Shown in pieces: positions 1-46,604 of a stretch of DNA of 46,604 nucleotides (position 1 is the stretch's first letter; each line of letters starts with the position of its first letter). Under the pieces are notes generated by a model that was not told the DNA's origin, made no database searches, and saw nothing but the letters and a program-made list of their open reading frames with translations. Source of the DNA: a virus; IMG/VR virus record IMGVR_UViG_3300034092_001736, positions 1 to 46,604 of that record; one strand, 5' to 3'. Both the position numbers and the translations under genes were made by a program.

Positions 1-867
1 GAGGTCGTCCGCAGGGTTGTCGTTTCCAAGAAACAGGATCCCGCCATCAAGGAGTTCTTCCGCAGGTGCGCGGAGCGGGGAGTCCCCGAACCCTTCATCA
101 AGACCCTCGACCTTGCGAAGACCCGTGCGGTTCGCTCCATCGGGAGCGGCAGCTACGCCAACCGTCTCGTCGCCTTACGCGAGTTGCAGGGCATCTCGGG
201 GCAATTCGATGAGATCGGTCGCCGCAACCTGACCCGCGACATCGTGGCGACCCGTGTGGGGCACGACCTTGCCAACCGCTACGTCCCGGCGAACGAGGAA
301 CCCCGACCCACGGTCGATGTCAAGATTGCCTTCCTTGAGAACCAGCAGTTGTCCCAAGGACAACCCGTCCCTGTAATCGGATCCGAGATGCATGGAACCC
401 ACCTCCAGTTGCACCTCCCTGCGCTCAACCAGTTGATCGAGGAGTTGAACACGGGTCAGGCGGATCCGATGCAGTCCCTCGGGGCTATCCAAGCTTTTTA
501 CCAGCACGTTACCGACACGCTCCAGTTCGCTGGGCAGGATCCCGCCCTACAGGGGGTGACCGGATCCGCCAAGCAAGTCCTCCAATACGCGGAGGAAGTC
601 ATCAACAACACGATGAAGTCGCTGGAGAAGATGCAGCGTGACGCCGCGCAGAACCCGGAGGCACAGGGTGCGGGGACCATGGAACAGGGTGCAGGGACCA
701 CCCCCGTTGACCTCAAGCTCCAGCAAGCCCAGATCCAGATGGAAATTGCCCGACAGAAGGCGGAACTGGACATGGAACTCAAGCAGCGCAAGTTTGAGCA
801 GGAGCAAGCGATGCGGGATGCGGAGGCTGCTCTGAAGTTCCGTGAACGTGCGGGTGCGGAATTTTGA
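1..867 (+). CDS. Portal protein, C-terminal part (5' end outside window)
   Basis: The reading frame is open from the first base to TGA at 865-867, so about 288 C-terminal residues are seen and the N-terminus lies upstream. The portal forms the dodecameric ring at one capsid vertex through which DNA is packaged and ejected. The call rests on position (directly before a small protein, an acidic scaffold and a capsid protein) and on the tail of the protein: an Ala/Gln-rich helical stretch, then a long charged coiled coil of the QQAQIQMEIARQKAELD type ending in a Glu/Arg-rich helix. Such a tail is typical of large podovirus portals. No clip or wing motif can be checked because the core is missing. 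A different head-tail connector protein is the main alternative. Confidence 0.72.
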   Translation, partial: EVVRRVVVSKKQDPAIKEFFRRCAERGVPEPFIKTLDLAKTRAVRSIGSGSYANRLVALRELQGISGQFDEIGRRNLTRDIVATRVGHDLANRYVPANEEPRPTVDVKIAFLENQQLSQGQPVPVIGSEMHGTHLQLHLPALNQLIEELNTGQADPMQSLGAIQAFYQHVTDTLQFAGQDPALQGVTGSAKQVLQYAEEVINNTMKSLEKMQRDAAQNPEAQGAGTMEQGAGTTPVDLKLQQAQIQMEIARQKAELDMELKQRKFEQEQAMRDAEAALKFRERAGAEF

Positions 868-873
868 TGATCT

Positions 874-1173
874 ATGAGCAAAGCAAAAGTCCCAGTTGAT
901 ATCGAGAAGTGGTTCGCAAATGTTGCAGCGGTTGAGGAACTCCAGAACATCTTGAAGTCGGATGTGTTCCAGCAAGCGGTTGCCACGCTGAAGGAAGCTT
1001 CCGGCCCATCCTTTGCGAGTCTCTCGCACAGCACGGAGCAGAACAATCTTCGCTACGCATGGTATGCCGGATACCGGGATGCCTTTGCCGATCTGGAGAA
1101 ACTCACCAAGTTCCGGGGCAAGACCCAGAATCTTTCCGAAGAGTGGGGTCACATCGACCTCGTCAACACCTGA
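874..1173 (+). CDS. Small phage protein between portal and scaffold (unknown)
   Basis: This 99-residue, mostly helical, soluble protein starts at ATG six bases after the portal stop. It has no signal peptide, membrane segment or cysteine. Near residues 60-70 is an aromatic cluster, RYAWYAGYRDAFADLE. I do not recognise the family. Its place in the portal-scaffold-capsid cassette suggests a head-assembly accessory role, but that is inference from context. There is no Shine-Dalgarno sequence ahead of the ATG, and the close spacing suggests translational coupling to the portal gene. Confidence 0.6.
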   Translation: MSKAKVPVDIEKWFANVAAVEELQNILKSDVFQQAVATLKEASGPSFASLSHSTEQNNLRYAWYAGYRDAFADLEKLTKFRGKTQNLSEEWGHIDLVNT

Positions 1174-1185
1174 TAGCCCAACAAC

Positions 1186-2415
1186 ATGACTGAAGCACCA
1201 ACACTGGAAGCACCCGCCGAAGCACCCGCCATTGAGAGCATCCCCGATGCCTCCCCCGTTGAGGACGGTTTCTCCTCTGCGGTGGACCGTGCGTTTGGCA
1301 ACCTTGAAACCGCACTGCAAACCCCTGCCAAGCAGGACAAGTCTGCAAAGACCACGACCCCCGAAACCGCCCAAGTCGAGCCGGGAAACGAGGAGACCGA
1401 CTTCGGGGATGACTCCCCGGAAGCTGTCAGCGAGGATATCCCACCGGAGGAGCAACTCGACACCGACCTTGATGACTGGACCCCGAAAGCTGCAAAGCGG
1501 TTCAAGCAACTGAAGGAGGAGCGCAAGCAATACCGCTCCGAGATCGAGGAGCTTCGCCAGAAGACCAAGGAGTATGAGGCGCAGTTGCAGGAACTCAGCG
1601 GCATGGAGACCGTTGATGAACTGAAGGGCAAGCTTGCCGAATACGAGCAGGAGCGGATGTTCTACAACCTCCAGAGCACCGATGCCTACAAGCAGGTCGT
1701 TGACAACCCCCTGCGCGAGACCATTGCCCGTATCGAGGCACTGGGGCAGCAGTATGGGTTGGATGTCGATGGGATCATCGAGATCGCTTCGGAGGAGAAC
1801 CCCAAGGAGGATCAACCCCGCTTCAACCCGGATGGCACGACCTACATCCCCAAGGATGTCCGTCTGGAGGAACTGGTGTCCTCGGCCCCCTTGCGTGTAC
1901 AGGCGGAGTTGCTCAACTACATCCAGCGGGTGGACCAGATCTTCGACCGACAGACCGAACTCTACCAGAACGTCGAGGAGGCGTTGCAGGAGGCGCGATA
2001 CCTTGAGGAGGAGAAGTTCAAGCACGAAGCCGCAAAAGCTGCCGAGCAGCGCAAGCTTGTCACCCAGAACGTGGTGGGTCGCCTTGAGGAGAAGCTCCCG
2101 TTCCTCAAGGGGATGGAGGGTCTCGACCTCGATGTCATCCAGAAGAAGGTCAGCAGCATGAACCCTTATTCGATGCACCTCGTTGACCAGCAATACAATG
2201 CGGTCGTCGCGCAGGTTTTCCCCACCCTGATCAAGGATTACTTGTCCCTGCAAAAGGAGATCGACCTCCTGACCGACCGTCTCAGCGAATACGAGGACGC
2301 GGAACCGGGGTCCAAGAACGGGTCGAACGGTCGCTCCGCGCCCTTCAAGGGATCCTCCGGGGTCAACGAGGGGAACTTCATCGACCGTGTCAACGCAGCC
2401 CTTGGCACTCTTTGA
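1186..2415 (+). CDS. Capsid scaffolding protein
   Basis: The 409-residue, strongly acidic protein begins with a low-complexity Ala/Pro/Glu stretch (residues 1-90). It continues as a long predicted coiled coil (about 100-150, LKEERKQYRSEIEELRQK and following) and a helical C-terminal half rich in Glu, Gln and Lys. Internal scaffolds guide capsid shell assembly and leave, or are digested, before DNA fills the head. Evidence is composition, length and location directly upstream of the major capsid gene. No catalytic triad of a head protease is seen. The start follows the previous stop by 12 bases and has no Shine-Dalgarno sequence. The gene is followed by a long regulatory gap, so capsid expression can be raised separately. 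Confidence 0.72.
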   Translation: MTEAPTLEAPAEAPAIESIPDASPVEDGFSSAVDRAFGNLETALQTPAKQDKSAKTTTPETAQVEPGNEETDFGDDSPEAVSEDIPPEEQLDTDLDDWTPKAAKRFKQLKEERKQYRSEIEELRQKTKEYEAQLQELSGMETVDELKGKLAEYEQERMFYNLQSTDAYKQVVDNPLRETIARIEALGQQYGLDVDGIIEIASEENPKEDQPRFNPDGTTYIPKDVRLEELVSSAPLRVQAELLNYIQRVDQIFDRQTELYQNVEEALQEARYLEEEKFKHEAAKAAEQRKLVTQNVVGRLEEKLPFLKGMEGLDLDVIQKKVSSMNPYSMHLVDQQYNAVVAQVFPTLIKDYLSLQKEIDLLTDRLSEYEDAEPGSKNGSNGRSAPFKGSSGVNEGNFIDRVNAALGTL

Positions 2416-2556
2416 GTTACAGAGATTTGGCGTTGGGGGTTTTGTTGGAAAAACAACCCATTATTTCCTACAAAAAGAACGCTAAACTGAACAATGCACA
2501 GTAAACTGCTCTAGTTTATCGTGCAAAAATCGGTTTATTGTTACCCCGCGCCCCGT

Positions 2557-2577
2557 AGATCAAGCCTCGCTTGATCT
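2557..2577 (+). other. Perfect 9-bp hairpin, 3-nt loop
   Basis: AGATCAAGC (2557-2565) and GCTTGATCT (2569-2577) are exact inverted repeats around CTC. No T-run follows, so this is not a classical terminator by itself. It stands 20 bases before the clear terminator at 2598 and may be an RNA processing or protein-binding element. Confidence 0.5.
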
Positions 2578-2597
2578 GCAGATTCCGCGTTAAACTT

Positions 2598-2636
2598 GCC
2601 AGTATGTTGGACAACATCCGACATACTGGCATTTTT
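2598..2636 (+). terminator. Rho-independent terminator after scaffold gene
   Basis: GCCAGTATGT (2598-2607) and ACATACTGGC (2621-2630) form a perfect 10-bp stem with a 13-base loop, followed by ATTTTTAAT. It would end transcripts of the portal-scaffold unit on the + strand. Confidence 0.72.
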
Positions 2637-2666
2637 AATGGACTTCTATTTATCTCAAATACCCTA

Positions 2667-2695
2667 TTGACTCTTACCCGCAACTGTGATTTACT
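2667..2695 (+). promoter_or_regulatory. Candidate sigma-70-like promoter for capsid gene
   Basis: TTGACT at 2667-2672 is followed, after 17 bases, by TTTACT at 2690-2695 (4 of 6 to TATAAT). It lies after the terminator and before the capsid gene, and the same -35 hexamer occurs at the tail-fibre promoter at 8931. It would give a leader of roughly 190 bases carrying the 25-bp repeats. The -10 match is modest. Confidence 0.35.
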
Positions 2696-2719
2696 TATCC
2701 AAATTACAGTTCTTGTGCA

Positions 2720-2813
2720 GGTTGCTCTAGCCATCAAATAGTTCCAGCACGGGTCCGGTAGTCCACTCTCAGATCGTCCAACAGACTCGGTTGCTCTAGC
2801 CATCAAGTAGTTC
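2720..2813 (+). repeat. Pair of 25-bp direct repeats upstream of capsid gene
   Basis: The copies at 2720-2744 and 2789-2813 both begin GGTTGCTCTAGCCATCAA and end TAGTTC, differing at one base (A or G at position 19). Starts are 69 bases apart. A shorter TGCTCTAG copy occurs at 2507-2514. No protein frame explains the conservation, so a regulatory RNA or protein-binding element is likely. Confidence 0.7.
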
Positions 2814-2837
2814 TAGGAAAGTCGCGGACAAAGAAAC

Positions 2838-2860
2838 GGTTGATAAAACAACCCTTTTTT
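2838..2860 (+). other. Short hairpin with T-tract before capsid gene
   Basis: GGTTG (2838-2842) pairs with CAACC (2849-2853) around ATAAAA and is followed by C and six Ts. The stem is short, so it may be a weak terminator/attenuator or simply part of the capsid mRNA leader. It ends 30 bases before the start codon. Confidence 0.3.
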
Positions 2861-2890
2861 ACCCACAACCAACCTTAACTTCCATTCGAT

Positions 2891-4189
2891 ATGGCTACTT
2901 TTGACTTAGGATCAACTGGCTTGACTGCCATCAACACGATTCTTGCCGAAGAGGCAAACCGGATCAACCAAGACATCTACAACCGGACGATCCACACTTC
3001 CCCGTGGCTCGATCTGATGAAGCAATCGACCTTCCCGGACGGGATGGGCTACCAGCTTACCACGCTGATCTATGATCGGGCTATCCCGACCACCGACTCC
3101 GCTGGTAACACCGCTGGGGTCACTTGGTCCGCTCTCGGGACGCTCAATTCCGCCGCGAACAACTTCCTTACGCCTGACATCAACCAACCCCTCAAGGATG
3201 CCGCCGACGACATCCAAGGTGGTCGTGGCACTGGTGGCAGTGAAAAGCGCTCCTTCATCCGGTTCAGCAAGCAACTGAAGAACTACTCGATTGACCGTGC
3301 TGTTATCGAGTCGCCCCGGATCTCGCTGGAAGACCTCCGCTTTGCCGTCCACCGTCAGGAACAGCTTCGTGCCGTTATGGACTCCATGACCGAAGCGGTT
3401 CGCTATACGTGGGAAAACCGCTACCGTGACGAATTCGCCAAGGTGTGCGATAGCTACGTTGGTGCCGTTACTACGGGAACCGCTATCCAAAGCGGGTTTG
3501 AAGGTGACGCGATCACCGGGACGCTCGACCTCAGTGCGGGTACTCCCGCTGCGTTCACCGTTCCGACTGCGAACATCTCCAACGCGATCCTTGACAAGGT
3601 CTACTACAACATGATCCGCAAGGGTTGTGGCTCCGACGCTTACGGTCGTGAGAACGGTCGTCCTGTCTTCGGTCTGGTGTGTTCCTCGGAAGCGTCCTAC
3701 CAACTCTTCACGGAGTCCGGGTTCCGCGACGACGTTCGCTACAACAACAGCAAGGTCAGCGAACTCATCGCCCCCCTCGGCATCGAGAAGTCCTTCCGTG
3801 GTTTCTACCACCTGATTGACGACCTCGCTCCGCGTTTCACGCTTGCTGGTTCCACGCTTACCCGCGTCATGCCCTACACGGTGTCCAGCGGTATCACTAG
3901 CCAGAGTGCTGCCTATGAGACCGCTCCATACGAGGCTGCGTTCGTCATCCACCCCCATGTGTGTGAATCCCAGATCCCGAACCCCTTCTCCGGGGCTAGC
4001 GGTATCAGCTTCAATCCCGTCAACTACCGTGGCGACTTCAAGTGGACCAACATCCCGAACGAAGTCACGAACCCTGATGGGACCATCGGATTCTTCCGGG
4101 GCATCCTCGCCAGTGCGATCAAGCCGATCAAGACCGACTTCGGTTACGTGGTCATCTTCAAGCGCACTGAGAACACCCCCGGTGCCTGA
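2891..4189 (+). CDS. Major capsid protein
   Basis: This 432-residue protein lies directly downstream of scaffold and portal, is preceded by its own regulatory gap and followed by a strong terminator, as expected for the most abundant virion protein. It begins with a helical N-arm (LTAINTILAEEANRINQDIY), has a loop rich in Gly/Ser around residue 110 (DDIQGGRGTGGSEKRSF) and a mixed alpha/beta body, consistent in size with an HK97-fold shell protein without an N-terminal protease-cleaved delta domain. The fold cannot be proven from sequence by eye. There is no Shine-Dalgarno sequence; the ATG follows CTTCCATTCGAT. Confidence 0.75.
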   Translation: MATFDLGSTGLTAINTILAEEANRINQDIYNRTIHTSPWLDLMKQSTFPDGMGYQLTTLIYDRAIPTTDSAGNTAGVTWSALGTLNSAANNFLTPDINQPLKDAADDIQGGRGTGGSEKRSFIRFSKQLKNYSIDRAVIESPRISLEDLRFAVHRQEQLRAVMDSMTEAVRYTWENRYRDEFAKVCDSYVGAVTTGTAIQSGFEGDAITGTLDLSAGTPAAFTVPTANISNAILDKVYYNMIRKGCGSDAYGRENGRPVFGLVCSSEASYQLFTESGFRDDVRYNNSKVSELIAPLGIEKSFRGFYHLIDDLAPRFTLAGSTLTRVMPYTVSSGITSQSAAYETAPYEAAFVIHPHVCESQIPNPFSGASGISFNPVNYRGDFKWTNIPNEVTNPDGTIGFFRGILASAIKPIKTDFGYVVIFKRTENTPGA

Positions 4190-4200
4190 TCTCACTAAAG

Positions 4201-4240
4201 CCCACCCCGGAGGTTCCGTCATGGCTCCGGGGTGGGTTTT
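4201..4240 (+). terminator. Strong rho-independent terminator after capsid gene
   Basis: CCCACCCCGGAG (4201-4212) and CTCCGGGGTGGG (4225-4236) make a perfect 12-bp GC-rich stem with a 12-base loop, followed by TTTT. AAAG before the stem extends pairing with the T-run. It begins 12 bases after the capsid stop codon. Confidence 0.85.
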
Positions 4241-4265
4241 CCTGTAACCTTCACACACCCACATC

Positions 4266-4460
4266 ATGCCCACTCTTGACGACGCCCCTATCGTGGAAGT
4301 CCTGCTTGGGACCACCGACCTTACTGCTGGAGACAGCAATAGTGCGACGGTCCTTGCCCGTGGCGACCTTGTCCAAGTCTTCGACGTTTCCGAACAGAAA
4401 CCGAAGACGATCACGGTCCAGAAACTCGGGGAAGCTCTTGGACTTACCTTCACCTCCTGA
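4266..4460 (+). CDS. Small protein after capsid gene (unknown; possible decoration protein)
   Basis: This 64-residue protein has alternating hydrophobic residues suggesting beta-strands (IVEVLLGTTDLTAG, GDLVQVFDV, KTITVQKLGEALG). It has no cysteine, membrane segment or charge cluster. It sits between the capsid terminator and a second hairpin, so it may be expressed at its own level. Its location suggests a head decoration or head-completion protein, but I do not recognise the family. The ATG follows CACACCCACATC, with no ribosome-binding sequence. Confidence 0.6.
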   Translation: MPTLDDAPIVEVLLGTTDLTAGDSNSATVLARGDLVQVFDVSEQKPKTITVQKLGEALGLTFTS

Positions 4461-4489
4461 TCCCCCGGTCAGTAGCATGTAAAGACCCC

Positions 4490-4526
4490 GGTGCCCCCAT
4501 ACCCTGCTACTGGTATGTGGGGCACC
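4490..4526 (+). other. Long bulged hairpin downstream of the 64-residue gene
   Basis: GGTGCCCC-CATACC (4490-4503) pairs with GGTATGTGGGGCACC (4512-4526), giving about 14 base pairs with one bulged base and an 8-base loop. The stem is very stable, but no T-run follows, so it may be a processing site, mRNA stabiliser or factor-dependent terminator rather than an intrinsic one. Confidence 0.55.
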
Positions 4527-4548
4527 GCTCCATCCAACTCTTACCACC

Positions 4549-5649
4549 ATGGCGGAGAAGCAAAAGGTCGATTATATCGGGGGGAAAGACCCCTTCTATG
4601 TTGCCAACAGGCTCCGTGGCTTGTCTGAGGAAGAGCTTGATGATTTCTATTCGGATGCAACAAGTGGTAGTGGGGCTAAAATTGGACCGCAAACCACTGC
4701 TTTAGGAATCCCTGTCGGTGAAAAACTGTCTCTTAGGAAACCTGCCAGAGCACAGTATGCCTTAGGTCTGAGGTCTCGTAGAGACGACTATGTAGCAGAT
4801 ACTGCCGCCTTTGAAGATGCTTCGCAGCAGTTGCAGGATCTGGTCGAAAGAGAACAGCAACGTAGATCAACCGCAGCTACTAGAGACAAACCATACGACT
4901 ATTATACTTATCCGACCAAGGCAACTGAAGCAGCAAGACTAGCAAATCAGGAAGAAGAGATGGAGTACGAAAAGAACCGCAGCATATTCACTCCATTTGT
5001 GAATCTGTTTACGGGCGAGGGGGATCGTATTAAAAAGGACTACTACGCAAATCGGGAGCGTGAGATGCAGTTGGGGGAACTCGCAAACCAACTTTACGAC
5101 ATCGATATTGCTGGGGAACCCCTTCCAAAAGAGCTTTTGAATCAGTTCAGAAACCTCGGTGGGGAGGAGTATGTCCCCCTTAGTGAGCGCACAGCTTACC
5201 AGCGTATGCTTACTGACAAAGAAGCTCCTGACGAGGAAGAAACGCCTCTGGGAGCACCCGCCGCACCTGCTGATGAGGAGAAACCCGTTACACCTGCTGC
5301 CACCGAACCAGAGGCACCTTATGAGCCTACTGTTTATTACACTCCCAGAGATGTAGCAATGTCTCAGGAACCGGAGTCTTTTGTGGAAGCAGTCGATGAA
5401 AGGGTGGCTAGTGCTTCAGACGAAAAGCCGAAAGCACCAGCTAGTGCCGAACCTGCCAACGAAGAAGCGTTGGCTCAGTGGAGGGAGACTCTTAAAAAGG
5501 ACTTCGTGAAAATCATGGGGTCGGAGTATGACCCCAACTCCAGCATGGACTTCGACAAAATGAAGCTCCTTGCCGACACCAAACGGGAGAACCCCACGTT
5601 GTCCACGAACGCACTTGCACTGAAACTTTACCGATCTGGAAGACTATGA
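4549..5649 (+). CDS. Acidic structural-region protein (unknown)
   Basis: The 366-residue protein has an N-terminal helical part with DYIGGKDPFYVANRLRGLSEEELDDFY. A Tyr/Lys-rich middle includes RDKPYDYYTYPTKATEAARL. Residues about 225-310 form a low-complexity acidic Pro/Ala/Glu linker, and the conserved-looking C-terminal domain ends ALALKLYRSGRL. No catalytic motif or membrane segment is visible and I do not recognise it. Its place after the capsid genes and a domain-linker-domain layout suit a minor head or internal virion protein. Its 3' end overlaps the next gene by ATGA, so the two are probably translated as a pair. Confidence 0.6.
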   Translation: MAEKQKVDYIGGKDPFYVANRLRGLSEEELDDFYSDATSGSGAKIGPQTTALGIPVGEKLSLRKPARAQYALGLRSRRDDYVADTAAFEDASQQLQDLVEREQQRRSTAATRDKPYDYYTYPTKATEAARLANQEEEMEYEKNRSIFTPFVNLFTGEGDRIKKDYYANREREMQLGELANQLYDIDIAGEPLPKELLNQFRNLGGEEYVPLSERTAYQRMLTDKEAPDEEETPLGAPAAPADEEKPVTPAATEPEAPYEPTVYYTPRDVAMSQEPESFVEAVDERVASASDEKPKAPASAEPANEEALAQWRETLKKDFVKIMGSEYDPNSSMDFDKMKLLADTKRENPTLSTNALALKLYRSGRL

Positions 5650-6008
5650 ACGAATGTTGTGGACCAATGCCTGACATGAAGGATCTGGAGATGGCGAAAC
5701 AGCAACTCCAGAACCTCCACGCGAATGTCATGGACCTCCTTGAACATATGGAGGAATGTCCCGCATGTCCGCTCCTGAGCCAAGCTTGGGTCCAATCCAA
5801 GCTCACCCTGTCCAACGCATACGTCGATTCCGTCCGGGACTACGTGGTCAATAGCCACGCTGACGGTCCCGGATCCCTCAAGTCCATGAAGAAGGACGGG
5901 GTCTACGGGGAAGAAGACGAGGAAGAGGAGGATGAAGACGAAGACGAGGAATCCATGAGTCCCGGTGGATTCCTTGTTGCCATTGAGCGGGGAATGAAGA
6001 AGTATTAA
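5646..6008 (+). CDS. Small acidic protein with Cys pairs (unknown)
   Basis: The ATG at 5646 overlaps the previous stop as ATGA. The 120-residue product starts MNECCGPMPDMKDLE and has a second cysteine pair in EECPACPLL (about residues 37-45). Between about residues 88 and 103 runs an almost pure Asp/Glu stretch, followed by a short C-terminal helix. The Cys pairs could bind a metal, but their spacing does not match a named zinc finger I can recall. Because of the upstream coupling it probably works with the 366-residue protein. The function is unknown. Confidence 0.6.
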   Translation: MNECCGPMPDMKDLEMAKQQLQNLHANVMDLLEHMEECPACPLLSQAWVQSKLTLSNAYVDSVRDYVVNSHADGPGSLKSMKKDGVYGEEDEEEEDEDEDEESMSPGGFLVAIERGMKKY

Positions 6009-6010
6009 CC

Positions 6011-6295
6011 ATGACAAGCGTTGCTGAGAAACAATCTTTCGGTCAGGGTGGTGCGTTGTTCGCGCACACCCTTGATACTCTTTATTCGGGGCAGTTTTGT
6101 GCGCTTCAAGTCATCACGGACGCGAAGTTCAAGACTTTCGATTGGCCGGAACTCAGTGGTGACGGAGATCCGATCCACAACGCGACCAACGGGAGTGCCC
6201 ACGAATTCAAGGCCGGGACCGTTATCTACGGTCAGATCAAGTCGTTCACCCTCCACCACGGAGCGGTTCTGGCTTACTACTCTATCCGCAACTGA
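6011..6295 (+). CDS. Small beta-rich structural protein (unknown)
   Basis: This 94-residue protein has several short hydrophobic beta-type segments (FCALQVITDAKF, AGTVIYGQIKSFTLHHGAVLAYY) and a Gly-rich N-terminus. Small proteins ending in a GTVIYG-xxxx-FTLxxGAVxAYY type pattern are, to my recollection, frequent in head regions of environmental phages, where a capsid-surface or head-completion role is plausible. That is memory of a pattern, not a verified match. It starts two bases after the previous stop with TTAACC before ATG. Confidence 0.6.
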   Translation: MTSVAEKQSFGQGGALFAHTLDTLYSGQFCALQVITDAKFKTFDWPELSGDGDPIHNATNGSAHEFKAGTVIYGQIKSFTLHHGAVLAYYSIRN

Positions 6296-6303
6296 GTCCG
6301 TCG

Positions 6304-6603
6304 ATGAGTTGGTCACAAGCAATTGATCAAGTCAAACCAGAGTTGCTGCGGTGGGCAGTCAACTACTTCGGCCTTGCCATTGTCCTTGCCGTTGTATCTT
6401 GGATGCTTTGGGGGGAATACAAGCAGCAGGTTGATGCTCGTTTCAATAATATCGAGCGGGAGCTTGCCTCATACCAAGACAGAGTCAGGTTTCTTGAAGA
6501 GGATGCCAAGCACCGCAGGGATATCGAGATCGAGGAGCAGAAACAAAGAGCAAGTCTGTTCTCCTCCATCGAGAGGCACCTTGAAGCGCTTCTTCGCAAG
6601 TGA
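6304..6603 (+). CDS. Single-pass membrane protein with coiled coil (spanin- or holin-like?)
   Basis: This 99-residue protein has one clear transmembrane helix at about residues 21-40 (NYFGLAIVLAVVSWMLWG), preceded by a short N-terminal helix. A charged coiled coil of about 55 residues follows (FNNIERELASYQDRVRFLEED and beyond). The topology resembles inner-membrane spanins of the Rz type or small tail-associated membrane proteins. It is far from the endolysin gene at 17117, so a lysis role is only a possibility. No lipobox-containing partner gene is nested in it that I can see. Confidence 0.6.
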   Translation: MSWSQAIDQVKPELLRWAVNYFGLAIVLAVVSWMLWGEYKQQVDARFNNIERELASYQDRVRFLEEDAKHRRDIEIEEQKQRASLFSSIERHLEALLRK

Positions 6604-6650
6604 CTTCTGTTAACGGTTGAAACAACAGGTGTTTTGCGCTAGGTATCTGA

Positions 6651-8213
6651 ATGCCGCGCATTCTAGCCTACACCGTTTCAGATCGCTCTTTCTTTGCCGG
6701 AACCTTGGCTGCGGTCAACTCGTTCCAGTATTACAACAAAGGACTCGGGGCGGATATTGTCGTTGTCAGCAGTGGTCAGTATAACGAGTGCCTGTCCGAG
6801 CCGCAGATCGAGATGCTTCGTGAGGCAGGAGCGACCGTGAAACTCCATACGGACTTTGCTGCGGAAGATCGGGTTCTTGGTGCGTGGCAGTTGAAGGCGT
6901 ATGGCCCATCCGACCTTTCGGAGAACTACGATCTGATCATCGGGTTCGATTCCGATCTGGTGTTCTGCTCAAGCATTACTGACATTGTCGCTGGGTGTTT
7001 ATCCACTGGGTTGATCATGGGTGGTCGTGATGGGGGTGGGATCGCCTATGACGAATCTTACTCTGCTTATGGAATCGAACCAAGCTCCCGGAGAACCCCA
7101 TACATGTCCACATCGTGTTACTTCCTTCCTGTTACGGAAGTTACTCGGAAGATTCTTCGGCTATGGGCGGATCGGACTAATTTTGCTGTATATGGACCAC
7201 AAGAGAAGAAGGTGTATGCGGGGCATGGAGACCAAGGAGTCTTGAACGCTTGCATCTACGCTGAGACGAAACACGCCAACGTGAAGCTGCTCGACAACGA
7301 CACATGGAGCCAGCACTGGGTCTTTGAGGACCATGTGCTGGAATGGAACGGCACTGAACTCTGGAACTACTCAGCGAAGAAACAGATGCGGACCATTCAC
7401 TGCGTTGCGACCGACAAATTCTGGACCAAAGGTTGCTCCGACAAGAGGGAAACGACCGGGGGCAGTCAACGGTGGGCTTATGCCCACTTCTTGAACATGC
7501 TGTTCTTGGCTGGACCTCCGTGGACCAAGGATCCTGCGTGGATGATCCCCAACAACCAACACCACTTGTTTGCTGACTTCATCCACTACCACCAGTTGAT
7601 CCGGGTAATGGAACCTCAGTTCCGAGAGATTTATGAAGATAAGATCGGGTGGCAGTGGTTGGCAAGGTTGTGTATCTCCGTTGACCAGCACCGGATGATG
7701 ACCCTTTGCGGGACGGGGTCGATGGATCGCTACATCGAATTGGTGCGGAGGTTGCCGGATAAGTCCCTCATCGTTGAAGCAGGGAGCTACATTGGTGGAT
7801 CCATTGTGACTCTTGCCGCCGCATTGCTGCCCCGCAGACACACGATCTGGACCGTGGAGTCTTTCACCGGGAATCTCGACAATACTGTGGACGGTTGGCC
7901 TTTGCCCACGTTGAAGAAGTATGTGCAGAACACCAAGGTCAACCTCCCATTCCTCAACCTCAACATTGCCCAGCTTCCCGGTCAGTATGCCGCCGACATG
8001 TTTGAAGACGAGTCCATCGACTTCATGTTCATCGACGGGGACCACAGCACCGAAGCAGTCCTGAGGGACATCGAGATCTGGTTGCCCAAGGTGAAGAAGG
8101 GTGGGATCCTTGCCGGGGATGACATCGACTGGGCTACGGTCAAGGGTGCGGTTGAACAAAAGTTTGGGACCAACTACGAGTCGGTCCAAGAAGTCTGGAG
8201 CGTTGTAAAATGA
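6651..8213 (+). CDS. Glycosyltransferase (GT-A type) fused to SAM-dependent methyltransferase
   Basis: The 520-residue protein has two enzyme domains. The N-terminal part (1-about 300) looks like a GT-A fold glycosyltransferase near the GT8 type. It starts with a beta-strand and nucleotide site, and YDLIIGFDSDLVF holds the metal-binding DxD (D100-S-D102). A His/Trp-rich acceptor region follows (GHGDQGVLNA, SQHWVFEDH). The C-terminal part (about 355-520) is a class I methyltransferase of the Methyltransf_24 type. Motif I is IVEAGSYIGGS (374-384), and MFIDGDHSTE (459-468) and KKGGILAGDDID carry the acidic metal and SAM residues. It probably adds a sugar and then methylates that glycan. It overlaps the sulfotransferase gene by ATGA. 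The donor and acceptor cannot be read from sequence. Confidence 0.8.
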   Translation: MPRILAYTVSDRSFFAGTLAAVNSFQYYNKGLGADIVVVSSGQYNECLSEPQIEMLREAGATVKLHTDFAAEDRVLGAWQLKAYGPSDLSENYDLIIGFDSDLVFCSSITDIVAGCLSTGLIMGGRDGGGIAYDESYSAYGIEPSSRRTPYMSTSCYFLPVTEVTRKILRLWADRTNFAVYGPQEKKVYAGHGDQGVLNACIYAETKHANVKLLDNDTWSQHWVFEDHVLEWNGTELWNYSAKKQMRTIHCVATDKFWTKGCSDKRETTGGSQRWAYAHFLNMLFLAGPPWTKDPAWMIPNNQHHLFADFIHYHQLIRVMEPQFREIYEDKIGWQWLARLCISVDQHRMMTLCGTGSMDRYIELVRRLPDKSLIVEAGSYIGGSIVTLAAALLPRRHTIWTVESFTGNLDNTVDGWPLPTLKKYVQNTKVNLPFLNLNIAQLPGQYAADMFEDESIDFMFIDGDHSTEAVLRDIEIWLPKVKKGGILAGDDIDWATVKGAVEQKFGTNYESVQEVWSVVK

Positions 8214-8890
8214 CCAAGCCACTCCCCAATAGAGACCCGGACATCAAGTTCAAGACATTCCCGCCGGATCCAAAACTCGTCGTAGAGAACCCCCCGGACT
8301 TTGTTCCGTTCTTTTTTGTCCACATTCCGAAAACCGGGGGTCGAAGCATTATCACCGAGATACGGAGTCAGATCGGGGAGGGAAATATCAAGGGGTATGC
8401 CCATCATGATACGGCATCCTCAATGATACTCCGACATGGGAGAGAACGGTGGAATACTCTGTTTTCTTTCTCTATCGTGCGGAACCCGTTCGACCGTATA
8501 TTCTCTTGGTATCACTTCTACATGCAGATTGAGAAAGACCCCCGGTTTAATTACAGTAATATGCCTTTTGAGAAGTGGGTTAAGCATGTTATCCTCGACA
8601 AGAATCTAGACCTTATGAGGGCTTACATGATGTTGCGCCCCATGACGGAGTGGGTCTACTCTTTGGGGGAACTGGTTGTGGACTACGTGGGGCGTTTCGA
8701 GAACATGCAGGAATCTTGGGACGAAATCGCCCGAAGCATCAACCTTGAGCCGACCAAATTGCCCCATGTAAATGCCTCAAAACACGAAAAATATGTGGTA
8801 GAATATGAGAAATCACCTGAGTTGATCGATATTGTGGGTAAGTTCTACGCGGAAGACTTGAGGGTTTTCGGCTACCGCTTTGGAGACTAA
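8210..8890 (+). CDS. PAPS-dependent carbohydrate sulfotransferase family protein
   Basis: This 226-residue protein carries both signatures of the Sulfotransfer_2/heparan-sulfate-type family. The 5'-phosphosulfate loop is FFVHIPKTGGRS (about residues 35-46; K41 is the expected PAPS-contacting lysine). The 3'-phosphate motif is FSIVRNPFDRIFSWYHF (R91 and S99 in the usual positions). Such enzymes move sulfate from PAPS to hydroxyls of sugars. There is no signal peptide or membrane anchor, so it should act in the cytoplasm. Translational coupling to the glycosyltransferase-methyltransferase gene suggests one modification pathway. The target, whether phage fibre, host surface sugar or a small glycoside, is unknown. 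Confidence 0.85.
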   Translation: MTKPLPNRDPDIKFKTFPPDPKLVVENPPDFVPFFFVHIPKTGGRSIITEIRSQIGEGNIKGYAHHDTASSMILRHGRERWNTLFSFSIVRNPFDRIFSWYHFYMQIEKDPRFNYSNMPFEKWVKHVILDKNLDLMRAYMMLRPMTEWVYSLGELVVDYVGRFENMQESWDEIARSINLEPTKLPHVNASKHEKYVVEYEKSPELIDIVGKFYAEDLRVFGYRFGD

Positions 8891-8930
8891 TTAACAAAAC
8901 GTCGTAGAACCCCACAAACAAGTGTTCTAT

Positions 8931-8962
8931 TTGACTGTCTGACGACGGTAGGCTAGTATAAT
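8931..8962 (+). promoter_or_regulatory. Promoter for tail-fibre gene cluster
   Basis: TTGACT (8931-8936) is followed at 17 bases by TAGTAT (8954-8959), or at 20 bases by a perfect TATAAT (8957-8962). It lies in the 102-bp gap after the sulfotransferase gene. An imperfect hairpin (TAGAAC 8905-8910 with GTTCTA 8924-8929) sits just upstream and may mark the end of the previous transcript. The -10 block TAGTATAATTCGGC resembles that before the gene at 14035. Confidence 0.55.
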
Positions 8963-8992
8963 TCGGCATAAAGAGCAGATCTTGATCGAGTG

Positions 8993-9148
8993 ATGATGCT
9001 GGGACTATCCATAGGACTTAACTTTGTCGGGACACTTTTTAGACCGGGAGGTGGTCCGGGAGGCGGAGTAGACAACTACTTTCGCCCCGATGGCGTATCA
9101 CTCTACTTCCGTCCTGACGGCACTTCCATTTATCTTAGACCCGCGTAA
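8993..9148 (+). CDS. 51-residue repeat protein preceding tail fibre (unknown)
   Basis: The frame runs ATG-ATG-CTG at 8993 to TAA at 9146-9148, two bases before the fibre gene. The product begins MMLGLSIGLNF, has a Gly/Pro hinge (RPGGGPGGG), then three imperfect repeats of a YFRPDG-type unit (NYFRPDG, LYFRPDG, IYLRPA). The repeat periodicity at protein level, position right after a promoter and tight spacing to the next gene argue that it is real. Its start resembles the glycine-rich fibre at 11003 (MTFGLGLSLAH). The repeat looks beta-hairpin-like. The function is unknown; a small tail-tip or fibre cap protein is possible. Confidence 0.6.
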   Translation: MMLGLSIGLNFVGTLFRPGGGPGGGVDNYFRPDGVSLYFRPDGTSIYLRPA

Positions 9149-9150
9149 CC

Positions 9151-10515
9151 ATGCCTGACGTAACGCTGCAATCTTTCATGGATACGTTCTTAACATCAGC
9201 GGATATTGCTGACGCAAGGACAAACCTTGGGCTTAGTTACTGGAACTATACTGGACCCTACGACAACGGGGCGGCATATTCTGTAGGGGACGTTGCGACA
9301 TACCAAGGTTCGTCGTGGTATCGAACGGATGCCCACGGGGGCAATGTTGGCGACGTTCCGTTCGCAGGAAGCGATTATTGGGATATTTTGGCCGAAGCTG
9401 GGGAACCGGGACCGCAGGGTATACAGGGCGAACAGGGTATACAGGGCGAACCGGGAATCGGCGGAAACTCGGGCCAAGACGGAGCACAGGGACCACCGGG
9501 GGAACAGGGTCCGCCCGGGACTCCGGGTGACCCGGGACCACAAGGTATTCCGGGTCCGAACGAGGTGACCTCCCAAACCCTAACAAACATCACTGGCATT
9601 CTCAAAGGAGACGGAGTCAATGTCGCACAAGCTGTGTCTGGAACCGATTACGCTCCCGCTAGCCACTCGCACACTGCGTCTGATATCGATAGCTTGACGG
9701 CAGCAGATGGGTATGTTCTGACCGCAGATGGGGCGGGGAACGCAGCGTGGGAAGCATCCGTGGGGGCCGTTTCAGACGGGGACAAAGGCGACATCACCGT
9801 TTCGGCGTCAGGAGCAACGTGGACCATCGATAACGATGCTGTCACCTACGCGAAAATGCAGAACATCTCCGCGACCTCCCGCGTTCTCGGGCGCAAGGGA
9901 TCGGGCGCGGGAGACGCCGAGGAATGCACGTTATCTGATATCCTTGATTTTGTAGGCAGCGTGGCGCAGGGTGACATCCTCTACCGTGGTGCATCCGGGT
10001 GGGAGCGTCTAGGTGCTGGAACCTCTGGCAGATTCCTGCGAACAAACGGTTCTGCCGCCAATCCATCATGGAACGCAGTCCCGGTTGAGACGGCTGCGAT
10101 CACGTCGAACTATACCGACTCAACTGGAACGCTAGGGAACGTAACTGGTATGTCCTTTTCCTTGGCAGCCAACGAGCGCGTTACCGCGATTTTTTCGGGG
10201 TTTTGGGGCACCCAAACAACCAACTCCGGATTCCGCTACGACCTTACTGGGCCTGCCTCGCCGACCTTCGTGCTTTACAACGTATCGCACGGTATCACGC
10301 AAACCGCATTCCGGTCAGGTGATGGAGCTACCGCATTTAGCACTGCGTTCGTGGAGGTGAGCGGAAATGCGGCGCTCTACCTGCCTGTGACGATCCACCT
10401 GCACGTGGTCAATGGTGTCAACGCGGGGACCGTTCAGCTTCGCATGGGTGGCGAAACGAACGGCGTCACGTTCACACTCTATCAAGGTTTCACCATGCAG
10501 CTTTTCCGATTCTAA
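9151..10515 (+). CDS. Tail fibre with carbohydrate-binding-like N-terminus and collagen-like stalk
   Basis: The 454-residue protein has a short N-terminal helix (PDVTLQSFMDTFLTSADIADARTNLG, the kind used to attach fibres). Next is a ChtBD3/CBM5-12-like segment, YDNGAAYSVGDVATYQGSSWYRT (about 37-60). A collagen-like stalk of 17 Gly-X-Y triplets follows (84-134), then a beta-rich shaft and a C-terminal jelly-roll-like receptor or trimerisation domain (from about 310) ending FTMQLFRF. Trimeric collagen stalks are known in phage fibres. It probably binds host surface glycan. The start follows the 51-residue gene by two bases, and the stop overlaps the next ATG (TAATG). Confidence 0.8.
   Translation: MPDVTLQSFMDTFLTSADIADARTNLGLSYWNYTGPYDNGAAYSVGDVATYQGSSWYRTDAHGGNVGDVPFAGSDYWDILAEAGEPGPQGIQGEQGIQGEPGIGGNSGQDGAQGPPGEQGPPGTPGDPGPQGIPGPNEVTSQTLTNITGILKGDGVNVAQAVSGTDYAPASHSHTASDIDSLTAADGYVLTADGAGNAAWEASVGAVSDGDKGDITVSASGATWTIDNDAVTYAKMQNISATSRVLGRKGSGAGDAEECTLSDILDFVGSVAQGDILYRGASGWERLGAGTSGRFLRTNGSAANPSWNAVPVETAAITSNYTDSTGTLGNVTGMSFSLAANERVTAIFSGFWGTQTTNSGFRYDLTGPASPTFVLYNVSHGITQTAFRSGDGATAFSTAFVEVSGNAALYLPVTIHLHVVNGVNAGTVQLRMGGETNGVTFTLYQGFTMQLFRF
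9400..9552 (+). repeat. Collagen-like Gly-X-Y coding repeat (17 triplets)
   Basis: Seventeen consecutive Gly-X-Y triplets are encoded without interruption (GEP, GPQ, GIQ, GEQ and so on to GIP), many with Pro or Gln in X/Y. A tandem 15-bp motif (GGTATACAGGGCGAA) at 9419-9448 shows recent duplication inside it. Confidence 0.9.
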
Positions 10516-10958
10516 TGAGCGTAACGATCCACGATATTCTTTCATTTGGTTGGCCTAACCGTGGAGGATGGCGAGTTTTTGGCGACGAGATTTCCGCAGG
10601 TGATGGTGGGTCCGTTCCGACCATGGCTGAGATTGAATCGATGCGCGAAGCCGCTCAGACAAAGGCTGACGCCGATCACGCTCAGGCTGAGGTCGAAAAA
10701 GCAAACGCGCAGCAACGGTCCTCTCAACGCACCGCTCTCCGCCAGCAATGGGATGCCCTGCCCGACTTTATCCGTGGACCGTTTCGGGATAAATTTGAAG
10801 CTGCGAACCGACTCCTCGACGATAGCGATGATGCAGCCGCAATTGCGTTGATCGATTATGCGGAGGCTCCGGCATCGTTCACCGCCGACCAGCTCGCGAT
10901 CTTCACTGCGACTCAGGCGGCGATGAGGGCGGGGATCGAAGGTCTTACACAAGCCTGA
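10515..10958 (+). CDS. Tail-fibre-associated helical protein (assembly/chaperone-like?)
   Basis: The 147-residue protein begins one base inside the stop of the fibre gene, so it is coupled to it. It has a short N-terminal globular part, then a long Ala/Gln/Glu helix (EIESMREAAQTKADADHAQAEVEKANAQQRS in part) and a C-terminal helical domain ending GIEGLTQA. Its position and helical nature fit a fibre assembly protein or chaperone, or a short fibre component. No specific family is recognised. The DALPDFIRGPFRDKFEAANRLLD segment looks like a conserved helical hairpin. Confidence 0.6.
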   Translation: MSVTIHDILSFGWPNRGGWRVFGDEISAGDGGSVPTMAEIESMREAAQTKADADHAQAEVEKANAQQRSSQRTALRQQWDALPDFIRGPFRDKFEAANRLLDDSDDAAAIALIDYAEAPASFTADQLAIFTATQAAMRAGIEGLTQA

Positions 10959-11002
10959 CGGCACGGAGCGGATCGTGTACTAATAACAAAATTTTGTCAC
11001 AC

Positions 11003-12274
11003 ATGACTTTTGGTTTAGGTCTTTCGTTGGCGCATCCTCCCGGAAAAACTGTCAATGCTGGTGGTGGTGGTGGCGAATCTTCAAGTAGCAGCAGTAGCTT
11101 GATGAGCAGCAGTAGCTTGATGAGCAGCAGTAGCTTGATGAGCAGCAGTAGCTTGATGAGCAGCAGTAGCTTGATGAGCAGCAGTAGCGGTGTCACCTAC
11201 TTCCAGACTGCTTTTGTGGACCCCTCTGGGAACGATGGGACCGCGATTTTGAACGACCCAGCGAGTCCGTATCTTTCAATTCAAACCGCATTGGATGCCT
11301 TGGCGTCAGCATACGCTACTGGACAGGTTACGTTGAGATTTTTGAGCAACTACTCAACAACGTCCAGTTTGACTGCTTCCGCTGTTTCAGACCGTCTGAC
11401 CTTAAAAGGTCACTCTGGGGTTACTACAGTTAATGTTAATATAGATGCGGATCCAGATGTTCTTGCCCTAAGCTGCGAAGTTACACTGGACGATGTGGAA
11501 ATCCTCACCGTCACAGCACCAAGTGGGGGTAACGCACCCAGCCCGTCCCCCTTTTGGGGGACTATTGTTGGTATCGGGACTGCGACTATTGACGCAGTCG
11601 ATCTTAGCGGAACTCCGGGAACTCCGGGGGTTGCCGGAACGGAAGATAACCAGAACGGAGCAAACGGTACTCCGGGGGTTAATGGGGCACCCCCCACAGC
11701 AGGTAGCAACGGGAGTAACGGGGGGACCGCTACTGGAGGGAATGGGGGTCACGGGACTAACGCTACTGCTGCGTGGAGTCTCACCCTCAGCGGAACCGTT
11801 GCAGTCCAAAGTGTTCTGCTTGTCGGGCAAGCAGGTGGGTCTGGCGGTGACGGTGGCAACGCATATGCCAACGGAGGTAACGGTGGTGCTGGCGGCAGTG
11901 CCGACCCATACTCCATGTATTCTGGAGCCAACGGAGGTGACGGGGGTAACGGGGGGAGCGCAGCAGGGGGCAATGGGGGTAACGGAGGTGCCGCTTCAGA
12001 TGGGGGTGGCTTGATCGTATATACGTCTCAGGGAGCTTCCGCTGGATCGTATACTTTGTCAGGCGGGACTCAGGGAAGCGGGGGCAACGCGGGGAGCGGG
12101 TTCGCGAGCGGTGGGAGTGGGGGAGCAGGAGGTGCGGGAGACTCTGCCTCAGATCCGATGAATCCTTATCCCGACGGATCACCCGGAGCCAACGGTGGTA
12201 CCGGATCAACCACAAGTGGCGCGTCTGGCACTCCCGGAGGTATCGCTACGGGTGGAATGTATAACCCCATATGA
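11003..12274 (+). CDS. Poly-Ser/glycine-rich tail fibre or adhesin
   Basis: The ATG at 11003 is chosen over a TTG three codons earlier. The 423-residue protein begins MTFGLGLSLAHPPGKT, then Gly5 and five repeats of SSSSLM. A domain that looks like a right-handed beta-helix follows (about 65-200: FVDPSGNDGTAILNDPASPYLSIQTALDAL, the pectate-lyase-like start used by many fibres). The final 220 residues are strongly glycine-rich (NGGNGG, GGDGGN blocks), resembling the polyglycine-II tips of T4-like adhesins. A host-recognition role is inferred. The GGN-rich loops could be readily varied by recombination. It ends four bases before the next gene. Confidence 0.7.
   Translation: MTFGLGLSLAHPPGKTVNAGGGGGESSSSSSSLMSSSSLMSSSSLMSSSSLMSSSSLMSSSSGVTYFQTAFVDPSGNDGTAILNDPASPYLSIQTALDALASAYATGQVTLRFLSNYSTTSSLTASAVSDRLTLKGHSGVTTVNVNIDADPDVLALSCEVTLDDVEILTVTAPSGGNAPSPSPFWGTIVGIGTATIDAVDLSGTPGTPGVAGTEDNQNGANGTPGVNGAPPTAGSNGSNGGTATGGNGGHGTNATAAWSLTLSGTVAVQSVLLVGQAGGSGGDGGNAYANGGNGGAGGSADPYSMYSGANGGDGGNGGSAAGGNGGNGGAASDGGGLIVYTSQGASAGSYTLSGGTQGSGGNAGSGFASGGSGGAGGAGDSASDPMNPYPDGSPGANGGTGSTTSGASGTPGGIATGGMYNPI
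11087..11188 (+). repeat. 18-bp tandem repeat encoding SSSSLM
   Basis: Five exact copies of AGCAGCAGTAGCTTGATG (11087-11176) plus a 12-bp partial copy. The unit is a multiple of three, so copy number can change without losing frame. Confidence 0.95.
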
Positions 12275-12278
12275 TCCT

Positions 12279-13547
12279 ATGCCCGTAACCCCGAAAAGCC
12301 AACCCGCACCCAAACGACAGAGAGTCCTGTCGTTTGTGAGTCCGAATGTCGCGGACATCCTTTTCTACGAGACCGTGGATACCCAGCGCATCGGGACCGA
12401 AGTCCCGGCATACGGAACCGCGCACCCCGACAAACTCAAATGGCCCGACCATGAGTTGGTCTTTGTCCAACAGGATAGTCAGGAGGGTCAGCTTTACAGG
12501 TTCTACTATGCGGCAAGGAGAACCTTGCAGGACGATTACAACTACGAACTGCGGGACGGGTCTGAGCTTATCAGGACATACGTGATCAAACGTGCCGACT
12601 ACCCGGAGTTCCTCCCGATCCCCGAAGGAGGAACCCTTGATAAGGCATTCCCGGAGTATGGTTTCGTGGGGGACTCGATCCGCTCCGTTGATGAGTTCCT
12701 TTCCAGCATCTACATCGCAGTCCAGCGAAGATTCATCATCCCCAGAGTCGTGGAGACTGTCTACGACCCCAACATCGAAGCCAACGTCAAGACAATCAAG
12801 ACAGTGGTCCCAAGCAATTTCAGCATCAATGATGCTGGTTTGGCGAACACCCCCGGAGAGACCTACGAAGTCAGGCACGGTAACAAGTTCCACGACATCT
12901 TGATCAACCAGACTGTGAAGAATCAGAACGGGGAAGTCCCAGACCGGGAGCTTGATACGATCTACTCCGCCCAGAAATACGATGCGATCCCCCAGAGGCT
13001 GGACAGTGTCGAGTTCGACTTTATCTCCGCGTATGTCACGGGGACGGACACTTCCGGCAACTCGCGAGGGCAGTATGCGGAAGACAACACCGCTGAGTTT
13101 ACGGTCACCGCACCTACCAGTGGTCCGTTCAAGTCGAAGACTGAGAGGATCCTTACCGCTGCCCCGGAGACTGTGATCGACAAGATCTTGGCTGAAGCGA
13201 CTTTCCTACCCCGACCGAAGAGGGAGGATGTATCGATCAAGTTTGCGGCGTATTCGTTCTCCCCGGCATCGGCACAGGCAGCAGCACGGCAGTATACACT
13301 TCCGACTGCGATTCACGGAGAAATCGAAGTTGTAACCAACGGGGTTATCAACGGGACAACGGTCACCCCAACTGGGTTGACCATCGACCGCAACACGGAG
13401 CCAAAGATCCTCCAACCCACTCCGGGGTTCGACGGTGTTGACCTTGTTGGGACTTACCTCATCGACGTAAACATCCGAAGGACTAGCCTTGATTTGTTCA
13501 TCGTGGAGGCTACAAGCCTTATCTTAAACGGAGTATACAATTCCTGA
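12279..13547 (+). CDS. Structural tail-region protein, 422 residues (unknown)
   Basis: The ATG at 12279 follows the fibre stop by four bases; a longer frame from 12195 overlaps the fibre and is rejected. The protein is soluble and mixed alpha/beta with no low complexity. It includes KLKWPDHELVFVQQDSQEGQLYRFYYAARR, a Tyr-rich stretch EYGFVGDSIRSVDEFLSSIYIAVQRRF, and a C-terminal beta-region ending DLFIVEATSLILNGVYNS. I do not recognise a family. Length and place within the tail cluster fit a tail tubular, baseplate or connector protein, but nothing in the sequence proves this. Its stop overlaps the next start by one base. Confidence 0.6.
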   Translation: MPVTPKSQPAPKRQRVLSFVSPNVADILFYETVDTQRIGTEVPAYGTAHPDKLKWPDHELVFVQQDSQEGQLYRFYYAARRTLQDDYNYELRDGSELIRTYVIKRADYPEFLPIPEGGTLDKAFPEYGFVGDSIRSVDEFLSSIYIAVQRRFIIPRVVETVYDPNIEANVKTIKTVVPSNFSINDAGLANTPGETYEVRHGNKFHDILINQTVKNQNGEVPDRELDTIYSAQKYDAIPQRLDSVEFDFISAYVTGTDTSGNSRGQYAEDNTAEFTVTAPTSGPFKSKTERILTAAPETVIDKILAEATFLPRPKREDVSIKFAAYSFSPASAQAAARQYTLPTAIHGEIEVVTNGVINGTTVTPTGLTIDRNTEPKILQPTPGFDGVDLVGTYLIDVNIRRTSLDLFIVEATSLILNGVYNS

Positions 13548-13975
13548 TGGTAGACGAAGCAGCAGACACCGGGGAGCAGTCCTTTCGGAAGCTCTACACG
13601 ATTGACGTTCCGCCCCAGAACGCGGACATCCTGTATTCAGCGATTCCCTCCAACCCATGGCCGGATACCCCGATTCAAGACTTCCAACCCATCGGTGCTT
13701 TCCTTTCCAGAGAAGGGGTGCTGGTTGCACCAAGTTCTAGTTCTAGTTCTAGTTCTAGTTCTAGTTCTAGTTCTAGTTCTAGTTCTAGTTCTAGTTCTAG
13801 TTCTAGTTCTAGTTCTATTATCATATTGAGTTCCTCGTCATACACCCCTTCTAGTAGTTCAAGTTCTTCGATTTACATTCCGCCCAGTAGTTCCAGTTCT
13901 TCGCTCTACACTCCCCCTAGTAGTTCCAGTTCTTCGCTCTACACTCCCCCTAGTAGTTCCAGTTCTAGTTTGTGA
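13547..13975 (+). CDS. Short tail protein with 28-Ser tract and SSSSSSLYTPP repeats
   Basis: The start overlaps the previous stop (TGATG). Residues 1-62 are a small non-repetitive domain (KLYTIDVPPQNADILYSAIP, then IQDFQPIGAFLSREGVLVAP). Then come 28 consecutive serines, a short IIIL segment and three to four 11-residue repeats of PPSSSSSSLYT type, ending the protein. About half of the 142 residues are serine. The Ser/Tyr/Pro tail is an obvious candidate for O-linked sugar or Tyr/Ser modification, given the nearby transferase genes. Coupling to the 422-residue protein suggests a shared complex. The function is unknown. Confidence 0.65.
   Translation: MVDEAADTGEQSFRKLYTIDVPPQNADILYSAIPSNPWPDTPIQDFQPIGAFLSREGVLVAPSSSSSSSSSSSSSSSSSSSSSSSSSSSSIIILSSSSYTPSSSSSSSIYIPPSSSSSSLYTPPSSSSSSLYTPPSSSSSSL
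13733..13816 (+). repeat. (AGTTCT)14 microsatellite encoding 28 serines
   Basis: Fourteen perfect AGT-TCT hexamers. The unit keeps the frame whatever the copy number. It differs completely in codons from the serine tracts at 11087 and 16140. Confidence 0.97.
13840..13972 (+). repeat. Imperfect 33-bp tandem repeats (SSSSSSLYTPP)
   Basis: Three to four copies of a 33-bp unit run to the stop codon. The last full copies share TAGTAGTTCCAGTTCTTCG exactly. They encode serine blocks separated by Tyr-Thr-Pro-Pro or Tyr-Ile-Pro-Pro. Confidence 0.85.
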
Positions 13976-14000
13976 AACACAAAAGGGTGTGAAAATCTCT

Positions 14001-14029
14001 GTGACGAGGTCGTTTTTTGATAGTATAGT
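14001..14029 (+). promoter_or_regulatory. Candidate promoter before 14035 gene
   Basis: GTGACG (14001-14006) and TATAGT (14024-14029) are 17 bases apart in a 59-bp gap. The block TAGTATAGTCGCC matches the -10 region of the promoter at 8931 (TAGTATAATTCGGC). The start codon is only six bases after it, so the mRNA would be nearly leaderless. Confidence 0.35.
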
Positions 14030-14034
14030 CGCCT

Positions 14035-14517
14035 ATGAACTTCACCAAGAAATTTCTACTCACGCTCAAGGGGACTGTCACCCCCGCAGACCCTTTGTCT
14101 GGGGAAGCTTACTATCTTGGGTGGAACGGCTATTCTTTTACGATTCCCGCTGAAGCAAATGCGGTGATTACGAGAACCCTTGGGTGCTCCACCACTGGTC
14201 GAGTCTGGGAGCCGGACATCAATTCTTTCAACGGGGTCACTCAACCTGATGCGGACGGAATCACCGTATCCTTGAACAGGCTTTACGTTTTGGCGTTGCA
14301 GAACAAAGACACGACACACTCTGTCAATTTTGTCTGCGCGAACATGGATGCTGGCAACCACGCAGGAACCCTACGTCCCGGTGGGGTCAGCATCATCTTT
14401 TACCCCAGTGTCGGGGTGACCAACGGGATCACCATTGGGAGCACAAGCACGATCACTTTGACTGCATCATCGGGTGCCCCGAATGTTGACGGGTTTATCA
14501 TTGGGCGTTACGTCTGA
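14035..14517 (+). CDS. Small beta-rich tail-region protein (unknown)
   Basis: The 160-residue protein is built of short beta-type segments (AYYLGWNGYSFTIPAEANAVITRTLG, NRLYVLALQNKDTTHSVNF) and Gly/Thr/Ser-rich turns (GVTNGITIGSTSTITLTASSGAP), ending GFIIGRYV. It starts MNFTKKFLLTLKG; this is not a convincing signal peptide because it lacks a cleavage site. It looks like a compact beta-sandwich virion protein, for example a fibre tip or decoration. No family is recognised. Its 3' end overlaps the oppositely oriented glycosyltransferase gene by 10 bases. It may have its own promoter directly upstream. Confidence 0.6.
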   Translation: MNFTKKFLLTLKGTVTPADPLSGEAYYLGWNGYSFTIPAEANAVITRTLGCSTTGRVWEPDINSFNGVTQPDADGITVSLNRLYVLALQNKDTTHSVNFVCANMDAGNHAGTLRPGGVSIIFYPSVGVTNGITIGSTSTITLTASSGAPNVDGFIIGRYV

Positions 14518-15512
14518 GCTGCACTCACATGGTCTCTCACACGGGACCACGTATCGTTGCCCATGGTCTGGCAAACCCCGCCAACCACATATTTGTAGAC
14601 TGAGGTAACCACCGCTGCCGGGGTTATCATGTTCATGCACCGGGGAATCTTGGTGCCTGATGGAAGGGATGTGGGAAACTCACAAAGGCTTTTGTCCTTT
14701 TCGTCGTTGTCCCCCAAGGCAACCGTCCGCGACTTCCAGCACCCGCCCGTGTGGCAACACGGCAGCATGCCTACCGTGTGCAGGAACTGGTGGGTCGGGT
14801 AGTGCTCCCACATGACGGGTTCCCTACCCCCGGCAATGACCACGCAAGGTCTGCTATTGGTAGGACCGTTCTTGACCGGGACTGCCGCAGCTAGGTGCAT
14901 GAGGCTCGTCACGGGGCACACGATTCCTTGTGAGTGGTAAACCAACCGGATCAACTGCCTGACATCCGTTTTGCCACGGAGGTCGATTACCCCAGTGAGG
15001 GGCGGGTGGTGGTGGTCCCGTTCCCCGACCTGCACGAAGAGGATCTTTCCGCGCAGCTGGTCCACCACGCTTTGGTAGTTTTCGTGCCCCCACCATTTGC
15101 AGGTGAAGTCGAACTTCCCGCCAGATACGATGATCCAGAACGGGGCGTCAAACCCAATGATTTCGTGAACCTGACTCATCCAACTTCTCTCAGAATCCGT
15201 CAAGTGGATGTCGCCCTTGAACTCGGTTATCGGAATTTTGACACCCAGCTTGTCTGACAGGAATTCGTGGTATGCCTCGACGAAGTGCCTAGGACGATTG
15301 TTGCTTTGGTGAATCGCTGGGTACTCCAGAACAATCTCCTCTGCGTCCGCGACATCTTGAATATTCGGGTTGTGCTCGAAAACCTGACTACACGACCCTG
15401 TGTATCCCGTGATGAATTGCCCCGGATTAGCCTTGTGCAGATCCCTGATGGCAGCGGAGCACACAACAACGTCACCAAGACTCAGGTTGTTCCTTAACAA
15501 AAGTTTTCTCAT
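14508..15512 (-). CDS. Glycosyltransferase family 9 (heptosyltransferase-like)
   Basis: This 334-residue GT-B type enzyme resembles ADP-heptose:LPS heptosyltransferases. The N-terminal domain begins RKLLLRNNLSLGDVVVCSAAIRDLHKANP, the usual acceptor-domain start with LGDvv and RdLhk. The C-terminal nucleotide-sugar site contains GIVCPVTSLMHLAAAVPV, the family's SLMHLAAA helix. A Cys-rich stretch (LPCCHTGGCWKSR) near residue 255 is unusual. It is the only minus-strand gene inside the + strand structural block, divergent from the gene at 15558 across 45 bp and convergent with 14035, which points to later acquisition with its own control. It probably transfers a heptose-like sugar; the target is unknown. 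Confidence 0.8.
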   Translation of the reverse strand: MRKLLLRNNLSLGDVVVCSAAIRDLHKANPGQFITGYTGSCSQVFEHNPNIQDVADAEEIVLEYPAIHQSNNRPRHFVEAYHEFLSDKLGVKIPITEFKGDIHLTDSERSWMSQVHEIIGFDAPFWIIVSGGKFDFTCKWWGHENYQSVVDQLRGKILFVQVGERDHHHPPLTGVIDLRGKTDVRQLIRLVYHSQGIVCPVTSLMHLAAAVPVKNGPTNSRPCVVIAGGREPVMWEHYPTHQFLHTVGMLPCCHTGGCWKSRTVALGDNDEKDKSLCEFPTSLPSGTKIPRCMNMITPAAVVTSVYKYVVGGVCQTMGNDTWSRVRDHVSAAQT

Positions 15513-15557
15513 ACGACTCTGTTCTTGAATATTCTGTTCGCTGATCTAGACTTCCAC

Positions 15558-16520
15558 ATGGCTCAGTTTGTTTCAGCCTTGAGTTCCACCCTTTCGAGCT
15601 ACATACCTCCGGGGGAAAGCTTTGTCAATTATTTGAACATGGCACTTCCCCGGTTGTATAGCCTCGGCTATTGGCGGGATCTCGTCTATGAATACAAAAT
15701 CTCCACTGACCGGGATTACTTCTACATCCCTCGGGAAGCTGAGTCTTTGATGTCTGCTGTTATCGAAGGGCACCCAGTTGAACTGAATGCTCGTTGGCAG
15801 GACTACAAGACCAGCGGGAGGTTTGAGGACAGTCCTAACTACATCTACGGTGCCGTGGATGACGGACTGCACCCCACCAAATTTGAGTTCGACGGAACCA
15901 CCAAGTATCAGTTGAAGGTGGTTCCTGTAACGCCAGAGGTGATCCTCCCGGCGTATGGAGCGGTGTATGTGACCTACGAGAAAGCGAATTGCGAGAAGGT
16001 AATCTACAAGTTCCAACTGAACGGAAGCTCTTCCATGCAGACTTCTTTCAGTGATGCGGACTCTGTTGTCGATGTCGAGTTGATCCGTTTTGAGGGGGTT
16101 CCGGCCATGGTGGAGGTGCAAGCGATCTCCGGTCCTTGTTCGTCTTCGTCTTCGTCGTCTTCGTCGTCTTCGTCGTCTTCGTCGTCGTCTTCGTCGTCTT
16201 CGTCGTCGTCTTCGTCGTCTTCGTCGTCTTCGTCGTCTTCGTCGTCTTCGTCTTCGTCTTCGTCGCCAGCATACTACACGCACTATCTTACAGGAGGCAC
16301 ATTTTTAGATTCGTATACTGCGTGCCTTACTGCAAGTATCACCCCGCCAGAAAATTTGGTAGCATACTATTCTACTTCCCCCGCTCTAGTAAACGGCAGT
16401 TATATTTTCATAGATACTAATCTTGAATATCCAGCGGGTCCAAGCTATTTGTCCGACGGTACAGATTGGTATCAACTTAGCGCGTATGGGGAAATTCTAA
16501 ACACCAACTTGTGCACATAA
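15558..16520 (+). CDS. Tail protein with 42-residue poly-serine linker
   Basis: The ATG at 15558 is preferred to an in-frame TTG at 15525. Residues 1-194 form a globular domain: AQFVSALSSTLSSYIPPGESFVNYLNMALPRLYSLGYWRDL, then FYIPREAESLMSAVIEGHPVELNARWQDYK. The arrangement, a helical start followed by a beta-domain handling a tip epitope, suggests a phage tail/adaptor protein, as a guess. Residues 195-236 are 42 consecutive serines after Cys194. The last 84 residues are a separate Tyr-rich domain (YYTHYLTGGTFLDSYTACL and on) that may bind a ligand. The serine run is a flexible linker between two folded domains, or a modified stalk. The family is unknown. Confidence 0.65.
   Translation: MAQFVSALSSTLSSYIPPGESFVNYLNMALPRLYSLGYWRDLVYEYKISTDRDYFYIPREAESLMSAVIEGHPVELNARWQDYKTSGRFEDSPNYIYGAVDDGLHPTKFEFDGTTKYQLKVVPVTPEVILPAYGAVYVTYEKANCEKVIYKFQLNGSSSMQTSFSDADSVVDVELIRFEGVPAMVEVQAISGPCSSSSSSSSSSSSSSSSSSSSSSSSSSSSSSSSSSSSSSSSSSPAYYTHYLTGGTFLDSYTACLTASITPPENLVAYYSTSPALVNGSYIFIDTNLEYPAGPSYLSDGTDWYQLSAYGEILNTNLCT
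16140..16265 (+). repeat. TCG/TCT microsatellite encoding 42 serines
   Basis: 126 bases of TCG and TCT codons in 6- and 9-bp units (TCGTCT, TCGTCTTCG), all serine in frame. The codon choice differs from the AGT-TCT and AGC-AGT tracts in the neighbouring fibre genes. Confidence 0.97.
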
Positions 16521-16528
16521 CTAATACC

Positions 16529-16903
16529 ATGCCAGCATGCATCATCTGTAACGGAGTCTCCTTGGCGGAAGGTCGTGGCGATGAAATCGCCCGATATCGT
16601 TGGTACCGATTTTCAAATCCGAATGAAGAAGACAAGCACGTTGTTCTTTTGGTTAAACGAAAATTCAATACCTTGCTCTACAACACGGACATTGTATATC
16701 TTTCAAACACGAACGCAATCAAACACGCTCTGCTGGGTATTGTTGCAGAAGACAATGCCGATGTAGAACGATCCTCATTCCATTGGGGAACCTGCAAGCA
16801 GTTGCTCGATGATGAGAAGGATGCCTTCAATGGCATGGCCCGACCCAAGGTCCAATTGGATCCGATGGGTAAGTCGGGGCACAGCATTTTCAACATGATG
16901 TGA
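16529..16903 (+). CDS. Small protein with CxxC (unknown)
   Basis: The ATG at 16529 (ACC-ATG) is preferred over a GTG at 16511 that overlaps the previous gene. The 124-residue product starts MPACIICNG, one CxxC pair without a second pair nearby, then a mixed alpha/beta body (KHVVLLVKRKFNTLLYNTDIVYL). The C-terminus is KVQLDPMGKSGHSIFNMM. No membrane segment is present. It lies between the tail and lysis genes. I do not recognise a family and make no functional call. Confidence 0.55.
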   Translation: MPACIICNGVSLAEGRGDEIARYRWYRFSNPNEEDKHVVLLVKRKFNTLLYNTDIVYLSNTNAIKHALLGIVAEDNADVERSSFHWGTCKQLLDDEKDAFNGMARPKVQLDPMGKSGHSIFNMM

Positions 16904-16927
16904 GTCATGTTGCACCCAACAAACACT

Positions 16928-17095
16928 ATGGAAAAACTCAAATCCCGCAAGCTGTGGGCTGCTGTTGTCGGCACTGCCCTGATCACGTTCGGTACCCAAG
17001 TTGGTCTTACTCCCGAAATGTCCCAGTGGATCGCTACGATCATCACTGGGTACATTGTTGGTCAGGGGATCGCGGATGCCGGAAAGAAATTCTGA
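16928..17095 (+). CDS. Probable holin
   Basis: This 55-residue membrane protein starts MEKLKSRKLWAA with a basic N-terminus. It has two short hydrophobic segments, AAVVGTALITFGTQVGL (about 11-28) and WIATIITGYIVGQGIA (about 34-49), and a basic C-terminus (DAGKKF). A holin makes holes in the inner membrane at a set time so the endolysin can reach the wall. The size, topology and position 21 bases before the endolysin gene support this. An in-frame ATG at 16907 would add seven residues, and a dual start could make an antiholin, but that is speculation. Confidence 0.6.
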   Translation: MEKLKSRKLWAAVVGTALITFGTQVGLTPEMSQWIATIITGYIVGQGIADAGKKF

Positions 17096-17116
17096 TAATC
17101 AGAAACTGGTATTCCG

Positions 17117-17815
17117 ATGAACGACATCAAGGAAATCCAGACTCGACTTAAAGTCCACGGGTTCGACCCCGGACCCGTGGACGGCAAGCTCGGTCCACGA
17201 ACGTCCGCAGCGATTATAGCGTTTAAAGTTTCCAAGGGATTGTCCCCTCGCGACTACGTTGGACCAATCACTTTGGCGGATCTCCGCAAGCAGCCGGGGA
17301 GTGTCCCGGTTCCACCGCAGGTTCCCAATGAACCTGTCTGGTTGCGTCGAGCAAGGCAGGAGATCGGTGTGTCGGAAATCGCCGGGAAGGAGCACAGCAA
17401 GCGGGTTCTCAGCTACTGGGAACTCGCCCGACTGCCGTTCCGTGACGACGAGACACCTTGGTGCGCCGGATTTTGTAATGCGATGCTGGAAGACGTTGGG
17501 ATCAAAGGCACTCGTTCCGGCATGGCTCGCTCCTTTGAGCGGTGGGGGCAACCCTGCGGACCCCTCAAAGGGGCTATTGTCGTCCTGTGGCGCGGGTCGA
17601 AGACTTCTGCTTCCGGTCATGTCGGGTTCCTCACTGGGAAGGACCAGTATGGTAACATTATGCTGCTGGGGGGTAACCAAGGAGATGCAGTGAATATCAA
17701 GCCATTCCTTTCATCGAGGGTGTTATCTTACCGTTGGCCCAGCGGGTTTAATCTCGACGGATCCCCGGTGGAGGTTGAGGAAAGCGACGGACAAGTTTCA
17801 ACCAACGAGGCGTGA
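17117..17815 (+). CDS. Endolysin: peptidoglycan-binding domain plus NlpC/P60-CHAP-like peptidase
   Basis: In the 232-residue protein, residues 1-58 are a PG_binding_1 domain (EIQTRLKVHGFDPGPVDGKLGPRTSAAI). Residues about 72-215 match the TIGR02594 type cysteine peptidase: WLRRARQEIGVSEIAGKEHS, catalytic Cys116 in TPWCAGFCNAML, and His168 in SGHVGFL. It cuts peptide links in peptidoglycan at the end of infection. There is no signal peptide, so it depends on a holin, encoded just upstream. The N-terminal binding domain suggests a Gram-negative-type host, where this order is usual. The stop overlaps the next start as TGATG. Confidence 0.88.
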   Translation: MNDIKEIQTRLKVHGFDPGPVDGKLGPRTSAAIIAFKVSKGLSPRDYVGPITLADLRKQPGSVPVPPQVPNEPVWLRRARQEIGVSEIAGKEHSKRVLSYWELARLPFRDDETPWCAGFCNAMLEDVGIKGTRSGMARSFERWGQPCGPLKGAIVVLWRGSKTSASGHVGFLTGKDQYGNIMLLGGNQGDAVNIKPFLSSRVLSYRWPSGFNLDGSPVEVEESDGQVSTNEA

Positions 17816-17937
17816 TGAAAACCAAGAGCACGCAGCAGGTTCGATACCTCTTGTCCAAGGGGTCACCCCTCCGCAAGTCACAGATTGAAAAGCTCCGTAA
17901 GGAGCTTCACTCCGGTGTCGTCAAGATCAAGAAATGA
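17815..17937 (+). CDS. 40-residue basic protein (unknown)
   Basis: The frame starts at ATG 17815, one base inside the endolysin stop, and ends with TGA at 17935-17937, overlapping the next ATG. The product is very basic, starting MKTKSTQQVRYLLSKGSPL and ending HSGVVKIKK. A short helix-turn-helix-like pair of helices is possible (VRYLLSKGSPLRKSQIEKLRKEL). The tight overlaps at both ends are good evidence that it is translated. I believe similar tiny basic proteins occur in marine phages, but I cannot name the family. Confidence 0.65.
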   Translation: MKTKSTQQVRYLLSKGSPLRKSQIEKLRKELHSGVVKIKK

Positions 17938-18113
17938 AGACCGAGTCGCGAGTCAACGAAGCAGGGAACTACACCAAACCCGCCATGCGTAAGCAGTTGT
18001 TCAACCAGATCAAAGCTGGTGGCAAGGGCGGCAAACCGGGGCAGTGGTCTGCGAGAAAAGCCCAGTTGCTCGCGCTCCGGTATAAACAAGCGGGTGGAGG
18101 ATACCGGGATTGA
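17934..18113 (+). CDS. 59-residue basic conserved phage protein (DUF6321-like)
   Basis: ATG at 17934 overlaps the previous stop (ATGA), with TGA at 18111. The product reads ESRVNEAGNYTKPAMRKQL, then IKAGGKGGKPGQWSARKAQLLA and ends QAGGGYRD. The N-x-AGNYTKP and GGKPGQWSARKAQ blocks are, as I recall, a recurrent conserved motif in small proteins of marine phages and algae-infecting viruses. It is rich in Lys/Arg/Gly and may bind nucleic acid or help DNA condensation in the virion. That role is inference only. Confidence 0.7.
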   Translation: MKTESRVNEAGNYTKPAMRKQLFNQIKAGGKGGKPGQWSARKAQLLALRYKQAGGGYRD

Positions 18114-18115
18114 TT

Positions 18116-18406
18116 ATGGCGTTACGAGGACCACAGAAGTCTCTGCAAGCTTGGACCGACCAGAAGTGGAGGACCAAGAGTGGGAAACCATCGACCCAAG
18201 GACCGGAAGCGACCGGGGAACGCTACTTGCCTGAGAAGGCAATCAATGCGTTGTCCGATGCGGAGTATCAAAGGACTTCAGCAGCGAAACGGGAGGGGCT
18301 GCGGCGAGGAGAACAATTTGTCGCGCAACCCCGGAAGATTGCCGCCAAAGTTCGCCCCTACCGCAGCCGGAAGGCAGCGATCAAGAAAGCCCGTGCAAAT
18401 TCTTGA
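18116..18406 (+). CDS. DUF5872-like small basic protein
   Basis: The 96-residue protein starts at ATG 18116, two bases after the previous stop. It contains RGPQKSLQAWTDQKWRTKSGKPS, TGERYLPEKAINALSDAEY and a basic C-terminal tail (RKIAAKVRPYRSRKAAIKKARANS). These blocks fit the DUF5872 family found in phages and in large algal viruses (from memory). The high Lys/Arg content suggests contact with nucleic acid. It is the last + strand gene of the structural block and overlaps the end of the convergent primase-helicase gene by 26 bases. Confidence 0.75.
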   Translation: MALRGPQKSLQAWTDQKWRTKSGKPSTQGPEATGERYLPEKAINALSDAEYQRTSAAKREGLRRGEQFVAQPRKIAAKVRPYRSRKAAIKKARANS

Positions 18407-20549
18407 TGATATCGAATCGCTCCTCGATCCCGATTGTCCAGACCTTGCCGCCACCGCTTCCGATGGACCGGACGGGTCTGAGCTTTGTGTTGGACTTGTA
18501 AGCCTCCTCCATCGCTGCAATGCCGCGACGGACGAACTCAAGGTTCGCTGACTGCCCAACGTGGCGACCGTTGTTGAACTCCTGCACCAGCACTTGGAAT
18601 TGGGTGATGGTCCCCACCCACTCGGTCATGGTTGGGTTTGCGTCCCGGCAGTGGATAGCGAAGAACTCGACCAATTCCGCAATGGAGGATCTGCTGGAGT
18701 TGTCGTAGGCAGCGGAAGCGATGGACTCGTCAATGTAGCTTTCGATGCCGAAACGTGAGTAGACCTCGATGTCCTGAGGCACCTTCCAATCCAGAATGTA
18801 CTTGCAGAAGTGGGGGAGTTCCTTGTCGATGGTATCTTCAAGGATGTTGTTGGGCGGGAAGTTGCTCGTTGCGGTCTCGCTGATCAGGAGCGCGAGCAGC
18901 TTGTCCCGGTTGGAGCTATCCAACGCAGGGATGACCGACAGACTGTTCGCGTCCATGTTGAGGGACAGGATCACCCTGCCCGTCCACGGGATCGAGACGG
19001 CATCGACATATTTGGCGTGATACTCGATCCGGGGGTTGGCGACCGCTCGCTTGATCAACTCCGTCGCCTTGCGCTGGTCTTGGAATGACGCGGCGGAGAC
19101 GGTGTCATCAATCACCCATGCGGCAACCCGTGCGAGATCCTTGTTGAACTTCGTCTGACCAGAGAGATACTCGGACGCATCGGCAAGCCCCCCGACCATT
19201 GCGGAGATAACCTTGTTGGACAGCAGGGACTTCCCCTTGTTGGTGGGTCCGACAAGCAGCAGGGCTTGTCCTTGGCAGAACCTGCGATTGAGGACCGCTT
19301 CGTAGAACCGCTTGATCCACGCAAAGAGGTAGTCCGTCGCGGGTCGGGGTCCATGGATGCCCTGCGCCGGGACGAACATCTGGTTGAGCCACCCGTGCAT
19401 GAAAGGCCAAAGGGCGGGGTCACCGTTGTCGGCGGGTTCGATGGGTTCAATCGACGCTGAGTTCAAGATCCGATGCCCGTTGTGGTCAACGATTCGGTCG
19501 GACGAAAAGACGACCGGGGCGATTTCATCCACCCGATTGTGGTTGGAGATAGCGAGAACCGCTTGCTCGATCTCTGACAACACTTGGTTCTTCTTCGGTT
19601 TCGCGGAGAAGTTCGCTGCCTTCAGTTCCAGCAGAAGCTGGTCCTTCGGTATGATGACGGAATTCCCGTTGAGCAGCTTGAAGAAGCTCTTCCCGTTGAA
19701 CCAATACTCATCGAGGACGATCCCGATCTTCTTGCGTTCGTATTGCTCGATGAACTTCTTGCCGAGGATCTCCCTCCAAGAGACGAACCCCTTCCCGGCG
19801 CGATCACTGTAGCAGATAACCCCGTCTTCAGCGATCTGGCAACCGTCGCGGTTGACTCCGTCGTCAATCCAGAACAACGGACCCCGTGCTCCGACTTCGA
19901 TGTCCCCGTGCCACCGACCGGGATACTGCGCCTCGATCTCCGCCGCAATGACATCCATGGGGATGGTTGTGTCGGATGATGTCGGTGGACGGATCCCGGC
20001 AACCTTGACAAGGGCAGTGTGGATGAAATCGACCGGGACTGCGGCACCCATTTTGGTCCAGTCCGTTCCGATCTCGTAATACTGGGTCGCTTTGTAGGAG
20101 CACTCATCGAATCCAGCAAGTGCCTTTGGGGCTTTGAGGCTCCGCGCCAGTTCGCGGATGAAGGCATCAAACATGTTGGGATCGATGGGCAGGATCTCCT
20201 CAAACTCCCAGATCATTCGGATGTATCCGCTGAACGTCTTCGTGATCCACGTAGGTGCCACCGGAAGGGCTGCGTTGATGATGTCCTTGACCGAGAACCA
20301 ATCAACAGGCGCATCGAAATCCGCGATGAATCCGCCGACCTTGTTGACGGGGTTCTTGCTGGAGACTCGCTTTCGCGGAGAGTCTCCTTCGCAGTAGCTG
20401 ATAAAGGCGTGTTTCGTGTCTGCTGCCGCGCACCAATCACGGAACTCTGCCTTGTTGTCGAAAGGTGGGACGGCACAGCTTTTCGATTTTGCTTGTGGGT
20501 CGTCCAGCTTCTTTGCGTCGTCGCTTCTCAGGTTATCTATGTATCTCAT
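18381..20549 (-). CDS. Primase-helicase (primase-like N-terminus plus SF3/D5-like helicase)
   Basis: The ATG at 20549 overlaps the polymerase stop as ATGA, giving 722 residues; an ATG 18 codons earlier lies inside the polymerase gene. The N-terminal half has a primase-polymerase look (VGGFIADFDAP with a D-x-D pair, CSYKATQYYEIG). The C-terminal half is a superfamily 3 helicase. The Walker A is VGPTNKGKSLL (434-441) and the Walker B is AAWVIDDTVS (D481-D482). A sensor region follows at RVILSLNMDA, then a winged-helix-like tail. It should unwind the fork and prime synthesis for the neighbouring polymerase. The primase call is less certain than the helicase call. Confidence 0.8.
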   Translation of the reverse strand: MRYIDNLRSDDAKKLDDPQAKSKSCAVPPFDNKAEFRDWCAAADTKHAFISYCEGDSPRKRVSSKNPVNKVGGFIADFDAPVDWFSVKDIINAALPVAPTWITKTFSGYIRMIWEFEEILPIDPNMFDAFIRELARSLKAPKALAGFDECSYKATQYYEIGTDWTKMGAAVPVDFIHTALVKVAGIRPPTSSDTTIPMDVIAAEIEAQYPGRWHGDIEVGARGPLFWIDDGVNRDGCQIAEDGVICYSDRAGKGFVSWREILGKKFIEQYERKKIGIVLDEYWFNGKSFFKLLNGNSVIIPKDQLLLELKAANFSAKPKKNQVLSEIEQAVLAISNHNRVDEIAPVVFSSDRIVDHNGHRILNSASIEPIEPADNGDPALWPFMHGWLNQMFVPAQGIHGPRPATDYLFAWIKRFYEAVLNRRFCQGQALLLVGPTNKGKSLLSNKVISAMVGGLADASEYLSGQTKFNKDLARVAAWVIDDTVSAASFQDQRKATELIKRAVANPRIEYHAKYVDAVSIPWTGRVILSLNMDANSLSVIPALDSSNRDKLLALLISETATSNFPPNNILEDTIDKELPHFCKYILDWKVPQDIEVYSRFGIESYIDESIASAAYDNSSRSSIAELVEFFAIHCRDANPTMTEWVGTITQFQVLVQEFNNGRHVGQSANLEFVRRGIAAMEEAYKSNTKLRPVRSIGSGGGKVWTIGIEERFDIIKNLHGLS

Positions 20550-22321
20550 TTTTCGTATTGATTCAAAATTTTCCCTTCGGCACTGAGCGGAATGTCGATC
20601 CACTCCGGGGGTGTTGACATGATGCGAACAACTTCCTTCAAAGTCTCCTCTGCGGTTTCTTCCGGGGTTTCAATGACGACCTCATCATGCACGTGGAAGA
20701 GCAGCTTGTAACCTGCTTCATGAAGGCTCACAATGTGGTGGCAGAAGATGTCCCGCGCAAGAGCTTGGGAGGCGTTTTCCGTTATGACCCCACCCCACAC
20801 CCGTGTCTTTCTCTTACTTCCCCCAATGATCTTGTCGATAACGCACTGCCTCCCTCCGTTGTGAGAAACAAACGAAATCCCAGAGTAGCCGAGGGATCTC
20901 CCGGACGGAAGCTTGAGATCCCACTTCCTCCCAGACCCGATGTTCTGGAACGCTGCGTAGAGACAGGAGTCGTAGTGCCCCCAAAGCTTGGGGACTTTTG
21001 GCAGTGCCCTGCGGTAGAGGTGGACTGCCTCAAAAGCCTCGACCATGTCCATAGCGGAGATCTCCGCGAACTTCTTCGCACCCGCGCCGTATCCGCAGCC
21101 GAGGACGATGGTCTTGACCTTGTGTCGGAGCTTGGGGTCTTCAGCCCTGAGCGAACCCCGCTCCTTGGACCACATCCCGAAACGGATTGCGAAGACCTCG
21201 TAGATGTCATCCGCTGCGGCAATCTCTTCCAACAGGGCATGATCCCCTGCCAACCATGCCAAGGTTCGGACCTCGATCTGGGACAAGTCAACCACCACGA
21301 ATTTCTTCCCGGCTGGAGCGGTAATCAAAGACCGCAGGTTGACCCCAAACATTTCCGCACGGGGGAGGTTCTGGATGTTGAAGTTGCCTCCGCTCCCGGA
21401 GAATCGTCCGGTGTGCGCCCCGAAGTAGGTCAGACCAATGTAGCACCGACCAGATGCGCTGGTTGAGTGGTCAATGGACTCCAGCTTCTTCTGGAGCGCG
21501 TTGATCCTGCGCCAGTTTCGGACTGCCTCGACCCACAAGAACTTCTTACCGTGGCGGCGAATCCAATCCTCCGCCTCCGGGTCGTCCATCGCGAGGCTTT
21601 TGGGAGGTTCCAGCCCAGCCTCCCGGCAAGCGTTGTTGAAAGCTTTCGGACTCAGGATCGGGGATTCATCCGCCCAAGGAACCTGCTGCTCGACTTTGTG
21701 TAGCTCCTCCTTGAGGAATTCCTTCTGAGTCTTGAGAGTCTTTGCATCAACAGGGACACCGTTCCTCAAGATCGCACGGTTGATGCGGCTGATTTTCCGC
21801 TCCACATCGGGCCATTCCTCCGACACCGCATTCCACAAATCGAGACAGAGGATACTGTCCTTGATAGCGTAGTCGCTCACCTGCTTTTGGAACTCCGGGG
21901 TCATGTCACCCCAATTCTGTCCCTTCATGTTGTCACGGACTTCCTTCGATACCTCGACCCCCAATACCTCCTTGGAAGCGTTCTTGAGAGCACGGGGCAG
22001 ACCTAGGAACGATGCCATGTCAGCGGTACAGTTCCATTCGACAGGCTCCGGTCCCGACCACCACCCCTTCGCGAGTCCCTCATGGTAAAGCAACTCATCG
22101 AAAGCTGCGTTGTGGGAGATGGCAATGTTCCCCTCCAAGAACGACCAATCCAATTCCTTGGGGGATCCTGCGTAGATAAACTCTCCCTCATCGTCCTTCG
22201 CATAGACCGTGACGAGGTAGGCATCGAAAGCATAGTGGTTGAAGTAACCCTTCCAGCCCAACGTCTTGATGCTGCACTCGTTGTCGTAGTAGGTCTCAAA
22301 ATCGACGGCAAAAACTCTCAT
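20546..22321 (-). CDS. DNA polymerase, family A, with 3'-5' exonuclease
   Basis: The 591-residue protein has the full T7/Pol I-type set. Exonuclease motifs are VDFETY (D7, E9), ISHNAAFD and YAIKDSILC. Polymerase motif A is VVDLSQIEVRTLAWLAGD (D345), motif B RHKVKTIVLGCGYGAG (about 398-412) and motif C HVHDEVV (543-549, D546). It replicates phage DNA. At under 600 residues it is shorter than T7 polymerase and lacks a visible thioredoxin-binding insertion. It is followed by, and overlaps, the primase-helicase gene. A terminator stands just upstream, so its expression may depend on read-through or antitermination. Confidence 0.93.
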   Translation of the reverse strand: MRVFAVDFETYYDNECSIKTLGWKGYFNHYAFDAYLVTVYAKDDEGEFIYAGSPKELDWSFLEGNIAISHNAAFDELLYHEGLAKGWWSGPEPVEWNCTADMASFLGLPRALKNASKEVLGVEVSKEVRDNMKGQNWGDMTPEFQKQVSDYAIKDSILCLDLWNAVSEEWPDVERKISRINRAILRNGVPVDAKTLKTQKEFLKEELHKVEQQVPWADESPILSPKAFNNACREAGLEPPKSLAMDDPEAEDWIRRHGKKFLWVEAVRNWRRINALQKKLESIDHSTSASGRCYIGLTYFGAHTGRFSGSGGNFNIQNLPRAEMFGVNLRSLITAPAGKKFVVVDLSQIEVRTLAWLAGDHALLEEIAAADDIYEVFAIRFGMWSKERGSLRAEDPKLRHKVKTIVLGCGYGAGAKKFAEISAMDMVEAFEAVHLYRRALPKVPKLWGHYDSCLYAAFQNIGSGRKWDLKLPSGRSLGYSGISFVSHNGGRQCVIDKIIGGSKRKTRVWGGVITENASQALARDIFCHHIVSLHEAGYKLLFHVHDEVVIETPEETAEETLKEVVRIMSTPPEWIDIPLSAEGKILNQYEK

Positions 22322-22342
22322 TTTGTTTTCTAATTTGTGTCT

Positions 22343-22380
22343 AAAAAACCCCCCTCTGGTATTTCACAGAGGGGGGTTCC
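22343..22380 (-). terminator. Rho-independent terminator inside the early operon
   Basis: On the minus strand AACCCCCCTCTG pairs with CAGAGGGGGGTT (12 bp, 8-base loop) and is followed by TTTT. It lies between the 59-residue gene and the polymerase gene, which starts about 20 bases later, so it would attenuate or separate polymerase expression. Confidence 0.8.
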
Positions 22381-22416
22381 GTTTGCGCTATCTCCAGTGC
22401 CTTTCGGCGTTTGGCG

Positions 22417-22596
22417 TCAGTTGACACCAAGATTCAATTCCGGGTTGGCGTTGAGGACAGACTCGATGCATTCCTGCACTAACTTGATGCGGTCGATCTC
22501 ACGGTCGATCTCGTTCTGCTTCTCCTCAAGCTTCTTGGTGAGGAAGTTCAACTCAGCGTTGTAATCGCGGAGTGCTTTGAGGTCAGGTGCCGTCAT
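22417..22596 (-). CDS. 59-residue coiled-coil protein (unknown)
   Basis: The frame runs from ATG at 22596 to TGA at 22417-22419, and its start overlaps the preceding gene's stop as ATGA. The product is one long charged helix (NAELNFLTKKLEEKQNEIDR and onward) with a single Cys and a C-terminus ending NPELNLGVN. It probably forms a coiled-coil dimer. Coupled translation suggests it works with the 205-residue protein upstream. It is the last gene before the terminator. Confidence 0.65.
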   Translation of the reverse strand: MTAPDLKALRDYNAELNFLTKKLEEKQNEIDREIDRIKLVQECIESVLNANPELNLGVN

Positions 22597-23210
22597 GCCG
22601 AGAACTTGTTGAGGAACTCAAGGATCTGGGGGTTGGTCTCCTTGGAAGTGACCTTCAGTGAAGGTACAAACCAAGAGTGAGGTCCACGCTGAAGGAGAGA
22701 GGACTTGAACTCCCACTCGACCTCAGAGATGCTCCGAGGACTGTTGGCAGCAGCCCAAGTGGCGAGTGCCTTGTAGGTCATCCGGTAAGCGTCCTTGTGA
22801 ACGTGGATCTTTCCAAGAGCGCAGAACTTGCCGCCCAAGGGAAGGGGATAGACGGACGGATCGGGATCCTCATCCGGGGATTGGAAGAGCAGAGTGATCT
22901 CCGCGAATTCAATGACCTTGTGGTCGGACTCGTCCCGGAGGAGAGCGGCATCCGCTTCGTTGTAAGCCATACGGCACACGGCGTCGCTGCCGTAGGGGAT
23001 GTCTTCCTTCCAACCCTTGATCGGGTTGATGACGGTGACGGGGATAGCGGTTTCCTTTTCGGCAAGAACGTGCGTCTTGTCGAGAACGATGGACCCGACC
23101 GGAGCGTCGATGTTCGACGTTTTCTGGATCAGGTTGATGCGGGGGATGTCGATATCATCTGCGGAGATGAGGAATCCCTTGGCGGGTTGGACTTTTGCGA
23201 GTTCACTCAT
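22593..23210 (-). CDS. Possible ssDNA-binding protein of the replication/recombination block
   Basis: The ATG at 23210 (MSELAKVQPAKG) is chosen; the longer frame upstream runs through a Lys/Arg/Ser-rich stretch that looks non-coding. The 205-residue protein has IPRINLIQKTSNIDAP, a beta-rich core (GSIVLDKTHVLAEKETAIPVTVI, GGKFCALGKIHVHK) and Trp/aromatic residues, ending PQILEFLNKFSA. Phages often keep such a protein between exonuclease and polymerase genes, where it serves as single-strand binder or annealing partner. No OB-fold signature or acidic C-terminal tail is seen, so this is a context call. Confidence 0.5.
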   Translation of the reverse strand: MSELAKVQPAKGFLISADDIDIPRINLIQKTSNIDAPVGSIVLDKTHVLAEKETAIPVTVINPIKGWKEDIPYGSDAVCRMAYNEADAALLRDESDHKVIEFAEITLLFQSPDEDPDPSVYPLPLGGKFCALGKIHVHKDAYRMTYKALATWAAANSPRSISEVEWEFKSSLLQRGPHSWFVPSLKVTSKETNPQILEFLNKFSA

Positions 23211-23247
23211 AGTGCTTTGCTGTTTTATGGTTTGTTGGTTTATCGGC

Positions 23248-24114
23248 TCAGGAGAGCGTGAATCGCTCCTCAGAGGTCTCAAGGATCTCATGTGAATCGA
23301 GATCGTCAAGAAATTCTTTTTGTTTCGCGGACTTTTCACCTTTCGGTGCCTTATCTCCAATGCTCTTGGCGAGCTTACCGATGGGAAAGGATGCCATGGA
23401 GAGAAGCTCCTCCTCAGTAAGTCCGTAATCCACAGCTACTTCGATCAGCTTCTGGTTGTCCGCGCACCGCTTCGTTTGACCCATCGAGCGAAGACGAAGA
23501 GACGGGAAGGTGAACCCATCCTTCGCCAGTGCGACCATCCGGGATCGGAACGTATCCGCCCAATTCGACACAACCTTGGCGATTCCATACACATTCTCCA
23601 ACGTCTCAGGATCCGCGTTTTCCGGGTCGAGGGAGTCGGGGAGTGCGACTCCCAGCTTGTCGGCAACGCCGAGCACCAGACTTCCCAAAGCGGGGCAATT
23701 GGACTCGTAGGCACAGAAGCGACAGTTCTGGGAAGGGTTCAATTCCTCCAACGACGGAGTGCCCCGTGACCATTTGGAGCGCACGTAAGCGGCACGGGCA
23801 ATTACCACGCTGACCTGTTCCCGAAGGGATTCAAGGTCTCCACGATGGAAGGTATGGTTGGGGGTATCGTTGTAGAACGGGATGTAGAACACGAAGGTCA
23901 CAGTGTCGATGTCAGGGAATTTCTCAAAGACCCCGATGGTGTATGCCTTTGCTTGCCAGTTCTCAGACGGGTGATCGATCTGGGACACGCCCGTCTTGTA
24001 GTCAGCAAGCAGTGCCTTCTTGTCCTTGATCGTGAGTCGGTCGCAGGTTCCGTAGGTTTTGAGTCCGTAGTTGAGCGGGATCTCCAATTGGATTTCGTGG
24101 TATTCTGTAATCAT
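23248..24114 (-). CDS. RecB/Cas4-like PD-(D/E)XK nuclease, C-terminal subunit (split gene)
   Basis: This 288-residue protein holds the back part of an iron-sulphur exonuclease. Motif II is GTCDRL (D25), motif III LLADYKTG (D38, K40) and motif IV QAKAY (Q54). A C-x2-C-x5-C triad (C131, C134, C140, in CRFCAYESNC) follows. In Cas4/AddB-type nucleases these three cysteines join a fourth near the N-terminus to hold one 4Fe-4S cluster. That fourth cysteine and motif I are missing here but are present in the separate 81-residue product of 24576-24821. The ATG overlaps the stop of the 74-residue gene (ATGA). It probably degrades or processes DNA ends in recombination once paired with the N-terminal piece. 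The remaining C-terminal 120 residues are helical. Confidence 0.8.
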   Translation of the reverse strand: MITEYHEIQLEIPLNYGLKTYGTCDRLTIKDKKALLADYKTGVSQIDHPSENWQAKAYTIGVFEKFPDIDTVTFVFYIPFYNDTPNHTFHRGDLESLREQVSVVIARAAYVRSKWSRGTPSLEELNPSQNCRFCAYESNCPALGSLVLGVADKLGVALPDSLDPENADPETLENVYGIAKVVSNWADTFRSRMVALAKDGFTFPSLRLRSMGQTKRCADNQKLIEVAVDYGLTEEELLSMASFPIGKLAKSIGDKAPKGEKSAKQKEFLDDLDSHEILETSEERFTLS

Positions 24115-24335
24115 TGCTTTTCACGTTTCAGATATTTGACAAATTCAGCGATGTTCTTGGGGGTTGCACTGGACCAAAGGCACTCCCGTTTTTCACGGCA
24201 CCACCATCCGTACATCATATGGAGAGTTTCATCATCAAACTTGGCAAGGAGTTCGTTCTCCCTAAGGCGACTCAGGTCTTTTGCTTGCGACTTGTCCAGC
24301 CACTCGCCAACAGTATAGGATTCAGTTTTTGTCAT
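24111..24335 (-). CDS. 74-residue protein nested inside the split nuclease locus (unknown)
   Basis: The product begins MTKTESYTVGEWLDKSQAK and has a Trp/Cys-rich patch (YGWWCREKRECLW, about 42-54) and a basic helical C-terminus (EFVKYLKREKQ). It overlaps the 85-residue gene upstream by 14 bases and the nuclease C-terminal gene by ATGA. It lies entirely within the 476-bp segment that separates the two nuclease parts. I do not recognise a family. A small nuclease-associated or host-directed protein is possible. Confidence 0.6.
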   Translation of the reverse strand: MTKTESYTVGEWLDKSQAKDLSRLRENELLAKFDDETLHMMYGWWCREKRECLWSSATPKNIAEFVKYLKREKQ

Positions 24336-24579
24336 TGCTAGTCAATCTCCAAAGGGTTCCCTTTCGGCAATTGTTAAATGACTCCTTGTGGAGTCGTCGT
24401 GGGTCTCCTGTCATAACCAAGTGTAGCTTGGTTTCATTTAGCACTTTCGTGATGTTCGTTGTCTTCGGCCATGCAAGAGCTTTGGTCAAGTCCCGGATGT
24501 GCCATTGTTTGCCGTCACTCAACAGGAGCAGCAATCTGTCACGGATATCCGCCCGTTGTCCGTACCGTAGTGACCTCAT
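24322..24579 (-). CDS. 85-residue winged-helix-like protein nested in the split nuclease locus
   Basis: The ATG overlaps the stop of the nuclease N-terminal gene (ATGA). The sequence RADIRDRLLLLLSDGKQWHIRDLTKALAWPKTTNITKVL has the helix-turn-helix then wing pattern of MarR/wHTH proteins (helix about 10-19, recognition helix about 35-47). A Trp-containing strand (KGTLWRLTSNDKN) at the end could be the wing. DNA binding is likely, and a regulator of the early operon is one option. It is basic overall. The name rests on the pattern only. Confidence 0.62.
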   Translation of the reverse strand: MRSLRYGQRADIRDRLLLLLSDGKQWHIRDLTKALAWPKTTNITKVLNETKLHLVMTGDPRRLHKESFNNCRKGTLWRLTSNDKN

Positions 24580-24821
24580 TCTGCGGTGAATTCTGCGAGG
24601 AACTTGGACTCCATCTCTACAATCTTGTCGTAGATGCCGACTTCCTCCTCGTCGTGGAGTGCGGAAGGATCTCGGGTTTCAAGAGCTTCGTGAATGCGGG
24701 TTCCTTTTTCGGCTGCGGCGTTGCTGCCGCTGATACCTTGGTATCCGGGGCATCCGGCAACATACTTCAATGAGCTTGGGGAAAACACTGCGTGTCCCCG
24801 GTTTGCGTGGTCTGGTTTCAT
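24576..24821 (-). CDS. RecB/Cas4-like nuclease, N-terminal subunit (split gene)
   Basis: This 81-residue protein carries exactly what the 288-residue nuclease lacks. FSPSSLKYVAGCPGYQG (13-29) is the usual nuclease start with the first iron-sulphur cysteine (C24). AAAEKGTRIHEALE (35-48; H44, E45) is motif I. It ends SKFLAEFTAE, and the C-terminal gene begins MITEYHEIQLEIPL. Joining at the shared GAA codon would give an uninterrupted 365-residue protein. The stop overlaps the 85-residue gene, and the start overlaps the stop of the 69-residue gene, both by ATGA. It is either a functional subunit or a remnant; the retained motifs favour function. Confidence 0.78.
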   Translation of the reverse strand: MKPDHANRGHAVFSPSSLKYVAGCPGYQGISGSNAAAEKGTRIHEALETRDPSALHDEEEVGIYDKIVEMESKFLAEFTAE

Positions 24822-25027
24822 TCGTCGTTTAGTAGGTTCATCAAAATTGTTTTTACCTCGTCTTTGCTAACATCGAGGCGCAAGGATTCGATCAGGATTT
24901 TTAACAAGAACTGTGTGAAGTTTATGTCGCCAATCAGGGCATCGACGTTCATTACGAGTTCCGCAATCTCAGATTCCCCCATCGTGGTGACGATCATGTC
25001 GGCATCAATCTCTGGTTCCGTATTCAT
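24818..25027 (-). CDS. Small acidic protein (unknown), 69 residues
   Basis: The ATG at 25027 is chosen over a GTG eight codons upstream. The product (MNTEPEIDADMIVTTMGESE and on) is acidic and helical with a leucine-rich middle (FLLKILIESLRLDVSKDEV). It has no cysteine or membrane segment. It overlaps the 63-residue gene by 23 bases and the nuclease N-terminal gene by ATGA. The function is unknown. An acidic small early protein could be a host-factor inhibitor or DNA mimic, though nothing shows this. Confidence 0.55.
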   Translation of the reverse strand: MNTEPEIDADMIVTTMGESEIAELVMNVDALIGDINFTQFLLKILIESLRLDVSKDEVKTILMNLLNDE

Positions 25028-25196
25028 TTTCTGGGAAGGTAAAGTATTCACAGATCTCTAACATTATCGCATCATAGATCTCGTTCTTTAAAGATTCTTC
25101 AGATGGGTTGTCCGTATGCTTATGCGCCCGAGTAAACCCACAGTCAATTCCTTTTTCGATGCAGTCAGTAATGATCTTGTATTCGTTGGTTTTCAT
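25005..25196 (-). CDS. Small conserved phage protein (unknown), 63 residues
   Basis: The product reads MKTNEYKIITDCIEKGIDCGF, then TRAHKHTDNPSEESLKNEI and ends in an acidic aromatic part. The block G-F/Y-x-RAHKH-x-DNPSE is a pattern I recall from small proteins of marine T4-like and T7-like phages. No function is known to me. The ATG at 25196 falls one base after the previous stop; in-frame ATGs at 25205 and 25211 are possible but would overlap more. Confidence 0.65.
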   Translation of the reverse strand: MKTNEYKIITDCIEKGIDCGFTRAHKHTDNPSEESLKNEIYDAIMLEICEYFTFPENEYGTRD

Positions 25197-25197
25197 A

Positions 25198-25407
25198 TCA
25201 ACCATCAGCAAGCTTAAAAATCACATCGGGTTTAGCACCATCTTCCGGCATTTGGAATACCAGCATCGAGTAGATGCAGTCGAGGTCCATGACGATATCG
25301 TCCAGTGCCCTCTTCAAGATCGCTGGGTCGGACGGCATCGTATCAATACTACCTTGTTCGTGGTAGTGCCGCATTTCGAGTTTCACCTCGTCAAAGCGGT
25401 CGGTCAT
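25198..25407 (-). CDS. Small helical protein (unknown), 69 residues
   Basis: The ATG at 25407 overlaps the preceding stop by ATGA, the rule in this operon; an alternative ATG at 25431 would add eight basic residues. The product is helical with MTDRFDEVKLEMRHYHEQG, then DPAILKRALDDIVMDLDCIY and a C-terminus ending FKLADG. It has mixed charge, no membrane segment and no recognisable motif. It is probably an early protein of unknown role. Confidence 0.55.
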   Translation of the reverse strand: MTDRFDEVKLEMRHYHEQGSIDTMPSDPAILKRALDDIVMDLDCIYSMLVFQMPEDGAKPDVIFKLADG

Positions 25408-25613
25408 AATTTTTCGGAGGGACTTATCCATTTTCTTGTGATCTTTCTTTTGGTTTTGGGTGCTTGGAGTTCTTGCGCGAAAATCCGTTTGAGTTGATAA
25501 ACGGCACAGAACACTTCCATCATGTCGAGCCGGGACTCACGGGATGCCCACCCGCTGGCAGACTCGACCGATTCTATGACTTCCTCGATTGCTCGTTTGA
25601 GTTCTGGTTTCAT
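25404..25613 (-). CDS. Small helical protein (unknown), 69 residues
   Basis: The ATG at 25613 overlaps the stop of the 155-residue gene by ATGA; a longer frame upstream lies inside that gene and is rejected. The product starts MKPELKRAIEEVIESVESAS, continues as an amphipathic helix (DMMEVFCAVYQLKRIFAQEL) and ends with a basic tail (PKTKRKITRKWISPSEKL). No family is recognised. Confidence 0.58.
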   Translation of the reverse strand: MKPELKRAIEEVIESVESASGWASRESRLDMMEVFCAVYQLKRIFAQELQAPKTKRKITRKWISPSEKL

Positions 25614-26077
25614 GCGTCGTTGACTTGTGAGTCCTCCTCCCATTTGCCAATGGAGCGGAGGAACGCTTCGGTTTGTTGGCGAGCGGCGGCGTGAAGAATT
25701 GGAAAGCAGTCGTCGTTGCTCAATGGTGCAGGTTTCCACGCAATGACGCTGTCACCACCTTTATCTTTTCCCCAGTTAAGATAACGGGCACGATACCAAC
25801 ATGGGCTTACAACCCCGCCCGCAAGCTTGAAGAAGATCTTCGCGTTTCCACCGCACGGCATCGGGTCTCCGGGATGATGCACAATCCACTCGTCCGCGTC
25901 GGGTTCCAGCTTTTCCGGCTCTGGCTTGGTGCGGTCGAGTTCGGTAATCAGGGCGTCACCAAGCTCCACGGACCAAGATGCAATTACGGGCACGGGATGT
26001 GTTTCCCAGTATCCAAAGGCCAAAATTCCCTGCATCACGGCGGTTGCCGCTTGGAATCTTTGTTGTTCTCGGTTCAT
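25610..26077 (-). CDS. Early protein with Trp/Cys-rich C-terminal domain (unknown), 155 residues
   Basis: Residues 1-55 are helical (AATAVMQGILAFGYW, WSVELGDALITELDRT). Residues 60-120 form a compact Trp- and Cys-containing block (EWIVHHPGDPMPCGGNAKIFF, GGVVSPCWYRARYLNWGKDKGGDSVIAW). A helical tail ends EDSQVNDA. The HPGDPMPC...V-x-F/L-L-x-G...A..W layout is of a type I associate with small phage proteins of unknown function that occur in many phages. No enzyme motif is evident. The gene overlaps the next by ATGA. Confidence 0.6.
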   Translation of the reverse strand: MNREQQRFQAATAVMQGILAFGYWETHPVPVIASWSVELGDALITELDRTKPEPEKLEPDADEWIVHHPGDPMPCGGNAKIFFKLAGGVVSPCWYRARYLNWGKDKGGDSVIAWKPAPLSNDDCFPILHAAARQQTEAFLRSIGKWEEDSQVNDA

Positions 26078-26106
26078 ACAATTAAAAAGGTTGCCAATTT
26101 ACTGGA

Positions 26107-26463
26107 TCACTTCTGTCTTTGGTTCGGGAAGATCGCACGGAGCAGGAGAGGCTCCAGCCTACTCGCGATCCGTTCGTCTTCGGTGTCTGCGATGTGGTCC
26201 GGCGCGGACTGCTGTGCCCACCGCAGGTCGTGGACAAGAAGGTGCGCGACTTCGTGGACTGCTGTCGATATCAGGACTTTGTCTTTTTCCATAAGTGGCG
26301 AGTTGAACCGGACATAAGCGGTGCATTCGACCGAGTTCCGGTGAATGTCCGCGTAGCTTTTCAAGGTCGGGTCCGCCTCAAAGTGGGTCCGAAAGTGTAA
26401 CAACCCAAGAGCTTCCTGCGCCTTCTTGAACGCGTCGATGAAGATCTGGTCAGCGGTCTTCAT
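26107..26463 (-). CDS. Small zinc metallopeptidase-like protein (HEVAH)
   Basis: The ATG at 26463 overlaps the stop of the 26-residue gene by ATGA; an earlier ATG at 26484 is inside that gene. The 118-residue product contains STAVHEVAHLLVHD (H70, E71, H74), the HExxH zinc site, with an acidic helix downstream (DTEDERIASRLEP; E97 possible third ligand). It resembles SprT- and ImmA-type small metallopeptidases. In a phage early operon such a protein may cut a host repressor or another phage protein. The substrate is unknown. No signal peptide is present. Confidence 0.72.
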   Translation of the reverse strand: MKTADQIFIDAFKKAQEALGLLHFRTHFEADPTLKSYADIHRNSVECTAYVRFNSPLMEKDKVLISTAVHEVAHLLVHDLRWAQQSAPDHIADTEDERIASRLEPLLLRAIFPNQRQK

Positions 26464-26540
26464 GGTTCCGAAAAGTTCGCACACAGTGCGAGAGCGGTGA
26501 AGATCGAAAACATAACGACCAATATCACAGTTTCACTCAT
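26460..26540 (-). CDS. 26-residue single-span membrane microprotein
   Basis: ATG at 26540 overlaps the stop of the 67-residue gene (ATGA), and TGA at 26460-26462 overlaps the start of the metallopeptidase gene (ATGA). Coupling at both ends fills the gap between two genes exactly, which random frames rarely do. The product starts MSETVILVVMFSIFTALALC and ends ANFSEP: one hydrophobic helix with short tails. Its neighbour upstream is also a one-span membrane protein, so they may act together. The function is unknown. Confidence 0.58.
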   Translation of the reverse strand: MSETVILVVMFSIFTALALCANFSEP

Positions 26541-26740
26541 CGTTGCTCCTCCCAGTGAGACATGACACGAAGAGCGACAAGATCCCCGACCGTGGTTTCA
26601 AGTTCCATCTTGAGGTGGCGGATTTCGTCCTTGAGTCGTTGAATCTCACGATCCTTGACAGTGAAGGACAACCACGAAATTGAAATGCCGATGGATAGCC
26701 CAAGGCAGATACCGGACATGATCCCAAAGAAGTTGTTCAT
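26537..26740 (-). CDS. Membrane-anchored coiled-coil protein (unknown), 67 residues
   Basis: The N-terminal transmembrane helix spans about residues 4-27 (FFGIMSGICLGLSIGISISW). A charged coiled coil follows (KDREIQRLKDEIRHLKMELE) and ends SHWEEQR. The topology is like an i-spanin or a small membrane anchor, but it lies in the early operon, away from lysis genes. It overlaps both neighbours by ATGA. The role is unknown. Confidence 0.6.
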   Translation of the reverse strand: MNNFFGIMSGICLGLSIGISISWLSFTVKDREIQRLKDEIRHLKMELETTVGDLVALRVMSHWEEQR

Positions 26741-26952
26741 TCCAAGCTTTTGGTGGGTTGGGGTTTTGGTTTCGAGACGGGCTTGTCAAGGGGGATCCCT
26801 TTTGCGATCCGGTATCGATTCCGGTTGTAGTCCCGCGATTTCGTCGCGCAACTCGCGCAGCGGTTCTTGGTCCCGCCATCTCCCCCAAACGGAACCCGAC
26901 CGCACTGGAGGCAGAGTCCCTGTTCAATCTTTTGTTTTTGCCAATTATTCAT
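26737..26952 (-). CDS. Small zinc-ribbon-like protein, 71 residues
   Basis: The ATG at 26952 (MNNWQKQKIEQG) is preferred to one ten codons upstream that falls inside the helicase gene. Two Cys pairs are present, CLQCG (about 14-17) and CASCATK (about 32-35), with CxxC-x14-CxxC spacing as in zinc ribbons. A basic Tyr/Arg stretch (DYNRNRYRIAKG) and a Pro/Lys tail follow. It may bind DNA or RNA, for example as a transcription helper. It is a common layout in phage small proteins and is related to endonuclease-associated ribbons. Confidence 0.65.
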   Translation of the reverse strand: MNNWQKQKIEQGLCLQCGRVPFGGDGGTKNRCASCATKSRDYNRNRYRIAKGIPLDKPVSKPKPQPTKSLE

Positions 26953-26968
26953 GGTTCTACTATCTGGT

Positions 26969-28300
26969 TTACGCGACACCATGCAGGGTCGTCAAATTTT
27001 CAATTTTCCGCTGGAGTGCCTTGATGACCACCTCCTCGATGGAGTCCGCAGCGAAGAGCACCTTTTGAATCGCATCGGACTTGGCTCCGTTCCGGTGGAT
27101 CCGACCAAGGCACTGCATGTGGTTCTTGGCGGAATAGCACGGAGAGATCAGGGAGACCCGTGGGTAGTCTCCCTTGAGGTCGTGCAGCGAGATCCCGGTG
27201 CCCCCTGCGGCTATGTTGACGACCACTGCCCGTGCTTCGTCCCGCTGGAAACGGTCAATGGTCTCCTGCCGCTCCGATGCTGTCTGCCTACCGTCGATCT
27301 TTCCGCAACCAAGAGTCCGGGTAAGCGCATCGACCGTGTCTGAAAAATTCACGAAGATCACAACCGACTTGCCTTCAAGCAACAGGTCTTCCGCCATCTC
27401 CGCGATATCGGGAACCTTGAGCGACTCCGCCAACTGCCGTGCGCGTAGGATGTTTACGATGACGATGTTGTCCTTGTCCTCGACGGTTCCATTCTCGATG
27501 TAGTCCTCCATGATCTGCGGGGTCAAGCCCAGATCATCAAACGCCTTTCGGATCTTGGACAGGTTAGAGAACTGGATCGGTTCGTAGTGGACCATGTTTG
27601 CCCGAAAGGAGTCCGGGAAGTCCGCGATGCTGAGTTTGTGTGCTGCATGGTTGTCTCTTTCGTAAAGCTCGTTGCGGATGTTGGCGAGATACCGCTTCGC
27701 GACAAACTCCCACTGACCCCACGCGTTGCGGACACAACCGTGACGCATCATCCAAGAGAAAAAATTCGGCAGTCCGTTCTCCGCCTTATTGAGACTGTGC
27801 ATCTTCATTGCGAACCCCAGACCCCGCATCTCTGACGGGTTTTCCGCTGCGGTCGCTGACATGGAGTGGGTCACGTAACCTTGCTGAAGCAATGAAATGA
27901 ACAATTGCGCGTTCTGGGTGTATGGACCCTTGCACTTGTGAACCTCATCCAGCAGGACCAACGTGTTCTTTGGGAGCTTCCAAGTCATTATTTTGGATCC
28001 TTGCTTGGTCATCCACGAAGTCTTGCCTCCCCGGATCTTCTCGTAGTTGGTCACGAAGAGCGGAGTCACATTGCACTCAGCCAACTCGCGCTCCCACGAA
28101 GGGATCACTGCCTTGGGGCAAAGAACCGCAACGTGGTTGTCGGGTGCCTCGCAGTCCTGCACCCAATCCATGGCGAGTCTCGCCGCAACAACGGTCTTGC
28201 CCGTCCCGGTCGAGGAGGTGTCAAGGGTAGAGATCCCGGCCAAATGCTTGGTCCGAAAAAACTCCTTTGCTTCTATCTGCTTGTCGAAGAGTTGCTTCAC
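26969..28300 (-). CDS. DNA helicase, superfamily 2 (SNF2/DEAD-like)
   Basis: The 443-residue enzyme starts at GTG 28300; no ATG precedes the nucleotide site. Motif I is STGTGKTVVAA (GTGKT at 32-36), motif II LLDEVH (118-121), motif III SATAAE and motif VI QCLGRIHRNG (Q396, R400, R403). The second RecA domain includes VVIFVNFSDTVDAL and VVNIAAGGTGISLHDL, the SNF2-like ASxxxG block. It likely unwinds or translocates DNA in replication or recombination. It is shorter than most SNF2 proteins and lacks extra domains. A 12-bp inverted repeat lies between it and the resolvase gene. Confidence 0.88.
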   Translation of the reverse strand: MKQLFDKQIEAKEFFRTKHLAGISTLDTSSTGTGKTVVAARLAMDWVQDCEAPDNHVAVLCPKAVIPSWERELAECNVTPLFVTNYEKIRGGKTSWMTKQGSKIMTWKLPKNTLVLLDEVHKCKGPYTQNAQLFISLLQQGYVTHSMSATAAENPSEMRGLGFAMKMHSLNKAENGLPNFFSWMMRHGCVRNAWGQWEFVAKRYLANIRNELYERDNHAAHKLSIADFPDSFRANMVHYEPIQFSNLSKIRKAFDDLGLTPQIMEDYIENGTVEDKDNIVIVNILRARQLAESLKVPDIAEMAEDLLLEGKSVVIFVNFSDTVDALTRTLGCGKIDGRQTASERQETIDRFQRDEARAVVVNIAAGGTGISLHDLKGDYPRVSLISPCYSAKNHMQCLGRIHRNGAKSDAIQKVLFAADSIEEVVIKALQRKIENLTTLHGVA

Positions 28301-28317
28301 GGAGTGGACCGTAGCGG

Positions 28318-28351
28318 AATAAACAAAACCTGCAAGTATGTTTTGTTTATT
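28318..28351. repeat. Perfect 12-bp inverted repeat between helicase and resolvase genes
   Basis: AATAAACAAAAC (28318-28329) and GTTTTGTTTATT (28340-28351) flank a 10-base loop. The stem is almost all A/T, so it is more like an operator or a weak attenuator than a terminator. It starts in the 46-bp gap and overlaps the stop of the resolvase gene. Confidence 0.7.
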
Positions 28352-28826
28352 TTTGTTTTCTCCAATAACAAGCGATGAGATAAGCGTCGATCATCCCATC
28401 GTGTGGGGTGGTCGCCTTGTCGGACTTGGTCCAATCCTCGCCGGGACACATCTGCTCCGCGACAATCAGCGCAGCCTCCTTCGTTCCCTTGCCCTTGATT
28501 TCTGACAGCATCTTCTTCTGCCACTGCATGACCTCAACGGCATGGACCTGCCAACCCTTCATCTCACAGGCTCCGAGGATCTTGCCGAAGTTCATCGCCA
28601 TCGACCGGACAGCTTGGGAGCTTTTGGCATGGCGCAACGGTTCCTCGATCACGATGCAGGGTTCAGTGTGCAGGTCGAGGATCCAATCCCGGAATGCCAA
28701 TGTGTCCACTTCGGACTTGCCGTTGCGCTTGAGGATCGGCATGGTCCGCTTCGCGATGATCTTCCCGTGGCTGCGGGAGATCGCGCACAACCCACCGTCG
28801 ATGCCGTTGTCGATCCCAACGATCAT
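28347..28826 (-). CDS. RuvC-like Holliday junction resolvase
   Basis: The 159-residue enzyme has an RNase H fold with the expected acidic residues: D6 in MIVGIDNGIDGG, E61/E62 in CIVIEEP, and H142-D143 and D147 in PHDGMIDAYLIA. The length fits single-domain phage and pox RuvC-type resolvases. It cuts four-way junctions formed in recombination and clears branches before packaging. The ATG overlaps the DUF3310-type stop (ATGA). Confidence 0.87.
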   Translation of the reverse strand: MIVGIDNGIDGGLCAISRSHGKIIAKRTMPILKRNGKSEVDTLAFRDWILDLHTEPCIVIEEPLRHAKSSQAVRSMAMNFGKILGACEMKGWQVHAVEVMQWQKKMLSEIKGKGTKEAALIVAEQMCPGEDWTKSDKATTPHDGMIDAYLIACYWRKQK

Positions 28827-29077
28827 CGGACATCCGGGTCCGAAAAAAGTTCGTCCATGTTTGCTTCGTGCTCCCGCCTGTCGATCTCACGGTTCAGATA
28901 CCAGCGAGCTTTCTTCAGATCTTCCAGCGTGTTGCCCTTGTGCTCCGCACGGAGGACATACTTGACGACATTCCCGAGACAGAAGTTCATGTGCTCCGTG
29001 ATGTCGATGACCTCGATCCCGGACGGGTGCGAGGTGTAGTGCTTGGGGCGATTGACGGGGTCGTGTTCAGTCTTCAT
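28823..29077 (-). CDS. DUF3310-type phage protein
   Basis: The ATG at 29077 (MKTEHDPVNRPKHYTSHPSG) is chosen because upstream codons lie in the small terminase gene. The 84-residue protein has the DUF3310 blocks DPVNRPKHY, IEVIDITEHMNFCLGNVVKYVLRA and DLKKARWYLNREI. The family occurs in many phages and was once annotated as nucleotide kinase; its true function is not settled. It overlaps the terminase gene by 11 bases and the resolvase gene by ATGA. Confidence 0.85.
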   Translation of the reverse strand: MKTEHDPVNRPKHYTSHPSGIEVIDITEHMNFCLGNVVKYVLRAEHKGNTLEDLKKARWYLNREIDRREHEANMDELFSDPDVR

Positions 29078-29777
29078 GTTCTTCAATTGATGTTTCTTCG
29101 TCTTCTTCATCTTCTTCGTCAACTGGAAGTTCCTCCACTTCGGCATCAACCACCGTGCTTTTCCGCTTCGCTGCCTTGATGTCGAAGACGTGGGTCTTGA
29201 CCTTGTCCATCTTGACCGCTCCGTCGTTGAGCGCAGCCTTGCTGTTGGTCAGGATCGCGACATCGATGCTGATCTTGCCGCGACCCCCACCGGATCGTGC
29301 GTCAAGCCCGAAGCTCCGCCGGATGATCTGGTCGAGTTGGTCCAACTCCCGGATGGTCTTGGCGGGTTTGACCAGTTTGAGACTGTCCCGCATCAACTTG
29401 ACCGCCCCCGCAGCGATGTAGCTCTGATACTTCTCAGCGGGGGATGTCTGGGCGGCAGCGTGTTCCAGAATGGCGATATCCTCGATCTCCCGGTTCTTCG
29501 CCTTGTCGAGCTTGATGGAGTCGCTCAGAGTCCCGGTCAGGTTGATAGCCAGTGCATCCCCTACCGGATCGGGCAGCGGCTCACCGACCTTGATGTTGGG
29601 TGCGTGTCGGTTGACCTTGGGCGGCACACCGACTCCACGCAACCACCTCCGCAGGGTCGATTCGGAGATCTGAAGCTCCTGTAGGATCTTCGGTTGGGGG
29701 ACATCCTTGTTGTAAAGGTCGATTGCCCTCTGCTTCAACTGTTCCTTTTGAAGTTGGTGTTTGGTGGTTTTGGGCAT
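29067..29777 (-). CDS. Small terminase subunit (probable)
   Basis: The 236-residue protein has an N-terminal helix-turn-helix (QRAIDLYNKDVPQPKILQELQISESTLRRWLRG, about 16-49), as expected for a packaging-site recogniser. A helical oligomerisation region follows (about 70-190), with a strongly acidic C-terminus (ELPVDEEDEEDEETSIEEHED) that could bind the large subunit. It is divergent from the large terminase across 23 bp and heads the minus-strand early operon. Small and large terminase genes are more often adjacent and co-directional. A DNA-binding regulator is the alternative. Confidence 0.65.
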   Translation of the reverse strand: MPKTTKHQLQKEQLKQRAIDLYNKDVPQPKILQELQISESTLRRWLRGVGVPPKVNRHAPNIKVGEPLPDPVGDALAINLTGTLSDSIKLDKAKNREIEDIAILEHAAAQTSPAEKYQSYIAAGAVKLMRDSLKLVKPAKTIRELDQLDQIIRRSFGLDARSGGGRGKISIDVAILTNSKAALNDGAVKMDKVKTHVFDIKAAKRKSTVVDAEVEELPVDEEDEEDEETSIEEHED

Positions 29778-29800
29778 AATTTACATAACAAATCACCATT

Positions 29801-31585
29801 ATGGCACACAAGTCAAGGTTGGAGCCGAAGGTCGATCCCAAAACCCAGTTGATGAAGGTCGGTGATTTCACGATCCCGCCGACCACGTTACTGACGGGTT
29901 TGCTCTTCGGGTTCGCCAAACACACCAAGGTCAAGGAGAAGGAATACTACTTCTGGCGTATCTGCGATCTTCTCTGGAACGATACGGATCGGTGCCCAGA
30001 ACCAATGATGGTCAGGCACCCGTGGGCTGAGTCGATGATCCGGGAGGCGTTGAGAAACAAATACCTCGCCATCGGCGGGTCCGCGAGTTCCGGCAAGTCC
30101 CACACCATGGCGGCATTCGGGATCGTCAACTGGTTGTCCCAGCCCAGCGAGACCTTGGTCCTGATGACCTCGACCACCCTGCAAGGTGCGCGGACCCGGA
30201 TCTGGGGTTCCGTCATCGCGTTGATGTCCGTGATTGAAGATTTCGCACCCTGCAAAATCCGGGACTCCATCGGCAGCATTGCCTACATCAACGACAACGG
30301 GACACTGATCGAACGGGCGGGTCTGAGACTCATCGCTGCGGAGAAGTCCAAGACCCGCGAAGCTGTCGGGAAGTTCATCGGTATCAAGCAGAAGCGGGTG
30401 TTCGTCATTGCTGACGAGTTGTCCGAACTGAGCGAAGCGATTCTCAACGCAGGTCTGTCGAACCTTTCAAAGAACGAGGAACTCCACATCATCGGCATGT
30501 CGAACCCCTCGTCCCGGTTCAACGCCTTCGGGATCTGGTCGGAACCCAAACACGGGTGGAACAGCGTCGATGTGCAGATGCACGATAGTTGGACCACCAA
30601 ATGGGGTGGGCACTACATGAGGCTCGACGGTGAGCGAAGTCCGAACATCCTAGCGGGGGAGACCCTGTATTCGTGGCTACCCACTTTCGAGAAGGTTGAG
30701 GAGGACAAGGCGATTCTGGGCGAGGACTCCCGAGCCTACATGCGAATGGTCCGTGCGGTCTTCTTCGACGGGGACGAGAACGAGAGCATCTACAGTGAGA
30801 CCGAACTGGTTAACACCGGAGCGGTGAGTCCTGCCGATTGGCAGTCCAAGCCGATCCTTGTGGCGGGTCTTGACCCAGCCTTCACCAACGGTGGGGACCG
30901 CACCGTGCTGTTCTTCGCGCAGGTCGGCTACGAGAAGAGCGGGAGCTTCTCCATAGAGTTCCTCCACCACTACCAGTTGTCAGACGATGCGACCAACAAG
31001 GCAGTGCCGCGAACCTACCAGATCGTGAAGCAGGTGGCGGATCTCTGCAAGAAGCACAAGGTAGCCCCCGAGAACCTTGCGGTCGATGCCACGGGCGCAG
31101 GATCCCCCTTCTGTGACGTTCTCGCAGGGGAGTGGAGCGGGGACTTCCTGCGCGTCAGCTTCGGCGGCAAGGCATCGGACAGGCGGGTCAGTGCGAACAG
31201 CAAGCTGACCGGGGAGGAACTCTACGTGAACCGTGTATCCGAACTCTGGTTCGTGGGAAAGGAACTCATGCGGACCAGACAGTTGAGGGGTGTATCTGCG
31301 GATTTGGCGCGGGAGATAACGAACCGGAACTACGATCTGGTCAAATCGAGTACCCTCCGGGTCAAGGTCGAGACCAAACCGGAGTATAAGGCGCGGATGG
31401 GTCGAAGCCCCGATTTGGCCGATGCGGCCTTCCTTGCCCTCGACTGCGCCCGTCAGCGATTGGGGTTGGTGGCAGTGGAACCCCGAACCCAGAATCAGGA
31501 ATCAGGGTTCAAGAGACATGAGACGAAGACACTCAAGTCTCTGAGAATGAGTTTGTCGAGCGAGGATTCCACACTCCTTGACTAG
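29801..31585 (+). CDS. Terminase large subunit
   Basis: The 594-residue packaging motor has an N-terminal ATPase with Walker A AIGGSASSGKSHT (92-100) and Walker B VFVIADELSE (D205, E206). Its coupling-motif segment is HIIGMSNPSSRFN. The C-terminal RNase H-like nuclease has AGLDPAFTNGGDRTV (D358) and a final acidic pair in SPDLADAAFLALD. It cuts concatemeric DNA and pumps it into the prohead through the portal. It has no Shine-Dalgarno sequence and starts 23 bases from the divergent small terminase. Confidence 0.93.
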   Translation: MAHKSRLEPKVDPKTQLMKVGDFTIPPTTLLTGLLFGFAKHTKVKEKEYYFWRICDLLWNDTDRCPEPMMVRHPWAESMIREALRNKYLAIGGSASSGKSHTMAAFGIVNWLSQPSETLVLMTSTTLQGARTRIWGSVIALMSVIEDFAPCKIRDSIGSIAYINDNGTLIERAGLRLIAAEKSKTREAVGKFIGIKQKRVFVIADELSELSEAILNAGLSNLSKNEELHIIGMSNPSSRFNAFGIWSEPKHGWNSVDVQMHDSWTTKWGGHYMRLDGERSPNILAGETLYSWLPTFEKVEEDKAILGEDSRAYMRMVRAVFFDGDENESIYSETELVNTGAVSPADWQSKPILVAGLDPAFTNGGDRTVLFFAQVGYEKSGSFSIEFLHHYQLSDDATNKAVPRTYQIVKQVADLCKKHKVAPENLAVDATGAGSPFCDVLAGEWSGDFLRVSFGGKASDRRVSANSKLTGEELYVNRVSELWFVGKELMRTRQLRGVSADLAREITNRNYDLVKSSTLRVKVETKPEYKARMGRSPDLADAAFLALDCARQRLGLVAVEPRTQNQESGFKRHETKTLKSLRMSLSSEDSTLLD

Positions 31586-31603
31586 CTTCCCGGTGCAGGA
31601 TTC

Positions 31604-31638
31604 GGGGGTCAGGTGGGGTTTTTTGTTTCTTGACCCCC
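31604..31638 (+). other. 8-bp hairpin after terminase gene
   Basis: GGGGGTCA (31604-31611) and TGACCCCC (31631-31638) enclose a 19-base loop containing GGGG followed by six Ts. It may end terminase transcription, but the T-run is in the loop, not after the stem, so classical termination is doubtful. Confidence 0.4.
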
Positions 31639-31648
31639 CTACATAAAA

Positions 31649-31665
31649 AGTATTTTCTAAATACT
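31649..31665. repeat. 7-bp inverted repeat in AT-rich segment
   Basis: AGTATTT (31649-31655) and AAATACT (31659-31665) around TCT, four bases before the 24-bp palindrome. Confidence 0.7.
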
Positions 31666-31668
31666 GGG

Positions 31669-31692
31669 TTACGCTTATACGTATAAGCGTAA
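31669..31692. promoter_or_regulatory. Perfect 24-bp palindrome
   Basis: TTACGCTTATAC is followed directly by its exact reverse complement GTATAAGCGTAA. With no spacer it suits binding of a dimeric protein rather than an RNA hairpin. Flanking bases do not pair, so its limits are sharp. Confidence 0.85.
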
Positions 31693-31816
31693 ACCACTTC
31701 CTACGCGGACTTTTCAACTTGGGGGGTCGGTTGGTCTTTACTGGTTGTGGTAATTCAAATACGGCTTTTTGGGTCGCCTCGACAGTTCCTTGCACAAACT
31801 GCAACCTGTTGTGCGG

Positions 31817-31852
31817 TAGCTCCGCACATAGCTCCGCACATAGCTCCGCACA
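31817..31852 (+). repeat. Three exact 12-bp tandem repeats (iteron-like)
   Basis: TAGCTCCGCACA occurs three times in a row. The preceding TGTGCGG (31810-31816) is the reverse complement of the repeat's CCGCACA end, so the first copy can also form a hairpin. Such short tandem repeats are typical of initiator-protein sites. Confidence 0.8.
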
Positions 31853-31893
31853 TAACACTTGAAGTCGTGTGTTTTTTAAGGCATTCTTTGAAG

Positions 31894-32187
31894 ATGCCGA
31901 ACCAACGATTTAAACGACTCCCCGGTGGCGGGATTCGATACATGGGAGAAACTTTCCCCGGTTTCAACAAACCCAAGCAAGCCCCGGAGGGGTCGAAGAA
32001 AAAGTTCGTCGTGCTCGGCAAGGAAGGCGACAAGGTTCGTAAAGTCGCTTATGGTCATCGTGACTACGAAGATTTCCGGCAACACAAGGATCCGAAGCGT
32101 CGAGCGAATTTCCGCGCACGGCACAATTGTGAGACTGCCAACGACAAAACCACTGCCCGTCACTGGGCTTGCAAACACCTCTGGTAA
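31894..32187 (+). CDS. Small basic conserved phage protein, 97 residues (unknown)
   Basis: The ATG at 31894 is chosen; the frame extends upstream, but that part encodes only the repeat APHIAPHI. The product is basic, with RFKRLPGGGIRYMGETFPGFNKP at the start and a conserved-looking end (QHKDPKRRANFRARHNCE, then ARHWACKHLW). The KDPKRRANFRARHNC...W pattern is one I recall from small proteins of marine phages and algal viruses, where some are thought to be virion-packaged. No function is established. It precedes three probable internal virion proteins. Confidence 0.68.
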   Translation: MPNQRFKRLPGGGIRYMGETFPGFNKPKQAPEGSKKKFVVLGKEGDKVRKVAYGHRDYEDFRQHKDPKRRANFRARHNCETANDKTTARHWACKHLW

Positions 32188-32189
32188 CC

Positions 32190-33398
32190 ATGGCTAAAAG
32201 TGTCTTTGGAGATGTATTCAGTTCCGGCAAAACTTCTGGCGCGGGTCGCGGAACTGCGTTGAGTTCCGACAACCGTGGTCGTGCCACGAGGCCAGAGGAA
32301 GAGGTCGATTGGAGTGTCGGACCCTCTACTTTCGGGGAACAGGGGTGGCGATATGAAGAAGAGCGCGACCGTCGTCGTTTTGGGCAACCGGAGGAAGAGG
32401 AAGAGGAAGAGCTTTACAGTTACCCGACCAACAAAGAAGAACGCGCCCAAAAAGATTATCTGAAGGCTATTGAAGACATGTTGAAAAAAGAAGCTGAAGA
32501 GGATCGTCGCAAGGCTGAAGAGGATCGTCGCAAGGCTGAAGAGGATCGTCGCAAGGCTGAAGAGGATCGTCGCAAGGCTGAAGAGGAACAACGCAAGCGG
32601 GTGGCGAAACCTGTGCCCGATGAAGCTAAACCCCCGACACCCACCGCAGAACCCCCTCGCAGTGAAAAGGAGTTGAAGGAAGCGGATATAAAGGCTCGTC
32701 AGGACATTGCCCGTCGAGTCCGTTTGGCTGTCGGGGCGAAAGATGATGACGCTATTTCATCTTTAAGGGATCAAGCTTTTGTGGCAGGAGTAACTCCCGA
32801 GGCATACAACAAATTTGTGGAACGAGAAAAAACGCGCCCCACCGAAGAACAACTCCGCACCCGCCAAGAAGTCGCAGCACGGATGAAGGCTGCGTTGCGT
32901 TCCGACGACCAGACCGCAGCCGAGGCTGCTATGGAGGATGCCATTGCCTCCGGGGTGAGTGAAGAGGCTGCGCGGCGTTTCGTTGAGCGGGAACAAAAAG
33001 CACTCGCCCAGCGTGGCGAAGTCCGAGCCGGAACCCTGCTTGGTGAACCCAGCAACCTTGACGCCTATTACGGCGCACAGACCGAGAAGTCCCGTGGGGT
33101 TCCCCTTGGGTATAGGTCCGGGAAGAGCAAACCCATCGCTCCCGATTGGCGGATCCATACCCGACTTTACCGTCTAGTCAATCAACCCGCCCCCGATCCC
33201 GGACGTAGCGGAGAGCGGGACACACGCCTGTCGCCGGAAGCTGCCGCGATGCTCTATGAACAAAAGACGGGGCGCAAGCTCGCCTTTGACCGACCCATCG
33301 AATACATCCAACAGCAGCAGGACCGACGTGCCAAAAATCAAGCTGCCTTGGAAGAAGGGATGCCACTGCCGATGCCCAATTACGGTTTCGGTCGTTAA
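32190..33398 (+). CDS. Probable internal virion protein with AEEDRRK repeats
   Basis: The ATG at 32190 (GTAACC-ATG) gives 402 residues; a start seven codons earlier overlaps the previous gene. A Gly/Ser-rich N-terminus precedes a long helix with four exact AEEDRRK repeats (about 102-129). Two similar helical segments follow (about 168-215 RRVRLAVGAKDDDAISSLRDQAF and 222-272 RMKAALRSDDQTAAEAAMEDAI), suggesting an internal duplication with the shared ends FV-ERE. The C-terminal part is ordered (ETAAMLYEQKTGRKLAF-like) and ends MPNYGFGR. Location before the giant protein suits a core or ejection protein. The family is unknown. Confidence 0.58.
   Translation: MAKSVFGDVFSSGKTSGAGRGTALSSDNRGRATRPEEEVDWSVGPSTFGEQGWRYEEERDRRRFGQPEEEEEEELYSYPTNKEERAQKDYLKAIEDMLKKEAEEDRRKAEEDRRKAEEDRRKAEEDRRKAEEEQRKRVAKPVPDEAKPPTPTAEPPRSEKELKEADIKARQDIARRVRLAVGAKDDDAISSLRDQAFVAGVTPEAYNKFVEREKTRPTEEQLRTRQEVAARMKAALRSDDQTAAEAAMEDAIASGVSEEAARRFVEREQKALAQRGEVRAGTLLGEPSNLDAYYGAQTEKSRGVPLGYRSGKSKPIAPDWRIHTRLYRLVNQPAPDPGRSGERDTRLSPEAAAMLYEQKTGRKLAFDRPIEYIQQQQDRRAKNQAALEEGMPLPMPNYGFGR
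32493..32576 (+). repeat. 21-bp tandem repeat, four copies (AEEDRRK)
   Basis: GCTGAAGAGGATCGTCGCAAG is repeated four times without change, followed by a partial copy. It is in frame, extending a coiled-coil by whole heptads. Confidence 0.95.
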
Positions 33399-33417
33399 CA
33401 ACTAACCATTTCAAGTT

Positions 33418-34230
33418 ATGTCACAAAAGTATAGAGGACCGTGGAGCTACGGGACTGGGGCAATGACTCAGGTTCAAGGTCGTGAGTATAATCGTCAAAT
33501 GAATTTTGTCAGGCAGACGCAGAGTCCTGATGCTCTGAGGGCTTCTGCTGGTCGTGAACTTAACAAACTAAATGCCTCTGGGCTTGACCAAGATCCACGA
33601 TATATGGGTCTTCTTAGAGAGACCCAAAAAACGGGGCGTATGCCATCCATTGATCGTCTTGCTGCAATGCGCGGGTCTATGGAGGGGAGTGCCACCGCAG
33701 CCTACGGAAGGGCTAAAGCCGCAGCCATGGGTCTCAATACTTCAACGGGAGGTGGCTCCAGAGGGGGTGGTGGTGATGGTGGAGGTAAGACACTTCTGGA
33801 CTACTCTAGTGCTTCCGGGGGGACGACCGGGGTTCTTCCTGACTTTGAACCCTACCAAGAGTCCTTGACTTGGGGTTCTCTTGCGTCCCAAACACTAGCA
33901 AAGATGCCGCGACCGCACCCTTCCCGTATTATGGCTCCGAGTCGTTCAAGTGCCTACCGGGAAATGGCGTTATTGAAAGCTAGGAGTGCTCAACCCTCTT
34001 CCACTGCCCTAGCAGCCAACACAACTCCGGGGGGTGATCCTTTCACTTGGACAAAAGACCGTCCGGTGGGGGAACCGCTCCCCGGACGGTCCCAATCTAC
34101 CGTGATAACCCCCGAAGGGGTGATACGGGCAAGGGGGATCCAACCAGCACCTGTTTTCCAACCGCAAGGACCAACTCAGGATATGTCGAACCCAAAACAA
34201 CGGCGAAATCCTTGGTATATGAACGCTTAA
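33418..34230 (+). CDS. Probable virion protein, 270 residues (unknown)
   Basis: This Gly/Ser/Arg/Pro-rich protein has low predicted order. It begins MSQKYRGPWSYGTGAMTQVQ, has a helical middle (DALRASAGRELNKLNASGL), then a glycine-rich patch (STGGGSRGGGGDGGGKTL) and a Pro-rich end (AGIQPAPVFQPQGP-like, then NPWYMNA). There is no enzyme motif, signal or membrane segment. It sits between two coiled-coil proteins ahead of the giant protein, the usual place for podovirus internal core proteins. Function is inferred from place only. Confidence 0.55.
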   Translation: MSQKYRGPWSYGTGAMTQVQGREYNRQMNFVRQTQSPDALRASAGRELNKLNASGLDQDPRYMGLLRETQKTGRMPSIDRLAAMRGSMEGSATAAYGRAKAAAMGLNTSTGGGSRGGGGDGGGKTLLDYSSASGGTTGVLPDFEPYQESLTWGSLASQTLAKMPRPHPSRIMAPSRSSAYREMALLKARSAQPSSTALAANTTPGGDPFTWTKDRPVGEPLPGRSQSTVITPEGVIRARGIQPAPVFQPQGPTQDMSNPKQRRNPWYMNA

Positions 34231-34243
34231 CTTACTTTGGCAC

Positions 34244-35218
34244 ATGGCAGAATCTGTCTTCAACTACGAGCGGGATGTTGCCCCGATGCGGAACAACTTT
34301 TTCTCCGACGTTGCGCGACCTGCTGGCGGAAGTCGTTTTACGTATGCGACCCCGGACTCGCTGCGCTATACCGCAGGTGTCCTTGCTCCAGCGCAAGCCG
34401 CACTTCGTCAAGCGGAGGAAGACGAACGCAAGCGTCGTGAAGAGGATCTTAATTTTGAGTATAACAGACAGAGACTAGAGGAAAGCAAAGAAGAATCAAG
34501 GATGCGGCGGGAAGCGTTGGAGTTTGTCAGTAATCCTGAGATCTCAGCCAAGTTGTCATCAATTGACCAGAAAATCACAGTAGATCCAATCCAAGCTCAA
34601 AAAGAACTGTCAGACTTCACGATAAAAAACGCAAAAGGTCTTTCATCCAGCAACGTGTTTGCTGATACGATTTCCCAACTACGTGATCGTATTAATCAAG
34701 CGCAGGCGGACAGTCGTCAGAAAGATGCCGATCAGTTCACTAGGGTAAAACTTCTTACGGAAGCTGGGAGTCTGGAAAGAGCCAAGCAAGAAGCTGCAAA
34801 GATAAAAGATTCTGGAATGCTTGAAACGGCTAATATCTTGATAGAGGCACAGGGTAGTTTGGTGCAGGGGCAACAAGCGGAAACCAAACTGACGACCGAG
34901 CAAAAACAAAATAAAGCAAAAGAGGACGCAGAACGAAAAGCATTTTCTAGCATGGCTAGCGATCTTAAAGGCATGCAAATGAATCCGGGGGGACCACCCA
35001 AATTTGAAGGAGATTCATCTGGGTCTTTACCTTCCTTCCCACCCATTGAAAGGGCTAGGCTAAAAGGATACGCAAAAAGACTTGGGGTTGACCCAACCCT
35101 TCCAGACGAAGAACTTTATCAATCTATTTGGGACAAAGTGCTGCCTTACACAATTGACGAAACTACTATTGGTGGTAGTGTTGGTGGAGTTAGTCGCTCG
35201 ATGCTCCCCGTTGAGTGA
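34244..35218 (+). CDS. Probable internal virion protein, coiled coil, 324 residues
   Basis: The start is MAESVFNYERDVAPMRNNFF; MAESVF/MAKSVF is shared with the protein at 32190, so the two may be related in their N-terminal signals. Residues about 60-250 form a long charged helix/coiled coil (AEEDERKRREEDLNFEYNRQ and on), and a Pro/Gly linker leads to a short C-terminal domain (RARLKGYAKRLGVDPTLPDEELYQSIWDKVLP). It is probably a core or ejection protein packaged with DNA. The family is unknown. Confidence 0.58.
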   Translation: MAESVFNYERDVAPMRNNFFSDVARPAGGSRFTYATPDSLRYTAGVLAPAQAALRQAEEDERKRREEDLNFEYNRQRLEESKEESRMRREALEFVSNPEISAKLSSIDQKITVDPIQAQKELSDFTIKNAKGLSSSNVFADTISQLRDRINQAQADSRQKDADQFTRVKLLTEAGSLERAKQEAAKIKDSGMLETANILIEAQGSLVQGQQAETKLTTEQKQNKAKEDAERKAFSSMASDLKGMQMNPGGPPKFEGDSSGSLPSFPPIERARLKGYAKRLGVDPTLPDEELYQSIWDKVLPYTIDETTIGGSVGGVSRSMLPVE

Positions 35219-35249
35219 TTAATTATCACTTAACAGCATCGTTTTAGGA

Positions 35250-38200
35250 ATGGCTACTACCACCGACCCAAACCAAAAGTCTTCATTCCTAAGGTTCGAT
35301 GAGTGGCTCCGAAGACCGGAGACCTCCACCAAGTTCGACACGCTCCGTGTTGATAGCATCCTTGGCAGATCTGCTGCGCCCGAGGATTACTACCGACCCG
35401 TAAAAGAATACGGTAAGTATGTCAGGCAGTCCCTCCTTGGTGCCAACCAGTATGGTATCGGTTCCGAAAACGAGATCCGCCAAGGCATGGCGGATCTCCT
35501 TGGTTACTACGGTGTGGTTGAGCCTTCCGAGGACGACGAGGACAACGAGGAGTATAATGAGAACCTCGAAAAAACCGGGGTGTTCATGGACGATGAGCTT
35601 GATACCGACAAGCTTGTCAACATTGCCCGTGCCAGCGGCAACCTGACGAAGGAAGAGAGTGATGCTCTTTCAGAGTATGTCGCATATCGCGACACTATTG
35701 CTGCACGGGACGAACCCTACTCTCAGAAGCTGGAAGAACTCAAGAAGCAGGGTTTTGTGGACGGGATTGAAGATAAGTTCAGTACCCTCAAGAGCGAGGC
35801 TGAGAAGATCGTCACCGATCCCTTGTTCCAGAACAAGGTGCGGCGGGATCTGGTTTCGCAGGGGGAGTTTGCCTTTGCAGAAATCTTCCGCGAGAAGGAC
35901 GGAGCGGTTGAACTGGACGAAAACGGCAACCCCAAAAAGGACATCTTCTTCCCTCGTTCGATCTCGCAGGAAAATCTCAATACCGAGATCAACAAGGCTT
36001 ACTCCGCAGGGTTGCTCAACCCAGATACTGCCAGACAAGCGGTCTTCATGGCGTCTCCGATGGAGGATTACAAGGTTGACGGCAACCCCGTCAACCGCGC
36101 CAATTTTTTCCGAAACAACGAACTGTCCGGGGTTGTCCAACAAATCATCGGAGACCGTAGCTATCTTCAAAGCGGGTTCCAGAGGCTGAAGGAAAAAATT
36201 GCCGGGGAGCGTTTGCTGAAATACTCGAAAGACTCATCCTTCATGGACGGAGTTACCTCTCCAATTGAAACGATTGGAGCAGCACTCGATCAGTCCAGTG
36301 CTTACGAGAGTGCCCAGCAGGACTTGTCCGACCTGTATGAGACGCTTGCCTTCGACCTCAACCGTTCCGGTATCCTTGACCCCGGAGATTCGGTGACCGT
36401 TGAGGAGATCAAACCTGTGCTCGACAAGGTTGCCATGGGCATCGCTTTCGCGGATGGCACGGTCAAGTTCACCGAGACCGATCCGAAGGACGCGAAGAGT
36501 GCCGCCGCGAATATCGGGGTTGCTCCTGATGGAACTGTATTCCTGCACCCAGCCGCACTAAGCAAGACGGTTTTTGAAACCGCTTTGGAAGCGAAGAAGG
36601 ATGAGCTTACCCCGACACAGATCGAAGTGGCGAAGACCACCCGAGAAAAAATGCTTGTACAACAAGCCCCGGAGACGGCAAAGCTGCTTGCGGATCAGTT
36701 TGGTGAGAAGTGGGTCACGTTCCAAGCCAATGTTCTTGACGAAGGTCGCAAACAGAAAGATGCCGTGCAGGAATTTTTGGACGACCCGGATAATTTCAGC
36801 GAAGTAAAGACCCGCCTTGAAGGTGTTGGAGCATCCATCAAAGACTCTGTCTACGGAGCAGCTCTTGCCATCCCCGCTATTTTCGGGAACGAAAGCTCGC
36901 GGGAATACTTCATCGATTACGCGGAGAAGCAGAGTCAGCGACGGAGGGTAGCAAATCTCTTTGGGTCAGATTTGGGGTTCAGTCAGGATGTAATGGAAGG
37001 CATCGCGCCTGTCATCGTTGACGGTCTTATCACTTTTGGTGTTGGCTCCGTTACCGGAGGCATGGGTGGCGCAGCCTATCTGGCTGCTAGGACGGGGACC
37101 AAGGTGACCCTCAAGGGTCTCGTCATCGGAGCCATTGGAAAAGGAATGCGCGAGACTGCGGAGATGTCTGCGGAGAAACTCCTTATGAAGGAGTCCTTGG
37201 AAGGTGCTTTCAAGAAGTCCGTCTCCCCGGAGGAAGCGTTGGGTCTTATCAAACAATACAATGCGGTTGTTGATTCCAACTGGGTGAAGTCCCCCGCTTA
37301 CTTCCTCCCCGCAGCCAACCGAGTTTCGGGCATGGCTTACAGTGAAGGGTATGCCACCCTTTCTGAGATGAAGAAACCGGACGGCACTCCGATGTATACC
37401 CCGGAGGAGGTCCGCAAGGGTGCCTTGTCACTTGCGCTTACGAAGTCTGTCAGCACAGGTCTTTTGACTTCCGTTTTCTCCTTTGCCGGAAAAGCCGGGG
37501 GTGTGGAAGAACTGTTCATGGCGGGAGCCAACAAGAAGCAGTTGCTTTCCGCGATCAACCAGTTCGCGGATACTTCCGGCATCACCACCAAGGTTAACGG
37601 TCGCCTTACCGAGGCGACATTCAAGACCGTCGTCGCGAACCGACTCAAGGAAGCGATCAAGACCAATGGTCTTTCCGGCGTTGCGTCGAAGTCCCGCCTC
37701 ATGTCGGGTGTTGCCGCAGGTGCCAAGATGGGTCTTGAGGAGTTCCCCGAAGAAACTCTGGACCAGTTCGTCAGCGGGGTTATTGACACCGCTTTTACCG
37801 GGGAAGATAAACCCCTGTTCGACCGACTCACCGAGTCGTTCCACGCAGGTCTTGTCGGTCTTGCGGTTGGTGGAACCCTTGGGACGATCCGAGGCACCAA
37901 GAACCAGTTTACCAAGGGTGGTCAACGGGCAACCCAGCTCGCCCTTCGACAGATGGAGACCGACTTTGTCAGCAAGGTCACCGGGGATCTCCGCAAGTCT
38001 GGTTCACCCATCACCGCTGATGTTGTCGAAGCGGTGCTGCGACGATCCTCCGGTCGTGCCGGGATTCGTGTCGGGGACCGTGTCGTCAGTGCTGGGGATG
38101 TCCTTGCAGCGACACTCAACAAACCCGCTGTTGCTCCTGCCGCTGCTGGACCCGCTGCTGGACCCGCTGCTGGTCCTGCACCGACCCCTGCTGGACCCGC

Positions 38201-41200
38201 TGCTGGTCCTGCACCGACCCCTGCTGGACCTGCCCCTGCTGGACCTGCCCCTGCTGGACCTGCGCCGACCCCGGAAGCACCTGCTGCTGCACCTGCTGCT
38301 GCACCCGCTGCTGCACCCGCTGCTGCACCCGCTGCTGCACCTGCTGCACCTGCTGCACCCGCACCGACCCCGGAAGCACCCGCTGCCCCTACTGGTCCCG
38401 CATGGACGCGGCGCACTCAAAGACCCCAAGGACCGTTTGGAACGGTCTCTGGTCGGTCTCGTTTCTCACCGTGGGCTGCGGCAAGACCAACTGTCCCAGA
38501 GGCGACCCCGGAACAAGCGGTTAAAATTCTTGAGGAAATCTCCAATGCCCCTGAGAACTTTGCCGAGACAGTGGTCGAAACCGGGACTGATGAAATCCCC
38601 CCGCAACGACTTCCGGGAAATCCTAACCAAAAAGCAGCGGCTATCGCAGGTGCTTTGCAGGAAGGGCAAAAGAAACCAACCGAACCCCGCAAGCGTGCCG
38701 TCAAAGCAAAAGAAGCTGTCGTGCAGCGTGTTGGTGCTGACCAAACAGAGGTAGACAAAAAGCTGCGCCAGACCAAACCCCCCAAACCGAAAAGGGTAAC
38801 CAAACAACAAGTCAAGACTGAGTCTGCGGACACCGGGGATCAATCAAACCCGAACACGATCATCGAAGAAGTCGAGGAGGGTGCGGAAGAAATCGCAGCA
38901 CCTGCTGCGGTCGCCCCGACGCAGATCCCGGAAGGGGTTGAGTTTGACCAAGCCCGTCAAGCGTGGACCGTGGCAAACCCGAACACTACATCAGGTAAGC
39001 CTAGGTTGGCTAGGGAGCAGGTCTTGAACCTCACTGCGAATGCTCAGAAATCCTTGGAGGCGGCAAAAGCTTTTGTTAGGGTAGAAAAATATGAAGAGCG
39101 CGTGGCAAACGCAGAGGCTAAACTGGAGACTTTCCAAAACTTGTTGAGCCTACTGGACTCAGTCCCCGCAGGAGCGAGCACAACTACCGTTCAGCCGACA
39201 GGGAAAGGAAAGGGGAAAGGAAAGGCACCTGCCGCGACTACCACACCTGCCGCGACTACCACACCTGCCGCGACTACCACACCTGCCGCGACTACCGCAC
39301 CTACCGCACCTACCGCACCTACCGCACCTACCGCACCTACCGCACCTACCGCACCTGCCGCGACTACCGCACCTGCCGCATCTGCAAAACCAAAAGGAAA
39401 ACCCGCCGAAAAGACGCCCAAAGAAAACGATGTTGTCGATCCGGCTGGGAAGGTGGTTGAGCCGACTCTTGATGAGCAGATCTATGATTTTCTGACTACC
39501 GAACGACTGCTCAAGGATGAGGATAACCTTGAGTCTGCGGCGACTGCTATCAAGAAAGTGGTTACGGCTGGGTATCCAGTTAGATTCGCTAGTAACGCAC
39601 AATATGGGGCTAACGGTATCTTTCTGGACAAACCTAGCCTCGCCAAGCTCAATGAGTTTGTTCACGGTTTGATCGACCAGCGGTATCCGAAGATCCCGCT
39701 ACCAGACGACGTTTCCAAGTATACCTCAATCGTTCTCAAGGATGGTGATCTCCAGCGCACGGTCTACTTCCAGAACGACATACCTCACTTCGACAACGAC
39801 CCCATTACTGTCCGTCTCTTGATCAAACACGGGCACACTGTCGTTATCCCACGCATGTTCTGGGGCGATTTGAACAAGGCTATTATACGCCAAGAATACG
39901 ACAATGTGCCCCGAGCGACAAGAGTGCTACGCCTCGATAGAAAAGGTGACACTGAAGAAGTTGTGGCGACTACCAGTACTGTCATACCTGCCGGGGTAGC
40001 ACACTATGATACAAAGGTGTTTGATTACTGGCGGGGTGTTTTCGATCTATTCTGGAAGAACGAAGACAAAACCCAGAACATCGAATCTGGCATCAGCAAA
40101 AAGAAAGTTGACTTGTTCTACACTGGAACAGTGGACTCGATGAGTATCGAGGATTATTTGAATAATGCGATTTCCTATGTCCAAGGACAACGGTTGCCTA
40201 GGCGCAGTATTAGTCTGATCATCGATAACGACACCTTCTATCTTGATAATGCTAAAGGAGAGATTGTCGTAGAAGCGCACGGACGAGCGGTGGAGGCATT
40301 GATAAGAACCAAACTCAAAAACTACGTAACCAAGTCCAAGGACAAGAAAACTTGGGTTGTTGAAGAGGGTGCTGTAAGTGCATTTAAGTCCTACTTGAGG
40401 TCGATAGACAAAAAACCGTCCGAAGTTGCGGAAAGGCTGCGGGTTCTGTTAAACGAGGAGTCCCCCAAAAACGACGTTGTCTTTGAAAAATATATCTCAA
40501 GCCTTTTCACGGGTCGTCTTGTAGTCGGATTTAATGACACTGATTCTATTGACAAAATTGCTGATAATGTAATCAGCAGAACGAGAAAGCACATTAAAGA
40601 GAAAAAAGTAAGGGATGCGGTTTCTCGTACAACCTCCATCAATAACTTCGTACGGGTGTCGGAGGCACCCGTCAGGGTTGGTGGTGGCGGCGAGATTTCA
40701 ACTTTTGGAAAAGTTCCTACCAGAGAGTTGGTCGAAGGCGCACTATCCCCGGATGTGCAGTTGATGGCAGAAGAAGAGGGCTTGTTCGATAGCATCGTCA
40801 ACCTGTCTTACATAGCGGTGGATCCGGGGTCGATTGGGATCGGGGCAGTGCCCGTTGACAGTCCAAACTTTTTGAGGTTCAAAGATCCTGACAGAGGACC
40901 GAACGACCCCATAGCTTACGAAAGCGGACGGGTGTATCAGGTATCCTCAATCATTGAAGGTGGACCCGCAGAGGGTGCCTTGTCTGTCGGGGACATTATC
41001 ACGGAAATTGATGGCACCCCAACCTCAAAAATTTTCGCATACGAACTATCGGAGAAACTTTTTAACGGGAACCCGGGAGCCAACGTCACATTGCAGGTTA
41101 TTCGTTTTGACCCCGCGACTAACAGTTATGCTTCTGGATCCGTGCCAGTTGTCCTGACACGCGCCTCTCAAGCGGACATCAGCAGGGCAGATAGACCGAG

Positions 41201-44200
41201 TGGAATCAAGGACTTCAGTGCTCTGGAATATTCGGAGATCAACAAGGTTCTTGACAATCTGTCCACGATTGTGACGGAAACCGTTGACAAGTTCCCGGAC
41301 CTCAAAACAGGTCTGATTGACTTGTATCGTGCGCTTGTGCCGACAGACGAAACTTACCAAGACTTGCGTGATCGAACCGCTGGAGAAATTCTCAGCGGTG
41401 TGATGGATGTCTACAGCAGACTTGGGACCGACTCCGAGCATGGGGACTTCCTCCTTTTCTCTGACGAAACGCAAGCCTCAGAGGAAGCGGTCAGTGCAGC
41501 AACCTTCCTGAGGAAACTTCGCGGACCCGATGAAAATCTGTCGAGGCACATGCTGCTGTTCAGAAATTACCTGCGGGTGATGTTCAACTTCCACAATGGG
41601 TTTGTGGACTCTCCGTTGACTGACTACGAACAAGCCTTGGTTATCAAACCATTGAAGGAACTGTTCAACGACATCGACATGCAGTTGAATGAAGACAACT
41701 TCAATTCAATGGTGAAGGTGTTGGTGAACAAAATCGGAAATGTGTTGGGGACTAGGTTGCAGGATCGCTTTGTGAAAAACTCCGCCAGAACCACGGAGCA
41801 GCGTGACGCAGCCGAGGCTCGTAACACCGAGGAAGCGAGCGACCTTGGTCTCGTCAGCGGGGATCCCGAGTCGGTTATCACGGCACTCAACCGGATCGTT
41901 GCGGACAACGACTACCCGCTTTACCTGCGGACCACGGCACGGGCGTTGCTCCGCTCGTCCGACCTGATCCGCAACACGAAGATCAATATCTTCAGTAGCG
42001 ACACCGACTTCGCCGGAAGATTCAGAACGGATGTCAACGGCAACTATGTGGTGGACCTCAACCTTCGCGGGTCCAACGGCAAGTCTCTTGCTTCCGTCCT
42101 CACCCACGAATACCTCCACGCACTCACCCACAACGCACTCAATGACCCACGCTTCGCGAACAACGCAAAGGTCGTGGAACTCAGGAAGACCTACGAGAAT
42201 CTGAAGGGTCTCATCGAGGAGCAGGGTCTTACCGACCCCGAGCTTCTGGTCGGAATGGAGAGCATCGATGAGTTCGTTGCCTACATGTTCACCTCGCAGT
42301 CCTTCCAGAATGCGGTCAAGCGTGTCGGGTTCCGCGAGAACACAGGGTTCTTCAAGCGAATCTTGGACACCATCCTCGATATCTTCGGGATCCGTGCGGC
42401 ACTCCGCCAAAGCGAGATCTACACGCAGATGGTCGATCTTGTCTTCTACGCCCCGAACACGGAACCCCGAACCCTGAGCCGACTCAACGCGGACCTCGCG
42501 CAGTCTGTCGCGGAGGACGCAGCCGAGGCTGCTGAACGGGCAACGGCAGTCGGGAACATGACCAAGCCGGGAACCGTGATCCCTGCACCCAATGCCTCGT
42601 CCACTCCGGTCGCTCCCCGCGACCCGAACATGGCTCAGGATCCTCGGGATACCGAGCGTCAGCGGGTGCTCGCCAACACTATCGTGTCGCGCATGAGGAA
42701 CCTTGGAGTCATCCCTGCTGAAGTCACCGTGATCGTTGACTACAACCTTCCGAACGCGATGGGTGCCGATATCGAGACGGGCAACCTGATCATCAACCCG
42801 GACAAGATTGCGGCGGAGTTCGTCACCATGACGCAGGATGATGCGGATGTTGATGCCGCCCTTGAGATTGCCCTCGATGAGGAACTCTCCCATGTCGCGG
42901 ATCTGACTGCGATTCCGCAGGAGGAGTTTGATCGTTACGTAGCTGCCGTTTCAAACGAAGACCTTGAGGAAACCGGAGCGAAGTATTTCAACGACCCGGC
43001 TTACACGCTGCCGGATCCTGCGGTGGACGCTGCCCGTTACGACAGTGAGAGGACTCTGCTTGCCTCCGAGCGTCTCCGCCAGCACATGCAGAACATCCTT
43101 CTTGGTCAATCGACCGAGGACATGTTCCTGTTCCTCCGCCGCAACAAGGACAACAAGGAGGTCAGCAACTTCGCGCAAGCCTACTTCAAACGGGCTTTTG
43201 CAAGCCGCTTCGCGAAGCGCAAGCTCCGCAAGCTCAATTCCCGCGAACGTGCGTTGGTAACCCGCCTCATCAACGAACGTCGTAGACTTGCCCTCAACTA
43301 TCGCACCCCCAACCCACACTTGATTACGGGGCTTACCGGGGACGACCTCGTCACCCAAGTCGAGAAGTTCATCAGTCAGCACAACAGCAGGGTCTCCCCC
43401 GCTCCCCCGGAGAAGGAAGAACCCGCCGAAGACCCGACCAAGTTCGACCAGCAGAACAATCGGTTCATGCTGACCGACGAGTCTCTCGTCACTCCTGCGG
43501 ACAACACCAAGCTCTCCGGTGCATTCCGCACCTCGTTCAACATGTCGGTGCTGGATACCGACATCCGGGACATGAAGCGTCTCCTCGCCAGTGGCAGGAC
43601 CGACGAGGCGTATGCCATGGCTGAGACGGCAGTCGCGCATGTCCTTTCCGACATCCCACCGTCGAAGTATACCATCAAGGTCGGCAGGGTCCGTGGATCG
43701 TGGGGCGATACATCGCAGGTGTCCCTCGACCTGTCCTTCGGGACGGGCTCGCAGGAGACACTCGATGCCATCCGCAAGCGCATGAGTGCGGTCGGACACG
43801 CCTTCGATCAGGACGAGATCCATGAACTGGAGTTCCTTCCCTCGCTGCCGGAAGGTGCCGACTATGAGGTCGGCGTCATCGATGCCGATGGATCGCAGAT
43901 CCAACCTTCCGTCCGAATCCGCCTCAAGGAGTCCATTCCGTGGTCGTCCGTCGAGACCTTCCGCAGGGCTGCGGGAGTCAATGGCATGAGCTACAACGAG
44001 GGCAGGAAGGAGATCCTTTTCTACAACATTGACGACGACCCGGACGCTTTCGGGAGAAAGATCACCCAAATAACAACCACCATCAAAAATGACTTTCCAG
44101 CATCTAAGCCAAGCTTTAGGATCAAGCCTGTTAGAATCCGGCGCAGTGGAAGAACCCGAGACGAAGGACGAGGGATCGTCGCCTACGAGGACAACTATGT

Positions 44201-46604
44201 TCCTGACAGCAATGCCTATGGGGGCGACTCCGCCGACGAGTTCTTTGCCGCAAGGAGAGCCTTTGTCCGAGGCATCCTCTCCGCTACCGGAGGAAGGTTG
44301 ACCTCCCCCATCAGTGGTCCTCAACGTGCTGTCTACAAGAAGGCAGCACTTACCCCGGAGAATATCGGTCTGCTCTACGATATGGCGACCGAGTTCGACA
44401 ACATGCCGCTCGATGATTCCGGCAACCCGATGGTGCTAGAAGCATACAATGCCTTGGTCAAGGATCTGGAACGAGCCTACGGGGGAGTCATCAACAAGAA
44501 GTTGAAGATCCAACTTACCGATGGCACACCCTATCAGTCGCAGAAGGAACTGATGGCAGACCTGACCTCCGGTGTGTTGAAGATCAAGCGCACCGTGCCG
44601 GAAGGGTTCACCTCCCCGGACATCGCAAGCAAACACCCGCTGCTCCGCCAGACCAAGTTCACCGGGACCATGGTCGGTGCGGACGGAGCCGATACCGTTG
44701 AGGCGAACCTGCTCGCCAACGACCTGCTCCGCGCCCTGCATACCTTCGCCTCCTATGGCGTGTCCGGTCCCGTGTCTCAGGAAGGATCCTTCCAGTTCAT
44801 GGCTGCGATGCTCCGCGATCCGAAAGCGGTGTGGGCACTGAGCGGTGAGATCCGTGGGCAGTATGCGTGGCACGTATATGGTCCCGATGCCCGTGGCAAG
44901 GACGGTGGTTTGCTCCGCCCGAATGAAGCGGGGTATATCCGCGAACCCAACCGCAGGTGGTCTGAGCAGAAGCTTGCCCTACTCCCGATCAAGGATGCTT
45001 TGACAGGGAATGCTGTTATCGATGACAAGCTCCGTAAATTTGCCAAGGGCGAATCTATCGCCAAACAACCAACAAACACTCCGACCAATGCAACAACCAC
45101 GCCGACCCAAACTGATGCCAAATTCCCCACCTCCCCCGAAGGGGTTGCTTATCCCAAAGCCGACCGTGGTAGTTATGCCGTGATCAGCACCAGCGTCAAG
45201 GACATCATCAATGAAGTGAATAAACTCCCCGGAGTCCAAGAAAAGTTGACTTGGTTGTATGATAACGGGTTTATTCAAAAAATTGGAAAAGACCTTATTG
45301 TAGATCATTTCTACAGAGTAATGGTCCTTGCGCGGGTAGGTAATGTAAATGTGCCTTTCTACGTATCTACTGGAATGGCGGGTAAGAAAAATGTGGAACC
45401 CGGAAAATGGTATGCTGTGTGGGGATTGGGTCCGAGCAGTGGTTGGATTAATAAAGGAGATGAACAGAACATAACTAACCAATACAACCACACGGTGCTT
45501 CAGAAGATAGCCAAGATTCTAAACGAATCACTTGGGGGCAAGTTTAGTGTTAGTGATGTGAACATGCTTGAGGATGTAGCTGACTTGAATTCAGCGATGA
45601 ATCTAGGCATCACACCTGTGGACCGTCCGGGTGATCCTGTTTTCTGGTCAAATGCAGTTGCTGCATTAAACGCTATCAACGCCGAGTCCCTTGTGTTACG
45701 TGATCAAAGTCTTAAAGCACCAGCACCGACCGTGCTTCCTGCACCCAGTGCCGCTCGCTTTGCACAGGATGCTCGCTACATGGAACTCGCGAAAGACCCT
45801 GTGGCGAATCGCGATGAGTTGCAGCGGATGGTTACTGAGGCAGCGAAAGCTGCTGGGTATATCAAAAAATTGCTACATGGGTCACCTGAGAAAAACATTA
45901 CAGCTTTTAAAACGCCTACGTATCTTACTCCCATTGATAGCGCAGCAGAAGATTATTCTGTGTTGTATACAGAAGATGGTAAGGTCGAAGGTAAAGTTTA
46001 TTCAAGTGTAGTTAGCCTAGGAAAGGTTTTAAATCTGTTTGATTACAAAAATTGGGTAGACCTAGTCACAAAACTTGAAGTTGACGGAAGGGATACTACT
46101 GAACTAAAAGATGCTGTTGTGCGGACAGCATGGAAGGAAGAATTTTTAAATAATGGAGAGAGAACATGGGAAAACTATGTTAAACGAAGGAGAGAAATTG
46201 ACGCTAAATATCCGGACAGTTTTGGGTGGGATGTGGATGGAAATGAACTTTCTTCTACTACCCGCCCCGAGGTTGGCTTTTGGGCGACAGAAAGAAGAGA
46301 CCGTGTTGATGCTTTATTTAAACTAGGTTTTGACACTTTAGTCCAACCAGAAGGAGGTTACACTGTAGAGGAGGGGTCAGCGTGGGTTGTTAAAAACCCG
46401 AACCAAATCAAATCCGCTGACCCCGTAACCTACGACAAGCAGGGCAACGTGATCCCGCTCTCGCAACGGTTCAACCCGCAGTCTCCCTCCATCCTCTACG
46501 CACCCAGTGCCTCGCGATTCGGATCCATATCCGGTATCCCGAATGTTGTAGCAGCAGATACGACCGACTACTCCGGGTTCACCGAGTTGTTCACCTTCCC
46601 TGCG
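35250..46604 (+). CDS. Giant multidomain virion protein (polyvalent type), 3' end outside window
   Basis: One frame is open from ATG 35250 to the window end: at least 3785 codons. Residues 1-560 are helical and soluble. About 575-900 has hydrophobic helices (IVDGLITFGVGSVTGGMGGAAY; FHAGLVGLAVGGTLG) that could enter a membrane. Pro/Ala linkers follow (about 959-1050 and 1326-1377). A PDZ domain lies at about 1850-1970 (YQVSSIIEGGPAEGALSVGD). LTHEYLHALTH at 2284-2294 is an HExxH zinc protease site, and a second related site, EELSHVAD, is at 2544-2551. A block NDLLRALH...GEIRGQYAWHVYGP (3157-3212) recurs in large phage polyvalent proteins. From about 3535, KKLLHGSPEK suggests an ADP-ribosyltransferase-like domain. 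It is probably ejected into the host. The name polyvalent rests on domain style, not a database match. Confidence 0.75.
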   Translation, partial: MATTTDPNQKSSFLRFDEWLRRPETSTKFDTLRVDSILGRSAAPEDYYRPVKEYGKYVRQSLLGANQYGIGSENEIRQGMADLLGYYGVVEPSEDDEDNEEYNENLEKTGVFMDDELDTDKLVNIARASGNLTKEESDALSEYVAYRDTIAARDEPYSQKLEELKKQGFVDGIEDKFSTLKSEAEKIVTDPLFQNKVRRDLVSQGEFAFAEIFREKDGAVELDENGNPKKDIFFPRSISQENLNTEINKAYSAGLLNPDTARQAVFMASPMEDYKVDGNPVNRANFFRNNELSGVVQQIIGDRSYLQSGFQRLKEKIAGERLLKYSKDSSFMDGVTSPIETIGAALDQSSAYESAQQDLSDLYETLAFDLNRSGILDPGDSVTVEEIKPVLDKVAMGIAFADGTVKFTETDPKDAKSAAANIGVAPDGTVFLHPAALSKTVFETALEAKKDELTPTQIEVAKTTREKMLVQQAPETAKLLADQFGEKWVTFQANVLDEGRKQKDAVQEFLDDPDNFSEVKTRLEGVGASIKDSVYGAALAIPAIFGNESSREYFIDYAEKQSQRRRVANLFGSDLGFSQDVMEGIAPVIVDGLITFGVGSVTGGMGGAAYLAARTGTKVTLKGLVIGAIGKGMRETAEMSAEKLLMKESLEGAFKKSVSPEEALGLIKQYNAVVDSNWVKSPAYFLPAANRVSGMAYSEGYATLSEMKKPDGTPMYTPEEVRKGALSLALTKSVSTGLLTSVFSFAGKAGGVEELFMAGANKKQLLSAINQFADTSGITTKVNGRLTEATFKTVVANRLKEAIKTNGLSGVASKSRLMSGVAAGAKMGLEEFPEETLDQFVSGVIDTAFTGEDKPLFDRLTESFHAGLVGLAVGGTLGTIRGTKNQFTKGGQRATQLALRQMETDFVSKVTGDLRKSGSPITADVVEAVLRRSSGRAGIRVGDRVVSAGDVLAATLNKPAVAPAAAGPAAGPAAGPAPTPAGPAAGPAPTPAGPAPAGPAPAGPAPTPEAPAAAPAAAPAAAPAAAPAAAPAAPAAPAPTPEAPAAPTGPAWTRRTQRPQGPFGTVSGRSRFSPWAAARPTVPEATPEQAVKILEEISNAPENFAETVVETGTDEIPPQRLPGNPNQKAAAIAGALQEGQKKPTEPRKRAVKAKEAVVQRVGADQTEVDKKLRQTKPPKPKRVTKQQVKTESADTGDQSNPNTIIEEVEEGAEEIAAPAAVAPTQIPEGVEFDQARQAWTVANPNTTSGKPRLAREQVLNLTANAQKSLEAAKAFVRVEKYEERVANAEAKLETFQNLLSLLDSVPAGASTTTVQPTGKGKGKGKAPAATTTPAATTTPAATTTPAATTAPTAPTAPTAPTAPTAPTAPAATTAPAASAKPKGKPAEKTPKENDVVDPAGKVVEPTLDEQIYDFLTTERLLKDEDNLESAATAIKKVVTAGYPVRFASNAQYGANGIFLDKPSLAKLNEFVHGLIDQRYPKIPLPDDVSKYTSIVLKDGDLQRTVYFQNDIPHFDNDPITVRLLIKHGHTVVIPRMFWGDLNKAIIRQEYDNVPRATRVLRLDRKGDTEEVVATTSTVIPAGVAHYDTKVFDYWRGVFDLFWKNEDKTQNIESGISKKKVDLFYTGTVDSMSIEDYLNNAISYVQGQRLPRRSISLIIDNDTFYLDNAKGEIVVEAHGRAVEALIRTKLKNYVTKSKDKKTWVVEEGAVSAFKSYLRSIDKKPSEVAERLRVLLNEESPKNDVVFEKYISSLFTGRLVVGFNDTDSIDKIADNVISRTRKHIKEKKVRDAVSRTTSINNFVRVSEAPVRVGGGGEISTFGKVPTRELVEGALSPDVQLMAEEEGLFDSIVNLSYIAVDPGSIGIGAVPVDSPNFLRFKDPDRGPNDPIAYESGRVYQVSSIIEGGPAEGALSVGDIITEIDGTPTSKIFAYELSEKLFNGNPGANVTLQVIRFDPATNSYASGSVPVVLTRASQADISRADRPSGIKDFSALEYSEINKVLDNLSTIVTETVDKFPDLKTGLIDLYRALVPTDETYQDLRDRTAGEILSGVMDVYSRLGTDSEHGDFLLFSDETQASEEAVSAATFLRKLRGPDENLSRHMLLFRNYLRVMFNFHNGFVDSPLTDYEQALVIKPLKELFNDIDMQLNEDNFNSMVKVLVNKIGNVLGTRLQDRFVKNSARTTEQRDAAEARNTEEASDLGLVSGDPESVITALNRIVADNDYPLYLRTTARALLRSSDLIRNTKINIFSSDTDFAGRFRTDVNGNYVVDLNLRGSNGKSLASVLTHEYLHALTHNALNDPRFANNAKVVELRKTYENLKGLIEEQGLTDPELLVGMESIDEFVAYMFTSQSFQNAVKRVGFRENTGFFKRILDTILDIFGIRAALRQSEIYTQMVDLVFYAPNTEPRTLSRLNADLAQSVAEDAAEAAERATAVGNMTKPGTVIPAPNASSTPVAPRDPNMAQDPRDTERQRVLANTIVSRMRNLGVIPAEVTVIVDYNLPNAMGADIETGNLIINPDKIAAEFVTMTQDDADVDAALEIALDEELSHVADLTAIPQEEFDRYVAAVSNEDLEETGAKYFNDPAYTLPDPAVDAARYDSERTLLASERLRQHMQNILLGQSTEDMFLFLRRNKDNKEVSNFAQAYFKRAFASRFAKRKLRKLNSRERALVTRLINERRRLALNYRTPNPHLITGLTGDDLVTQVEKFISQHNSRVSPAPPEKEEPAEDPTKFDQQNNRFMLTDESLVTPADNTKLSGAFRTSFNMSVLDTDIRDMKRLLASGRTDEAYAMAETAVAHVLSDIPPSKYTIKVGRVRGSWGDTSQVSLDLSFGTGSQETLDAIRKRMSAVGHAFDQDEIHELEFLPSLPEGADYEVGVIDADGSQIQPSVRIRLKESIPWSSVETFRRAAGVNGMSYNEGRKEILFYNIDDDPDAFGRKITQITTTIKNDFPASKPSFRIKPVRIRRSGRTRDEGRGIVAYEDNYVPDSNAYGGDSADEFFAARRAFVRGILSATGGRLTSPISGPQRAVYKKAALTPENIGLLYDMATEFDNMPLDDSGNPMVLEAYNALVKDLERAYGGVINKKLKIQLTDGTPYQSQKELMADLTSGVLKIKRTVPEGFTSPDIASKHPLLRQTKFTGTMVGADGADTVEANLLANDLLRALHTFASYGVSGPVSQEGSFQFMAAMLRDPKAVWALSGEIRGQYAWHVYGPDARGKDGGLLRPNEAGYIREPNRRWSEQKLALLPIKDALTGNAVIDDKLRKFAKGESIAKQPTNTPTNATTTPTQTDAKFPTSPEGVAYPKADRGSYAVISTSVKDIINEVNKLPGVQEKLTWLYDNGFIQKIGKDLIVDHFYRVMVLARVGNVNVPFYVSTGMAGKKNVEPGKWYAVWGLGPSSGWINKGDEQNITNQYNHTVLQKIAKILNESLGGKFSVSDVNMLEDVADLNSAMNLGITPVDRPGDPVFWSNAVAALNAINAESLVLRDQSLKAPAPTVLPAPSAARFAQDARYMELAKDPVANRDELQRMVTEAAKAAGYIKKLLHGSPEKNITAFKTPTYLTPIDSAAEDYSVLYTEDGKVEGKVYSSVVSLGKVLNLFDYKNWVDLVTKLEVDGRDTTELKDAVVRTAWKEEFLNNGERTWENYVKRRREIDAKYPDSFGWDVDGNELSSTTRPEVGFWATERRDRVDALFKLGFDTLVQPEGGYTVEEGSAWVVKNPNQIKSADPVTYDKQGNVIPLSQRFNPQSPSILYAPSASRFGSISGIPNVVAADTTDYSGFTELFTFPA
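38124..38400 (+). repeat. Pro/Ala(Gly) repeat region in giant gene
   Basis: Tandem 9-, 15- and 27-bp units such as CCCGCTGCTGGTCCTGCACC encode AAGPAAGPAPTPAGP-type linkers and a run of AAAP units. All units are multiples of three. Confidence 0.9.
39225..39380 (+). repeat. Thr/Ala/Pro repeat region in giant gene
   Basis: An 18-bp unit (ACCTGCCGCGACTACCAC, encoding PAATTT) is repeated about four times, then a 9-bp unit (ACCTACCGC, TAP) about seven times. It encodes a mucin-like Thr/Pro linker. Confidence 0.92.

Follow-up and report, generated by a model that had tools for sequence, protein, structure and literature searches.

A phage DUF2800-family nuclease gene divided by a two-gene insert: a probable two-chain enzyme with its predicted iron-sulphur cluster ligands distributed over both chains

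Phage genes that were divided by an insertion and yet kept their function are already known. In Aeromonas phage Aeh1, the gene nrdA is split by mobE into nrdA-a and nrdA-b, and the split NrdA is fully functional; in Aeromonas phage 25, gp43A and gp43B co-purify and show polymerase activity; in T4, the topoisomerase gene 39/60 is split by mobA and function is kept by association of the chains (PMC2988022). In Cas4 and AddB, one N-terminal and three C-terminal cysteines hold an Fe-S cluster beside the RecB nuclease centre; replacement of any of the four cluster cysteines of SSO0001 gave insoluble protein (PMC3466216). A duf2800-gp2.5-polA module is known in phages (PMC8093625). The stretch analysed here (the window) is the whole 46,604 nucleotides of IMG/VR virus record IMGVR_UViG_3300034092_001736. 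Judged from sequence comparison, it very probably carries, in common with a few other uncultured phages, a DUF2800 nuclease gene that was broken once by a cassette of two genes unrelated to it and is now expressed as two re-associating chains.

The four genes of the locus are encoded on the minus strand in the order 81-aa, 85-aa, 74-aa and 288-aa, and every join is an overlap. The 81-aa gene (24576..24821) corresponds to the N-terminal piece of a DUF2800 nuclease: start, Cys24 and a G-T-R-I-H-E motif (phrog_69 exonuclease, E 1.5e-5; in-frame alignment with the N-termini of relatives; dN/dS 0.06-0.09). It is followed by two nested genes: an 85-aa gene (24322..24579), whose product is a predicted winged helix, and a 74-aa gene (24111..24335), which is kept in 5/5 contigs with the split and whose product has C46 and C52 in all sequences. 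The 288-aa gene (23248..24114) corresponds to the C-terminal piece (matches to PF10926, PF12705 and phrog_69) and contains G-T-C-D, D-Y-K, Q-x3-Y and C-x2-C-x5-C. The 81-aa and 85-aa genes share an ATGA stop/start overlap (24576..24579), as do the 74-aa and 288-aa genes (24111..24114); both are kept in the four other split contigs (L001-L004). The nested genes overlap by 14 nt (24322..24335), or by 8 nt in L002-L004. The initial annotation had described these four frames, their joins and this division of motifs between the 81-aa and 288-aa products, and all were confirmed. Overlapping frames on one transcript would permit coupled translation of the four genes.

The two outer products match successive segments of phrog_69 and are thus consecutive parts of one family: the 81-aa product matches profile positions 78-149, the 288-aa product position 193 onwards (6.3e-28). 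The 288-aa product scores above the curated cut-offs of PF10926 (66.9 bits; cut-off 21) and PF12705 (30.8 bits; cut-off 22), and alignment with uninterrupted relatives places the PD-(D/E)XK catalytic residues in it. By these sequence features the nuclease is a member of DUF2800/phrog_69, in the Cas4/AddB-like PD-(D/E)XK group. The catalytic core of the C-terminal piece comprises D25, D38, K40, Q53 and Y57. The four-cysteine pattern of Cas4/AddB is present, with Cys24 on the shorter chain (A) and Cys132, 135 and 141 (C-x2-C-x5-C type) on the longer one (B). In the numbering of an uninterrupted relative (L006), the nearly invariant residues are Cys25, H45 and E46 in the N-terminal part and E90, D107, D120, K122, Q136, Y140, C213, C216 and C222 in the C-terminal part; all are kept in the split proteins. 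An AlphaFold2 model of L006 (31 aligned sequences; mean pLDDT 82) has a Cas4/AddB-like Fe-S nuclease fold: its Foldseek matches in the PDB include AdnAB, Cas4 SSO0001 (structure 4ic1, E 5.8e-5), MGME1, RecE, Exo5 and AddAB, with low E values and modest TM-scores. The single-polypeptide state, usual in DUF2800/phrog_69 and not strictly defining, is absent from the split forms (two frames in 5 contigs, one in 58).

Related viral contigs were gathered using both pieces and using relatives. The initial annotation had called for a search for uninterrupted genes; both nuclease parts were found in one open frame in 58 contigs spanning the break. Complete single-chain relatives are mostly 368-387 aa long; the 81-aa piece aligns in frame to their N-termini (53-79% identity) and the 288-aa piece to the remainder. 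Homologues of the 81-aa protein occurring without any nuclease partner had been named as evidence against a split nuclease. No such homologue was found in IMG/VR, since all 14 loci detected with this piece also hold the rest of the nuclease, split or uninterrupted; the sequence of L041 ends just beyond the break. A pattern search of bacterial genomes gave no relatives of the nuclease.

The identical split site and both inserted genes were found in five contigs: the window, L001, L002, L003 and L004. L003 and L004 are nearly identical, and the clearly distinct split sequences number three. Maximum-likelihood analysis of 37 sequences places all split forms in one clade with 100/100 support, which points to a single insertion event, retained since. 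The stem branch of this clade is long (0.72).

In the AlphaFold2 model of L006, the break falls in the loop that links a predicted helix (residues 59-80) to the first strand of the core (86-96); this is the most length-variable place of the family alignment. The two matching GAA codons at the junctions are separated by 476 bp, as implied by the initial annotation, and removal of 476 bp does yield 365 residues. This is not quite the family size that had been claimed: uninterrupted relatives have about 3 to 6 more residues in the break loop, so that the joined protein is shorter than they are. The clean insertion that such a deletion would imply is therefore not supported; as the loop is left a few residues short, either the ends of the insert may have been trimmed or the ancestral loop may already have been short. 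The hexamer CAGAAT is present at both junctions as described (24102 and 24578), with a third copy at 24590, 12 nt upstream of the junction copy. In the sister phages L002 and L003, the upstream junction copy reads CAGGAT. CAGAAT is thus not a secure footprint, and its interpretation as an insertion scar is weakened.

Both nuclease pieces are free of stops and frameshifts. Between the window and L002/L003, dS is about 1.0-1.3 and dN 0.07-0.10 in both; dN/dS is 0.056/0.087 for the N-terminal piece and 0.080/0.083 for the C-terminal piece. The pieces of the window and L001 do not differ in amino acids and are separated by 4 and 16 synonymous changes. By these comparisons both halves are under strong and similar purifying selection, which indicates that both are still in use; given the synonymous divergence and the low dN/dS, the fission has been tolerated over a long divergence. 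Purifying selection, on the same kind of evidence, acts on all four genes of the locus. Of 158 nuclease columns that are otherwise conserved, 19 differ in the split clade, none of them catalytic or cysteine positions. They include a PVR motif that has become PFY around residues 157-158 of the joined sequence. With the long stem branch, these changes make some alteration of nuclease function after the split possible.

The products of the nested genes have no Pfam or PHROG match, and PDB searches with both sequences gave chance-level matches only. The AlphaFold2 model of the 85-aa protein (pLDDT 74.6; only four sequences used) has the order H-H-H-E-E, and its structural matches in the PDB are largely winged-helix proteins. 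The winged-helix-like gene of the initial annotation is upheld by this predicted fold, with moderate confidence; the PDB matches are weak, none being better than E 0.02 (best E 0.023). Its dN/dS is about 0.05. Of the four genes, the 74-aa one has diverged furthest, its synonymous sites being saturated relative to L002/L003. Relatives of the nested proteins outside the split clade were found neither in INPHARED phages nor in IMG/VR nor in 14 long contigs of uninterrupted relatives.

Two features of genes in pieces are found here: uninterrupted homologues, and a coding insert within the gene. A homing endonuclease insert, usual in such genes and not strictly defining, was not found; this cargo was rejected because neither nested protein has a Pfam or PHROG match and the first is a predicted winged helix. 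The window and L001 diverge strongly only at 24448-24109 (dS 0.19 and 0.81 vs 0.08 in the nuclease pieces), and a segment of the insert appears from this pattern to have been exchanged by recombination between the two lineages. The divergent tract (24109-24448) covers most of the insert and stops at the start of the 288-aa gene.

The surroundings of the nuclease gene differ between split and uninterrupted forms. In many uninterrupted relatives, the nuclease start lies no more than a few tens of bases from the end of the helicase gene, or the two overlap; others have a spacer of a few hundred bases. A single frame of about 827 aa encodes both proteins in L026-L029 (2402-4882 in L027), a fusion which suggests that the adjoining helicase of other phages works with the nuclease. 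The split clade has 1.6-3.5 kb of small genes separating the helicase (443 aa in the window; 26969..28300, minus strand; PF00271, phrog_62) from the nuclease. This gap is 2147 nt in the window vs 3461 nt in L001, and its gene content differs. The variation in gap and in small-gene content marks this border as a site of repeated small-gene gain. The intragenic cassette resembles a gain of this kind, placed about 240 bp deeper, inside the nuclease gene. Most likely, the nested genes encode small phage proteins of independent nature that entered the accessory region between helicase and nuclease.

This accessory region (24818-26982) varies in content between close relatives. Its gene nearest the nuclease (77 aa; 24818..25051, minus strand) has an ATGA overlap with the 81-aa gene and is found in all split contigs; L001 carries a paralogue of it at 715-1047. 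A small protein with an HEVAH motif (26107-26484), weakly SprT-like and below the Pfam cut-off, is kept in L001 and L003. Downstream of the nuclease, on the minus strand, lie a 205-aa gene (22593..23210) and then a family A DNA polymerase gene (20546..22321; PF00476, 1.1e-31; phrog_17, 5.2e-86). The 205-aa gene adjoins the nuclease in most relatives whose contig extends that far. Family searches with its product gave no match and sequence comparison no tie to gp2.5; it may be a gp2.5-like single-strand-binding protein by position only. A DNA methyltransferase-like gene (6651-8213; phrog_2675) is located outside the replication operon.

From these data we infer that the chains reassemble, which the similar constraint on the two pieces supports indirectly, that they form an active nuclease holding an Fe-S cluster, and that the genes are translationally coupled. 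In the ancestor of the split clade, a two-gene cassette would have entered a surface loop of a nuclease gene belonging to a replication/recombination operon. Since then, one operon with overlapping frames, probably coupled in translation, would have supplied the two chains, which would find each other to form the nuclease. Cys24, the His/Glu motif and the helices of the N-terminus would come from chain A (81 aa). The beta-sheet core would belong to chain B (288 aa), together with the D/D-x-K active site and the remaining three cysteines, metal cluster and fold being completed across the chain interface. Provided that the split nuclease adopts the fold of its relatives, its cluster can only be completed by both chains together. 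The initial annotation had proposed a nuclease divided over two chains in this way, and the comparison with relatives supports that reading.

The nested proteins could be more than passengers; the initial annotation had suggested that they are perhaps regulators or partners. As obligate subunits or assembly factors they would make a four-chain enzyme, the winged helix binding DNA and the 74-aa protein bridging or regulating; a selfish or accessory insertion would then have created a hetero-oligomeric Fe-S enzyme with its own DNA-binding or regulatory subunit. This reading is clearly the less probable one, without being far-fetched. Both nested genes are carried by all five split contigs (5/5), in the same order and in overlapping frames; both are strongly constrained (winged helix, dN/dS about 0.05), and neither turned up without the split. 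Their strict co-occurrence and the strong constraint on them mildly favour a partner role. The co-occurrence may however be plain descent, as there is one clade with one origin; the 74-aa protein evolves faster (67% identity vs 88%), and part of the insert has apparently recombined between the window and L001 lineages while the nuclease pieces show no amino-acid change. A divergent tract flanked by nuclease pieces unchanged in amino acids mildly favours a passenger role.

Decay of the nuclease is unlikely. The insertion would have inactivated it, leaving remnants or pieces with separate new roles, and the long stem branch and the changes at conserved columns (e.g. PVR to PFY) could be read in this way; yet dN/dS is below 0.1 in both pieces despite near-saturated synonymous change, every catalytic and cysteine residue is retained in frames without stops or frameshifts, and the window yielded no second DUF2800 gene. 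It is more doubtful still that a single protein arises from the two pieces through RNA splicing, protein splicing or ribosome bypass. The bypass site of T4 gene 60 has matching codons with a stop right after the first, and the window likewise has GAA codons flanking the break, with a stop directly after the first. The matched codons are however lost in L002/L003 (GGA vs GAA), the whole insert is coding sequence, and the pieces, about 476 nt apart, lie in different frames. The insert gave no Rfam match at E up to 1 that would indicate an intron and no intein family in Pfam or PHROGs, and the RNA at the presumed take-off is not unusually structured (z 0.32); intron, intein and bypass were rejected on these grounds. 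An assembly error or sequencing artefact is conceivable for a metagenomic virus record such as the window, and has almost no probability left: the same arrangement in four more, independent contigs, from four IMG data sets and with up to 12-15% amino-acid divergence, already refutes it.

The two-chain nuclease resembles Aeh1 nrdA in that a phage enzyme gene is broken by a coding insert and uninterrupted relatives exist; the two chains of Aeh1 NrdA give a working enzyme (PMC2988022), and by analogy those of the window nuclease may do so. In Aeh1 nrdA the insert is one homing endonuclease gene; in the window it comprises two genes that lack an endonuclease signature, and they interrupt a DUF2800 nuclease. 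This indicates that insertional fission of phage enzymes can involve cargo other than homing endonucleases. With T4 gene 39/60 and phage 25 gene 43A/43B the locus likewise shares the division of a DNA-metabolism gene in connection with an insertion (PMC2988022). These are other enzymes, and their fission is endonuclease-linked. To our knowledge, no metal cluster is shared between the chains of either.

As far as the open-access literature was searched, two features are new: a two-chain DUF2800/Cas4-like nuclease with its predicted cluster ligands divided between chains, and a two-gene cargo without homing endonuclease in a split phage enzyme. The locus shows a Cas4/AddB-like nuclease that was split in nature and has stayed so during evolution, the four predicted ligands being divided one to three, and it offers a ready-made split point for studying two-chain assembly of clusters and active sites. 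The downstream gene order resembles the duf2800-gp2.5-polA module, the gp2.5 slot being assigned by position only (PMC8093625). The window nuclease shares with Cas4 (SSO0001) and AddB the one-plus-three cysteine pattern, from which the Fe-S cluster itself is predicted; unlike in these proteins, the first cysteine is on a separate chain, and the nuclease is not classed as a Cas4, the TM-scores being modest. With the DUF2800 (PF10926)/phrog_69 exonucleases it shares sequence family, catalytic motifs, four cysteines and a polA neighbour; unlike the near relatives examined in that family, which have one chain in 58/58 cases, the split clade uses two.
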